Source: Corynespora cassiicola (Eukaryota; Ascomycota; Dothideomycetes; Pleosporales; Corynesporascaceae). Taken from it: a stretch of DNA of 64,000 bases. This document shows, piece by piece, positions 1-64,000 of the stretch (positions within the stretch are counted from its first letter, which is position 1; every line of letters starts with the position of its first letter). Location: the NCBI GenBank assembly GCA_022059125.1, contig JAEUWY010000002.1, positions 4,526,001 through 4,590,000 on the forward strand. The letters run 5' to 3'. A program made the translations under genes and the position numbers. The notes below the pieces were generated by a model. That model had not been told where the DNA came from and did no database searches. It saw only the letters and a list, made by a program, of their open reading frames with translations.

Positions 1-1503
1 ACATTTGGTAATGCTGTACTTGCTTTGCCCGTACTTTCGCCCCGAGTAGGCACCACGATGCATGTCTGATTTCACTTGCCGGGACTCGGCATTGGGTTAG
101 CTTCTGGTCTCTGGTTTCCTCAACAGGACCGGCACTATCGCCAGAACGTATGAGGACCATGTACAAGCTCAGACAAGGAGGGTGGGCCAGTGTCATGGTT
201 GGGTTGACAGAAAGTGCTACCACATCCTTCAAGTTTCGCAAATGCCTGACCATCACTGAATTGCCATACACGTTCCAGATGCTCAAGAGGCCATCCCGCC
301 ACACAGCAAGTTTGCCATCCGCACCCAATGCCACCATGGCCACCCCCTCCACCCCCTCCGAGGCTACCAGGACAAGAAGAAACTCAAAGCCATACGCCCG
401 ATAGCCCATTTTGCCTAGACTTTCGGCCGCACTGCAACAATGGTACCCTCCATCGGTTGTGGGCTGAACCGTAGCATGCATTCATGTATGTATGCCCAAC
501 CAATAGGCTGATGCTCAACGCAAGACTTGAGATATGGAAGCGCCAAAGCAGGGACGCAGAAGAAAATGAAGAGGGGCAAAAGGGGGCTTGCAAATTAATT
601 GGCGGGGGCAAGGCTGACAAGGCCAGCGGAGGACTATTTTGGCAGAGGTTACGATTAGCAAGCCCACTGCATCACACATCCAGGGATGATAAGGAATGGA
701 CTAGGTTTATCCAGACACATGGAATGGATGCCTTATTGCAGCGCATTAGGGCGCAGGCGAGTCAGAGAAAGGCAACGAGGCAAGGCAGCGGGAAAGGTTC
801 AGCAAACCTATTTACGCCGCGATGGCACCAGGGTGGATACAATCCCGCAAAATCCTGTCCGACAGTAGACGCCGGTGAATGGGCCCGAACGCGTGTGACT
901 CACTGGCGTACCACATCATGTCCCGCACGGCGACTGCTCTTGGGAAGTGACTGCGGCCTCCCACGCCATGCCTGCGGCGCAAGTGAGACGGGGCGGGCGG
1001 CAAGGATTCGCATGCAGATGAGCCAATATATGCCCCGTTGGACAAGAGTGGTGAGTGGTGGAATGGTGGGTGTGTGACAGGGGTGCATAAAGTGGGAAGT
1101 GAGTTGCGCGACGGCAGGCAACGCGATATCACATGATAGGGCGAAGTCGCGTCTGTGCGCGGGTGGGGTACATGAGGGACGACAACTCGACTGGGAAGCG
1201 CGTCAGCCCGGCGTCACAGAAAATACGAAGTGTGGTACGCGTCGGATGAAGCAAGGAAGTATTGACTGTTCGGGTTTCATTGATCCATGGGTATATTCCG
1301 TCTAATCGCTCGTACTTTTGAGGCCGAAATTTGCGGCTAGTTAGGGCGCTCCCTGTGCGATGCACGCAGCGGAAGGCTGGGCTGCACACTTCCATGAGGT
1401 ATCGCTGACGTAACAGCTGTTCATGAGCCAGTGATGAGATTCGGTGCCACGCCGGATCATATGGGGGTACAGTAGACGAATGCGAGGCGAAGTACTTTAG
1501 GCA
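1..1503. other. Left-edge intergenic stretch, no supported gene
   Basis: Open frames here are short, overlap on both strands and show no recognisable protein motif or convincing exon chain. The stretch is moderately GC-rich with no repeat or RNA gene that I can see. Part of it should be the 3' flank of the CSN12-like gene, which ends at 1504. Confidence 0.5.
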
Positions 1504-3293
1504 TCAGACCCCTGTGCCCGGAAAAGCGCCCTTTTTGTTGAGGACAAGCATTTGATGCTCGCGCGAAATGTAGCCTTTCATGAGCCCCTGCAATGATCGT
1601 TAGTGAGGAGGACTACAAAGGAGCAACACAAAACCATGTCGGCAGGAACTGCGCCAGGACCGCCTCGGTTGGGCGTAGGCCTAGACTACGCTTATGATCC
1701 GTGAAACATGCAACAATAGTGGAAGGTGAGGTGAGATTGCAGGTCGGTGACTGTGGAGCTTCCGAGAAAAAAGTCACCTACCTTGTATATGAGATTTGCG
1801 AGTAGGCACTCGACCTCCTCATCCTCGATATATTGTCCACCGCCTTCGCCTGCGATTCCCATCCTCAATGCAGTGGCAAAGTGCACCAGCGGAATCCTAG
1901 ATTTCCTGATGCGGTCTTTTTCTGTCTGTCCCTCCTTCAGGTCCTCATAACCAGCCGCCAAGTATACCTTTCTGAAAAGATTACGCATGGCGATGTCACG
2001 ACTTCGCTCCAAAGTGAGAAAGATGCGGCGCTTGACCAACTCAGGTTCATTGGACTGAAGTGCAGCATCAAAGCCCACAAGATCACCGCTCTTTATACAA
2101 GCCGCTAGCGGTCCGAAAATGCGTTGCAAGTTCAGTGACCCGGACAGCAGAGTTTTTGAGGGTACCTTATGCTTCGTGATTAGACAGCACGGTATGAGAT
2201 AATTCAGGATGAGTCTGAATTAAAATCAGTGACATGGATGACGCAGAGTATTGGCCCACTCACTCTTGATTCTTGTGTGAACTCGGATAGCACGCATCCC
2301 ATGCTTCAGTGAGGTGTTCTTCAGCCTGTTAGGCGTTAGGAACATTCCATATGCGTGATTGTATAACTGCTTACCTTTGGGTAGTTTTCCTGTAAAAACT
2401 CCAAAACTCCTACATAGTATTTGTATGTTACTCTGTGTGCAGCTGGATACAGTTTGAAGTCAGGAAGGTCGGATTGGGCCTGGATCGATCTCACGACATT
2501 TTTCGACAAGCTGACATTTTTGAGCTACAGATGAAGGTTGTCAGTCTATCAAGAACCAACGGGTACTGCGATGATCCCACCTTGAAATATGTCTTGAATT
2601 GTAGGTTGGCTATGGCATAAACGCCCCACTTTCGCGATTCACTGAGATCGGGATTTCTGACAATGCATCAGTACCACAATGGAGGCTCTGTATGCATTCG
2701 ACTTACCTGTCACCTAGGCAGAGAGCGAATACCCTGTTGAAGAGACGAGCAGACTCTTCCAATTTCTCATTGCGCGGTGCAGAGCTGACCACGTCGTCTG
2801 ATAGGTCCGAGCTGAACGTCACCGGCTTGCTTTTAGCAAGATGCTCGTCTGCATCGATTGCGAATATTCTGAGGTGATTCGCGGCGCGGTGCAGGACCAT
2901 GACTACCCAGTGAGGTAAGGTGCCGTTTTGGAGGTATTTGATCAGATTGTTCACCACTTCTTTCCATGTGTCATATATCTGGAGGAGCTGGCGGTCTTCG
3001 AGTTTATGCTGGTTCCTGGCCTCCTCGGCTCTGAGGATGGCGCCCACAGCCTTCCAATAGCTCACGAATATATCTGTCCATGCGTTGCTTTCTTTGGGCG
3101 ACAAGCGACCGACCTTGCTGAATTTGATGGCATATCGAATGTCACCCTCAACTTGATGCTCGTTGGAAGCTCGGACAAACTCATACAAGCGGCCAGGGTT
3201 GTCAGGAGGAGGGACTGGACTCAATGCTTCGCTAACCCAGCCGGGGGACTGGGCAGCGTGGGCCTCATGGAAGATTGCAAGAGCTGCCTGCAT
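1504..3293 (-). CDS. csn12: CSN12-like PCI-domain protein (COP9/Thp3-Csn12 family)
   Basis: Six exons join to 463 aa: 3293-2707, 2656-2581, 2524-2375, 2325-2264, 2214-1782 and 1587-1504. The ATG at 3293 opens MQAALAIFHEAH, followed by the family-like segment SPVPPPDNPGRLYEFVRASN. The C-terminal half, from about residue 250, reads as a PCI domain (RIFGPLAACIKSGDLVGFD, then a winged-helix part LANLIYK-GLMKGYISREH) and ends in GAFPGTGV, typical of CSN12 orthologs. The last 27 codons sit in a separate exon beyond a 194-nt intron. Family knowledge: Csn12 pairs with Thp3 in mRNA maturation and transcription elongation and copurifies with the COP9 signalosome in yeast. The gene is divergent from the eL20 gene across about 375 bp, so the two promoters may overlap. 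All introns are GT-AG. Confidence 0.85.
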
Positions 3294-3668
3294 GATTTAG
3301 TTTGTGACTGAAATGTACCGTTCAGAGCTGCGTCTGATTAGACAGTGAGTAAGAGAACCGCGCTTGTACGCTTCAGACAGTCTGCATTGTGCGATCGAGC
3401 GTTGAGCGGGTTGCAGTCGGTGGGCTGCAGTGAGGGGAGTTGGAGGTGATTCGGAGTTGCGTCGGTGTTTGCGCTGTTTGCATGCCGACTTTTTCCCAGA
3501 CTGCAAATGGTTTAGCGCGCCCACAAGCGAAAATCGACACACCAACTTCCTGCAACCACGACCGACCGAAAAACACACGACAACACCGGCCTACTAACCA
3601 CGCAGCCAGAAAAGGTGAGACCCCCGCAGACTTTGCAGGGCTTATCGTCGATACTAACTTGAGCGCAG
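3294..3668. promoter_or_regulatory. Shared divergent promoter region, CSN12-like and eL20
   Basis: This 375-bp gap separates two head-to-head start codons. It must hold both 5' leaders and promoters. I see no clear TATA box and no specific factor site that I would defend. Confidence 0.45.
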
Positions 3669-4678
3669 ATGGGTAAGAATTTTCTCTCTTGTCGTCGCCA
3701 GCAGCCCCGCGATTGCAGTCCAAAATTTCGAACACACCCTACGATATCGAGTACGCAGTCATGAGCAGTCCGGAACATCAAGCGAACCCCGAATCAACCT
3801 GAAAAATCGAGGAATACGCGGAAATGCGTTCAGTTTTATGCTACTGTCTTGGCTCGATGATGGTGGACGAGGTGGTGGACATGCGGAATTTCTCTCAGCG
3901 CGAGCAGCTCGCATACGGACCACGCCAGTGACTGCGCTCATCTTGATGACTTGGCCTTTCGAATATCTGGACTGCAATCGCTCGCATGCTGTATAGATGG
4001 TTTTGCCATCAGTGCTGACTCGGCACCAGGTCGCATCCACGAGTACCAGGTCATTGGGCGTCACCTGCCCACCGAGGCGAACCCCACGCCCAAGCTCTAC
4101 CGCATGCGCATCTTCGCCCCGAACGATGTCGTCGCCAAGTCGCGGTTCTGGTACTTCTTGGGCAAGCTCCGCAAGATCAAGAAGGCCAACGGTGAGATCG
4201 TGTCGTTGAACGAGGTGCGTACGATTGGGTAGCGTAGGCGCACGAACTTGCGCCTCGCACATGAAAAATGAGCAGAACTGACATGCATTAGATCCACGAG
4301 AAGCGCCCCCAGAAGGTCAAGAACTTCGGTATCTGGATCCGTTACGACTCGCGCTCCGGTACCCACAACATGTACAAGGAGTACCGTGAGATGTCCAGGA
4401 CCGAGGCCGTCGATGCCCTCTACCAGGACATGGCTGCCCGCCACCGTTCTCGTTTCCGGGATATCCAGGCATGTTTCAATTTCCCTTGAGCGCTGGAACA
4501 TGGTATTAACTGGCCGCAGATCCTCAAGGTCGTTGAGGTCGAGAAGACCGAGGACATCCGCCGCCCCTACCTCAAGCAGCTCCTCGTCAAGGGTCTCAAG
4601 TTCCCTCTTCCCCACCGCGTCAACAGGAAGGTTGGCAAGAAGATCTTCTCCGCCACCAGGCCATCAACTTTCTTCTAA
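3669..4678 (+). CDS. rpl20: 60S ribosomal protein eL20 (L20/L18a)
   Basis: Four exons give 174 aa, the normal family length: 3669-3672, 4030-4214, 4292-4468 and 4520-4678. Exon 1 is only ATGG; joining it to exon 2 gives [17 protein letters not shown], the conserved N terminus. Further eL20 signatures are [40 protein letters not shown] and the end [13 protein letters not shown]. The protein is a structural part of the large ribosomal subunit. The first intron is long (357 nt), as is common in ribosomal protein genes. The third intron (4469-4519, 51 nt) starts with GC instead of GT; the only nearby GT would break the frame, and the protein is conserved across the join. Confidence 0.96.
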
Positions 4679-5355
4679 GCGTGTTTTCTTTCACGGAGTG
4701 GGGTCTGGGTTGGTAGGGATGATATGGCTTTCCCTGGCTTTGATGCATGGCTTCAAAAATGAAGTATACTAGGAACGAATCAAAATCCCTGATACCATAA
4801 CATCGATCTCGAAAAATAAAACGAAGGAATGAAGTGACGAGTCTGCCGGGGTGGTCCTTGCCTAGGCGTATCTTCTTGCTGACAATGGAGTCGATCACGA
4901 ACATGCGGCTGGTTAATGCGGTGGGATAGCTACCTTGTCCATAGCTCTCAAGAAGTGTTGGTGTCGGACTGTCACACCTGTCTGACTGATGAATGGTGAA
5001 TTTCACATGATACAACAAAGTACGAGCGAATCGGCTTGCAGATCTACCCAAATACCAGATTACTGAACAAAATTATTGCGTTTTGTTCAAAAGGGCCTCT
5101 GTAGAGAGTCGTAAACTCGGACTCGTCAACGTCATTGGCGGTTCCCGCCAAGCCGGAAATCATCCATCGACTTGGGACCTCGGCCCATACCCCAGATCTC
5201 CCTTCTCCGCATGCCTCCTCTGTTGCAATCGGCCTTGGACTCGTCGATTGATTTGAAGGCTAAATATGCTTGGATTGCTAGGTATAGACTGACTTTCACA
5301 ACTCACTACTAGCCTTGCTTCAGCTTCCTCGACTATACTACCATCGCTATCAACA
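4679..5355. other. Intergenic, eL20 3' flank and crotonase gene promoter
   Basis: No coding signal is seen. The left part should be the eL20 3' UTR. The right part precedes a start codon at 5356 and contains CT-rich runs typical of fungal leaders just before it. Confidence 0.45.
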
Positions 5356-6419
5356 ATGCCATCCCCACCACTCCCAGCTGCCCTGCCCAGATCTTACAAT
5401 GAGCTGCAGTTTACAACAATCAAAACGCAGCACTATGAAAAAGACACTTCCATTATAATCCTCACTTTGTACCGCCCGGGAAAGCATAATGCATTCACCG
5501 ATACCATGATGCTAGAGATCGAGAGCGTTTATGGCATGTTCGATGTTGATGACCGCGTGCGATGCATTGTATTCACAGGAGACGGCAACATATTCTGTGC
5601 AGGTGCAGACCTCGAAATCGGATTCCAAGGTGGTGAAGAGAAGGTGAATGACCACAGGGATGGGTATGCTCTAGTCTCAGTCTTTTTATTTTCAAATTGC
5701 CCGTCATTTCCATTCGCAAAAGAGCTGGGCGGGTTGGCGAAAGATGCCGATAGAATCAATCGTATCCATGGAAAATAGATCACTACTGACCCAGCAACCA
5801 CAGCGGCGGCCGCGTCGTCCTCGCCATCCACCACTGCCGCAAGCCCACCATCGCCGCCCTCAACGGTTCCGCCGTCGGCGTCGGCATCACCATGACGCTC
5901 CCCATGAATATCCGCATCGCGTACGGCGCCTCCAAGATCGGCTTCGTGTTCGCGCGCCGCGGCCTCGTCATGGAGGCTTGCAGTTCGTACTTTTTGCCTC
6001 GCCTCGTCGGGCACTCGCGCGCCATGACGGCCGTCACCACGGGCAGCACGTACCTGGCCACGGACAAGGTGTGGGACGGGCTCTTCGCCGAGACGCTGGA
6101 CCGCCGCGAGGACGTGCTGCCCCGCGCGCTGCAGGTCGCAGAGGACGTGGTGAAGAATACGAGCAGCGTGAGCACCTATCTCATGAAGGAGATGATGTTC
6201 CGGGACCAAGGCAGTGCAGAGGGCCAGCATCTACTCGATTCGCGCATCTTGTATGAGTTGTTTCAGAGCCAGGATAATAAGGAGGGGGTCAAGAGCTTTT
6301 TGGAGAAGAGGCCGGCAAAGTTCACGGGAACCATGGAGAACACGACGGTTTCAGCATATCCGTGGTGGGTGCCTGTGAATCTTGTTGGAAGGCCGAAGGC
6401 GGGATCTCCAAAGATGTAA
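5356..6419 (+). CDS. Enoyl-CoA hydratase/isomerase (crotonase) family protein
   Basis: Two exons (5356-5663 and 5804-6419) give 307 aa. The crotonase fold is clear: TLYRPGKHNAFTDTMM near residue 37, the first oxyanion-hole segment FCAGADLE near residues 80-87, and KPTIAALNGSAVGVGITMTLP near 116-136. A Glu in GLVMEACSSYFLPRLVG lies where hydratases carry the second catalytic Glu. Members hydrate or isomerise enoyl-CoA thioesters, usually in beta-oxidation or in catabolism of branched or aromatic acids; the exact substrate cannot be read here. The C terminus PKM resembles but does not match the canonical peroxisomal PTS1 (S/A/C-K/R/H-L/M), so peroxisomal location is only possible. The 140-nt intron is GT-AG. 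Confidence 0.88.
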
Positions 6420-6589
6420 GAGGGAGATTTTGGCAAAGGTTAGTCAGAACCCTGAGTATTGGCATCCAAAACAGGGGAAAGGAAATGAAATGCCTTCAAG
6501 ATTGAGGGGTATCGTTATGCCATTTTTTTGATGTGCTTGTGCTGATCCTGTAGCTGTCTATGCGATTTTGACTAATCCATTGCCAAAGC

Positions 6590-7622
6590 TTAGCTCTCGG
6601 GCCTCAGTTTGCCTCTGCGTTCCCTCATCTCTTGCACTCTCCGCCTGTCAGCCTCGAAGTTCTTCTTCAGTCTCATCTCCTCCTCCTTCCTCTTCTCGCG
6701 GTGCTGGAACCTGTAGAAGTCATCCTTGACACCGTTCTTCTTCCTACGCTCCTCCAATTCAGCCTTCTTCTTCTCGGCCTCCTCCAACCGTGCAGGCCCG
6801 CTTCGTCCACCTCGTGTGACTGTAATGAAGCCATCTTCGTCTGGCACTGAGCGCTGGTGTTTCCGCACACGGTTGCGTGCTGCTTCTGCTGCATTGAACT
6901 GGCCCAAGTATGCGTTTATGCTGGCCTGTAGAGCCGATTTGCTCGGATAACGAAGCATGAGATGTGTCTTGTACCCTAGACAGATATTAGTACCCCTTGT
7001 CATGTCCGTATTATGCTCAGGGATGCTCACTCTGCACACCCAACCCCTCACCACCCGTCCACCTAACCACCCTCCCTTCCTTGACTGCTTTTTTCACCTC
7101 CTTGAGAGCGCCCTTTGCACTCCCCGCATCCACAAATTTGACAATTGCACATCCACCACCTCGCCTCAACTCCCCGTTCCAAAGTTTCGGCAGCGCACTG
7201 TCTTCATCCTCAATCACGCCCTCGGCTACAATGTCCTCGTCCCTCTTCCTCTTCTTGCCCCTCGCCTCCCCGCCTGCAGGCTGCGAAGCAGTCCTCCACC
7301 GCTTGTGCGTCTGCGCAGCCGGGACCGAGGAATCAAATTCCACATCCTCGACCCGCGAACCGCCCAACTGGTCCGCAAAGAGCGCGCGGATGCTGCCTTC
7401 GGTCGCATCGACGGGCACGTTCGCCACGAAGAGGCTGCGCTCAGCACTCGCAGTGGGCTGCGACGGTTCGTGCTGCTTCACGTAGAGGAAGTGTTTCGCG
7501 TCTGCGTAGATCTCGGGGACGCCATCCAGGCTCGGGAGGGCGAGCGGCAGGACCGCAAAGTCTGAGACGGAGGTAGGGGTGCCCTTTTGCTTTTTGGGCT
7601 TGGAGGATTTTTCGGCGGGCAT
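6590..7622 (-). CDS. rrp7: Ribosomal RNA-processing protein 7 (RRP7)
   Basis: Two exons (7622-7031 and 6975-6590) give 325 aa. The N-terminal half has an RRM-like Rrp7 domain: LPLALPSLDGVPEIYADAKHF, then RSLFVANVPVDATEGSIRALF near residue 63. A basic KKRKR insert follows. The C-terminal half carries the family signature FNAAEAARNRVRKHQRSVPDEDGFITV, then a charged helical tail ending DDFYRFQHREKRKEE and RERRGKLRPES. Family knowledge: Rrp7 belongs to the UTP-C/CURI complex of the 90S pre-ribosome and is needed for 18S rRNA maturation in the nucleolus. The intron is 55 nt with a GTGAGC donor. The ATG at 7622 is chosen because conservation starts just after it and upstream codons look non-coding. 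Confidence 0.9.
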
Positions 7623-8404
7623 GGCGGCGCGGGCGCGGTGTTTTGTGCGCGTCGAAGCTTGAAGGTTGATTCGGGTTGGTGTGGGATGCGATGCGGTGCG
7701 GTGCGAATTGATGCGATGCGTTTGGAGAAATTTTGGCAAGGGTGGCACGGCCCGTTGCGGTGCGGCTTGGCGGTGGCCGTCGCCTGCAAGCCATTCACGA
7801 GGCCTCCCTCGGGGAGTTGCTCACTAGCCTAGCGCCCTGCAGGGCTATCAGGCCATGACATGATCACCAGGACACACAAAAGTGACGGCTTTGCAGGAGT
7901 GCAGGCCTTTTGCCTTGGCTGCAGCACGGGATCAAGGGGCTTTTCAGCTCTCCTTTGACTAGGTCTAGGGCACGCGATGGATCTACTGGTGCCAACTCCA
8001 CTTAGGCAAACAGGAAGAGCTGTGTGCGAGAACGGCATTTAACTTGCATGAACAGGGAGCGGGAAATCTACAAATTCGATTGTAGTGGCATCTTCATTAG
8101 AGAATAATCTAAAAGTTTAAACAATACTTTTACTATACGAGGTAGTAAGTGACGACGACGAGGGAAAAAAGAAAAGTGCCAGTGACCCGTAGTCTCGTAA
8201 CAAAAAAAACAACATCAGGCCCAGAAAGCAATATGAACCCCTATGGGCATCACAGGATATCGTACCCCAGTCCCACTCGCGTATATCGTCACAGAACACC
8301 AGACCTGATCCGTACCCATCCGAAGGACTCCGTACCACCCATCCGCCCGAACCGTGATTCGTAAGCCTGTGGCAATAACAATAATCAGACAACAAACGAA
8401 GGAC
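7623..8404. other. Intergenic, RRP7 promoter and SYLF gene 3' flank
   Basis: There is no supported gene. The left part is the RRP7 5' flank, and the right part (AT-richer, about 8040-8400) is the 3' flank of the SYLF gene on the same strand. The short open frames here have no conserved features. Confidence 0.45.
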
Positions 8405-10427
8405 TTAGTGGAAACCGCCTGGAATCGTCTTCACCGGGGATGCCGGGAGAGACTGGAAGTCGTCCTTCTCTTCCTTATTCTCCGATTCGGCGTACTTGGG
8501 CTGCAGTCTCTTGCTGACGTGCTCAAGGCCCTCAATGGAGGAAAAGGATGAGGCGGAAGATCCATCATTCTTCAAAGACGGAGTCGAGGGGGGGCTTTGG
8601 TTATCGGCAGCCATTGGGGAGGGTGCTGCGGATGCATCGCGCGCTGCACCTTCGTTGGATACGTCAGAGTTGACAGACAGCCTTTGGCGAAAGGGGCTCC
8701 TGGGAGGTAGCTTCGGCGGAATAGCCTTTGCGACGGTCACAATACGTGGTCGAGTGATCATTTGAGGCGCAGCAGCTTGGTGGATTTCCTGAATGATAGG
8801 CTCCTCCTCTTCATCATCGTCATCTGAGTCTAGATCGTCATCGAAGACCCTCGAGTCTCGCACTGGGTTGGCCGGGTTGGTCGGGTTGGCCGGTTCTTCC
8901 ACGCTATCCTTTCTGGCTTCTTTCGGATCTTTCACTTCATCTGTGCTTGGTGCCTCTGGAATATCAGGTAGAGTAGGACTGGGAGTTCTTTCTTGTCTGG
9001 GTGGCAGCAGAGGCGGGACCTTGACTGGCGGCGGAGGATCGAAGTCGGTCTGTGTGCTCATATCGACCATTGTAGAGCTGCGCGATTCCATGACGCTGCT
9101 GATGGTACTTGTCCTCCAACTTGATCGCCTGCTTATGCTTCGTCCGTCTATGCTTGATCGATCAAAGCTCTTCCTGAAAGTGGCGTAGATTGGACTTGTC
9201 GGGCTGGGCTTGAACTCGAATTGCTCGCTTGCAGGTCTCTTGTGTGTTCCTGCTTCTCGAATCTCCAATCCTGCTTGTTCTAGTGCCAGCACTCCAAAAG
9301 GATCTGGATCTTCTTTATCCGGAACACCGAAAGTCTTGTCTTCTATCTCAAAATCTGCTGGTGGCGGCTCGCTGGGAAGCAGAGACTCGTCGATGTCGGC
9401 ATCGCCCTGTGCGGCCCGCACAGTCTCCAGCAGCCTTCTAGTCTCAAAGGGGACATGTCGCGCTTTCCCGGCCAAGATGTCTGCAACGCCGATGCGCTCG
9501 CCGTAAAAACGTTCGTTTTCGTCTGTCCGCTCGATGACAATGGTTCCGTCTATTTGGACACCGGCGTAGAATCCTCGCGACTTGAGGTAGGTGAAAACGG
9601 GCGCCTGGCGCTTGTGGACTTCCGTTTCCAGCATACCACCCATACCAACCGGACCGGCAACGGCACTGATTTCTCCCCCTAGCGTACAGCGCACGGTTGC
9701 GAATGCGTCTAATGCTTGTTGCGTGTTTATGACGACCACGCAGTCGTAAATGTCGACGCCAACGAGGAATCCGAGACCGGCTGTGTGAAGCATGATCCTA
9801 AGACGGTCAGTTAAGTGTCCAAGACAATGAGAGGCGCAGCCGCGTACCCTGATGGTGCAGACCAGGCCCCGTCCTCTTTGCGCCCGATGAGGACTCCACT
9901 GCCACCTGCCCCCGAAATCCACAGGCCGGTGCGCATCGTGGTAAAAATGGCGAGGCCTTTTGCATTCTTGATTACCTAGGCAGGGTCAGCTCTGTCACAA
10001 GCGCATAGTCGCCGACTTCTAGACGCATGTGTGCGCTGCTGAGTAGTCGCAACGTCGTGCCCATTGCATCATGGACCAGCGGCAGAAGGTATGGTGACGT
10101 ACCTCTGCTGGGATCTTCTTCAGCACTCGCTGCTTGGAGTCGGGACCGTCGGTACTCGGTCGGTCTTCTTCCTGATAGAAACCATCCTCTACGGGGCTGT
10201 CAGTGAGGGTTACGCAACGCAAGCAGCAGAGGAGAGGACAGACTGCAAAAGCTCTTCAGAATGCGCGCTGCCTTGTCGCATTCCTTGTCGAGGGTCGTGG
10301 GCCAGAAGGCCTCGGAGCCCAGCTTGTTAGACATGCGATTGACGGGCGGACCGAGTTTGTCGACGAGGTTGTAAATCTTGTCGAAGCCAGCCTTTCCGCC
10401 CGACTTCGTCTTCTGCCAGAAGGCCAT
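8405..10427 (-). CDS. SYLF-domain (Ysc84/Lsb3-type) lipid-binding protein without SH3
   Basis: Four exons (10427-10244, 10188-10103, 9975-9848, 9797-8405) give 596 aa. The SYLF domain spans roughly residues 15-230: ARILKSFCKDGFYQEED, KNAKGLAIFTTMRTG, GAGGSGVLIGRKEDG, SGIMLHTAGLGFLVGVDIYD and YAGVQIDGTIVIERTDENERFYGERI. Family knowledge: SYLF proteins bind phosphoinositides and link membranes to cortical actin during endocytosis. Yeast Lsb3/Ysc84 end in an SH3 domain. Here the SYLF domain is followed by about 350 residues rich in Ser, Pro and acidic residues (runs of D and E near PIIQEI, a short NPANPTNPANP repeat, several PPLPPR-like proline motifs) and no SH3. The first acceptor (CGTAG, intron 10189-10243) was chosen because it alone restores the conserved CKDGFY. 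Confidence 0.85.
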
Positions 10428-11501
10428 GGTGGAAGGCTGAGTTGGGCGCGGTCGCCGACAGGTCGGGGGTGCGGGGACGTTTCAATAAACAGAGGGGCCG
10501 AGATTAGACATTACAGAGCAACGCTGACTTGTATATGGGCGTCGCACGGCATGGGGGCTGTGGCTGCGGCGGAGGGCGGGAGCTGGGGGGCAACGGGCAA
10601 TGATGCAGAGAGACGCAGGCGGCGGGCACGGCAGGGTCGTCGAGGTGGCAGGCAGGCGGCCGGTAGACGGCGGCTGCACCGTTTTCTGTACGTACGTCAA
10701 GTGGTCTCGTCAGCTAGCAGCTGGGCAGCTAGTCAGCAGGGTTTGTGACGGCGCCATCCTAGCGAGCCAGCTCCGGTACCTTAATTACGAGGCGCGACCC
10801 CTGCTGGGCTGTGCTGCTCGGGGCTGCTCAGTGCTGTTCAGTCAAGGAAAAAGCAGCCAGAACCAATATTGGATGCATGCACGAGGCTGTCGAGCCCGAC
10901 TCGAACAAATTGGGACTTGCAGGCTGTGCGCCGTCTGATTTGCCACTGGACGGACCCCATTGCGCGCGCGAGTCGCAGGCCTGGGTGTTGAAAAGCCCCG
11001 TGAAGGCCGAACGACTCCTCGGGCATGGGCAGAGGGCTGCCGCACGTGTGACGGGGTCGCTTTCCGAGGGAGGGCTGCAAAACGAAATAACAGGGTCGTC
11101 GAGCTGGATCCCCGGCGCATCATGCACAATATCGAAAAGCTTGATGCCTGGCCGGAACAACTCGATGATCCGGCCCCGGCCCACTCATCACGTGCCGCCT
11201 CTGCCGGGCGGGCACTGCCAAGCCGCCCAAGCCTCCCGCGCGCGGTCGCGTCCTGGAGCTCTGCAGCGAAGTTTACTGCTTGCGCACCGCCGCCATACAG
11301 CACGCTCCAGCTCCACCGCACACGCTCCACCCCCTTCGAGCCGGCCAGCTCCAAATTGCCCTCTGGGACCATCGACCATTGGCCATTGGCCATTGACCAT
11401 CGGCGCGCTCAGACTGCGCTCGGCAGCCTCGTCTTGTCCATTGTGCTCGCCCGCCCGCCAGCAGCTTCGTCCGAGCAGCACCACCTGACGCCTGCCCAGC
11501 C
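10428..11501. promoter_or_regulatory. Divergent promoter region, SYLF gene and Nup85-like gene
   Basis: A GC-rich gap of 1,074 bp lies between two head-to-head start codons. No gene is supported, although long GC-driven open frames occur on both strands. The clearest structure is a short CCATTGG repeat at 11376-11400, listed separately. Confidence 0.5.
11376..11400. repeat. Tandem 7-bp CCATTGG repeat with inverted CCAAT boxes
   Basis: The unit CCATTGG occurs twice, then CCATTGA, then CCAT, head to tail. Each of the first two units contains ATTGG, the reverse of CCAAT, the site bound by the fungal CCAAT-binding HAP-type complex. The block ends 101 bp before the Nup85-like start codon, a sensible promoter position. 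Function is inferred from motif and location only. Confidence 0.5.
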
Positions 11502-14500
11502 ATGTTCCGCGTCCCTTCCTCGTCGCCGCCCTCGACCCCGGGCTCGCACCGATCCACTCGCCATCTCCCTTCCACGACACCGGCTGGTGCGCCGCCCGAC
11601 CGCTCCTTCATGTCCTCAACCCCGGCGGGGCCGCCGCCCGGAGGCAATAGTCTCTTCGGAAGCTCCAGACCCAATCTTGGAAACCCCAAGGCCTACAACT
11701 TCAATACCTCAACATTCGACAGCTCCCCGCCCAAGAATTCCCTCTTCGGTGCCTCTGGCCCAGGTGGATTTGCGACCAAGACTGCCCAGCCAAGCGCAAC
11801 ACAGGGCCGCCCCATCTCTGGACGTTTCCGCGCGCCCAGCCTTTCCGACGAGGACGACGACGAGGACGCCGAGGGTGAGGATGAGGACATGGACAATGAC
11901 GAGGCCGAGGATTTTGCGGCAGCCGCGCGCCCTGCTAGAGGCCAGACGAGACTTTCACAGTCCGTAGCGTCGCGCGCGAGCAATACAGACACGGCCCCAC
12001 AGCCTTTCGTGGTTCCTGGTGCAAAACAGACTCGATATGACCTATCAAACCTTGCAAAGGGCCTCGCCCCGAGCCTCGGCCATACAAACCTACAAGAGCC
12101 AGACGACGCAATATTGGAAACCGAGAGGATACTCGAGAAACTATCCGACGACTTGGCTGATGCGACTCCAGAAAAGAGAGGCGAGCTGCTTGGAGAGGCT
12201 GTGCAGGAATTGGTTGCGTCGTGGCAATCTTCAACCAAGGGAGGCGTGCCAGCAAAACGCTCTCCTGGCTCCTCGTCTCTCTCGAATGCTAGTATGCTGG
12301 CCGAGCTCCTCCTCGGCATCCACCACCCTGCACTGATCGCCCAGAAACAACGCGCCACGGCCTTTTCCCTCATTCCCGCACACCCTGGCTCCAGGCACTT
12401 CACGCCTATTCCCCGCGTGTTGCTCGATTGGCTCAACACATATCATAATACCACCTCCGAGGTCGATATTGTCAAGAAAGAGCAAAGGGGATACTCGGCT
12501 CACCCCGGCTTCTGGGATGCGGTGCATACTTCTTTGGTTCGTGGCAAATTCACCCAGGCCATAGATCTACTCAATGGCGCTCACTTCGAGTATGCCGTGA
12601 CGGCTTCAGAAGATGGCCTAGGCGACTCCGGATATAGCGGTTTGCATCTTCGACACACCAATGAGGCAGTTCGCGTGGCTGTTCAGCTTTTGGAGGAATG
12701 CCCGGCTGTAGCTGGACAGGACTGGGATGTGAAGGGACACGACTGGAACATCTATCGCCAGCGTGTGCAGCAAGAGTATGACAACTTGCAGGATTTTGCT
12801 GAAGGGGAAAGCCAGAATAGATACGCTGTGGGACAGTCCTTCCAGGCATCCTCCTTTGGGCTTTCGCAGTCCCAGGCCAGTTTCAACTTGAGTGTGGCAA
12901 GCCGGAGGGCAGAGAGCAAGGTCCCCTGGACTGTTTATGAGATGCTGAACAGGCTGTATCAAATTCTTCTTGGGAACGACGAGGAACTACTCGCCCTGGC
13001 TGCTGACTGGATTGAAGCCGTCATGACCCTTGTCATTTGGTGGGACGGCGAGGAAACTGATGTTGCTTCTGGGAGTCTTGCAGCCAGTCGACGCTCACTT
13101 TCTAGGCCACAGCGAGTAAGAACAGCCGATGTTACTCCTGTGAAAGGTTATTGCCAGCGATTGTCTGCTGCTCTGGCAGCAGTTCTTGAAGACGATGAAG
13201 GCGATTTGGACATCAATACAACAAGTCGCTTCGAGGTTGGTGTGGCATGCATTGTTGATGATAACATTGAGGGCGCCTTGGACATCCTGCGAAGCGGGTC
13301 AATCACTGTTGCATCGGCCGTGGCCGAGATCGCTGCCGCTGGCGAGTGGCTTGGAACTGCTGGTGGCCTTTTAAAGCAGTTCGACACCAGTGATTTGATG
13401 GTTCTTAGCTATGCGGCACAGCCGCGAACAGGTAGTCCCAAGGATGAATTGCTTCTGAAATATTCTCAGTTGCTTGCATCAAGGGGCCAAGTCATGAGTG
13501 CGGATAGCAAGGGTATCCGAGAAGGATGGGAGCTCGCCATTCAAGTCCTGGGTAGGCTCGACGACGTAATACTGGCCAATAGCCGCATCGAAGGTATCCT
13601 CAACGACCTGCCACTTCAATCTGCAGATCGCGTCGACAAGACCACCCAGTTGTGCCACAACATGGGCTTGTCTGAGCAAGCATTGGGCATTGCTCTCGTA
13701 AATCTACCCTTCATCCCTTCGAAAGAATTAAAGCTGACTTTCATCAAGAAATACGCCGATCATTTGCGGGCCAACACTCACGACTACGGTAACACTCTGC
13801 TATACTATGCTCGTGCCCATGCTGCTCTCAAGATTCAGGAGGTCCTTCGCGTTCTCGTGGCTCACTGCCTGGTAAAATCAATTGCGTTCCCGCCGCCAGA
13901 GGAGCTTGACGACGCCTTGGCATCCCTCATCACCTCTCCTAAACAAACCCTGACGAAGCTTGCGAGTGTTGACTCGGAAGCTGCTCAGCTTCTCTCAAAC
14001 CATCTGAGCGGCTATGCCACGATCCGGAAGTTCTATGATCTCCGAGATGAAGAGATACTGGTTAAAGAAGGAGAAAAACCAGCACACAGGCCAATGGCGA
14101 GGAGACGGGCCGCTGCTAATGCACTGATGGTAATCATTTCAAGTGCAGCATCTAGTATCCGCGGTGGTCTTTACGACCCCGAGGTGGAGACGGTGGTCCA
14201 GGTCGATGTCCTCCTTCCTTTGCTTGGCGAGGCCCTTGTATTTGTCAATCGTGAGATTTTCCCCATGCATTCCATTTCTGAGCCTAACGCTGACGACTTG
14301 GTAGAACCGAAGCGTACTCTTACCCTTCGCCATCTGTACAACCTGCTCGCCGCAATTGAAGACCTCACGACGGCCCCGAGCATGATCCGCGCTCAGTGCG
14401 AAGAAGTCCTCACCACCACTCTCTCAGCTGCACACGGCAATACGCGCAATCTTTCAAAGTCGATATCAAACCTCACCACTGCTTCGTCCCAGTACTCCCT

Positions 14501-14717
14501 CATCGGAAGCTCCGACTTTGGATCCGCGGATGGGCAGAGCATCGAGAGCTCCACGGTGCTAGTCAAGGACGGATCCGTGGACGAAAGTCGCCGCGGCTGG
14601 GATTGGAGAACAGGGTTCAAGGGTAGAGCAACCGGCGAAGATGTCTTGACTGTGCTCAGGTTGAACGTCACGAGGGAAATTGCGAGGGCTTTTGCAGAGG
14701 GTGAGACGAATGTTTGA
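11502..14717 (+). CDS. nup85: Nucleoporin Nup85-like protein
   Basis: A single intronless frame of 1,071 aa. The N terminus (about 1-150) is low complexity, with Pro/Ser/Gly and FG-like pieces (NSLFGSS, NSLFGASGPGGF), then an acidic run near residues 110-135. From about 200 on it is helical throughout, with Nup85-type segments such as ALIAQKQRATAFSLIP, GFWDAVHTSLVRGKFTQAIDLL, VPWTVYEMLNRLYQILLGNDEEL and LKLTFIKKYADHLRANTHDYGNTLLYYARAH. Family knowledge: Nup85 is an ACE1-type alpha-solenoid in the Y-complex scaffold of the nuclear pore. Filamentous-fungal orthologs are about this long, well above yeast Nup85 (744 aa). Another helical nucleoporin is the main alternative. Confidence 0.7.
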   Translation: MFRVPSSSPPSTPGSHRSTRHLPSTTPAGAPPDRSFMSSTPAGPPPGGNSLFGSSRPNLGNPKAYNFNTSTFDSSPPKNSLFGASGPGGFATKTAQPSATQGRPISGRFRAPSLSDEDDDEDAEGEDEDMDNDEAEDFAAAARPARGQTRLSQSVASRASNTDTAPQPFVVPGAKQTRYDLSNLAKGLAPSLGHTNLQEPDDAILETERILEKLSDDLADATPEKRGELLGEAVQELVASWQSSTKGGVPAKRSPGSSSLSNASMLAELLLGIHHPALIAQKQRATAFSLIPAHPGSRHFTPIPRVLLDWLNTYHNTTSEVDIVKKEQRGYSAHPGFWDAVHTSLVRGKFTQAIDLLNGAHFEYAVTASEDGLGDSGYSGLHLRHTNEAVRVAVQLLEECPAVAGQDWDVKGHDWNIYRQRVQQEYDNLQDFAEGESQNRYAVGQSFQASSFGLSQSQASFNLSVASRRAESKVPWTVYEMLNRLYQILLGNDEELLALAADWIEAVMTLVIWWDGEETDVASGSLAASRRSLSRPQRVRTADVTPVKGYCQRLSAALAAVLEDDEGDLDINTTSRFEVGVACIVDDNIEGALDILRSGSITVASAVAEIAAAGEWLGTAGGLLKQFDTSDLMVLSYAAQPRTGSPKDELLLKYSQLLASRGQVMSADSKGIREGWELAIQVLGRLDDVILANSRIEGILNDLPLQSADRVDKTTQLCHNMGLSEQALGIALVNLPFIPSKELKLTFIKKYADHLRANTHDYGNTLLYYARAHAALKIQEVLRVLVAHCLVKSIAFPPPEELDDALASLITSPKQTLTKLASVDSEAAQLLSNHLSGYATIRKFYDLRDEEILVKEGEKPAHRPMARRRAAANALMVIISSAASSIRGGLYDPEVETVVQVDVLLPLLGEALVFVNREIFPMHSISEPNADDLVEPKRTLTLRHLYNLLAAIEDLTTAPSMIRAQCEEVLTTTLSAAHGNTRNLSKSISNLTTASSQYSLIGSSDFGSADGQSIESSTVLVKDGSVDESRRGWDWRTGFKGRATGEDVLTVLRLNVTREIARAFAEGETNV

Positions 14718-15306
14718 TCGCTCAGTCTCAGTATAAGAGCACATACTAAGATGAGCCGGGAAAACGGAGATGGAGCAGCGTTGTTTTGATACCACAGGAT
14801 TGGGACGGGGAAACTACCTCCCCGAGGCATGAAAAAAGTCTAGGCCAATGCATTACACTATGGAAGGAACTGATATGAGTCGCAAGCTGCGAGCTTTGGA
14901 TGGCGTCAATGCCGATGCCTCGTCAACGGTACCTATTTTGGTGCATGAATAAAAGCTCCTGCAAAAAAAAACCTCACTTCCCACAGACTTTACAAGGTTG
15001 GCGATGCCGACAGATTAAGGTGTCCTAGGTGGTCGTAAGTATAGCAGCACGCATCCTACACACGGAAGTAATCATTGCAATACAAGTCAATATTATATCC
15101 ATCATAATGAAAATGCGTACAGTAAGCATTCTAGTTGCTCGTGGGGCCCTAGGAATGACTAGCCAAGGCTGCGAGATCGATTTCCGGGCTTTCCGTGCCT
15201 CGTGTGTATTCAAGGCATGGGATGCCCTCTTGTGGATTAGTTTTGTGGTCTATATCTGCGGCGTGTTCTCTCTCTTGAGAGGAAAGTACTCTTCGATCGT
15301 GGGGTC
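14718..15306. other. Intergenic between two convergent genes
   Basis: The 3' ends of the Nup85-like gene and the next gene face each other here. AT content rises toward 15100. No conserved open frame or RNA gene was recognised. Confidence 0.45.
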
Positions 15307-17079
15307 CTAGGAGGATGGTGTGTCGGATGTGTCAGATGCATCGGACAGCGACGATGCAGATGGGGGCAATACACGAGGGGGCATTTTGAAGGGGTCCGCA
15401 TCGCCACCCTCACTACTGTTTTTCCTGGAAAGCCAACGCTTGACGAGCTGGACCTGGCTGGCCCACCAGCCGAGAGGCAGTTCATATAGCTCGATCCAGT
15501 CCACCAAGCCAAACTCGTCATCAGCTACCCATTCGGCTCTTTTCCGCAAATCTTTTTTATATTCTTCCCGCGTGTGTAGAATGTCTTTGGGTTTATAGTC
15601 TGATAGAAAAACCTCCCTGTATGAATATCGATTCACTTGGTACGCTATGATCTCTTCCACGCGGGCTTGGTGTTTGCGTTTGACCTCTTCAGGGAGGTTG
15701 CCTTTGGCGTAGGTTTTAGAGCGATCGAACCATCCAGTGCTGACGAGTCGTTCTTTCTCCTCTATCGACATCAAACGAGGAGCTGCACTATACCAACCTA
15801 GACGGGTTCCATATGTCCAATATAGCACATCAAATGGCCCCCATCCCAACGCATTTCCCCAGAGTGGAAACTCCGGGGGAGGTGGGTTTCTGTATGCAAA
15901 ATAATACTGGCGCGCAACGGTCTTGATATTGCAGGCGTGATGGCTCCCAAGCTCCTTTTCAGAAGTAGGCATCTGTGCTGAGGCTGCATCGAAGAGTCTG
16001 GACAGGGCAATTTTCGGGGTACAGGGTGCAGAATTGTTGTAGAGCGCAAGAGATGTTTCCACCGTGGTATTCCAGTACTCGGACCTATACACTTCTTTTC
16101 CATAATCCTTACCACCCTCTTTCACGTTGGTCACTTGCATCTCTAACTGAGTCCCTAGCAATCTAGGGTAGCCGGTTCCCTTCTTGAGCTTATCCCTGGA
16201 GTCCTCGATCAGTTTTAGAATCTCTTCCATCGCATCTTTGCTCAGGCCTTTGTGCTTGTTGAGCTTATCAGCATGCCAGCATTTCATTCCTTGCTTGAAC
16301 AAAATGTCAGTTGAAGACTCAATGTGCAGAATACATTGAGCTTACCTTGTAGTACTTCTCCACCCTAGAGTTAGGCTGGGCAAGGGTAGGGTACAGGCGT
16401 TCTTCCATTCCGAGGACCTTTTCGTAGTTGGGGTAGTAGCGAAAGTTGGGAGGGCAATCGGGATGGAATTTTTCTTTGTTGGTGAGTGGTCATGAAATCT
16501 TAATGCCAGGGAGGGGGGGGGAAGCATTGGGGCCATACCTGCGAGTGGGTGCTCTATCAATCTCGGAGCAAATACTTTGCGGCATTGAAGTCTTATGTGC
16601 CAAGAAAGAAACAGAGTGAGGCCGACTACCAGCAGAGGGTAGATCAACATGTTTATCAACTCGTATAAAAGGCTGAAAAACATCCTTGATTGCTCTGAAA
16701 TTAGCGCGGAAAGCATCCTCAGCTGCTCTGACAAATTTTTGGTCCAAGACTTTGGCGGCTTTGAGGGTTCGACAAGCGTGTCTAGCTGCTTTATCATGGA
16801 CATAACAAGTTGCATCAACTTCTCCGTGGGCAGATCGGCATGTTGTTCTAGTCGCGCTATGAGGATCCTAGTGAGTATTCGTGATTGTTGGACAATGGAC
16901 GGAGAAGGCGATGTATGAGGCTCCTCCGGTGACTCGTCGGCCGACTCTATTTGCTTGATCACCATTGTGGTGAGGTGATACAGCTGCTCAGTGGGCAACG
17001 TAGCGGGCAGTTCCTTTTGCTCTTCCAGCAGCCTAATCAGTATTCCAAGTTTCTCTATGAGCAATGATATACGGTTCAT
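15307..17079 (-). CDS. Unrecognised single-pass membrane protein with N-terminal repeat
   Basis: Three exons (17079-16539, 16473-16346, 16293-15307) give 551 aa. I do not recognise the family. Residues 1-130 are amphipathic helix with a repeated element: LPTEQLYHLTTMVIKQIES near 28-46 and LPTEKLMQLVMSMIKQLDT near 83-101. A hydrophobic segment at about 138-160 (LLYELINMLIYPLLVVGLTLF) should cross a membrane. After it come about 390 hydrophilic residues with many Trp/Tyr/Pro motifs (PEFPLWGNALGWGPFDVLYW, YSYREVFLSDYKPKDI) and a Ser/Asp tail. Both introns (GTATGG...AAG, GTAAGC...AAG) keep the frame. It is divergent from the gene at 17636, also a short membrane protein, and the two may be a functional pair. 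Confidence 0.7.
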
Positions 17080-17635
17080 TGACTCTTCTAGAGAAGACGT
17101 GATAGATGGCAGTCATTTCTCTTTGGGAGGCATGATGAACTATAGGAGGGTTGGGAAAAAAAAGGGCATGGAGACAATAACTTGACAACTCTATGGCAAT
17201 CTTATCTATGTCAAGAAATATAGATTAAGCTGAGATTTCACCAAACAAAGAAACGGATGCCAAGGTTGTGCTAGGCGACACTTCTTTGTTCATGGTCGCA
17301 GGTTGAGCAGGGCAAGGGCGCCAAGGCCACCTCGCGCATTGGTGTCTTCGGGGAATTTCAGTTTAGACGCCAGTCCCAATCTTTTGATTCAAATTCCTTT
17401 GTTATCTGTCTTGACATATCTGTGTGTACTTCTTGGCACCTCCTTCTTCTAACGTTTATTTATAAAATTTAGCAGCACAGTGAATCTCACTTCCTATCGA
17501 AAGACCATCAGCTCAGCGCTAATACAGGTGCTCTTTTGTCCGTAATCGCCCAGGTAGGCTGCTTTGTACACTAAATTCATTTGATCCAAGCCTTTTTAGG
17601 TTATTTTGAGAGAATTTACGAATACAAACAATTTG
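17080..17635. promoter_or_regulatory. Divergent promoter region between two membrane-protein genes
   Basis: A 556-bp AT-rich gap separates head-to-head start codons. No gene is supported. An AT-rich stretch around 17455-17475 (TTTATTTATAAAATTTAG) could serve as a core promoter element for the rightward gene, but this is only suggestive. Confidence 0.4.
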
Positions 17636-18226
17636 ATGACGGATGTCAACATGAGCCGGATCGCCAGCGCAATGGTCCCTGTGATGGCTCTAGTCCTTGC
17701 CATCTATTCAAGCGGGCTTCTCTATTCGCTTTCTAATGGTCAATCATATGTCACATCTGAGCCACCATTCCCTATAGGAGTCGAGGCAATCCACTCAAAT
17801 GTGGAAAGGGCTCAGAGCAACATCCAGGAGCTTCGTACGGCAATGATCGAATACCAGAGGGAACCGCAAGAATCCCGACTCCCGAATCCAGAAATAGTCT
17901 ACAAACTTCTCGATTCTATGGATGAAGAACTTGCCGCGACTTTTCTCTGGGTCAACACCTTTGTGCTTGAGTGGTATAGCATATCGACGCAAATCGATGT
18001 TGCGTACCCCCACCACATTGAGCAGATTTATTCCCCGTGGTGGCGAAGGATGTTGACCTCCGAGGCCAACATAGTCATGTCCGAACAGGAGCATGTATGC
18101 GCTTTCGTCACCTTGCTCGAGGACGGACTCATCAGGATGAATAGCCACTTAAACGGCCTGGAAGCTTCGCTACTACGCACAAAGGCAACCAAAAAAAAGG
18201 CAGTCAGTACATTGCACACCTCGTGA
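17636..18226 (+). CDS. Hypothetical small membrane-anchored protein, possible further exon
   Basis: The frame from the ATG at 17636 gives 196 aa; upstream in-frame codons start only with TTG. Residues about 7-30 (RIASAMVPVMALVLAIYSSGLLY) form a signal anchor or transmembrane helix. The rest is helical and charged, with TFLWVNTFVLEWYSI and SPWWRRMLTSEANIVMSEQEHV, suggesting a coiled or helical bundle domain. I do not recognise the family. The stop at 18224-18226 overlaps a possible donor (TC|GTGAGA). An acceptor at 18270 would add 27 residues in frame to a stop at about 18353, so the 3' end is unsure. The neighbour at 15307-17079 is transcribed divergently. Confidence 0.5.
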   Translation: MTDVNMSRIASAMVPVMALVLAIYSSGLLYSLSNGQSYVTSEPPFPIGVEAIHSNVERAQSNIQELRTAMIEYQREPQESRLPNPEIVYKLLDSMDEELAATFLWVNTFVLEWYSISTQIDVAYPHHIEQIYSPWWRRMLTSEANIVMSEQEHVCAFVTLLEDGLIRMNSHLNGLEASLLRTKATKKKAVSTLHTS

Positions 18227-18811
18227 GAAATCCCGGCAACCCAATTCCTATGGCGCCAGAGCATCCCAGTCACCAAGAAAGCCTCTGCTACCTCACTCAG
18301 CAAGATCCTGCTGGTGAAATCGAGATTCGAACTTGGGTTCGAATTCCAGTATGAGAAACACATTAGAAGGGTTCGCACGTACAAAGATGCTTTCCACAAC
18401 TCGTACGGGCGCCTCGAAGACCTGCAGGCTGGTTGGGGGTGTCAAAATACGCCACATAGGAATGCGCTGGGAACGCAAAATCGAAGCGGGATTCCTATCA
18501 AAGGAAGCGCGCCAATCGCGCTGCAACGAGCTCTTGCCTCGGTCAAATATATGTATCAAACAGGAGAAGAACGTAAAGCATCGGCGTGATGGGCGCATTA
18601 CGGACAACATGGAGTGCGGAGGGTAACGATCGGGATAAGAGTGGCATTTTATGCAACGGCCAAATTTCTTGTTTACTCTGGATGGCAATTATTGGAACCT
18701 AGCATTAGAAGGGGCTGCATGGAACAAAACATCTCATATCTACATAGAATCTTATAGAAAGGGATTGGCTACACTGTATGATGCTCCATCATCTCACCCT
18801 CGGTCCAAAAT
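18227..18811. other. Intergenic between convergent genes
   Basis: Two overlapping open frames from about 18314 encode up to 97 residues, but lack recognisable motifs. One could be a 3' exon of the preceding gene. Otherwise nothing is seen. Confidence 0.4.
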
Positions 18812-20124
18812 TTACTCCAATTCGGCTTCAATGACACTCTCCACGGCCCTTGGATGCCTAGAGATGCTGTTGATCTTGAAGCCCACACCCCCGAGCAGCT
18901 TCCTCCAATGATCCTCCGTCCTCTCAAGCCCGCTAACGCAGTTCATCAACTGCAAGTCCAGCGTCGTCATCAAGCTCGTCGCACCCTTGGCCGGCAGCAC
19001 AACCTCATATATCAAAAGCTTTGAATACCCCGGCTTGAACGCAGCCTTGACGTTTTCAAACATGCGCACGCAGTCCGTATCGGGCCAGTCGTGCGGGACC
19101 GCATGGAAGAAGTAGGCCCGGCTGCCCACCAGAGGCTGAGGGGTGAAAAAGTCGTAGCCCTGCTTCTTGACGCGCGGGTCGAGGTCCTCCACATCCATGG
19201 AGACGACTTCGGGAGTGTCCTGCACGAAGAGCACGTTGTCTGGGAGATGGGGGTGGCGGGCGAGCAGGCGGGCGGTGTCGAGGCCGTGGGCACCTCCAAC
19301 GTCGACGAACAATGGTGCACCGTTTTGGAGATCGGCGCCCTCGATGAGCTTCTTGGTGTCATAGACCTCCGTCCAGGGCATCTTGTGGTTGCGCAGAGCA
19401 GTCATCAGCCCGATGAAGCTGCTACCCAGTCGCTCGGGGTCCTTGGCGCATGTTGCAAAGAAGTCGGCTCCATCTGTCATGTCGGCATAATTGTCGAACT
19501 TGGTCTTGTCGAGCGGCTCTTGGTAGTCGTACTTTTTGAGAAACCTCGGCAGATTGATCCCGGTGGGGATAGTGTGGTCGGTGCTACGCTGTGTTATTTA
19601 CATCGGCTTCAGACTCGTGTTGAGATAACATACCCGCATTGTATGGTCTGATCAGCGTGAGTTTGCTTCTCGCCCATAGCCAGTGTGTAAGGTGTAAGCC
19701 TCCATGTATCGACGTCTGTCTCTTCGAGAAAGTAGAGAGCGGCAATATGCTTCAAGAAGCGACCTGAACGCAGCAAAAATTAGGACTAGATCCACCGATA
19801 CAGTTCCCACGTACGCAAAAGATTAGGCTCGACTTTGGTATTGCACCAACTCAGGATGGCGTCCAGTGTCTGCGGGGCACCCCCGGAGCTTTTATGAGCT
19901 GCTGTCCACTTCTCCCATATCCCAAGATCCAAGCATATTTGCAGTCCAGCAATCAGCACTGGCGTCTCAAAAGCAAGTGTCCATCCGCGTTCGAAAGGAG
20001 TTTCCAGGCGAGACAATAGTCGCCTTGCTGCTTCCTTGGCCTCATATCGCTCCGCATCAGTCGCAAAGGCATCTGACTGGATTGAATCGAGCTTGGAAAC
20101 TGCATCCTGAAATGCTGAAGACAT
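18812..20124 (-). CDS. Plant-type SAM-dependent O-methyltransferase (family 2)
   Basis: Three exons (20124-19815, 19763-19634, 19583-18812) give 403 aa, a usual length for this family. An N-terminal winged-helix dimerisation part (ETPVLIAGLQICLDLGIWEKW; FLKHIAALYFLEE) is followed by the SAM-binding Rossmann segment LFVDVGGAHGLDTARLLARHP and VLFVQDTPEVV. FFHAVPHDWPD carries the His of the usual catalytic HDW motif. Such enzymes methylate hydroxyls on phenolic or polyketide secondary metabolites; the substrate here is unknown. No polyketide synthase, NRPS or terpene cyclase lies in the window, so it is not part of an obvious cluster. The second intron uses a CGTAG acceptor, chosen because it keeps QCGTDHTIPTG in frame. 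Confidence 0.87.
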
Positions 20125-20643
20125 TTTTGTGAATTTGGCGGGGTATCTGAGGATTGACAATGGGCATGGTATGAGTGGCGGGGATGCAGCGAGTACATAA
20201 AAGTGCATGAATCATGTTACATGTCAGTAGCTTTTACCGATATTCATGTCGATCCGCAAGCAAGGAAGAGGCCCTTGAGTTCGCGCGCGTAAAGTGGATC
20301 TTGGCGTTGTGGATACCGACATGGGGGACAATCCTTTCAACATCTCCCACATGAGCTGTGAGAGATAGGAGCATAAGGGAAAATTATGAAAATAACTCGG
20401 CCGAATCAATCATTTCTTATCTATATAGATCTGTCCATTGCCGTGATTGCGTTCTGTATGACTCTAGTATGAACCCGTCATATATAGCTTTTTGAATTCG
20501 AAAATAAGGTGAAACATCCATTTTTGGTGGACTCCTAGGTATATGAAAATTGGAAGACGGTGTCGTTGAAGATGTGGTCATAGATTTTCGCAAAAGTCCG
20601 CAAGTACAATGCATGAAAAGGATGGTCGGCGGCGAGACCGGAC
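20125..20643. other. Intergenic, O-methyltransferase promoter and 3' flank of next gene
   Basis: Both neighbours lie on the minus strand, so this holds the O-methyltransferase promoter and the SAT4-type gene 3' UTR. No additional gene is seen. Confidence 0.45.
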
Positions 20644-21870
20644 TTATACTTGGTAACTTGGATCCTTTGGTACTCCAGTGTTCTGCCAGTGCGACGGAAC
20701 AGCCTTGTTCTGGACATTGACAAGCTCAGAGGTGCTCTCCTTGGAGCTTCTCTCAATGTCAGTCATTTTGTAAATTTCGTATTTTGGCTTCTTCCTGTCC
20801 AGACCACTACTGTTCCCAGAAGGTGTAGAGTTCTTCGAGTATCCGTAGCTGTGCGAAGAGCTCTTTTTTGTGCTCCAAATCTCGGCTTTGAAGAGGTTGT
20901 TCAAGATCGGGGCATTCACCGCGAAGATAGCAACAATCTAAGTCGTTAGAGAATTCTAGGAACAGTCAAGGGAAACTTACAGCCTCACGCTGCGCCCAAA
21001 CAGACGCCAGAGCCACCTCAACGCTACTGCCAATAGACAGAATACATCGTGCAGTAGCCATACCCATGACGAAGAGACCCAATGAGAGCAAAAAGCCAAT
21101 CCGAATCTTCCTCCATATGGGCATTTGAACATCCTTCAGCATTATGACTGGAACAACCAGCAACAGCCCGTCTGTAAGCACGTTCCCTACTGCGATGACG
21201 ATGTTGATGATGATACCAGCGGAGCATTCCTCTACAATTTATCAGCCAAGTTTCCTCGAAGTTAAATCTGCCAATAACGCACTTCCAGGATCGGGCAGAA
21301 TTTGCCAGTTGCGATGGAGGGGGAGACAATGCGTAAATTGAGTGATGATTGCAACAACGCAAGAAACGGCAGAGATGCAGCCAACGACGATGACATAGGT
21401 GTGAATGGCTGTACTCCGTCTAAAGATGAAAATTAGGCCCATTATTGAGATGGATGTGGAGAAACTCACGTCAATCTCAAGTACAAAAAGACTAAGCAGC
21501 CTTTCAGACTCCACACCTCCATGATGAGGAAAAAGAAGGAAGAGAACATTGCCTTTGCCCCCTCTTGCATCGTTACCCTCATCTCAGGCGGCAAGGCTTC
21601 TCGCTGCTCCTGGTTCATCGCTATGGGTGCGCCCATGACAGCTGCAACAGGGTCAGTTATTGATTGAGGCTTCTCCGTAGGATGCTCACCGAGGAACTCA
21701 ACCATCGCGTAGATGAGGGTAAAAAAGACCCAAGCTGACACTGAAAAGAAGTCTTCCCACCCCCAGCCCCTGATGCCTACCATTTTTGTTCGCGTGAACC
21801 ATCGCAAAACGAAGATCAGTGTGCCAACTGCATACTCAGCCCGGCACTCGATGGTCGTCTCAGTCGCCAT
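20644..21870 (-). CDS. SAT4/rhodopsin-domain integral membrane protein
   Basis: Four exons (21870-21470, 21419-21283, 21231-20981, 20937-20644) give 360 aa. The fungal rhodopsin-like domain (SAT4 family) is recognised by GTLIFVLRWFTRTKMV, GWGWEDFFSVSAWVFF, FFLIMEVWSLKGCLVFLYLRLTR, HTYVIVVGCISAVSCVVAIITQF, INIVIAVGNVLTDGLLLVVPVIML and FLLSLGLFVMGMATARCIL. Several predicted helices are followed by a roughly 85-residue cytosolic tail rich in Ser and Lys. Family members sit in the plasma membrane; most have no known ligand, and some lie in secondary-metabolite clusters. The first helix is short, so the N terminus may be slightly longer than annotated. The adjacent O-methyltransferase is on the same strand. 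Confidence 0.83.
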
Positions 21871-24800
21871 GTTGGAAGTGTGAAGGGGAAAACGGGTTTG
21901 ATGGCGGGCTGACAGGTGATCTCCACGGCTTAAGTAGACAGTAAACCATCCAGTTCCCTCAGAGTTCACTCTGGGTCGTGCTCTCGCTCCTTACTACCAA
22001 AGCATTGGGATTCAAAAGGGTTCACAGCTGTTTCGTTCGACTCGGGCCCATTTGTCGAAAGATCGCTGTCGATGGCCATCATCTTGTCCCTCTTCTCCCT
22101 AGGCCGCCGGGAAAAAGCGTCGTCACTCCACGGGGAGTCTGCCGCATGCGATGGCGGTTCAAGGCGACCCTTCCAACGGTCGATCTTGCAGGTATTTGGA
22201 AATGCCTAATGTCTATGAGACAACTCGGAGGATCCTACGGAACTGCCGTGTGCGGCACCATTCAATGCGAGCAGTTACCGAACCCAGCATGAGTCGGAGA
22301 AAAGCACAAACTCGTTCAAGCCTTCCTCCATCGACATGGTAGTGCGTAGACGAGATGAAGTTTTGCTGTGTGTGGCTAGGGTAAGGGAGCATGAACCATG
22401 TCGTCGGGAGCAGGGCGCGTCAACCCTTGGGTCCTGTCCGGCGTTACCCAGGCGCCACCCGCTGCCGTCCGCTAGCATTAGACCTTCTCGTTGACGTGCC
22501 ACTTGTAGCAGACATTTCCGTGCGCAGAGTAACTGTACGGACAATGCGAGGTTCGAAAAGGATAAGAGGGCCATTTTGGAATCGCTTTCGTACGTATGCA
22601 GGCGGTAAAATCCATCATTCTATAGCGACCCGCAATTGTGGGGGTTTGCATGACCGTCACGCTTCGCTTCGTCCTGGGTCTGCGGGCAGGTTGCCCCGTC
22701 GGACAGACTGGGTAATGAACCGACTTAGGCAACCAATGCAACTGATTGTGAGTCTGGACGAAGTAGCCTGAGCATTTTTGAGATTTTGATCAATTGCGAC
22801 ATGGACATGCACCGTCATGGGCCATATAGGGGGCCAAGGGGCGCGAGAGGAAAAGGCGGTTGGGATCCAGGTAAGCATCAAAGTAGCCGTTGTGAGGCCG
22901 GGAGACATGGAGAAGCAAGTCGGACACGGGGCCAGCGTAGTGCGGGCTTGTAGCCCAGCCATTCACCAAAGCGAGTATGGAGTGACGTTGGACTCTCCGC
23001 GGGCGCGGCTGGTGTTGGTGCCGAAGCCGTGCCTGCCCCACAGCCGACGGGGCAATTCGAGCCGCCTCCCCAACGGGCCCTCCAGGGTTGCCTCGGACGA
23101 TATTGGCCCATCCAATGGCCAAGACTCGTAGCTTTACCCAATGCCTTTTCGAGATGCATCTCTGGTTGGCGAGATGGAATGTCGCAAACCCGCCGAAACA
23201 CTCAAATCCAAACACACGCATCCAGGGCCGGCATCTTGGTTACGTTGCAACTGACTCTACAGCTGCGAGGCTTTGGCAACCTAGTCACTCAATGACTCGG
23301 AAAACATTACAGATGGGAGGAGTTATTGGTATTGAAAAGGTGCGCTTGCAGAAGAAGGCTGTGGCAAAACATGTAGCCGATCCTAGACCTCATGGACAAT
23401 GGAAAGAAAATCAACGCGTGGGAGGTTGCCACTAATTCTCCAGAGTCCCTTATGAAACTGCCTGGATCACCAAACTTAACCCTGGATGTATCCAACAAGC
23501 CGTCTCCTGGTATCCAATGAGCCCCATTTGGGGGAAGGCTTGCACATAGTCCTTGGCGGGAGGGCACATCCCTTATATTTCGTTGTGCTCGGCGCGACCG
23601 TGTGTTGTTTATTCGAGCTGCGTCTAAAGAGTGCGAGACATGAGACGCAAAAAATGGCCATCAGACCAATACACAACCCCACCTTGGACGATTGAACTAG
23701 ATGTATCGTCAGTCGCCATGGCCAGACGCAAAACACAAGGTAGCTTGCCTAATTGGACCAATATTCTCAACGTAAGGCTCAAGAAGAACATGCTGATGCA
23801 TATCGCGGCGCATTTTCCGTACCACATGGTCGTCTCGATCTGCGTGATGGCTGACTGAACTTTGGCATCTTGGACCGCCGCTCCGATGGCGCTTTCTAGC
23901 CCTTGAGCAATGGTATTGACATGCGTCTTGACCTTGGGTAAACTCATTAAAGTATTGATCATGGTGCCAACGCGGAGCATTGCTGAATCAGACGAGATAC
24001 AACTCCGGAAATGGACCGAAGAGTTTGTTGAGAACGTGTGCGTTGCTCAATTCGGCGATGGGATGCGTGGGAAATGATCACCACTGTAGCTTTGGGGGGT
24101 CTTTTCGATTAAGTATGGTGGGGGCGCTGCAATTTCAGCATGCGAGATTTATGGGGTACATATTACAGACGCAGTGGATGGTGGCTTGCAACGCCACGAA
24201 GCCTCCCAAGGCTGTCCTTTTAGCCCGGCCCATAGCTGCTGCAAGCCACTGCGAAAGCGTTCAACACGGCGCTTGTCATTTAAATGACGGCATTGGACCC
24301 AGACAGACCCTTACCGTATGGTGACAAGCTCCGACGCGACTCACTCAGTACGATGGCAGAAAAAGGGTGTGTGTGTCTCTTAGGTATGCGAACATGTCCA
24401 ATAGTTTTTTGGACCAACATGACCATCGTAATTTGCCAAATATCTTCGCTGCGATTAGGTTCCTTGGAGCTTTTGGGATACTGCAAACTTCCCAGGTTCG
24501 GGCGCAGCACCGTAATTGAGGCGGGGACTCGCTCAGCCCACGAATTCCCTTTCCCGCGCCTCAACAAGCTAGAACTCGCGTGCAGACGCCATTTTCTATC
24601 AAAACTGAGATGATTCTAGATCTATGTGGGGCTCTATACAAACATTACCTAGGCCAATCAATTGAAAACCGGCACCGTAGGCCAGCTTCAGCCCCAAGCT
24701 ACGTGCTTGGCAGTGCAAATAGCTGAAAGCTCATTGCCATGTTTTTTTTTCCAAATGTATCGGGGAATCAGTAACCATTACGATCAGAATTCTTTAGAAG

Positions 24801-25861
24801 CGTATGGAAAAACAGGTTTCAACTTGAGTGTCCATGAGAAAGGAGCCTGGGTGGTCTTCCGAGCTTAATGTGATCGACTGTAAGACAGGTTTGACAATAC
24901 CGACTAGAGGGAAACAACACCTTGTAAACAACAACATAGAATGTAAAACCAGAAAACCAGAAATGCTACTCTCCCTATCGTTTCTGGAGGGGAGTATTGT
25001 TTGCGGCTGTGCTTCAGGTCACAATCGTGGCTCTCAGCTCAAGCAGCCACCAACATCTAGTGCGGCCATCGCCGTTCGCAATTCGCAATTCGCAATTCAC
25101 ATGCCGCGGCGCGACTGGAATGACTGCGCCTCCACCACCACCTAGAATCATATTATTCTGCCGACTGAAAAACCTATCCGAGAAGGAAAACCGATATACC
25201 TACATGGACGATACATAATAGCTGCGCAATAATCCCTCAATATTACACTCCGTAGCTTAAACCTATGCCATACAGGCCGCAGACTCCCTAACAACATTTC
25301 CGTCGTGCTCACCCATCTGCATAGGCACATTTGCACAGTACACGTAATCATCCAGAACCGTACTGAAACCAGACCAATGCCAGATGCGTAGTTGCTCACG
25401 CCGGCTCCCTTCTCGGACTTGTTACGAAACAAGGGCACCACAGCCCCACAGGCAGACATACCTCACGAGAAAGCATCATCATCATCATGCCCTGCAGAGT
25501 GCCGGCACAAACCGGAAAGACGAGCATGAAGCAGACCGTCAAATCGTCCACATGATAAATTCCCTCAAGGGTTCAAACCTGCATATATACAAGAACTCTC
25601 CGCCCTTCCCGTTTCTCCCCTTTAGATGATTCAAACGTCTCAAATACAAAAAAGAACGCCACGCTCGTGCCTCCAGCACCAAGCTTCCCACCCAAAAACC
25701 CACCTGATATGCAGTAGGAAAGAGCGCATCACGCGCTCACATCGCGCTACACCCGAGCCAGTGACAACAAAAAGGAAAGAAGGTGTAGACCTCATAAAAC
25801 ACATTAGGATCTAACAAAGGAGAGAAGAAACAAAGGAAAAACAAAAAAATACAACAGGGAA
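21871..25861. other. Gene-poor stretch of about 4 kb
   Basis: Almost 4 kb hold no gene that I can support, except a weak 118-codon frame at 23624-23980 (listed separately). Base composition looks ordinary, not strongly AT-rich as in RIP-mutated repeats, and I see no transposase or reverse-transcriptase motif. A short tandem TCGCAAT repeat (three copies) lies near 25074-25097. Long non-coding RNA, decayed genes or lineage-specific genes remain possible. Confidence 0.5.
23624..23980 (-). CDS. Doubtful small hydrophobic ORF
   Basis: An ATG-started frame of 118 aa. It has a helical N-terminal part (VNTIAQGLESAIGAAVQDAK), then one likely transmembrane helix (KCAAICISMFFLSLTLRILV). There is no recognised family. 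It is kept only because the amphipathic-then-hydrophobic pattern is more protein-like than other frames in this stretch. It could be chance or the remnant of a larger gene. Confidence 0.22.
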   Translation of the reverse strand: MLRVGTMINTLMSLPKVKTHVNTIAQGLESAIGAAVQDAKVQSAITQIETTMWYGKCAAICISMFFLSLTLRILVQLGKLPCVLRLAMATDDTSSSIVQGGVVYWSDGHFLRLMSRTL

Positions 25862-28052
25862 TTAATATCTATACCCTCGCTCGAGGTCTCGCTCGCTCTC
25901 GCTGCCGTTGCCGCTATCGGGGCCCTCGTACCCTTCATCCCCAGGCCGTAGCGGCGCCTCAAACGAAAACCTGCGGAACTCTTCTTCTGCCGTGTCGAAG
26001 CTAGCCGTACGGTCCGTGGTAGGCGAGCGCTGCTGCTGCTGCTCTTCTTCTTCGGGCTGCTTCGACTTGGGCGTCCCAATCGCCGAATAGTCAATCTTCT
26101 TCGGGAGGTCGGACGGTGGCAAGGGAGGCGACGATGGGGGAGCGTAAGTTTGCTTCTTGGGTATGTCGGAGCCCGCGCTTGGAGAATACTTGTGTTTTCT
26201 GGGGAGGGTGGGCGACGTCTGCGTGTATGCGTGCTTTTGCGACATGTCCGAGTTGGTCGATAGGCGCGGGGTGTGCTTTTTGGGCAGATCGGATGATGAC
26301 GATGCACGCGAGTAAGTATACTTGACGGGGATGTCAGACCCGGGCTGGTAGACTTTCTTGATCGGGAGGGCACTGCCTCGAGAAGAAGGCCGTGAGACGG
26401 GAGTGATGGCATCGTAGCCTGGTGGTGAGGGTGCCCGACGCCTGTTTTGTTCGCTATTTTCCTCGAGCTTTGCGATGGCGTCGGCGATAGCGTTGCCCAT
26501 GTCGACTCGATTCATGTCATGGCCATAGATCTCGTTGCTGCGCGCAGAGGTACCTGCAGATGTGCTTCGGCGGTTACGGTGCTCCATAACAGGCACTGAG
26601 CCACGTGGGAGCTGCGACTCGCGCAAAGGCCAGTTATTCGGTAAGTCTGGAACAGGGGGCGCATCATCCGCGACAAAAGTATCCCGATCAGGGTTCCAAA
26701 TTGATGGAGAGGACCCACAGGAGTATCGAACACTGCCCATCGAAGTATCCTGAGATATGCGTTTTATCTTCCAATGTCCAGACTTGGGATCGACTTCCAG
26801 GACGGACGATGGGTAGCGGAGGGAATCGGCCAAAGTCCGGGTGTCGTCGAAGAGCGAGCCCTGATATTCCTGGAGAGTGTCCTTTGAATCGTTGGTAAAG
26901 ACACCTCCAACGGGTCCGCCTGAAGCACGCTTGAGGTTCTTTTCGTTGCCAATGACACCGATGTTATAACGGCTCTGTCGCTTCCTTGAATAATCCCCGG
27001 GCTTCTTGGAGCCATTGGGGACATGGAAACGTAGGTCAACACGCATGACTGCATAGAAGATGACAACAAGGAGTTCTGTCAAGAAGTTGAAAACATAGAA
27101 ACAGGCCTTGCTAAAGTACCAAGGAGCAGGGAGTGGCGCGCCCTGTGCAGTCCTGAGGGGGGTCGGAGGAAGCCATGCAATGACACAGCGGAAGATGGCT
27201 CCGGCAGACAAGATTGTAGCTGCAATGGCGAGGATTGCAATGTTGTTTCGGAGTCTTCCTGCGCCAAACTTCTCGGTACCCCGTCGCGGAAGAATGAGCG
27301 AGATTGCGATCAGCACAAGAGGCGCGAAGCAGAAAGCAGCAAAGTACGTCTGACCGGTGAGCTGCAGGTTCCGATCGATGCGGAGAGTATTGGGGTCGAG
27401 CGTAAAAAACTGCTGAATAGCTGCAACGACCAACATCAGCAGGCAGAGGACCAGGCATACAATGGCCATTCGGTGAACCACACGATATGGCATCGACCAG
27501 CCCCAACGCGCGTGTTGAGCGCGAACGATGCGTTGAGTGAAGAACCAATTCACGAGAAATAGAATAATGGTCCCAACGTAGACGAAGACCTGAGCTGCAA
27601 TGCCTAGGCTGACATTGCGAGGATAGGAAGACCAAGCTATTCGTAGCGACATTGTTATCACCCTGATTTTGCAGAAGCCTAGTCTCTTTGGTCAGCACAA
27701 GGGCCAGTCGACGTGTGAGATGGCAGGCATACCGAACAGTGCGCCAGAGAAGACGAATTTGTGGCCTCGGGCGCCATTCAGCTTCAGTATTCTAAAGTGT
27801 GTTATGGCAAACACGACATAGAGAAATAGAAAGACTGCTGTTATTGCAACATCCGGTATGGTGGAGGGCACTGTAACTTGTCAAAATGCAGCCCTGCGTG
27901 CGCCACGCAAAGAATGACTTACCACCACCTAGGCTCGAGTTGTGCGGTGCATATGGAGGGCCCTGCGGTTGCGGTGGTCCTTGACCCTGCGGTTTTGTCA
28001 ATCTCTCATATTCGACTCCAGAGTTGAGAGTGTTTACCTGCGGGTTTGACAT
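25862..28052 (-). CDS. DUF3112-type seven-helix membrane protein (GPCR-like)
   Basis: Three exons (28052-27923, 27870-27733, 27678-25862) give 694 aa. After a short Pro/Gln-rich N terminus, about seven hydrophobic helices span residues 48-300: TIPDVAITAVFLFLYVVFAITHF, VSLGIAAQVFVYVGTIILFLVNWFF, MAIVCLVLCLLMLVVAAIQQFF, TYFAAFCFAPLVLIAISLIL, NIAILAIAATILSAGAIFRC and CFYVFNFLTELLVVIFYAVM. This matches the fungal DUF3112 family, often labelled family C-like G-protein-coupled receptor; ligand and signalling are unknown. The remaining 390 residues are a hydrophilic Ser/Pro/Lys tail with repeated KK/RKH-type motifs (SDIPKKQTYAP, SDLPKKHTPRL, SDMSQKHAYTQ, LPRKHKYSP), plausibly cytosolic and phosphorylated. 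All splice joins keep frame. Confidence 0.8.
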
Positions 28053-29348
28053 GGCGATTTATTACCTTTCGATAAAGCAAATCGTCCCTCCAAGCAGAGC
28101 AGAAATAACAAGCAAGCGGAGCGGGGGGATATGCGGTCGCGCCATATATCAGACATCACAGCATGTACATGTAAGCTAGAGCGGGGCCGGGACGGGGTCA
28201 TGGCCGCCTTAGAGCCATGAATAGAAGAATGAATGACGACCACGCGAGGCATGGCGCACATGAAACGGTGACATGGGTCCAATGAGAAACAGGTAGGCAC
28301 GGCAGGCTGAGCCAGAACGCCGTGGCAGTTGTGAGGAGTGCAACCTTGGATATGCTTAGCTTTGACGGGTCGACGCCGCGTTACGAACATGCGGGCCTTA
28401 GTAGCGAGGAACCGTTGTACGCGGGTGCAGTGACCATAGGACTATCGAAAACCGTACATTGCTCTTTCTGCGCCGTGGCGCTTGAGTTTGTAGAGCGTCA
28501 TTTCCTTTTCAACGGCCGTGGTTCTGGCTCAGGAACCGCTCAACCTCGTGTAGTTTCGCAACAAGTTTCGCCTGCTTCTTCACAGCCTTCGCGAAACCGT
28601 GCCGAGGATTACGGCTGTGCTGTAAGAATCACGAAGCCAGACCTTCACACCCTGCTGTCGGGTCTCCTCACAAGGACCGGAGATTGACTAGCCCTACCCT
28701 GCAGTTCGGATGGGCGAGCGCTGATGGTGACTGGTCGGAATGACGAAGTCGGAAGACGGGGACCGTGCTCCGTCTCGCTGACGTTGCTGATCGGAGCTTT
28801 TTGACTGGACCGCCGACGGCTCTTGCAGTAAACCTCATCGGGAGATCAGCGTGATGAGGGTGGCTTCGGAGTACCAGCTAGAAACGTGCCTACGGAAAAG
28901 GCTTGGTTCTGTTGTTGATGTTGGGAAACATGTGCGTGTGGGCTGTGTTTCGCAGCACAAGCCACCTGGGAGTGTGCTGGTTCCGCTCCAAACCCTCATC
29001 AGCAACAGCTCGCGTGGGTCTTGCCTTCAGCGTCGAGGATCTGCTTGCAGTAGTCGGATAGTGGATCTAGATGCAGGGTACTTCCTTGACTAAAGCGAGT
29101 GGATGCCGGCAGGGAAATGGCAAGGGAGAAACATCTCCCAGGCAGCACTCTTTGGACGTGGTTGCGAGCTGTTAAGTAGTTCCTCAAAGGAGAGGTTGGA
29201 GGCCAAGACGCATGTCCAGCCACCTCTGAATTGAATTTGCAGCTATTTGTGCCTCAGGACAGCTGCCTTTAATGGCCGTGATTGAACCCTTCCATCGTGC
29301 TAAACATAGCCGTTTCGAGGACGTGGAGTTGGCGTACTCAAGAGTCGC
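28053..29348. other. Intergenic, no supported gene
   Basis: About 1.3 kb. The left end is the promoter of the DUF3112 gene, and the right end is the 3' flank of the glycosidase gene. Open frames here lack ATG starts or recognisable features. Confidence 0.45.
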
Positions 29349-31050
29349 TTATCTGCTGCGGCACGATTCATAATCCTCCAAGTGTGTGGTCGGAACTCCA
29401 GCATTCGGTAAGCACAGATCCAGATCTTCGCCATCCAGAGCAGCCTTGAAGACAAGCTCGTGCTCTCTTTGTGTCACTCGAAGGAATTCATCATAGAACC
29501 CTTCTCGTCTCAGCTTGTCCCTGACAAAATTGATGACGCCCCCGAGAATAGCGGTAACCGTGGTGATCTTACTGTCCCAGGACACGAAACTACTGATGCC
29601 GGATCCGTCGACCCGTTCCGACTCTGTCGATCCGTAGGGGTTTTGCATTCCTTTCCCATCGATCATGTTCTTCCACCAAGCCAGACCTACGCTTTGGTTG
29701 AACAGAATTGTCGGGAAGACCGAGTAAGGAGTAATCACGCCCAGCTCCTGGACGGACAGAAATGATACGGCCGGAATGCCCGCGTTGGAAATGTAGCCTA
29801 AGATCTCACCATCGGCACCTGTGACGTTGTTGACCGAGGCATACATGCCCGGGGTTCGCTTCAAGAAAGAATCACACGTTCGCGCGCGTTCCGCGTTATG
29901 AAAAATGCGCTTGACAAGATCGACGTCAGTATACGGCATTTCGAGTAGCTTCCACTGTTCGTGACTCGAGAACCAGTAGCCTTTTTGAACGGTGACATCA
30001 CCCCATGACATGTTGGAGCGCCACTCCGCAGCCACAAGCTGCTGTCGTTTGGACACCCAGAGTTCCTCTTTTTCGGAAATCGTCAATTGTGGCGAAAAAA
30101 AGTACAGCCACCACGTGAAAAGCTCGCCTTCATACGGATCGTTTAGGGTTTGGCTGCCTTCACACCCGTAGGACTGATTTGGCGCGCCCATGGGCGTCGA
30201 CTGGTTGCCAATGGCAGTGACAGCACAGACGTGGCCTGTACCGTTATAGAAGACCTGCACAGCCTCTTGAGACGGACGAATTTGCCAGCTGTCGGATGAT
30301 GAACTTACCTCAGCTGCTGTATTCTTGGTGTAGTCAAGCCAAGCCTGCCATTTCTTTGCCAGCGATTGCGCTTGCTTACTCCAAGAGTTCTCCAATGCTT
30401 CTATCGCGCCATACACAGCCCACAGTAGCTCTCTGCCATGGATACAACTCAGTCGTTGTGATGGACATGTTTGTAGGTACGTACCCATTGTCTAATGCTG
30501 GAACTCTATTTTCCCAGTCAGCGGTCGGGCGGAGAGTTGTGTCATTACTCAGGAACCACGGTAGGAAGCCTCCAAAACCGGGATAGGTTTCATTGAATTG
30601 AAGATAAGAGCGCAGCTTGGCTTCCATGATCCGACGAGCGATGCCTGGCGCATCTTGTGGTTTTCGGGGGGACAGAAACCGTGCAGCCAGGGGATTGCCG
30701 GCAATGGCGTGCGTCAAAACCATGACATGGAGAGACTCTTTACTAGCGGCACTGAATGGATGCAGACCGCTAGACCTGGCCAGACCAGTGGTGGGGTCGA
30801 GGAGCGTGCCATCGTAAGTCATTCCATTTGCTTCGTTGTAGCCAACGCTGTCCTGGTGGAACTGCCCTTCCCAGTACAAAAGATCCCACACAAAGGCGCC
30901 TGGATTCGCTAGAATGTCGTGCTGAGAGTAGAGGGGAGAGAACCGACACTGCGGAACATTCGGAGGTACCGCAGCTGTCACTGCTACCGTGACTAGCCCC
31001 AGCAGTGGTATGAAACAGAAGGGAGAAATGCGCAGCGTCTGCATGCTCAT
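29349..31050 (-). CDS. Secreted GH144/GH162-like (beta-1,2-glucanase-type) protein
   Basis: Two certain exons (31050-30485 and 30432-29349) give 549 aa. A third intron is likely at 30255-30308 (GTAAGT...GTGCAG, 54 nt, in frame); splicing it would leave 531 aa and join AAE to VFYNGTGHVC. The N terminus is a signal peptide (FCFIPLLGLVTVAVTAA). The body has aromatic, all-alpha-barrel-like motifs: AFVWDLLYWEGQFH, YPGFGGFLPWFLSND, WENRVPALDNGELLWAVYGA, GYISNAGIPAVSFLSVQELG and SVGLAWWKNMIDGKGMQNPYG. These resemble the glycoamylase-like fold of GH144/GH162 endo-beta-1,2-glucanases. Several N-glycosylation sequons fit secretion. Activity is inferred, and a different substrate is possible. Confidence 0.6.
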
Positions 31051-31557
31051 GACTCAATATACAAAGTGCACAGTGAAGAGAGTTTTAAACGCCAGGCACA
31101 AGATTTCATCCACTGCATGTTTTGCATGTTCGCAGCAGCTTTGGCCGTAACCGGTCCTGCATAACCCCGCTCGGAAGCGCAGGAACAAGGCACCAAAAGA
31201 TGTGCCGTGGGCCATTGTAGTGTGGTTACTTTGCGGTTACTTTGCGGGGTTCGGGCATCGCAGCCTCACAAATGCCGTCACTGTGGCTCCCCGTACCGGG
31301 TTAGGCAGCGAGAAACGAGCCGGGTGAGGCGGCATGACGGGACGAAAGGCGAAAAATAGCCAGGGCAGGCCGTGAATTCGAAGGATGGCCAGATGAGGCG
31401 AAAGGGGCAGCGGGGCGAGTGAAGGTAGTGAAGGTGAGAGTGAATGGCAGACCAGGGGGTTGTGCGCACAGACCACCGCGTTGCGCTGGCAATCGCACCC
31501 GCGGCGGGGCCGCATTTGGTCCTTCTACAGCTGGAGCTTGACGGGCCAGCTCTTTCC
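31051..31557. promoter_or_regulatory. Divergent promoter region, glycosidase and GPALPP/RS gene
   Basis: A 507-bp gap lies between head-to-head starts. Near 31220-31245 there is a short direct repeat (GGTTACTTTGCGG twice in a row). No gene is supported. Confidence 0.4.
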
Positions 31558-32665
31558 ATGCCGTCTAACACGCCCCCTAACGAGTACAGACGCCGACACG
31601 GTTCGCGGACACGATCCCGCTCGCCGTCTCTCTACCACGAAACCCATCATCGCAGACATCACCACCGCTCCTCTAGAGATCGTACGCGGTCCCCGCATCG
31701 CCGCCACGATGAAGGCCACCGCCGGCACAAACGACATCGCTCGCGGTCTCCCGCACCGCGGCCCGTAGCGCTCCCCTACAACGCGAAGAAGCTGCATAAG
31801 CACCAATTCAATGAATACAGGCCACTATTCCAGTCGTATCTTGACATCCAGAAGCAGATTATTCTCGATGACTTAGACGAGCGTGAGGCAAAAGGTCGAT
31901 GGAAGAGCTTCGTAGGAAAATGGTGTGACCACTCCCATGCCAGCAATGAAGAGCAACCACACTAAACTACAAAGGAACAAAGGTGAACTGGCAAGAAGCT
32001 GGTACGACCCGTCCATGTTGAAGACGGCCCAAGAGACTGTCAAGTCCTATCGTCAAGTATCCCCAGAACGTAGGCCACGCGCATCCCCCGAGTATGGGAA
32101 CCGAAATGATGCAGGGCTGCAAAGTGACGAGGACGACGATGATTTTGGGCCTGCCCTACCCACGGATATCGCGTCTAGGCACGCCGGCCATGGTCCTTCG
32201 ATGCCCAAGATGGATGATATAGCCATGCGAAACGAGCTGCTGGAGGAGGACCGCGCTCGAGATCGCACCAATTACGTTGAAGACATGCGCTACGAGCGCA
32301 AGCTCGAACGCAAGACGCAAAAAGACCGTCTTGAAGAGCTCGTTCCCCGCGCAGACCCTGGCTCACGAGAGCGCCAGTTGGAGAAGAAGCGCGAAACGAC
32401 CAGCACTCTGCGAGATTTCCGCGACGCCAAAGAAGGGGGAGATGTGGAAGTTGGAGAAGCAGATCTCATGGGCGACGATGGCATTGGAGAGTATAAGAAG
32501 CAAAAGGTGGAAATGGAGAGGAAAAAGAATGAGAGGGAGATCAGGAGGGAAGAGGTACTGCGAGCCAAGGCCGAGGAAAGGGAGGAGAGGCTGGCAGGTA
32601 GAAGAGCAAAGGAGGCGCAGACCATGGAGTATCTGCATGCCATTGCCAGGGAGCGTTTTGGTTGA
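31558..32665 (+). CDS. RS-rich GPALPP-motif nuclear protein, likely splicing-related
   Basis: Two exons (31558-31922 and 31975-32665) give 351 aa. Residues 1-75 are rich in Arg, Ser and His dipeptides, as in splicing factors ([31 protein letters not shown]). Next comes a conserved block, FNEYRPLFQSYLDIQKQIILD then LDEREAKGRWKSFVGKWNKG and ARSWYDP. An acidic run is followed by FGPALPTD, a GPALPP-type motif, and the C-terminal third is a charged coiled-coil (MERKKNEREIRREEVLRAKA). Fungal annotation pipelines often call such proteins RNA helicase HEL117, but no helicase motifs are present. Nuclear RNA-processing function is inferred. The 52-nt intron falls inside the codon of the conserved Trp. 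Confidence 0.75.
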
Positions 32666-32894
32666 TGGAGATGTGGAAAAATGACATCAGCATGTTCCTG
32701 AACAGTCGTATTAGACAGCTGCTTCGTGACAGCTAGTGGAGCATGATGCCATGATAACATGATACAACGATGTGGCCTCGGAAAGCTCTGATGACCCTGT
32801 CCAAACCCTTGTTACGCCGTGAAATGCCTCCCAACCGGTACTCCGTCTAAAAGATACAGCATTGCCCCGCGCTCTAAGCAGACACGTAATCCAC

Positions 32895-33589
32895 CTACTC
32901 GTCATCCAAGATGGAGCTGGCCAGTGGGCCAAAGAAAGGAACCTCGAAACGGTCAAGGGTATCGGCTACGGCAAATGTCAGCACTGGGGCATATCTCAGA
33001 GGCCCATCCAGAGGTCATACCGTCCTGATAAGCATGCATAGTCAAGAAGCCAATGGCAGCAAGGTCGCCAACGAACAAGAACCACGATATTATGGACGAC
33101 CATGAGAATATGATGTGGATGACAAACATGAAGGCAAAGAGCAGGCTGGACTGCCATGCGTGAAACCTGTCACTGTCAGCCATGGAATAGGGCCATGTCT
33201 GGCGGTTGAGACACGCACCTCACGTAGTCACTCTTGTGCTCCACGATCAAGAGCAGCACCGCTCCGGCAGGCGGGAGGAGCAGGTAGGCCAAGCAGGCCT
33301 CGTAGTCCATCCTCAGGCCCAGCCTCGTCTCAAACATGTCCACATCTTCCCTTGCGCCGCCGAAGCCGCCGGGTATGGCATTCCAGGGCGTGCGCTCCGG
33401 CTCCTGGCCGCCAAAGTAGTCGCGCTGGGCATAGCCCTGGGTGGTGGGCGAGGCAACGGCGGCAGTGCCGATGCTGCGCGAGCGGTCGAGCGAGGCGCGC
33501 GGAGAGGAGAGTCGGGGGGAGCCTATCGGGGGTGGGCTGAGGGCGCGGGAGGTCTCGGGGATGTCTTGGTAGGGAGCGAAGTTGGCCAT
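32895..33589 (-). CDS. UPF0132/DUF4870-like small membrane protein
   Basis: Three exons (33589-33219, 33166-33021, 32965-32895) give 195 aa. A Pro/Ser-rich N terminus (about 1-95) precedes LAYLLLPPAGAVLLLIVEHK, DYVRFHAWQSSLLFAFMFV and SWFLFVGDLAAIGFLTMHAYQ. The order helix, YVRFHAWQS, helix is the hallmark of the UPF0132/DUF4870 family. Three transmembrane helices are predicted. The short last exon encodes ADTLDRFEVPFFGPLASSILDDE. Function in fungi is unknown; location in an endomembrane is inferred. The start is supported by the splice frame and by the first ATG after an upstream stop-free GC-rich stretch. Confidence 0.82.
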
Positions 33590-34368
33590 GGTGTGATGTG
33601 TCCTGCACGAGGGGAGTGGAGTGTACGAGGCAGCGCAGGATCCGCGGATCGAGACAGCTGGAAGAATTGATGCGACAGGGACCGTAGGGCTGAGGGAGGC
33701 GGCGCAAGTGGTGCTCTGGGGGCCGCTGTGACGCGTTCCCACTCCCTCCAGGGATCCGCCCTCTGGCCCGCAAGCGAGGGAACGGCCAGTCTGCACGTGA
33801 CCTGCGAGACCCCAGAACCTCCTACTACCTCCAAGGGCTTCGAGGACTGTGCGCCCCGTTCAGCCAGGCTTATAGTGCCAGACCTGGTGCACCGCCCGGA
33901 GGATTACACCTCCACGGCGCGCGGCGCGCTTGAACTACTATAGATGGAGAGAAAAATCAAACATCAGGTGAGCGCCGTCAAACCTCAGGGCTGCCAACGA
34001 CCTCGGGCTTTGCCTCCGCCGTCACAAGCCCATCATGGTAGCTGGGCGTACCAGGCGTCGCCGTGCTCCTATTTCGGCCTCACCCGATTCATCGTGACAC
34101 CTCACCTCACATGGAGACTTTTGTCTGGGCCTGCGTGCTGGAACCACGTATATAAGTAAGGGCTTGCTGTTCCTCACACCGCCTCACGCTAGAACACCCG
34201 TACATGAGCTTCCCCGGCATACCTTGACCTAGGCCCGTCCATACCCGAATTCGGCTCAACCCTCTTCATCCCTCAGCATCGTTGTTTGTACAAGAACAGG
34301 CCCATCTCCCCGAACGACGCGGCGTTGCATTTATATTTCCGCCAGCCAATTCCTGTAGGTGGTTGACA
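33590..34368. promoter_or_regulatory. Divergent promoter region, UPF0132-like and TANGO2-like genes
   Basis: A 779-bp gap lies between head-to-head starts. A TATA-like string TATATAAG at about 34149-34156 lies some 215 bp before the TANGO2-like ATG and fits a core promoter for that gene. Nothing else is resolved. Confidence 0.45.
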
Positions 34369-35390
34369 ATGTGCATCGCGATAGTAACCACTGAGCATCC
34401 TCAGTACCCGCTCATCATCCTCAATAACCGAGATGTATTCCGGCACCACGATTTGAATGAAAAAGCAAGTGGCAAGGCTGACATGTGTTACAGGAATATC
34501 TGCACCGGCCGACCCACGATGCAACCTGGTGGCCGGCCCCCGACACCCAGGTCCTCGGTGGATATGACTTGCATCGGCCAGCCCACGGAACATGGCTGGG
34601 CGTGACTCGCCAGGGCCGAATCGCAGTACTCACCAACTACCGCGAAGAGGACCAGGCCATTGTAGAAGGCGCCCGAAGCCGAGGACTCATCCCCAACGCC
34701 TGGCTCAAGTCGGCGCCCCACGAAAAGGAGACGACCGAGCAGTTTGCAAAGAGGTTCGTTGAGGTCGACGGCGTGCAAGGCGTTGGCGGCTTCAGCCTCT
34801 TGTACGGCTTCGCCCAAGACGTCGTCAAGGGCGACTCTGGCAAAGGCCTCGGCATCATCTCGAACCGCACGCCTGACGCCGAGGCCGTCATTCATGTGGC
34901 GAGCAAGCCTGGCGAGACACATGGCCTCAGCAACGCGGCGTTTGGCGACCGGTCCTGGCCCAAGGTCGTAAACGGCGAGAAGTGGACCAAGGCAGCCGTG
35001 AACGAGAGCGTGGAAAAGGGCGAGACGCGCGAGCAGCTGGTCGACAGGCTGCTCGCTGTCCTGAGCACCGACACCATGCCGCGCCAGAAGGAGAACGAGG
35101 AGTGGGACATGTATCTCAACCAGCTTCGGCACAGCATCTTTGTCCCCTCGATAGGGCGGGACCATCTCGAGGAGCACAACATGCCGGCTCACGACGTGGG
35201 GGATATCGTCAAGCAGCTTGCCCCTGATGCCACCTCGGGTTGCTATGGGACGCAGAAGCAAATCATCATCTTGGTTGACAAGGAGGGCAAGATGTTTTAT
35301 CTTGAACGGACTCTGTTTGATGGCGACGCGAAGCCTGTTGAGAAGGGCAAAGGCGACCGGACGTTTGAATTCCAGATTGAGGCATGGTAA
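34369..35390 (+). CDS. TANGO2/NRDE family protein (DUF833)
   Basis: Two exons (34369-34434 and 34494-35390) give 320 aa. The protein opens MCIAIVTTEHPQYPLIILNN and continues RDEYLHRPT, the NRDE signature that starts right after the initiator Met-Cys. WWPAPDTQVLGGYDL, GTWLGVTRQGRIAVLTNYRE, GFSLLYGF, SNRTPD and HGLSNAAFGDRSWPKV follow in family order. The 59-nt intron splits the NRDE motif between D and E. Family knowledge: TANGO2 affects Golgi organisation and lipid or heme handling; fungal members are poorly studied and the N-terminal nucleophile-like fold is of unproven activity. Length is normal. Confidence 0.9.
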
Positions 35391-35857
35391 GAAAAGCAGA
35401 GAGATTTATCCTCTTATTACAGTCATAATTCTTTTCGGTACTGCTCCAAGGGAATTTGTTAAGCCGGCATCTTCTAGATGGGTAGAATATCGCAGTTACA
35501 AACCTGGGAAACGGCTTCGCAGCCTAACCTGCTAAATGCAACGAGATCTTTTGGCACGCTTTCATCCAGAAAACTTATTAGTGAAGTTGCAGCAATCCAT
35601 GGATTCAAACTGCCAGTGTGCCGCGGTGGTCGCTGCGTTTGGCCCGTCTTGGCGATGGCCTGAGGAGGTGACGTCTTGCGCGGTTTCGGCAAACCATCAA
35701 CACCTCCGTTGACAAGCAGCGCTACCGATTTGTCTCCCACCCACTCGATTCTCCGCTATGATCTTTTGAACCCCGCCGACTCTAGATTTTCGGTCCATTT
35801 CGTCTTTTGAATAGCATCGCCCCCGGTCCCTCCAGTTCCTTCAGCACATCATCCGAC
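35391..35857. other. Intergenic, TANGO2-like 3' flank and RING-CH gene promoter
   Basis: No gene is supported. The short rightward frame reaching into the next gene uses TTG at 35807 as its first codon, so it is treated as untranslated leader. Confidence 0.45.
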
Positions 35858-37504
35858 ATGGCCTCGCTGCCGCCGCAGCGCCCTGCATCCCAGCGGAGGC
35901 CGTCCCCGCCTGCCGAGGCCTCCTCCGCGCGCGAGCTCACGGAACGCACAAACAGCTTCTCTGCCGCCTCCGTCGACTCACAGACGCTCTTCCTAAATTC
36001 TCCGCCACCATCGTCGTCCGAAAAGCCCGTCGAGTTAGCCCAGAAGGAGGCGCCCGCACCGACACAACCACAGGACGAAGACGCTGAGCCGCGCAAGTGC
36101 TGGATCTGCTTCAACGACGAGACAGAGGACGATGAAACCACGTCAGAATGGCGGTCCCCGTGCCCATGCGTCTTGGTCGCGCATGAGCGCTGTCTGCTAG
36201 ATTGGATTGCTGACATGGAGGCCCCCAGTTCGAGGCGGCGCGCTGGAAACCGCGTGGGCAAGATACAGTGTCCGCAGTGCAAGTCTGAGATACGGCTTGA
36301 GCGGCCACGGAGTTTCATTGTGGACAGTGTGCGCGCCGTGGAGCGTATGACGGGCATGATGTTGCTACCGGGCTTCATCTTTGTGACTGCGACGGCAGCC
36401 TACTCCACGCTCAAGCTGGCTGGCATCTACACCATCAACCAGATCTTCGGACGGGAAGATGGACTACTCATTTTGCACCCGCTCTATGAGGTCCCAACCG
36501 CAGTGGGTTCGTCAATGGGAGACCGTCTTCTGGAGGGACTGCGACAGCACTGGAGGTTGGACATTGGGCTTCCCTTGATCCCAGCGGTGCTCGTGGCGAG
36601 CAGGACCACCTTGGCGGACTCGTTCCTCCCTTTCCTGCCTCTCATATTCTTCGTCAGTTCTGGACGTGCTGCAGGGCCCCAGGATGAGTTGCTGCAACTC
36701 TCGTGGCCGCCCAGTGCGGCGTTCACCGTAGCAACCCTCCCTTACATTCGAGGCATCTACAATGCCTACTACGAGCGCTTCTGGTTGCCCAGGGAGCGCC
36801 GCTGGCTGAAGGAGATTCAACCTCGCGCGGGATCAGATGATGGTGGCAATATAGAGATCGACATCGACGACCACGACCACGATCATGACCATGCCCATGA
36901 CCATGATGACGACGAAGAGGCTTTGGAACTTGAGGTTGACTTTGACATCTTTGCAGATTGGAACAATGGCGGTGAAGCAGATAATAACAATGCGCCTGAA
37001 AATCCCCCGGTACCCATTGCTCGAGGCCCAGCACACCCGTTGAATGCGCCGCCAATGGACGATGACACAGACACCGACACCGATGATGAACCTCCGGCGC
37101 TCGTCGATGCCGATCCTGCGCCCGCTCCAAACGTTCCCCAGCAGCCGCCGGCCCAGCCAAGACAACAGCGCATACGCCGCGAGCGCAACATTGCTTTTAG
37201 CACCACCAGCCTTGCGGACACCATCCTCGGTGCCCTCATATTTCCTTCGATTGCCGCAGCCGTGGGCGAGGCACTGAAGCAGGTCCTCCCACAGTCTTGG
37301 GTGACGCCCCCTGCGTCGGGCGCGAAACCGACGGGCTTCCTGCAGTCCAGGTGGGCACGGAGTATTGTCGGGGGCTGCCTGTTTGTCGGCGTCAAGGATG
37401 CGGTGCTTCTCTATGTTCGGTGGAAGATGGCGCAGAATCATCGCCACCGGAGGGTTTTGGATTATGATAGGAAAAAGGACAAGAAGAAGAGTGGGAGAGT
37501 GTAG
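35858..37504 (+). CDS. Membrane RING-CH (MARCH-type) ubiquitin ligase candidate
   Basis: A single frame of 548 aa from the ATG at 35858. The RING-CH zinc finger covers residues 81-141: CWICF (C81, C84), CPC (C102, C104), HERC (H109, C112) and CPQC (C138, C141), a C4HC3 order, with the conserved Trp after C112 (LLDWI). Hydrophobic helices follow (GMMLLPGFIFVTATAAYSTLKLAGIY near 160, more near 235-275 and 450-520). This is the layout of membrane-bound MARCH-type E3 ligases, which ubiquitinate membrane proteins. A loop near residues 333-352 is an unusual His/Asp-rich tract (HDHDHDHAHDHDDD) that may bind metal ions. Target and compartment (ER, mitochondrion or vacuole) are unknown. Confidence 0.85.
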   Translation: MASLPPQRPASQRRPSPPAEASSARELTERTNSFSAASVDSQTLFLNSPPPSSSEKPVELAQKEAPAPTQPQDEDAEPRKCWICFNDETEDDETTSEWRSPCPCVLVAHERCLLDWIADMEAPSSRRRAGNRVGKIQCPQCKSEIRLERPRSFIVDSVRAVERMTGMMLLPGFIFVTATAAYSTLKLAGIYTINQIFGREDGLLILHPLYEVPTAVGSSMGDRLLEGLRQHWRLDIGLPLIPAVLVASRTTLADSFLPFLPLIFFVSSGRAAGPQDELLQLSWPPSAAFTVATLPYIRGIYNAYYERFWLPRERRWLKEIQPRAGSDDGGNIEIDIDDHDHDHDHAHDHDDDEEALELEVDFDIFADWNNGGEADNNNAPENPPVPIARGPAHPLNAPPMDDDTDTDTDDEPPALVDADPAPAPNVPQQPPAQPRQQRIRRERNIAFSTTSLADTILGALIFPSIAAAVGEALKQVLPQSWVTPPASGAKPTGFLQSRWARSIVGGCLFVGVKDAVLLYVRWKMAQNHRHRRVLDYDRKKDKKKSGRV

Positions 37505-37952
37505 TCTTTTCCTATTGGTATGTACTGGACTGTCCTGGGAGCGTAGATTTGAGAGGTGGCGCATTGGAGGGGCATGGGTAGAAGATTGGTAGTTTGTCCT
37601 GTTTTCACTAGGGATGGGATTTGGTAAGGAGTAGGTATTCCTCTGTGGATAGGGTAACCCGTAGATGCTACTACACTCAATGAAAGATCAAGAGGTACTT
37701 GGACCTCAATTCACTTATTTTCCAAAAAGAATTGTTGGTGTTGAAGTCAAAGCCGCAGAAAGACGACGGGGTTGCTTGGGCATCGTAGCTCTTCCCAGAA
37801 GTCATGTCAGCTGTATGGGCTTACGGGTCTTACGTAGTGAAGGACCTTTGTGTTGAGGGATCAAGCTGCCTGTCTTCCAGGTAGCAATGCCGGGTTTAGG
37901 CAAAAAGCTATCGATCCACACATCCCAGTGGGCGTCTCTTCCAACAATAAGC
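37505..37952. other. Intergenic, RING-CH gene 3' flank
   Basis: No coding signal is seen. The stretch leads into the 3' side of the minus-strand tRNA gene. Confidence 0.45.
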
Positions 37953-37959
37953 AAAAAAA
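37953..37959 (-). terminator. Pol III T-run terminator of the tRNA-His gene
   Basis: Seven consecutive T residues on the minus strand start 16 nt beyond the last tRNA base (37975). A run of four or more T is enough to stop RNA polymerase III, so the placement supports a live Pol III gene rather than a random tRNA-like sequence. Confidence 0.7.
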
Positions 37960-37974
37960 GAATATTCAGCTCCT

Positions 37975-38104
37975 TGGCGGTGCTGGGACTCGAACTGCGC
38001 GATATGTTAGTATCGCTGTGACTATAAATCCTCAGATGAGAGGGCCAACCTACCCCAGGCTGGCGCGGCCACAACGCGACGTCATACCCCTAGACCACAC
38101 CACC
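37975..38104 (-). tRNA. tRNA-His(GTG) with an intron-like insert in the T arm
   Basis: Exons 38104-38054 and 37994-37975 join to a 71-nt tRNA. The acceptor stem GGTGGTG/CACCGCC has seven pairs (one G-T) with discriminator A73, as in eukaryotic tRNA-His, where G-1 is added later. The D arm is GGTCTAGGGGTATGAC. The anticodon stem has four good pairs (CGCG/CGCG) and one T-C mismatch at its top. The loop TTGTGGC has anticodon GTG. The joined T arm is CTGGG-TTCGAGT-CCCAG, five perfect pairs. Unspliced, three of five T-stem pairs are lost. No insert lies at the usual position 37/38. The A box is intact, and the B box reads AGTTCGAGTCC across the insert end. It could be a pseudogene, but the terminator and stem conservation argue against that. 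Confidence 0.78.
37995..38053 (-). other. 59-nt spliceosomal-like intron inside tRNA-His T arm
   Basis: Read on the minus strand the insert starts GTAGGT, contains GATACTAACAT (perfect TACTAAC branch site, branch A about 12 nt from the end) and ends CGCGCAG. Length and signals match the protein-gene introns of this window. It sits between T-stem base 53 and loop base 54. Its terminal AG replaces the two G that begin a B box (GGTTCGANTCC), so an 10-of-11 B box survives in the unspliced gene. Confidence 0.72.
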
Positions 38105-38567
38105 GTGTTCTAGCTGTTTGATGGAGTCTCGAAACTTTACAAAAGATATAACGACTACAAAAAGCGAGTCGACGAACGAGGGGCGGCAATGACGACTGAA
38201 CGGCTCAAAAGAAGCGGGCGGGGCATGTAATTGGGTCCGTGCGGCGGGGTTCGTGGTACTGAGAACCCCACTGCGTGCACCCGTCACTGGTTTTTGCAAT
38301 TTTCTGCAACACCTCGCGGTTGGCCACCATGCGCGGATTCGATATCACTCTAAGAACACATTCGGCATACTACACGCCATAAAGCAAGCGGTCACGGTCT
38401 CTGCCGCCTCTCTGTCTGCCACTGGCTTCGCCTTGCTTCCGAGACTCGAGCCTGCGCAGCGCCCTCTATAAGAATTTGCGGCCGCGCTAGAGACGAGCAG
38501 ACGGTAGACGCAAAAAGCTAGCGGGTCCACTCTCCGGGTACCTGCGCATACACGTCCTGGCCCCCGA
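38105..38567. promoter_or_regulatory. Divergent upstream region, tRNA-His and Tfc6-like gene
   Basis: A 463-bp gap lies between the tRNA 5' end and a start codon at 38568. A NotI-like GCGGCCGC site lies around 38479. No further gene is recognised. Confidence 0.4.
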
Positions 38568-41002
38568 ATGGCAGACGCAGGTAAGGATTGTTGCTCCTTT
38601 CGGCTGCCGGCTACACGTCCACACAGGCTGGCCACCCGGTGCGCATCACATGCTCACGTGTGGAAACAGGTCGATCGCGGCGCGCGTCTCGCGGACAGCC
38701 CAAGTCCTATCGGACTGCCGACTACTATCAGGGCATCATCGAGGACGACTCCTCCTCCGAGACGGACGGTGTGGATCGGAGAGCAGAAAAGGAGGATGGC
38801 GGCGAGTATGAGCCTCCGGCCAATGAGGAAGAGGAGCAAGACGATGATTTCGCAGAGGCTGGTGAGGTGGAAGAGGACGATGAGAACTACGAGGGCGCGG
38901 AGGGGTCCGACGGCGACCTTCCGGCGGGAGAGTCGGTCATAGACGTTCTCTCCGACCACGAGCCTGGCAGGACCAAGAAACCCAGTAAAAGTCGCGGTGT
39001 CGACTCCGAACCCATGACCACCTTGGTCGTGAGCGGGCACGCGATCAAGGTCAAGCCGGCTTCTGCATGGCATCAAGGCGAGGACGCGAAGTTGTTGAAT
39101 AGGGGGGTCCTTGAATGGGGAGAGGGTGGGCAAGAGGCCCGTCTGAAGAACTTCTTTGGTCCATCACACGAGAACTTGATCCCAGTGCTCAAGACGAGAG
39201 ACCACTGGAGTCACATGCACACCCTACCGAAGCGGGATGATGGGCACTTGCACGAGTCGTATTTCCCGGCCGAGGGTGCACTGGAGAAGGAGACCAGGGC
39301 GACGAGGAAATGGTATGCCGATGCTGGGCGAGAACTGTTTGCTGCAGGCCAAAAGAGCAGAAATTTGAGCGAAGAGGAGGGGAAGAAGTACATGGTCACT
39401 GAGGAAGAGGAATCTCTCAATGTTCTTTTGGGGGATTTGAAGAACCCGCAGGTTTACGAGATACCCAAGGGATCCTACATTAGCACGGCAGAGCCCTTTG
39501 CCAGTAAAGAAGGACGCAAAGGATGGATATTGAACGTGGGTGCAAAAGTGCGAGAGGCACAGTGGGTCAAGAATGAGCAAGACTCTACACAATACCTTGC
39601 AATTGTTGCAGAGCAAAAGGAACCTAGCACTGCTGGTCGACGGCCACACAAACCACTAGAAACTCCACAGGCACCAGCCTACACGCCCACCAGTCCTTTC
39701 CCCGCATCAATACAGATCTGGGTATTTGAAGCGGACGAAAAAGGTGAGGTCGATCCGAACAAGGAACCCAGGCTCGAGTTGGTCATTTGTGCGGATTGGG
39801 GCTTTCCCAAAAAAATTCGGTGGTGTCCAGTAGGCCTAAAGGACAATTTACAGCCTTCTAGTGATGGTGACAATATTCACCTCGGCCTTCTTGCTGGTAT
39901 TTGGTCCGACGGCGGTGTCCGGGTCTTGGACATATCCTACAGGCGGCCGGAGGGTGAATCTCCAACGACACAATACCAACATTATTCCCACGCCGCCTTC
40001 GAATCTTATTTCCCCAACACCATCTCTACTACTCTTCATTGGTTGTCTGGGACTAGCATAGCAGTAGCTAATGCAGATGGGTCTCTCTCCATCTGGACCT
40101 TGACCCGACCAGATGCCTTTCCCAGGCCACAGATGTCTGTTACGGAGCGGCACAACCCACAGCCATGGTTTCACAGGCAGATTGCGGACACTTATATCAT
40201 AGCCTTGGTTTCTGGGTGGCCCTCTCGCCCCAACTACGTCTCAATAACCACCGTCGATGGCTATTCACTCCTGTACGACCTCCGCAACCACTGGAACGAA
40301 GTGTGCACCTCGCCCCGCGGCCGCATGCTCCTCGCAGCCCAGGCCTGGCACGAGCACACGCAATCCTTCGTCATGCCCGACGAATACTACTTTTTGCGGC
40401 ACAACACGATCCGCCGCACCTACTCCAACGTCTACACGATGCGCATGGACAGCACCATCATCGCGGTAGCCACGAGCGCCGTCCACCCCAGCATCCTCGT
40501 CGCCGGCGCAGACGGCGAGATCCTGGCCAACAACCCCACGGCCAGGATGCTCAACAACAAGGAGACGCCGTGGAAGCAGACGTGGTTCAAGCACGAGTGG
40601 CGCCCACCCATCGACCGCCTCGCAATCAAGATCCCGGCCCCCGTCGATCCCGCCGAAAAGCCTTGCACCAGCATCCCCCTCATCGGCGACAATGTACCCC
40701 CCGTTCCTAGCAGCCCTCCGCCTCTGAGTTCTCAGACCAACGGCCAGGGCCAGACCACAGTGGACCCCGCGCTCCTCGCCCGCCCCATGGCACGCCTCAC
40801 CGAGGGCTACAAGGCCGAGCTCATGGTGCTGCAGCACGCCAACATGTCCAAGAAGTTCAAGGACGGCCACAAGCTCATCACCGTGTACGAGGAGAAGAGC
40901 GCCGTGTCGGCTCTGGCGTGGAATCCGAACCAGAGGTGTGGGAGTTGGGCGGTGGCGGGTTTGGGGTCGGGGTTGGTGAGGGTCGAGGATTTGGGGGTTT
41001 AG
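38568..41002 (+). CDS. tfc6: TFIIIC subunit Tfc6-like WD-repeat protein
   Basis: Two exons (38568-38580 and 38670-41002) give 781 aa. Exon 1 is only 13 nt (ATG GCA GAC GCA G). The 89-nt intron ends at AAACAG, giving MADAGRSRRASRGQPKSYR. A basic start is followed by a long acidic stretch (about 30-100: EEEEQDDDFAEAGEVEEDDE). The body is a WD-like propeller: GWILNVGAKVREAQWV, PASIQIWVFEADE, LELVICADWGFPKKIRWCP, LLAGIWSDGGVRVLDI, STTLHWLSGTSIAVANADGSLSIW and YVSITTVDGYSLLYDLRNHW. This fits fungal Tfc6 (tau91), which with Tfc3 recognises the B box of tRNA genes. Identification rests on overall pattern; another WD chromatin protein is the alternative. Confidence 0.65.
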
Positions 41003-42127
41003 GCGGCCGCCTTTTGACTGGTAGTGAGGGTTAGGGTTGGGATTTTTTTCTGTATTAGGGGGTTGGGGATCTAAGAGCTCAGAGGGAAGGAATGGCAATG
41101 GGAATGGGAATAGATTTGGGAGACCCCTGAGTCATCTTGATAATTGGTTTTGTGAAAAGATTATTGAAGTTGTGTATACAAAAAAGGATAATATCTTGAT
41201 TAATATTCCGAGGATGGGGTTTGTCTGTGACTTTCAGTTTTGTTCTTTTGTAAATCTTTTTCGAGGCATTGGAAATCTTCGAGGAAGCTTTATAGGAACC
41301 CTAAAGAATGGCAGAATGAGCGACACGGAATATTACCCTTTTTGTGGATATGATGATTTGGAGAGAAGATTCGTGTGCATGAACTCTTATCACCCTCTTG
41401 TGGATCTTGGGATTTGACCAAATATTTGTATGCTCAATTCCTTATGCTCCGGCCTATGCTTGCATTATTTGATGCCCAGACGGCCAATATTTTGGCAGGA
41501 TGAAGGAAACACAGTGCATCAAGATGTCATGGCAATTTATAATCACCTCCTACCAAAGTCATTAATGTGGCTGTGTAGATAGGGCATTGGGATTAATTGT
41601 CGGAGTGGGGCCGCTCTCACGCATCTCATCCACATGCCGCTCACATATCACACACTAAAACAGCGACATTGTCCCAAAACGTCGACGCTTAAGCACTTTT
41701 TGTTTTCTCCATGCAAGATTGTGACGATAAGGCGGGTTTATCATCACGGAAAGCCACTCCACATGGCCATTGCCAAGGATTACCAGCTTACGCAACCCCT
41801 GAGTGCTATCCATGTAGATCCACTCCCGTTCTCAGGCCCAGGTGGAAAATAAGGGAACTCAGTAGCCTAGAGCCGGGTACACCCGGCGCATCATGACTGA
41901 AGGGGCTATCTGTCTGGCGACGGGATGAAACAGACACTCGGCATCACAACCAAGGAACAATCTTGAACACTGATTTTAAGGGGAGAGAGAAGAAAGCCAC
42001 TTTTTCAGGCTGGCAATGTCTATCTTGAGCTATTGGGAATAAAAAAGGTAGCTACAAGAAAGGGGGAAAAAAACTCAACCCTTGGTCTATATATTTATCC
42101 GCTACTTGGGGGGCATCCATCCGCCAC
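41003..42127. other. Intergenic between convergent genes
   Basis: More than 1 kb, AT-rich toward 41150-41560, between two genes that end here. A rightward 126-codon frame at 41037 lacks recognisable features. Nothing is supported. Confidence 0.45.
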
Positions 42128-43171
42128 TTAGGCATTGAGGTTGGCGCGGAAGAACTCGGTTAAGCGGTCAAAGGGTATCAACTCGACGCGGTCGTACAGG
42201 TCGACATGGCCGGCATTGGGGATCCACAGAAGCTCCTTGGGCTCGGCGGCCTGCTCAAATGCCTTCTCGCTGAACTCCCTAGAGTGGGCTTGCTCGCCTG
42301 AAACGAAGAGCAAGGGACGCGGCGAGATATCCTCAATGTTGTTGAAGGGGTAGAAGTTCGCGAGCTTGATGCTGCTGGTCAAGGCAGTGCCGGTAGTGAG
42401 GTTGGCGCGGCCGCCAGGCGGCGTGTATTGGCCGCGAGGGGTACGGTAAAAGTCGAAGAACTCGCGGTCAATTTCTGTGGATGCGTTGGTGAGGGTAAGG
42501 GGCGTTCCGAGGCCGTACTGCGTCTCGCCACCCGCGGCCTCGACCCAGCGCTGCTCAGCCGACGTGGCGATCATGGCCTTGCGCTGCTCAGTGCTGACCG
42601 CGTTCCTGATGCCGTTGCGGAAGGCGTCGCCCATATCGTACATGCTCACGGTGGCGATGGCCTTGAGGCGGGGATCAATCTTAGCCGCGCTGATAATGTA
42701 GGAGCCGCTTCCGCAGATGCCAACGCCCCCAATGCGCTCGCGGTTGATATAGTCCTGCAGGCCAAGATAGTCGACGGCGGCGCTGAAGGACTCTGCAAGC
42801 AGGTCGGGAACGACCGAGTTACGCGGCTCACCCGAGCTTCCGCCGAAGAAGGCGTGATCCAAAGCAATAGTAACGAACCCCTGCTCGGCAAGCTTGGTGG
42901 CATATAGGTTCGCGCTCTGCTCCTTGACTGCGCCCGCAGGGTGGCTGACGACAATAGCTGGAAGGTTTCCGGTCATATTCTTTGGAGTGATGAGATTACC
43001 GGCAATGATGTGTCCGAAGAGGTTGGGGAACGTGATGGGCTGGAGCGTCACAAGGTCGCTGCGGTAGAAATTGTCGGCTCCAAATGAGAGGTTCTGGGCG
43101 GTCGCTGAGGTGGTGAATATGCTCATCACCATCATTCCCGTCTGGGCAATTGATTGCGTAGTAACCTTCAT
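42128..43171 (-). CDS. Secreted alpha/beta hydrolase, dienelactone-hydrolase-like
   Basis: An intronless 347-aa frame with ATG at 43171. The first about 25 residues (GMMVMSIFTTSATAQ) look like a signal peptide. The fold is clear: LPAIVVSHPAGAVKEQ near residue 70, FVTIALDHAFFG near 99, the nucleophile elbow GVGICGSGSY near 149-158, a late RPLLFVSGEQA strand, and the catalytic-His motif NAGHVDLYD near residue 322. In the elbow the central residue is Cys153, as in dienelactone hydrolases, though Ser155 lies close by. Similar proteins are common in bacteria (YcjY-like) and scattered in fungi. Substrate is unknown. The lack of introns among intron-rich neighbours is compatible with gene transfer but does not prove it. 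Confidence 0.8.
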   Translation of the reverse strand: MKVTTQSIAQTGMMVMSIFTTSATAQNLSFGADNFYRSDLVTLQPITFPNLFGHIIAGNLITPKNMTGNLPAIVVSHPAGAVKEQSANLYATKLAEQGFVTIALDHAFFGGSSGEPRNSVVPDLLAESFSAAVDYLGLQDYINRERIGGVGICGSGSYIISAAKIDPRLKAIATVSMYDMGDAFRNGIRNAVSTEQRKAMIATSAEQRWVEAAGGETQYGLGTPLTLTNASTEIDREFFDFYRTPRGQYTPPGGRANLTTGTALTSSIKLANFYPFNNIEDISPRPLLFVSGEQAHSREFSEKAFEQAAEPKELLWIPNAGHVDLYDRVELIPFDRLTEFFRANLNA

Positions 43172-44516
43172 GTTGCTGAATTGGATCGCCGGGCTCAGTT
43201 GGAAGTGTATGCTTGAAGGTGGTTCCGAACACTGATACTTCCTTTTCCAAACATCCCACTGTAGCTTTTATAGATGTTGAATTAGATCACGGCATGTTGC
43301 ACTGCCATAGCTTGCGTCACTTAGCCACGAATATCGCAGATTGGTGTTGGAGAAGAACAAAACAACTTATCTTGAAATGATGCCATTCAATGTAGTCGGA
43401 GCCTTGGCAGGCCCATACTACTGTATCCCAAAAACGTAGGCCGCTTACATTCAACGGAGTTAAGGAGTAGAAAGTAGACACCAAGGCATAAAAATGAAGG
43501 AAGCAGTCTGCTTACGGTTGGTCGGACTTAGCGCTAGCACCCTGACGCTGAGATACACACGTCCCCACTGCAAGCTGCTGACAGCCAAGCAGACTAGCGT
43601 GGGCATAGACTTTCAGCTTCCAATCACTTTCACCCAACTCTGCAACGATCACCCCTCGCCCACGGTACATCTTCGGCCATAACTCCAAATCCATCACTAT
43701 ATTGTCATCGAGTGCAGATAGTGAGCAGTCAGGTTTATATATGTCAAGCCAGGATAGTTGCGTAAACGCACCACATTGATGGCAATACGTCAACAGAATG
43801 CTCTCTCGTCGCCTTTTAATCAGTGAAAAGCTTTCAACATTGGTCATTAGAGCAGCACACTCCGTATCATGGCGGCTCCCGTTTCGATGATTAATTATCC
43901 TTTTCTTAAATAGTCTGTCAAAAGTCGTGGTGTGTATGGAAAGTATGCCGGCATACATATTGCTTCCTATTGCGTGTGATCATGCCGTCTGTGCGCAATA
44001 TGTTAATGTAGGAAAGTGGTACCGAAGCGGTCGAGCCATTAGGAAAAACGGATCGTGGCGCAGAAAATGGCTATTCCTGATTGCAGAGGGTTAACCTAAC
44101 TTTCTGCAAAAAAAAACTGTGGAGAAGATTGCAAATTAGCAAGTCAAAGACATTCTGTTGCTGTTCCTCTCCGTCATTCTGCGGTAACATTGTGTGTGAT
44201 TACCACTTTCTGGTATCAGATATGGCTTTGCTTATTCCAAAGGCCGATTTCGCTTTTGTTTGAACATTGTGCAAATGATTTGGCCTTCACAGCGTCACAA
44301 CCTTCAAAGTGCTACCCTTTTGCACTTTTATTGTGTTTTCACAAAACGATTAGATGTGGGATTTAACACCCAGGGTACGACCTACAAGATTTTCTGCTGA
44401 AAGCACAGCTGTCATCGCACGAAATTAGATTTGAACACCTTGGCCGGATCTGTGTTCAACAAGAATCTGGCTCTTCTACCCGAAAGAAACATACAAAGCA
44501 CCCAAATATCAACAGA
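43172..44516. other. Divergent intergenic region, no supported gene
   Basis: A gap of 1,345 bp between head-to-head starts, AT-rich on the right. The short frames on both strands lack motifs. It must include promoters for the hydrolase and the F-box-like gene. Confidence 0.45.
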
Positions 44517-45878
44517 ATGCGTCTAGATCAGCTCCCGGAAGAGCTAATCGAGCTATTCATTTCTTTTTCACTGCCTGAATGGCATGACAGCATAGAGATT
44601 TACGAATTGGAGATACTTACAAGCCTCTCCAAGGTTTCCCGAAAATTCCGTCGCATTGTTGAACCGCATCTATATCGGAATATCGAACTTTACTATGGGG
44701 ATTTATCCGAAGATCCGGTCCTCTCTGAAATTGGCCAAAAACTGTCCCAGGTTCTTCGCGAGAATCCACAATACTGTTCCCATGTCAAGAATGTCAAAGT
44801 TGAGATGGTACAACCTTCCTGTGGGGTATATCCCATTGATGGAACATTTGATTGGGTGCAAGATCTCCTCAATCAGCTTCCAAACTTGCAGAGCATCCAT
44901 TTCCATAATTTTACCGATATTATTGGAATTAAATACATATGTTTCCCGTTCCAATTCCATAACTCCGGTAACGTCTTTGCAAACTTGAAGGAGTTGAAGC
45001 TCGCTTTACCCACATGGAATACTAGCCATATTTTGCGGTTAGTCGAGCTTCCCCAACTTGAAACAGCAATCATTTACCCGGCCCACATAGAAGGCATACC
45101 TGATGTAGATTTTGGAAAACTGCGCTCAGTCTCCGCAGCGTCTAAACTCAAAACAGTAGCCTTTCGTGACATATTGTCATTTAGCGGAAACGGCACCGAG
45201 GGTCAGCTATCCAACTTTTTGACCTTGATTGGTCGTTGCTGCCCGCTTCTGACCAGTTTCACATTGGAATTCCGTAGCACTATTGCCTTTTTCTGTCACA
45301 CAAGAGAATATCACAACACCTTCACGAGTCAGAGCTGGATGCGCAAGCTGCGTGAACTCATATTTATCTGCACCTCAAAGTTGAGGACGGTACCCAATCC
45401 GTCCGTTGAAGCCAGGACGTTATTAGATGACAGCGAGAAGAAATACAAGCTAGAGAGCCTGTATTTGACAGCGTTGCATCTGTTTCAAAAAGGTAATGAC
45501 TTGGATCTGTGGGTCCGCGAGCTGGACACGTGGGTGCCGCAGTCAGTACGACACTTGACCCTGCAACACTGGGAAGATCAGGGCGATGCCGACCCAAGAT
45601 ATGATGAGTTGTTCATCGAGATGCTAGAAAAGCTTATTGATCTAAGCGGTCATAAGTTTCCGAATCTAAAAACCATAGCTCTCGAGATTGAGCCGGAAAA
45701 ATGGCAAAACATCATCAGTTGGCTCAGATCCACCGCCAATAAGAAGAACCCCGAACTGAAGTTGGCGGTCTTGGACTGTCAGGAAAATCCTGAATGGATG
45801 AATTACTACCACTTTAATTTTAAGCTTAGGATGTTGGCTGAAAAGAAGAAAGTGGGGAGATTGGGACGATCTGCTTAG
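44517..45878 (+). CDS. F-box-like protein with leucine-rich C-terminal region
   Basis: An intronless 453-aa frame. The N terminus MRLDQLPEELIELFISFSL...LTSLSKVSRKFRRIVEPHLYRNI is a typical fungal F-box-like segment (residues 1-60), which in other proteins binds Skp1 in SCF ubiquitin ligases. The remainder has irregular leucine-rich character (LKELKLALPTWNTSHILRL, LPQLETAIIYPAHI, VRHLTLQHWEDQGD), a likely substrate-recognition part. The target is unknown. Codon use is AT-richer than in the housekeeping genes. A second F-box-like gene lies tail to tail with it about 420 bp away, but sequences differ enough that recent duplication is not evident by eye. Confidence 0.7.
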   Translation: MRLDQLPEELIELFISFSLPEWHDSIEIYELEILTSLSKVSRKFRRIVEPHLYRNIELYYGDLSEDPVLSEIGQKLSQVLRENPQYCSHVKNVKVEMVQPSCGVYPIDGTFDWVQDLLNQLPNLQSIHFHNFTDIIGIKYICFPFQFHNSGNVFANLKELKLALPTWNTSHILRLVELPQLETAIIYPAHIEGIPDVDFGKLRSVSAASKLKTVAFRDILSFSGNGTEGQLSNFLTLIGRCCPLLTSFTLEFRSTIAFFCHTREYHNTFTSQSWMRKLRELIFICTSKLRTVPNPSVEARTLLDDSEKKYKLESLYLTALHLFQKGNDLDLWVRELDTWVPQSVRHLTLQHWEDQGDADPRYDELFIEMLEKLIDLSGHKFPNLKTIALEIEPEKWQNIISWLRSTANKKNPELKLAVLDCQENPEWMNYYHFNFKLRMLAEKKKVGRLGRSA

Positions 45879-46298
45879 TTCCAGAAGGATATGAGTGGAT
45901 CATGTGGAAAAAGACACGGGTATCTTGGGGGAACAGATTAGAAATGAAATGATCACTATGGAATTGAACTAGTTATCATGTGAGGTTCACAAATAGCTTT
46001 ATGAATCATGCATGTGCGCGGTAGACCGATTTGTGTCATGTTTTGTTTCCTTGTATAACCCTGTGTTTATTCATGTGGTCCTCCCATATTACTTTGAATA
46101 AGTACGTGCTAGGCGCAAAGTTCTCCCGACAAGACCTTGGGATAGAACATGTAATCTTGACATCTTCTAGACAGTTCATGTGAATCACGGATAAAGAAAA
46201 CGAAATTATCCGACCCACTGATATTACCTTTGCAAGCTTATCGTCTACTCCTTGTATCTCATAAGGCATGGTCCGAAATAAAATGCCTCCACCATCAA
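45879..46298. other. Intergenic between two convergent F-box-like genes
   Basis: AT-rich, 420 bp. It should hold both 3' UTRs. Nothing else is seen. Confidence 0.45.
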
Positions 46299-47686
46299 TC
46301 ACTGAGCAACAGGGGTAAAATCGGAATGATACCTCCCGCTCACAATCCACCTCGGCGTAATTGCCGAATCCAGGATCCGGAACTCAATCTTAGGCGCCAC
46401 CTTCTGAATCTTCGTGCCAATGTTCCGCAACACCTGCGGAACGCTCCCCGCCGGCGTCTCCAAGTCGATGGCCCTCAAGTCCGCAAACGCCCCACGCTGT
46501 CCGATAGCCTCGACCAAGTCGTCGAAAAATCGCACCAGGCGCTCGAGGAACGCGGTGTAGAGCCTGTTCTTGAGGCGCAGCGTCAGGTGCACGACGGACG
46601 CGGGAACCACGTCCTCGGCGAACCGTCTGGTGGACCCGTAGGGGAACAGCACCTGGGCGTTCACCTTGAAGGATTGCACGGGGGGCCTCTGGGTTCCCGC
46701 CGCCACCGCCGCCGCTGACGCCCACGAGGACCTGGGGCCCCAGTAGACGTAGTTCATGTCGCCCAGCGCGGCTATACTCCAGTACTCGAAGCGCCGGAGC
46801 TGCGGGAAGCGGATCATGGCGGCGTGCATGATGGGGTTGAAGAACTCGGGATACCTCTTGTTGTCCATCCACGATATGTCGAGGCATTGCAGGTGCGGGC
46901 TGGAGTGATCCATGGGCTTGAGTCGACTTACCCTAAACAGGTTGTAGCAGGAGCACCAGGCATCCCTCTTGATGCCGCATAGGGCGATCGTCTTGATGTT
47001 GTTTTGCGTCTTGTTGGAGAATATGGCGTTCTGGTACTCTTGGATGATCCTCTAGTCGTTGACATACATGACGAGCGTGTCGAGGTTTCGCAGCGTAGTG
47101 AAATCCCGGCACACGGCGACTACGTCGCTATGGGAGCCAAGGTCGATGCGCTTCAGTTTAGAAGTGTCGTCCATATAGTCTGTGATGCAACGAAACGCAA
47201 TGGCAAAATTTTGGTAATTCACCCCAGATGCATCGATATACTCGATGTTTGGCAGTTTTCTCATGAGCTCAGCCAGATAAAACGTGGAACACCCAGGTGT
47301 CGGTAGTTCTGGGGGGAAATATTAGCATTTGCGGTTTAAACGCACCCCCCCCCTGGAATAGTAATCAAGGATGAGTGCAGAGGAGAATTACCATTTGATA
47401 ATATAAAGATCTTCACATATTTCTTGCTGGAGAGGCGACGTCTCAATGCTTTGAGGAGGTTCTGCTGTGACTTTAACCAGGTGTTCTTACCATCACCATC
47501 AAAATACAAATGAACCTTAATCGTATGAAATAGATGCGGAAAAACGATTCTGTGAAATTGAATTGACACTCTGGAGACTGTTGCCAGTGTTGTAAGATGC
47601 CCATCTTGTCCTATTTCAGTCTTTGGGATCAGAAAGGAAAAGATCAGGTCGAGGACCTCCTCGGGCAGGGCCGCGATGCTCTCCAT
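46299..47686 (-). pseudogene. F-box-like gene interrupted by an in-frame TAG
   Basis: Exon 1 (47686-47392) starts at an ATG giving MESIAALPEEVLDLIFSFLI, an F-box-like N terminus, with LATVSRVSIQFHRIVFPHLFHTIKV. An 83-nt intron (47309-47391) leads to exon 2, beginning ELPTPGCSTFYLAELMRKLPNIEYIDASG. After NLDTLVMYVND the frame meets TAG at 47052-47054, then continues open in the same frame for about 250 codons (RIIQEYQNAIFSNKTQNN ... DYHS-like end at 46299) with leucine-rich F-box-tail character (LQCLDISWMDNKRYPEFFNP, VHLTLRLKNRLYTAFLERLV). No intron placement that I tried removes the stop and keeps the frame. So it is a recent pseudogene, a sequencing error, or a read-through gene. Confidence 0.6.
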
Positions 47687-48252
47687 TTGGCTGAGAATTT
47701 CTTGGAAAGTATTCACGTAAGCGCGAAATAGGCTATAGGAAGATATGCTACAAAGATGACGGAAAATGTTCCTTGAGTAACTGGGGTCTACGAGGGCCCT
47801 ACGAGTTTATAGGGGGCGATCGTTGAACTACTACAGTACTCGTTCCGACTTTAAATCGCCCCAATAACCACATCATACTTCTCAATATTTCTCGACATGA
47901 TCAAGTATTTATTCATACCTTATGGGAAATTGATTTCTCTAGGGCCAACAATTACCTGCTATATTTTCTAATCGTAGTTGTGACCTGGAACGCAACATGA
48001 AAACCAACCGCTCACATTCACAGCACCCCAACTCCATAGAAATGCAATTTTTTGTTTGGAAGAATAATGTTTTTTTGTACTTCGTCCTGATTGCAGCCCC
48101 GACGCTGCAAATCGACAAGAATGTATATATCTACAAGAAATTACAACCCCTTTCTCATCCCCATCAACCTCACCCAGTATCCACATCTCAAGTAATAACC
48201 ACTTCATTACCTCCTCCAGTCAGGAAAAAATCAAGAAAGGGATGTTTTTCCT
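47687..48252. other. Intergenic, AT-rich
   Basis: This 566-bp stretch holds the promoter of the F-box-like pseudogene and the 3' flank of the xylanase gene. No gene is supported. Confidence 0.45.
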
Positions 48253-49702
48253 CTACAACGCGCAAAGCGCATTGTACGCCTCCTTGGCCTGATACTGCTC
48301 ATCAAACAGCAACGGCGTCGTTTCCGCCCGCCACGAATCCGGATCGCGAACCCCCCACACGGTGACACCCACACAGTTCGTGATGTCAAGGCACGCCTGC
48401 ACTGCCTGCGTGTAGTCGCTCGCCGCGGCACCGGCGACGTCGAGCTCGGTGATGGCGCACTCGGGGGCGGCATCGCACAGGGACTGCATCGCGGCGGCAA
48501 CGCCCGAGGCGGGCCAGTTGGCCAGGTTGTTGAGGTGGGACTGAGAGCCGACACCGTCGATGGGGACGCCGGCGGCGATCCACTCCTTGACCTTGGAGGC
48601 CATGGCCTTGGTCTTTGTGTAGCCTGCGTCGTCGAGGTTGTAGTCGTTGATGTAGAGCTTGGCGTCCGGGTCGGCGGCGCGGGCCGTCTCGAAGGCGGTG
48701 GCGACGAAGGATTCGCCGAGGACGTTGTAGAAGACGGAGGAGCGGAAGGAACCGTCTTCGGCGAAGATTTCGTTGACCACGTCCTGGGTTGTGTCAGCTT
48801 TCTGTTTTGTTTTCTCCATGTAGATGCATGTGTAAAGGAAAAACTCACCCATGCGTACACCTTGCCCTTGTACTGCGTCATGGTCTTGGTGATGTGGTTC
48901 TTCATGACCTCTTCCAGCTTGGTTTTATCCGTGATGGAAGATACCCAGCTTGGGAGCTGAGAATGCCACACGGTCGTGTGGCCGCGGACTAGCTTGTCGT
49001 TCTCTACGGCCCACGAGACGAGGTCGTCAGCACCCGAAAAGGTGAAGGTGTCCTCGGTGGGTTCAATAGCATCCCACTTCATGCTATGGATTGGTCAGTA
49101 CGAGCTCTGTGATTGACGCAACAACTGATATACAGTACATACCTGTTCTCCGGCGTCACCTGGCCAAAGTTGTCTTGGATAATCTTTGCATTATCTGCAA
49201 CGCCCAAAAGTCCCCTGTCCGTCGCGACACCAATGTACTTCTTCCCTGCCGCCTTGAACTTCTCATCGATGGAGCAGTCCTCTCCGTGCGTCCCCGCACT
49301 TGAGGTGCCGTTGCCCGCTCCACTGCCAGCTCCAGCAGTAGGCTGAGCGGAACCAGCAGTCGAGTTGGCAACCTCGGCCACAACACTAGGCGTAGCGATG
49401 CGGGTGACCAGGGTTGTGGGTACTGCGGGAGCCGAACCGTTGGTAGCAGGGGGCGCGGGGGTGGGGGCGGCAGCGGGGGTCGAGGCCTGGCCAGAGGGGA
49501 GGGCGGGAGCACCGTCGGACTTGGTGAGGCATTGGCTGTAGTAGGGGTTGTGCTCAACGCACTCGAGGCCCTCGGCGCAAATGGTCTCGCCTTGGTAGTT
49601 TGTGCCTCCGCATTGGCCCCAAGGCTGGACGGCGGCGAGGACGGCGGAGGTCGACGAAAGGCCGACGACGGCAAGGTAAAGGGTTTCGCCTGAGAAGCGC
49701 AT
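48253..49702 (-). CDS. Secreted endo-1,4-beta-xylanase, CBM1-GH10
   Basis: Three exons (49702-49143, 49083-48849, 48783-48253) give 441 aa. Order: signal peptide (1-23), a fungal CBM1 cellulose-binding module at 25-59 ([30 protein letters not shown]), an Ala/Pro/Thr/Ser linker to about 145, then GH10. Catalytic-domain landmarks are [39 protein letters not shown] with acid/base Glu270, [10 protein letters not shown], and CAITELDV with nucleophile Glu378. It cleaves internal beta-1,4 bonds of xylan outside the cell. The codon of the Asn-Ser-Met join is split by the first intron, and the second falls right before DVVNE. Upstream GGCTAG and CCCCRC motifs suggest XlnR and CreA control. Confidence 0.95.
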
Positions 49703-50772
49703 GTTGGACGGGTTCGAGTTGGAGGAAGAGGAAGTGGTAGTGGAAGATTTGGAGTGTCACGGGTTGGAAGGGCTGGCAGTGATGTAGAATCGAAAGCTCG
49801 GAGAGGTATGGATTTCCTGAATAGGAGTGTATGGAAAAGACGGTGGACAGTGGTAGATTCAAGACAATAGGTGCAAAGAAGGGAAGCAAAGCTAGCTCTG
49901 CTGGTATAGAATGAAAGTACTCGTTGCTAGAACGGAGGAAGCAAAGGAATGGAAAGACTACGCAATAGTGGTCGAGGGGCAGGCCATGGCAAGACGGGGG
50001 GCAATTGATTTTATACAATCTGACAACCGACAGGGCGACAGGATGACATGGCTAGTGCGGAAGACCGGTACGAAGTGGGATGATGGCTAGCGACCTTTTT
50101 GTTTCATGAAACCTGTGAAACCGTTAAACGTAGATCATGGCCCCGCCCCACCCCCTCCGATATTTAACATCGTGCTCACGACTGTTTGAAAACGGGGCGA
50201 GCGTACGCGGAGGGCGCCCTCAGGGCGGCAGTAGGGACGGAGGCGGAGACAGAGGATTTTGGTTCACGGCGCAGCCACGGGGTCGAGGCGTGTTGCTGCG
50301 GCGGGCAGTGGGTGGAGAGCGACGGGATGGATTGAACTGGCGAGAGGCCCGGCTTGGGGGCTGTTTATCCAACACAGGGGGCCGTGCACAAGTTCAAATG
50401 GCCAAAACGGAGAAAATAATCTCGTGCTGGTGCTCGATACGCGCGCTCGATTTCTTCAACGAGTCAAAAGATTCTCCGCCAGGACCCCTCGCCATCGGAT
50501 CCAGACGCCTGGTTAACGTTTTTCGCTCACGCCAATGCTCTGCATCCACTTCCATCAACGTGCGACCAGTGGGCGGCGTCGGAACATGTGAAACCGGCCT
50601 TCATGAATCCAGGATGTGGCGTTTTGCCGAGGCATCATGCATCGTCTACCCACCTAATGAATCGACGCCCACGCATTGCTGCACTCATCTACCTACAACG
50701 ACATGCCTGTGTCGTTCTCGCACCCTCGTATCGCGGCTGTTCTAAATCACGGCAAAAACTCGATTCCCCCTT
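49703..50772. promoter_or_regulatory. Xylanase promoter region with candidate XlnR and CreA sites
   Basis: On the plus strand GGCTAG occurs at 50051-50056 and 50086-50091, matching the GGCTAR core bound by the xylan regulator XlnR. CCCCGC (50141-50146) and CCCCAC (50146-50151) match the reverse of the carbon-repressor CreA site SYGGRG. A TATAAAA-like string on the minus strand lies near 50012-50018, about 310 bp before the start. These short motifs are easily met by chance; their spacing before a xylanase gene makes them plausible. The right part is the 3' flank of HIS4. Confidence 0.4.
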
Positions 50773-53439
50773 TCAAGCTACGCCAAGCCTGAGGCTGACA
50801 GCGCGGCGATGGGCCTCCAACTCCTCGACGCGCGCCAGCTCCATGACAGCCTGACCCACATTGGCCAGACCTTCCCTAGTCAGGTTCGAGCTCGTGATGT
50901 GTTTGACGTAGGAACCTAGGTTGACGCCAGAGTACTGTTTGGCATAACCGAACGTTGCTTAATTTGGCCGTCAGCAGTTAATTTGATGCAGAGGGACGGC
51001 AAGGGTTTCCAACTTACGCAGCGAGTGATTGACGCCTGCAGAGTAGTCTCCCACGCTCTCCGGCGTCCACGGGCCAACAAAAACGCTTCCCGCATTCTCC
51101 ACCAGGTCGACCACTCCAACGGCGTTGTCGACCTGCAGGATCAGGTGCTCTGGCGCGTATTGGTTGCTCAACCTCATTGCTTCTTCAATGGTGTCGACCA
51201 CCAGTGTAATCGAGTGCGCAATGGCGCCCCTCACAATGTCAACACGGGGGAGGGCGTTCGCCTGGCGGTCCAGCTCGTCCTCGATGGCAGCCAGCTGCGT
51301 TTCATTGAGTCCAACAGCAATCAGGATGACTTGCGAGTCCACGCCGTGCTCAGCCTGGCTTAGGAGGTCTGAGGCAACGAACGCCGGGTTGGCGGAGGCG
51401 TCTGCAACCACCAAAACTTCGCTAGGGCCCGCAGGCATGTCGATGCTTACGCCAGCGTTTGTGTCGTTGGAGACGATCATCTTCGCTGCCGTTACAAACT
51501 GATTGCCAGGACCCAAGATCTTATCAACCTTTGAGACGCTCTCGGTTCCGTATGCGAGGGCGGCAACGGCCTGTGCCCCTCCAGCAAGGACGATGGCCTC
51601 GGCGCCCACCTTGTGCGCGACGTAGACGATCTCGGGGGTTATAGACCCGTCGGCTCTCGGGGGCGAGGCGAGGACAATCTTTTTGCAACCAGCGACCATT
51701 GCGGGGACACCAAGCATGAGCGCAGTCGACGGCAGGACGGCAGTTCCACCCGGGACGTAGAGACCCACGCGCTCAATGGGGCGAGAAAAGCGGGAGCACA
51801 CGACGCCGGGCATCGTCTCGACAACGAGCGGCTCGTCCTTTTGGGCGGCATGGAATTTTCTAATGTTCTCGAACGAAATGTCAATGGCCTTGATCGTCTC
51901 GGGCGCCAGTTGCATGGCTGACTCGGGGAACGGCGCCTTGAGGACGGGCGAGGTCAGGGACGTTGCCTTTTCAAACTTGTGAGTGTATTCCAAGACTGCT
52001 GCATCACCGCGGCTCTTGACGGCTTCAATGATGGGCTTGCAGATGCCGATGATGGTTTCGCTTGACTTTTGTGACGGGCGCTGGAGAGCGGCTTCAATGG
52101 CCTTTGGCGATTCCTTGGAGCTGTCGAGGCGCTTCATCGCGATGCGGCCATCCTTGGTCAGCCCTGCCGGGTCTTCCTTGCTCTTGGGCACCGAAGCAGC
52201 CTCCTTGACAGCCTCCTTTGCAGGGGCGCCATTGGTTCCCGCTTGAGCGACGAACGCAGGTTTGGCATCGCCTCTTCTTCTCTTGACTTTGATGCTCTTT
52301 GCGTCCAGATTCCGCTCAACATCCTCCAGGGAGACACCTGCAGCCACGCACTTGGTCAACGCAAAGTACAGCAAATCAGCAGCTTCGAATGCAACGTGAT
52401 CTTTGTCGGTGGCGTCGCACAGTTCGGTGGCTTCTTCGAGAATCTTGGCTCGCAGCAGTTGCGGGTCATTGAATAATCTGGCAGTGTATGAGCCCTCCGG
52501 GGCGGAAGCTTTTCGGCTCTGCAGGGTCTGCTGAAGGCGGGACAGACCGCTGTACTGCCCAAAGCAGGTGGGGGTGGCGAGGTGGCAGAAGCCGCGACCC
52601 TTTTGGCGCACAACAAATTGCAGACAGTCGTTGTCGCAGTCCAAAGATAGAGAGACAAGCTCCTGGATATCACCACTGCTCTCCCCCTTGTACCACAGAC
52701 CTCGCTTGCGGCTCTGGTATACGCCCCTTCCGATCCGCAAACTCTCGGCGACACTCTCGAGGCTGCTGTATACCAGGCCGAGGGCGATGCCACGTTCATC
52801 GGTGACAATTGTAGAGAAAAGGCCGTCGGTCCGGTCGCTGGTCGCATTCGACATGATTAGTGATGCTACGCTCAGCAGCCCGGGCTCGCTCTTTGCATCG
52901 ACTGTCAGTGCCGTCGCTGGAACGATGGGAATGGCGGCAAGCTTGGAGATGCGCAGGGCAGCCTCCGAGTTGGGATTGGCAAACGAGATGAAGACATCGG
53001 GTCTGTCGGTGCCGTACTCCTTGAGCCATGCCTCGACGAGCTCGACATCGGCCGCCTCCGGGTAGTAGACATCGATGACGGTGTCGGCAATGGCATCGAC
53101 AATTTCCTGCTTGGTGCTTCCGGGCAGAATCAGGACGAGCCTGTTTTGGTCGATGTTGCGCGTCTTGAGCTCGTTCAGCTGCTGGCGGGTGACAAAGACC
53201 TTTGCGGCGCCGGCATCGAGGAGCGAGACAATGTCGTCGATGGAAGCGAGGGAGGCGACGCTGAGGTAGTTTGCATAGCGGCCTACCGACTGCTGCAGGT
53301 GGAGCAGGGCCTCGTCAACAGTCTCGGGGGTGACGCGGGCAAAGACATTGCCAATGTAGGAGAGGGCCTGCGGGGTGAGACCTTGGGCGGAATTCTTGTA
53401 GCTTGCCAGGTCAATGGCAGCAAGCAGCGCTGGAGCCAT
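50773..53439 (-). CDS. HIS4: Trifunctional histidine biosynthesis protein (HIS4 type)
   Basis: Two exons (53439-51018 and 50957-50773) give 868 aa. The N-terminal quarter is a divergent domain, then phosphoribosyl-AMP cyclohydrolase (SLDCDNDCLQFVVRQKGRGFCH, near residues 265-300), phosphoribosyl-ATP pyrophosphohydrolase (KILEEATELCDATDKDHVAFEAADLLYF, near 345), and from about 440 histidinol dehydrogenase (VGLYVPGGTAVLPSTALML, KILGPGNQFVTAAK, IDMPAGPSEVLVVADA, QAEHGVDSQVILI, GDYSAGVNHSLPTFGYA). The three activities carry out steps 2, 3 and 9-10 of histidine synthesis. The 60-nt intron separates the last 61 residues, and the join restores VNHSLPTFGYAKQYSG. A candidate cross-pathway-control site lies upstream. 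Confidence 0.96.
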
Positions 53440-53924
53440 GGTGGACAGGCTGTTCTTGCAACTTCAAGATGTGTGTGGGAGGGATTGGGGTGCGAAATTG
53501 CAAGTGTATGAGTCGTCGAGAAAAAGTCGATATGGACTTGACATGCACCAATGACACAAAGGGTGGGGCAACACCTGATCTGCGTTTCCGCTCTGCCCCG
53601 CCATCATCACGTGACGTCGCATCGACCGACGCGTCCGGTCTCGGTCGTATTCACTAGGTGAAGGAGCGTTCACGATGATATGGCGTGTTGTTCACGACCA
53701 TAGAATACACATGGGTAGATTTCGAGAAGAGAATCGCGCATATGCATTGCTTGGGGGTATCAGACATCATGGTGTCGAGTGGCAGCACATCACATCAAGG
53801 TGGGGGAGGAATGAGCACAATCCGGCATCTGCTGCATTTCTTTTTATAAAAACTTGAGCAATTCAAAGCTTAGCCGTTCCAGCCTTGACGTTGTCAGCCT
53901 GTACTAGAACCGCCGTGCCTGAAT
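53440..53924. promoter_or_regulatory. HIS4 promoter with Gcn4/CpcA-like and CACGTGACGTC motifs
   Basis: ATGAGTCGT at 53508-53516 differs by one base from the Gcn4/CpcA site ATGASTCAT and lies 69 bp before the HIS4 ATG. CACGTGACGTC at 53608-53618 combines an E-box and a bZIP/CRE-like core. Cross-pathway control of histidine genes by CpcA is well known in fungi; use of these exact sites is inference. Beyond about 53700 lies the 3' flank of the epoxide hydrolase gene. Confidence 0.45.
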
Positions 53925-55155
53925 CTATACCTTCCAGGCCAACTTGATATACTCCTCCACATCCTGCAACAATTCCTTGGGCCTCTCCAGTGCGCCGAAA
54001 TGTCCGCCTCGCTCATGGTAACTGTAGTGCACCAAGTTGACCTCTTTTTCCAGGTGCTTCTTGATTCCCGGCATAATCTCCCACTGGAAGTACGAGTATC
54101 CAGTTGGCTTTTCCAGTCTTTCCATCGAGATCGCGTCTGGGCCGAATAGATCGCGATAAGGATAAATGGACCTGGGGAAGCCTTGCGTGAACCAGTACAA
54201 GGAGACATTGGTAAGAATGGTGTCTAGCGACGGGTCCTCGTCGGTCCACTCAAGGAACTTTTCTCCAATCCACGTTAGCAGCGCCAACGGGGATGAAGAC
54301 AGCACGAGACCAATGGTGCCAGGGCGTGTCGCGTGTTCCAGGGCATATGAATTGCCCGTCACTTGCCACTTCTTTACTCGCTCAATGGCGGCGACTTCGT
54401 GTGGTTGTAGGCCGTCAGTGTCCGATAGTAGGTCCTTTGGGCGCAGCAGGTTCAGGTGTGCGCCAACACACCCCGGGTACTGTGCAGAGAGCTGGTGTGC
54501 GAGGAAAGACCCCACGTCGCCACCCTGTGCGATGTACTTTTCGAATCCCAAATTCTTCATCAGCTTGTCCATGACGCGCGTGCTGTCCTGCAGCGTCCAG
54601 TTCTGCTTCAAGGGCCCACCAGAGCTAAGCGTGTATCCTGGAAGGGAGGGCACAACGAAGTGGTAGGGAAGATCATCTGCAGACGGATATCTTTCTCGCA
54701 GGAGGGTCAAGATGGGGATGAATTCGATAAACGAGCCGGGCCATCCGTGCATCAATATGACGGGAACGGCATCTTTTCTCGAGGAGAACAGGGCCACGAA
54801 ATGGACCGTAATCTCTGGTTCGATGTCAATAAGATAGTTGGGGAACGAATTGATGCGCGATTCTTGGGCGCGCCAGTCGAAAGTGTTCAGCCAGTAATCT
54901 TTTGCATCGGAGAGCCACTTGTGGGTTATGCCGAAGCTGGAAATTGGTCAGCAAGGTAGTGGTAGAGGATTTCACCTGAAAATTGCTCCGTAAAAAGAAT
55001 CGAAGGGCCCTGACGTACCGTCGGTCTTCTTGAGAATTTTCGTAGACAAGTGGGCCGATTTTGGAAAGCTGTAGGAGCTGACGCCACTCCAAGAGCTCTT
55101 GGTCAGAGATGTGGAGTTTGAAGGGCTTCGCAGAGCTGGGCGGCGAGTAAGACAT
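53925..55155 (-). CDS. Epoxide hydrolase (EHN plus alpha/beta hydrolase)
   Basis: Two exons (55155-55019 and 54936-53925) give 382 aa. The N-terminal EHN domain (FKLHISDQELLEWRQLL, then FGITHKWLSDAKDYWLNTFDWRAQESRINSFP) leads into the hydrolase fold: LMHGWPGSFIEF with HGWP at 109-112 (oxyanion hole), PSLPGYTLSSGGP, nucleophile Asp186 in QGGDVGSF, and His358 in ERGGHFGALERP. This microsomal-type family opens epoxides to diols, serving detoxification or secondary metabolism. The frame stops at TAG right after WKV. A 32-nt segment starting at that GTATAG and ending ACAG, if removed, would extend the protein by 11 residues to end AKL, a canonical peroxisomal signal (see findings). Confidence 0.9.
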
Positions 55156-56199
55156 TGCGAGAAGAGCTAGACAGCAGAGTGAAACGAAGATATGGGAAAC
55201 TAGTCGAGGAACATTGGGATTTGACTGTACTTATAAGTAGTTACGCGCCCGATATTGCGCGAGCGGGGCCAATTGGACACCTATCGGCGGGGTAGGTGGA
55301 GTAATCCAAGAGCATAACGTTAAGGACAGCCGGGGCCATGGTTTCATCAGGAATTTGATCACTCCAGCTGCAGCATTGCTGATGGGGCATGTCGCTCATC
55401 CTTGGTGGTCAGGTTCCAAGGCGGCGCTGCTGTAGTCGGCCCGTAGTTTTGGAGCTCATGTAGTCATTGACTGCCAGCAGCAACACGTCGTTTCGAACGC
55501 CAGCTTTGGCATACAGCAGATCCACAATGAGCGCCATCCCGGTCCATCTTGAGTCGATGTGCATGTGTTCACTTATCCGCACAAAGTGAAGGTAGCACAA
55601 TGGACTGACCGGTGCGATTAGTAACAGGCCGCAGATGCGTACGTATTAGTGAACACAAGTCTTGCACGCCTAGACCTCAGCCTACCTAGGTATGCCCGGC
55701 TTTCATGCGGTGCTACAGACATGCTGCATTTCTCAGATCGGCACCTGTATACCTGATAGGGACAAAAGTTTGGCTGAGAGGGTTAGCCTCGGCTACGGAA
55801 GCAGCAAGCTCCGACAAGCTGTGGGCAATCCCCTGGTCGGATCTCGGACACTCGACATACAGCTCCACTGGACGCACGGCCTCCGGGAGCAGCCCGTTAC
55901 ATCATGGCCCTGGGCTGCACGATTTGCAAGTTGCAGCAGCTTGCTCGCCACCGCTTATTGGGACCAAGGATCAGTACATCTTTACAAGCAGTCAAGTCCA
56001 TGGGCGGGAAAAACATGACCAAGTTTGAACCTATCGCTCCCCTTGACCGACAACCCCCACTAGAATTGCTGGCCTTGATGGCATTCCACAGTAGTGATGC
56101 TTGGTAAAGATGCAACATATCCAAGCACTTGAGCAACGCCCACACACCCATGAACGGCCAACACCTCGGCAATGCGCAGCCAGAGAACTTTGGCCGAAG
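55156..56199. other. Intergenic, no supported gene
   Basis: About 1 kb between the epoxide hydrolase promoter (left; a palindromic CTTATAAG element near 55227-55234) and the 3' end of the Ada3 gene. The open frames are short and unconvincing, and no RNA gene was seen. Confidence 0.45.
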
Positions 56200-58133
56200 T
56201 TACTCTTCTGCTTCGTTGTTCCATATCTCGACTTCCTTGTCCTCGAGCTCTTTCATCTTCACGTCTGCAAAGATGGTCTCTGCCGGCAGGCCTGTCTTGC
56301 CATAGTTGACGACAGGCCCAATCGTCTTGTTCCACTGCGTCTTCCTTTCCATGAGCGTGCGAATAGGCTCGCCAACGCCGGGCCTGCTGAGGCCTGCGTT
56401 GGGAACCGGATGACTGCCGCCCCCGGGCCCGCCAGGACGCTTGTTCTTGTTCTTACCCTTGCCAATGTTGCGATTCCGCTTAAGATAGGCAGCATTGAGT
56501 TGGTTGTCAAGATCGTCAGCAATCGTGTTGTATTCCTGCTGGGCAATGCGCTCTTCTGTCAGCTCAAGTAGCCGCTGCTTTCTGGCGCCGTTCTTGATGG
56601 ACTGTTTACGCAGCTGGTCCTGGAGAAAACGTAACCGAGCAGCAATCTCGTCGTCATAGTAGGCGTCGAACTGTGGGGCTTCGGCCTCGGCTTCAGTGAT
56701 GAAGCCCATGTGTTTGAGCTCCATGATTGTGCGGTCCTCGAGAGACGCGTAGTCAGTGCGGGTATTCACCTGAGGGGCTTTCCAGCCTGGCTGGAGGAAC
56801 TCGGACAGTTGGGCTGCGGCAGGGAGTGAGTTTGTGTTCTGGGTGTCGGGGGGCGCCCCAGCACCTTCGTCAATATCCATTGCATCACCATTGACGCCAT
56901 TGGCCTCATTGGAATTACTCTGATTGCCACGGCCTTCTGGGCGAAGGGCACCTAGGAGACGAGCGGTGAATGCCCCCAATGAGACGTTCTCGGTGTCGAG
57001 CGTCTCATCGTTTACATCGTCGTATGAGCCACGTGCTTCGTGCGGAGGCAGCCGAGAATCATTGGTGTCAATGTGCATAGCACCATCCTCATCGGCCCAA
57101 ATGTCCTTGTAGTGCCTAGGCCCGCGCCGAGGCATCACAAATGGCCCCAGCCGATCCCCGCGCTCTTTCAAAAAGGCGACATCCTCCTCGGTCAGCGGTC
57201 GTATATACGGCTCAACGTAATTAGCGAAGACGGTAGCATTGACCTGCGACTGAGGTTTTGCGCTAGAAAAGTCCTTATCAGGCGGCGTGCCAGGAGTTCT
57301 GTCCTTGAGGTCTGAGTGTGGATATTCGGCGACGCAATAAATTTCCTTGATCTCCTCCTCGCTCATACCAGGCGTAATTTCACGGATGTGGTAGATGGTG
57401 GGATCGTCGAACTTGGACGGATCGGGCCCGAAGGTCTGGAATTGCGGTACTGCAGGGGCTGGCGGGGGCTGGTGAGAGACATCGGAGCCGCTGGGCGAGC
57501 CGGGCTCCGCGGGTCCGGTGCCTGTAGCTGACGGTGGTGCTTGGGATATGGGTGACGATATAGTCGATGAGTTCTCTGTGCCGGGAATTAGAGTCTTGGG
57601 GATCAGGCTGCAAGATATCAAGGCATTGACCCACCCTTGTGTACATCAACACCGTCCTGTCTGGCCAGACCATGCGCGCCCACGGCTAGCGGGCGTTCGT
57701 TATCGGGCTCCCGCTTCTTGCTCACCTTCTTCAGCTTATGTTTTCCTTCAGCATCACGGTCCCGCTCTTTCCCCCTGTCGTGTACAGTGCGATTCTTGCG
57801 CAGGCTCTGGAGTTCCCTCAGCGCCCTTTCGGAGCTCTCACACCGCGATTGGACGTTGGGCAGCACCTTGGACTCGATCGAGTCACGCATGTTGACCAGG
57901 GCCGAGGCAGAGGGTATCTGCGCTGCGCTCCCTCCGCCGCGGTCCAGCAGTTCTTCTACAGACTCGCATTTTCTCGATAGAGCGCCTAGGGGGGTCTTGA
58001 AGTATGGCTGGGATGACGAGGGCTCGACCGAAGAGCGGCCCGGCAACGGCGTAGTGTTGCGACTGCGCGGTGGCCCCGAGGGTTTCGAGCCAGGCTTGGC
58101 CTTACCCTTGCTGCTCACCGTGGTGGGCGCCAT
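56200..58133 (-). CDS. ngg1: Ada3/Ngg1, SAGA acetyltransferase adaptor subunit
   Basis: The start ATG at 58133 gives MAPTTVSSKGKAKPG and a basic, Ser-rich N terminus to about 57660. The main downstream exon covers about 57455-56200, from FGPDPSKFDDPTIYHIREITPGMSEEE, an Ada3 signature, through NYVEPYIRPLTEEDVAFLKERGD and RHYKDIWADEDGAMHID, to the conserved C-terminal domain (DYASLEDRTIMELKHMGF, QLNAAYLKRNRNIGKGK, RTLMERKTQWNKTIGPVV). Ada3 bridges Gcn5 and Ada2 in the SAGA/ADA histone acetyltransferase module in the nucleus. The join between the halves (57440-57660) is uncertain because two frames stay open; a 40-nt intron at 57650-57611 would read into SRHRELIDYIVTHIPSTT, which looks genuinely coding, and would need a second intron before FGPDPS. 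Total length is about 600 aa. Confidence 0.8.
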
Positions 58134-58870
58134 ATCGAGGCCCGGCCACAGAGGATGAGGGAAAGGGGAGAGGCGTGCGGTGGGTGGAGCGGTGAAAGGG
58201 CGTTTGTGGGGTAGGCGGGGACAGCGCGGTGTGCACAATGGTGAGCCGGCCGAGGACGGGGCGGCAAGGGGCGCAGACAATGGCTATTTCGGCGGCAGAG
58301 ATGGAGTCGTGGAGCTGGGACAGACGCGTGCTACGGGCGTGCTCGAGGGCGGCGTGGGTCGGTTGGACGGCGATGGCGACGCTCCTGCGATGCCGTGAGG
58401 TTCTGTTGCAGGAGGGCGCCTGGGTGATCGCTTGGCCTGAGCGTCGATGCCAAGGCTGTGACATGTGCGCCAGCGACTGTCACCCATCGCATCTGAGATG
58501 GGATGGTTGTAGAGATCGCGCTGGGCCTTGGAGAAAGAGCATGGCTCCACGATGCGCGACGCCTTCCACCAGGTTAACGTCGCCGGCGCCCCATATGCAC
58601 ATCGCAGCAGTCGGCTCCCGGCCAGAATAAGCTTTGCTAAGCTTTTTGCGGGCCTGGGCACGTCTCTGTCCGGCTTCATGCCGGCCCCTCCAGCCTCCCG
58701 CCTATCCCCCAGCTGCCCACGTTGCGACGCCATCGCTGCTCCACTCTACCCGCCCGCCTCTTTTGCCGGATTTGCATCACCAGCCCCCGCCGTGTCTCCT
58801 CCTTCATTATGAGCCGTCTGCGCGGCGTTGTGTAGCCCTTCGTTGATCCCCGGATCACCCCCCTTCCACC
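58134..58870. promoter_or_regulatory. Divergent promoter region, Ada3 and RING-H2 genes
   Basis: A GC-rich 737-bp gap between head-to-head starts. Long frames on both strands look compositional and have no motifs. No individual element is defended. Confidence 0.45.
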
Positions 58871-60754
58871 ATGAGTACGTCACCCTCTGCGCCAGCCGCC
58901 GGTGCCGCCCCCATCTACCTGAACATGATGCTGACGCTGCGCGCACAGCCGCTCAGAGCATTGGCATCTTTACCATCCAATTCCCGGATCCCTACGCCAT
59001 AAACTACTACAACGACCAATTTTCTACCCTCGCTGTACGCGCTAACGATGTCGTCCGCATCACCTCGCAGTTCCCTGACTTTAACCGCCTACAGCAAAAC
59101 GTTTCGTTCCAATACCCCATCACAAGCAACATTCAGACCCTGTCGCCCAAGAGCAACAGCGGTCGCGATCCCTACGGCATCCTCTACGTCCCCGACCTGC
59201 GCAGCAACGAGTGCAAGAGAGCTGAGCCCGACCATGTCCCCGCCAACGTAACACGTTACGCCGACCTGCCGCAGGACACCGAATACGCTTTGATAGCAGT
59301 TGCGCCCTGGTTTTCGCCTGCCTGCATACAGGAATACTTCGATGCCGCCAGACAACTGCCCGTCAAGGCCTTTGTGGTCTACCAGCCAGGCACGAGCAAT
59401 GCGCAGCCCCCCGCCATGAGCGATCCGTCCTGGAACCTCAACGATGGAGGGAGTTGGAAGTCGGCAAACAGTTTCCCCACCTACGCGATATCTTCGATGA
59501 GTGGCGGCATTGTGGTGAATCAGCTCAACCTATACTCCGGCAATATTAGCCAAGTGCCCAACGGTGAGGAGCTGTCGAGAATTTTCAGTCCTTCCGACTA
59601 TATACGCCTATGGGCCACAGTAAACACCGGCATGTTAGTCCCTTCTTGTTCGAAATGCGCCACTGACCGCCACAGAATCCGGCAATCGTCTGCCTAGCCT
59701 CTGGGTATTCCTCGTCATCGTCATTGGCCTGCTGATACTGGTTATCCTTGCAACTTCATTTGGCATGCACATGATGCAAAGGCGCCGCCGAAACTCCCTT
59801 CGACGGCGCATCGTCAACGGTGAAGTTGATCTCGAAGCCATTGGGGTGAAGCGGCTCACTGTTCCCCGCCACTACTTGGAGAAGCTGCCCCTATACACGT
59901 ATTCCGGGCCGAGCGAGGACGTTGAGAAGACTCCGAAACAACCAGCACAGGCATACAATATACCCTCCCCAACTATCCATGCCGAGACGGGAATGAAGAC
60001 TGCGCCTCTCTCCCGTCGTCCTTCTGCCCCCTCCGCCACCTCGTCGGCCAACACCAGCATTCCTTCGGCATTTTCGCAGCCCACGTGCCCCATCTGCCTT
60101 GATGACTTTGAACCCAACGAAACCCAGGTCCGCGAGCTTCCATGTCGACACATCTTCCACCCAGATTGTATCGATACATTCCTCCTCAGCAACTCGTCAT
60201 TGTGTCCCATGTGTAAGAAGAGCGTCTTGCCTGCGGGCTATTGCCCGGATAAAATCACGAACATCATGGTGCGCCGAGAACGGATGATTCGTCGTATGCG
60301 CGCTCGTAGCCATGCAGGATCCAGTGTAACCCGTCCAGCCCCACCAACTCCCCCGACCCAGACGTCACCGCCACCTGAGCCTCAGAATGCTGCTGGTTCG
60401 TTACGGAGTCGCGTGGGCGGCGCATTTACTGGTCGCAGAATCTTCAGCGCTCCAGAGAGGACGCAGCATCGACCGCAAGATATTGAGATGGCTGGGGCCG
60501 CTGCAGGGCAAATCAATGTCCCACCTACAGTTCCCGCGGTCCAAGTACCGCCACCGCCCACGAGTCAGGCCCAGGCAAGCCCGCGAGAGTGCCCAAATGC
60601 TCCCACTCAAAATCGGCGGGAATGGGCTCGACAGCGCGCACTAGCTCTGCTCGGAAACAGACATGCTCCAGTTGAAGAGGAAGAGGAAGAAGAAGAGAAC
60701 ACGGCGCCCCGATGGCGTCGCGGCCTCCGAAAGGTGTTCCCGGGGTTCAGGTAA
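58871..60754 (+). CDS. Membrane RING-H2 finger protein (PA-TM-RING-like)
   Basis: Three exons (58871-58874, 58949-59633, 59698-60754) give 581 aa. Exon 1 is just ATGA; joined it reads MTAQSIGIFTIQFPDPYAINYYND. A lumenal PA-like part (to about 228: DPYGILYVPDLRSNEC, YALIAVAPWFSPACIQEYFDAARQ, VKAFVVYQPG) precedes one transmembrane helix at about 231-252 (LWVFLVIVIGLLILVILATSFGM). The cytosolic half carries a RING-H2 finger at 360-402: CPICLDDF, LPCRHIFHPDCID, LCPMC. The tail is Pro/Ser/Arg-rich. Such proteins are membrane E3 ligases of the Golgi, endosome or vacuole. The second intron acceptor TGCCTAG was chosen because the earlier CCACAG breaks the frame. Confidence 0.82.
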
Positions 60755-61944
60755 TGATGGTTTGATCGTATATACATTTAGGAGCTGGCGCATATTGTCG
60801 AGGGAGAATACCCGTTCAAGTTCAAGCACACGTACGGCGTTCGGGTTGGTCCATGATCATGTTCAGCGATTCCTTCGTTTCTTTTTCTTCATAATCCTCG
60901 AATCCAGCGGCCGGCGCGTTTGGGTATTGCGCGCTGGAGAGTGCGTCCTTTTTTTTTCTGGTACGTACGTTTGGTACATAGGTCCGTCGACATTTTCTTA
61001 ACGTCGCCTGTTGCTCACATTGGACGTGGAACCCTATCCCACCTTTGATCCTTTCGTGTCGGCTGATGTGAGCTGTGCACAGGATGATACAACATGCGCC
61101 CTCATGGTCCATGGACGGTGCCACGTAAATGTACTGGCAGCGACTGATGCTCCACACCCCCTCTCCCCAAAAAAGGAATTCCTAACTCAGGCGGCCCACC
61201 TAAATCGTACACAGTACCGCATCCGAAAGCTTGAATGATGCCCTGGCGCCAATCTCCGTTCTAGACCTTGCCTTTCCCATCCGTTCCTCGCCATTCCTCC
61301 GACCCGCCGCGAGGTGCCCTTCGGCGATGGGCCGAGTCTAGTCCCGCCTGGCCGTAACCCCGGACATCCCGGCCCCTCAACACCAGACGCCGTCCCTGCA
61401 CCTGACATCGTGAGTTTTGGCGGCGGCTATCCATGCGCGCCGGCGATTGGTGCGTTTGGCCGTGGCTGGCCGCCGCCCGCCCGCCCTCGTGGCCCACGGG
61501 GCGGAATTGGCGCGTTTGGCAACAGGAGGTGCAGTGGAGATGCCTCGGCGCGAATTGGCCCGTATCTAGTAGCGCGGTGCGGCTTTGGCGGGATGCCATT
61601 CGTGGAGATGGTGGGCAGGGCGGGACCCTCCCTTTTGGTGGAGGGGTAGAAAGGCGGGCGCGGGTGGGTACCTGTTTACGTTGCTGGTCTCCTACCCTTT
61701 TTTTCGAGGCGTATAAATGCCCCTCCCCGTGTTGTCGACGCGTCGAACGTGTCTAACCTCCCCTTTCTTTCTTCTCTTCCTTGGCCGTTTTCTTACGCTT
61801 GCTGTTCTGATACCCCGCCACTACCGCCACTGCTAGAAATCTCACGACGCTTCGCAGCAGTCTTGCATTCACCTCACGAGACCCAAAGAGGGCAATTCTC
61901 CAGCATTCTCAATTCTCTGCAACCCAAATCGACACCAAGGCAAG
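60755..61944. promoter_or_regulatory. RING-H2 3' flank and L-arabinitol dehydrogenase promoter
   Basis: No gene is supported over 1.19 kb. A TATA-like string GTATAAATG at about 61711-61719 lies some 230 bp before the dehydrogenase ATG, and a CT-rich leader (61757-61790) follows, both typical of strongly expressed fungal genes. GTGGAG motifs (near 61534) match the CreA core SYGGRG, as expected for a pentose gene, but are weak evidence. Confidence 0.42.
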
Positions 61945-63246
61945 ATGAGCACCACGGCGCCTGAAGTCAAGCCCTCCAAGGCCAACATTGGCGTCTACAC
62001 CAACCCCAAGCATGAGCTGTGGGTTGCCGAGGCGGAGCCCTCCCTCGACGAGGTGAGCCGGGGTGGCGACCTGGTCGAGGGTGAGGTGCTGCTCAACGTC
62101 AAGAGCACTGGGATCTGCGGCAGTGATATTCACTTCTGGCATGCTGTAAGTTTTGGTGGCTTTTTCTTTGCCGTTTTTGTCTAGTCCTATATCTCGGATG
62201 GGATATAGCTTCCGCCTTTGGTGGAGCATCTGGGCAGCCCCGCGCCATCATCAACAATAACCACATGTTCCAATGGAGGAAGAAAAAAAAAACAGCTTGG
62301 GTATACAACAGAATGCTAACATGAATGTCCACAGGGAGCCATCGGCCCCATGATTGTAGAAGATACGCACATCCTCGGCCACGAGTCGGCCGGCACCGTC
62401 ATCGCTGTGCACCCCTCAGTCACGAACCTCAAGCCCGGCGACCGCGTCGCCATCGAGCCCAACATCGTCTGCCACGCCTGCGAGCCCTGCCTCACAGGCC
62501 GCTACAACGGCTGTGAAAAGGTGCTCTTCAAGTCGACTCCCCCCGTCCCCGGCCTGCTGCGCAGATACCTCAAGCACCCGGCCGTGTGGTGCCACAAGCT
62601 GCCGGACAATCTCACCTTCGAGGACGGTGCCATGCTCGAGCCCCTCAGCGTGGCCCTCGCCGGCATGGACCGCGCAAACGTGCGCCTCGGCGACCCCGTC
62701 GTCGTGTGCGGCGCAGGCCCCATCGGCCTCGTCACCCTGCTGTGCTGCCGCGCCGCCGGCGCCGCGCCCCTCGTCATTACCGACATCGACCAGGGCCGCC
62801 TCGACTTTGCGAAGCAGCTCGTGCCCGGCGTGCTGACGCACAAGGTCGAGTTCTCGCACTCGCCCGAGGACTTTGCCGCCAAGATCACGCTGCTGATGGA
62901 GGGCGTCGAGCCCGCCGTCGCCATGGAGTGCACCGGCGTCGAGAGCAGCATCAATGGCGCCATCCAGGCCGTCAAGTTTGGCGGCAAGGTGTTTGTCATT
63001 GGCGTGGGCAAGAACGAGATCAAGATCCCCTTCATGCGCCTTTCGACGCGCGAGGTCGACCTCCAGTTCCAGTACCGCTACTGCAATACCTGGCCCAAGG
63101 CCATCCGGCTGGTCAAGAGCGGCCTCATCGATATGAGCAAGTTGGTCACGCACAGGTTCAACATTGAGGATGCGATTGAGGCGTTCAAGACGGCGAGTGA
63201 TCCCAAGACGGGCGCTATCAAGGTGCAGATTCAGAGCTTGGACTAA
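61945..63246 (+). CDS. lad1: L-arabinitol 4-dehydrogenase
   Basis: Two exons (61945-62145 and 62335-63246) give 370 aa. This is a zinc medium-chain dehydrogenase: [18 protein letters not shown] with catalytic-zinc Cys58, GHESAG with His83-Glu84, the structural-zinc cluster [15 protein letters not shown], and the Rossmann motif [22 protein letters not shown] followed by ITDIDQGRL with the Asp expected for NAD+. [22 protein letters not shown] supports LAD over xylitol dehydrogenase. It oxidises L-arabinitol to L-xylulose in the cytosol, the second step of fungal L-arabinose use. The 189-nt intron carries a GCTAAC branch site. Xylitol dehydrogenase or sorbitol dehydrogenase are the nearest alternatives. 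Confidence 0.9.
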
Positions 63247-63486
63247 AGAAGGAGGGGGGGGAGTTGATGTGATGTGGATACTTTTTGATAGACAGATAGA
63301 AACACGAATAACGCATTGTACAATTTATTTCCGACAGGAGTTTGCGGTGTATTGATTTGTTGGTGTCGAATGTACCTACATTGCAGCGTTGACCATGGCC
63401 ATCACGATACAATACTATAGTTGATCTCTACATCACAAGATTGCTAATGATATTGGTATATAATCAAAATTACCGATTATACTGCT

Positions 63487-63607
63487 ACATACGACCATAG
63501 GACGTTGAATTAATAGGGCTTCCCGTCCGCTCAGCCATACTCAAGCAGCGTACCGGCGGACTAGTAGTTGGGTGGGTGACCACCAGCGAATCCCCGCTGT
63601 CGTATGT
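63487..63607 (+). rRNA. 5S ribosomal RNA
   Basis: The 121-nt gene starts ACATACGACCATAGG and ends GTCGTATGT; these ends pair as helix I over nine bases. The conserved inner part includes GGGCTTCCCGTCCGCTCAGCC, the loop TAGTAGTTGGGTGGGTGACC and CCAGCGAATCCC. Helix II (ACGTTG/CAGCGT) also pairs. Single 5S genes scattered among protein genes, away from the rDNA array, are normal in filamentous ascomycetes. The downstream T run ends transcription. Confidence 0.93.
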
Positions 63608-63616
63608 TTTTTTTTT
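63607..63616 (+). terminator. Pol III T-run terminator of 5S rRNA
   Basis: Ten consecutive T start at the last base of the 5S gene, the standard Pol III stop. Confidence 0.85.
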
Positions 63617-63927
63617 GTGCCACTTCAACCCCCATATGCCTCTGGCACCCATCAGATGATTAACTCGACATTCCCATCTAGTGTTGTAAGCCGGATAGTG
63701 GCTTGTAAGCTTTCGTTTCGTGATGCCCCTTCGATTATACCTTATACCTAGCTAGTGCTTTCAGTTCAAAAAAGTACTTTGCTTGCCCCATGGTCCTGCC
63801 GACATCATCACCCACTGCATAGATTTTCCTCTAATTTTACTTTTTGTTTCATTACTAGAATTATTCATACGTAGTCATTCTATCATACATTGGATATCAT
63901 GCTCTCGCTGGCTGGCCCGCCTGTCGT
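63617..63927. other. Intergenic, no feature seen
   Basis: AT-rich spacer between the 5S gene and the 3' end of a minus-strand gene that runs off the window. Confidence 0.4.
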
Positions 63928-64000
63928 CTAGTTCCCATACACGGTCAAGCTAGGCGTGCCCTGCGCGGCGGGCGCCGAGAATTTCGTCTCGACAAACACC
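63928..64000 (-). CDS. 3' end of a gene running off the right edge (partial)
   Basis: Reading leftward from the edge, one frame gives VFVETKFSAPAAQGTPSLTV then YGN and TAG at 63930-63928. The codon third positions are GC-rich, as in the real genes nearby. Only about 23 codons are visible, so no family can be named. Confidence 0.4.
   Translation of the reverse strand, partial: VFVETKFSAPAAQGTPSLTVYGN

Follow-up and report, generated by a model that had tools for sequence, protein, structure and literature searches.

This analysis revealed that several tRNA genes of the ascomycete Corynespora cassiicola are interrupted by short inserts with the signals of pre-mRNA introns. At least 13 such genes, transcribed by RNA polymerase III (Pol III), very probably carry U2-type spliceosomal introns; from sequence we infer that the inserts are spliced out, that the spliceosome does the joining, and in which order the steps follow. 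One of these genes lies in the window, the 64,000-nucleotide stretch that was analysed: a tRNA-His(GTG) gene on the minus strand (38104..37975), whose T arm is split at 53/54 by a 59-nt insert (Table 1). A first-pass annotation had interpreted this insert as an intron of spliceosomal type within a tRNA gene transcribed by Pol III. This reading gained strength, as the insert type recurs in 13 genes, keeps its signals amid divergence and shows no bulge-helix-bulge core.

Table 1. Features of the split tRNA-His(GTG) gene, with a pre-mRNA intron of the window for comparison.
Feature	Position in window	Strand	Remarks
tRNA-His exon 1 (acceptor 5' strand, D arm, anticodon arm, T stem 5' strand; positions 1-53)	38054..38104	-	51 nt, identical in three genomic copies
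Spliceosomal-type intron at 53/54	37995..38053	-	59 nt; same type in 12 further tRNA genes
5' splice site GTAGGT	38048..38053	-	invariant among three His copies
Branch site TACTAAC	38006..38012	-	branch A 38007, 12 nt before 3' splice site; TGCTAAC in third His copy
3' splice site CGCAG	37995..37999	-	final G completes box B in unspliced DNA
tRNA-His exon 2 (TTCGAGT loop, T stem 3' strand, acceptor 3' strand, discriminator A)	37975..37994	-	20 nt
Box B GTTCGAGTC	37987..37995	-	unbroken in DNA; read from sequence
T7 run, Pol III terminator	37953..37959	-	starts 16 nt past discriminator
Intron of TANGO2-like gene (pre-mRNA)	34435..34493	+	59 nt, GTATTC..GCTGAC..CAG; joins ..NNRD/EYLHRPTHDATWW..; frame by eye

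The split tRNA-His(GTG) gene and its genomic copies

The elements that the first-pass annotation had read in this gene are all present. The acceptor stem has seven of seven pairs, one of them G.U, and the T stem reaches five of five pairs (CTGGG/CCCAG, loop TTCGAGT) only after joining. The anticodon stem, as judged by eye, has four pairs and a U.C mismatch. The insert with its GTAGGT, TACTAAC and CAG lies where it had been placed, the minus strand having been left unstated, and the T-run downstream was likewise found. A G stands on both sides, so that the join can be drawn at either 53/54 or 52/53, one base apart. The intron ends in G, which leaves GTTCGAGTC unbroken in the DNA.

Model searches with and without the insert, which had also been suggested, agree with this anatomy. 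The Rfam tRNA model scored 32.7 bits (gathering score 29) on 501 bases around the gene with its insert, which the alignment from that scan places as a long T-loop insertion; when the whole window was scanned, the gene was listed neither at the gathering threshold nor at E up to 5 with laxer filters. ARAGORN reported no tRNA in the window and did not read the unspliced gene, and identified tRNA-His(gtg) once the insert had been removed by script. The insert is not due to chance, since two more genomic copies have it and shuffled sequences rarely yield its signals.

The gene is flanked by a RING-variant gene (frame ending at 37504) and an ORF starting at 38585, both on the plus strand. The 547-aa RING-variant protein matches a protein of C. 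cassiicola strain Philippines (99% over 49% of its length), as does an esterase encoded in the window (86% over 88%). An uninterrupted 5S rRNA gene is located at 63487-63608 of the window (75.3 bits, Rfam).

A DNA search of the 44.35 Mb assembly (23 contigs) with the 130-nt tRNA-His gene returned three loci, all of which contain the insert. Their mature positions are identical at 71 of 71 sites, while the inserts, of 59, 58 and 56 nt, match pairwise in 54/60, 46/60 and 49/59 aligned columns (10-23% difference). GTAGGTTGGCCC, CTAACA and CGCAG are retained across the three inserts, and beyond the gene the flanks of the loci align only in short patches. Were exon and intron to mutate equally, the chance of 71 identical sites beside 46/60 would be near 1e-8 by a hand calculation; selection on the joined tRNA product is therefore well supported. 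The three His inserts (window 37995-38053, L010 and L011) may each form two hairpins, a prediction drawn from these three sequences; one stem reads CCAC/GTGG in the third copy instead of CCTC/GAGG, and the other hairpin holds the branch site in its loop.

A count of intact tRNA-His genes elsewhere, proposed as a check by the first-pass annotation, gave none: all three copies found are interrupted. The DNA search with the 130-nt gene revealed no intact copy, nor did a pattern allowing up to three mismatches (25 hits versus 20 in the reversed control), whose three exact hits are the three tRNA-His genes and whose hits with two or three mismatches were judged from the printed letters only. Its sole one-mismatch hit (L022) lacks a T arm and was rejected. 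A pattern running from anticodon to T loop gave 45 hits versus 56 in the reversed control, and none of the 20 examined has both the anticodon and the T stem. ARAGORN found no intact tRNA-His in 240 genomic stretches. The Rfam tRNA search of the genome scored 63 of 1206 candidates, which leaves the tRNA census incomplete, and further insert positions or isotypes may have escaped it; the assembly itself may also lack a tRNA-His gene.

Related inserts in tRNA-Lys, tRNA-Ile and tRNA-Ser genes

The first-pass annotation had suggested looking for the same insert in other tRNA genes. Inserts of this type were found there, giving 13 tRNA genes of four isotypes in total, with inserts of 48-59 nt. T-arm inserts at 53/54 occur in six of the seven tRNA-Lys(CTT) and three of the five tRNA-Ile(AAT) genes found, these totals being genome pattern counts; one Lys(CTT) and two Ile(AAT) copies are without them. 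The Lys and Ile genes also contain the canonical anticodon-loop intron, which ARAGORN marks in eight of the nine joined insert-bearing genes.

Three pattern searches led to these genes. The pattern CTAAC followed by AGTTCGANNC, in which GTANG was not required, gave 22 hits versus 61 in the reversed control; the 20 hits that were read include 10 tRNA genes (three His, five Lys(CTT), two Ile(AAT)), and all 10 have GTANG. Two gene copies escaped this pattern, one with CTGAC and one with TTCAA. The pattern GTANG plus AGTTCRANNC, without a branch site, was run over two length ranges and gave 72 and 50 hits against 122 and 110 in the reversed controls. The hits, being fewer than the controls, are therefore mostly chance, and every one was inspected by T-stem and acceptor pairing. 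This yielded 12 tRNA genes (three His, six Lys, three Ile), each with CTRAC. The 25 distinct candidate joins with at least four T-stem pairs comprise these 12 genes, three alternative His joins and 10 candidates without a seven-pair acceptor. Two of these 10, L137 and L150, show five T-stem pairs but only six acceptor pairs and lack CTRAC; they were set aside. With positions +3 and +4 left free and GGG required before the insert, 15 hits were obtained versus one in the reversed control; 12 are the same tRNA genes, all with GTANG and A at +3. A hit of this pattern outside the 12 tRNA genes, at C5:4981915-4981989, reads GGG/GTTGG and AG/TTCGAATCC. As GTANG, AG and TTCRANNC served as search criteria for the 12 genes at 53/54, inserts of another form could be missed.

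One of the Ile genes, Ile1, has a mismatch in its T stem (four of five pairs) and may be decaying. Three tRNA-Lys(CTT) genes, all with inserts at 53/54, lie within about 1 kb at C6:1322900-1324050 (L238). Two of them are tandem neighbours, separated by 17 nt that include no terminator, and are therefore probably read as one transcript. A tandem tRNA-Ile(AAT) pair at C20:1493880-1494240 (L140, L079) consists of a first gene without and a second gene with the T-arm insert, and thus offers a natural comparison between neighbouring copies.

A tRNA-Ser(GCT) gene (C15:1069644-1069780) revealed a second position: its 56-nt insert, GTAAGT..GTCTAACA..CATAG, follows A58 (58/59), with the branch A 10 nt before the 3' site. 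This gene was found by the tRNA model alone, as the weakest match of the genome-wide Rfam search. After joining, the acceptor stem counts seven pairs and the T stem five, and the T loop has seven bases; ARAGORN does not read the gene unspliced (0/1) and identifies tRNA-Ser(gct) after joining (1/1). The junction tolerates a shift of up to 2 nt with the T arm intact, and GT-AG sets it at 58/59. In the DNA, the last base of its box B differs. No intact tRNA-Ser(GCT) was found by ARAGORN among the 240 genomic stretches.

Splice signals and the machine that would remove the inserts

All 13 inserts begin with GTANG and end with AG, which were partly search criteria, and in all of them CTRACA is present, its branch A lying 10-14 nt upstream of the 3' site. 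They thus carry the extended 5' splice site of U2-type spliceosomal introns and, at a short and fixed distance from the 3' site, the branch-site consensus, which the GTANG-pattern searches did not ask for. Support for GTANG that is independent of the search criteria comes from the 10 of 10 genes of the CTAAC pattern, the 12 of 12 genes of the pattern with +3 and +4 free, and the Ser gene. In dinucleotide shuffles, CTRAC at that distance arose in 0.4-3.7% for the 12 inserts at 53/54 and in 1.3% for Ser; all three signals together arose at most once in 5000 shuffles for each of the 12 inserts at 53/54. The inserts of one family are related to each other, and the independent evidence amounts to three to four insert families rather than 13.

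The genes also bear the marks of functional tRNA genes, with a complete cloverleaf after joining and Pol III signals. ARAGORN read none of the 13 as a tRNA with the insert and all 13 without it. A shift control (663 excisions, unshifted ones included) showed that excisions off by several bases also score as tRNA; it is therefore the splice signals, together with T stem and T loop, that define the exact junction. After joining, the acceptor stem has seven of seven pairs in all 13 genes and the T stem five of five in 12, the exception being Ile1. GTTCRANNC, which we take to be the box B core, is present in the unspliced sequence of all 12 genes interrupted at 53/54, where it was part of the search pattern; it is unbroken because an intron at 53/54 ends in AG, so that this position suits a Pol III gene. 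A run of T7 or longer follows 11 of these 12 genes, and the twelfth is the upstream gene of a tandem pair. CATCAA occurs within 60 nt upstream of nine of the 12 genes, as well as before the three Lys and Ile copies without a T-arm insert; this element is perhaps part of a Pol III start region.

In length (48-59 nt) and layout, the inserts resemble the organism's pre-mRNA introns, as far as the one compared is concerned: in the intron of the TANGO2-like gene the branch A lies 12 nt from the 3' site. Over 253 kb, GTANGN joined to RCTRAC..YAG occurred 35 times, tRNA inserts among them, and 10 times in the reversed control. All GT hexamers taken together came to 249 versus 245 in the reversed control on these non-overlapping loci, and to 594 versus 728 on overlapping loci, without an overall excess.

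With regard to the machine, the canonical nuclear tRNA intron, cut at 37/38 by the Sen endonuclease, does not fit the position, which is 53/54 in 12 genes and 58/59 in one. The inserts could instead be non-canonical tRNA introns that the tRNA splicing endonuclease cuts via a bulge-helix-bulge, as in archaea and the red alga Cyanidioschyzon merolae, a reading that we regard as unlikely. According to the available parts of the sources, introns at 53/54 do occur in archaea (PMC4090602) and C. merolae (PMC9602550). The His inserts have predicted hairpins (MFE down to -17.0, z -1.0 to -1.8), and one Lys insert has a z of -2.3, which would suit a structure-based process. Nevertheless, no 4-bp central helix was found, with relaxed geometries allowed, in any of the 12 inserts at 53/54 (one-base shift included) or in the unshifted Ser insert (0/13 overall), by a code that recovers a synthetic motif, has no natural positive control and leaves out other relaxed forms described in the available text of PMC4090602. 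The Lys and Ile inserts, moreover, fold weakly or not at all (MFE 0 to -2.9 kcal/mol), and a bulge-helix-bulge does not explain why 12 of 12 genes from searches with no branch-site requirement have such a site. This makes the spliceosome the better candidate.

It is quite improbable that the spliced RNA is a Pol II read-through transcript from which the tRNA is excised afterwards. Normally, splicing is coupled to transcription by Pol II, and Pol III transcripts are without the cap that aids splicing, a point against the spliceosome acting on them. The flanks of the His loci, with their short patches of alignment, reveal no common host transcript, however, and the T-runs after 11 of 12 genes also speak against read-through.

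Still less probable is that the interrupted copies are dead tRNA genes. According to the available part of a review (PMC4090602), an insertion in the D or T arm of a eukaryotic tRNA gene mostly affects a single one among many synonymous genes and is supposed to mark a pseudogene; Ile1, in addition, has its T-stem mismatch. Against this stand the insert in all three tRNA-His genes found, whose exons stayed identical while the inserts diverged (chance near 1e-8), and the T7 or longer runs kept after 11 of 12 genes. The refuting scenario of the first-pass annotation, a dead copy beside intact tRNA-His genes, is contradicted by the same exon identity and by the failure to find an intact gene. A small degenerate self-splicing element of group I type is scarcely conceivable: putative group I introns of 56-81 nt are described for fungal rDNA in the accessible text of PMC3160393, whereas no Rfam intron family was detected at the locus (E up to 10) or in ten gene-bearing stretches (E up to 0.01), and the Lys and Ile inserts have little or no fold.

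For splicing by the spliceosome, the following course can be proposed. Pol III would transcribe the interrupted gene from its internal boxes A and B, the latter surviving since the terminal AG of the intron adjoins TTCGANNC. Nuclear U1 and U2 would recognize GTANG and NCTRACA, the spliceosome would take out 48-59 nt, and the T arm would form afterwards, with export and end processing coming next. In Lys and Ile transcripts, the 37/38 intron would be removed later by the tRNA endonuclease. The spliceosome acts inside the nucleus, exportin-t recognizes tRNAs by acceptor and T arm, and the yeast tRNA endonuclease acts at the mitochondrial surface; for these reasons the T-arm intron is placed first and the 37/38 intron later.

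Known systems, origin and meaning

Lichen rDNA introns resemble these inserts in that they reside in non-messenger RNA genes of fungi and need the host for splicing; they differ in that they interrupt Pol I rRNA genes, not Pol III tRNA genes. Some of them are spliceosomal, as stated in the available part of PMC8527467. The closest known case is the U6 snRNA of Schizosaccharomyces pombe, which has an mRNA-type intron (PMC10484740, in the portion available, citing Tani and Ohshima 1989, 1991): here, too, a spliceosomal intron interrupts a fungal gene whose noncoding RNA is made by Pol III. U6, however, is a component of the spliceosome, and its intron is thought, in the same portion of PMC10484740, to stem from reverse splicing near the catalytic nucleotides, whereas the hosts in C. 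cassiicola are tRNAs of four isotypes. In the present genome, at least nine U6 matches of 97-105 nt run along the whole model (48 of 2690 candidates scored), and no intron was seen in them; they lie on contigs C5, C23, C4, C8 and C2.

The position 53/54 has a precedent in the tRNA-Ile(UAU) of C. merolae, which has a T-arm intron there and also a canonical 37/38 intron whose removal follows that of the others, the D- and T-arm introns being supposed to go first (PMC9602550, available text). Splicing in C. merolae is nevertheless tied to a bulge-helix-bulge and the endonuclease in the part of PMC4090602 available, whereas the 13 inserts described here show spliceosomal signals and no such core. 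That review, as far as its available text goes, assigns the 53/54 tRNA introns of archaea and C. merolae to the endonuclease. The non-canonical tRNA introns of archaea and nucleomorphs share with our genes the T-arm positions and the occurrence of several introns per gene; those of archaea differ in being endonuclease substrates, and the tRNA inserts of the Guillardia theta nucleomorph in measuring 3-24 nt (PMC4090602, same text). Nuclear tRNA introns are held in these parts of the review to be mostly canonical-site endonuclease substrates, with eukaryotic exceptions supposed to be rare, and the string 'spliceosom' does not occur in its main text as available (PMC4090602). The open-licence literature searched yielded no description of a tRNA gene with a spliceosomal intron. 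As far as found, the intron type is thus familiar, and the class of genes is one in which no case was known. Patterns of the tRNA-His and tRNA-Lys genes gave no matches in viral, bacterial and archaeal contig collections.

With regard to origin, the first-pass annotation had considered an introner-like or reverse-splicing event, which is not supported in that form. An introner-like element would be present in many near-identical copies at unrelated sites; the His gene with its insert matched three places in the genome, all of them tRNA-His loci. No similarity of the His inserts to those of Lys, Ile and Ser was detected outside the splice signals. Among 57 insert pairs between isotypes, one reached p<0.05 outside the signals (Lys6-Ile3, 0.023, 300 shuffles, uncorrected), no more than chance; comparison of the insert interiors gave a z of 3.4 for Lys1-Ile3 and a mean of 0.62 over the Lys-Ile pairs. 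Reverse splicing is a possible source of the inserts.

The T stems of the Ile genes differ with the presence of the insert: they are GTGGG/CCCGC in the insert-bearing genes (L043, L047, L079), with CCCTC in Ile1, and ATGGG/CCCAT in those without it (L139, L140). The Lys genes have CCCGC in the T stem, resembling the 3' T arm of the insert-bearing Ile genes. This resemblance hints that an insert together with its 3' T arm passed from Lys to Ile. The His and Ser inserts look like separate gains.

The inserts are present in some gene copies and absent from others, and occupy at least two positions. Some tRNAs of this fungus probably cannot be made without its mRNA-splicing machinery. With moderate confidence, and as one joint reading, we further consider that its whole supply of tRNA-His and much of its tRNA-Lys(CTT) and tRNA-Ile(AAT) depend on the spliceosome, that the inserts have two or more origins, that tRNA genes are live sites of intron gain, and that Lys and Ile transcripts pass two unrelated splicing machines in turn.

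If this is true, the inserts represent a further class of tRNA intron, one that covers every tRNA-His gene found, and U6 is not the only Pol III transcript that the spliceosome can process. Since tRNA finders can miss such genes (ARAGORN 0/13), genomes seemingly without a given tRNA may repay a look. The inserts would also provide a natural system for intron gain outside protein genes, and the decoding capacity of the fungus would be tied directly to the activity of its spliceosome.
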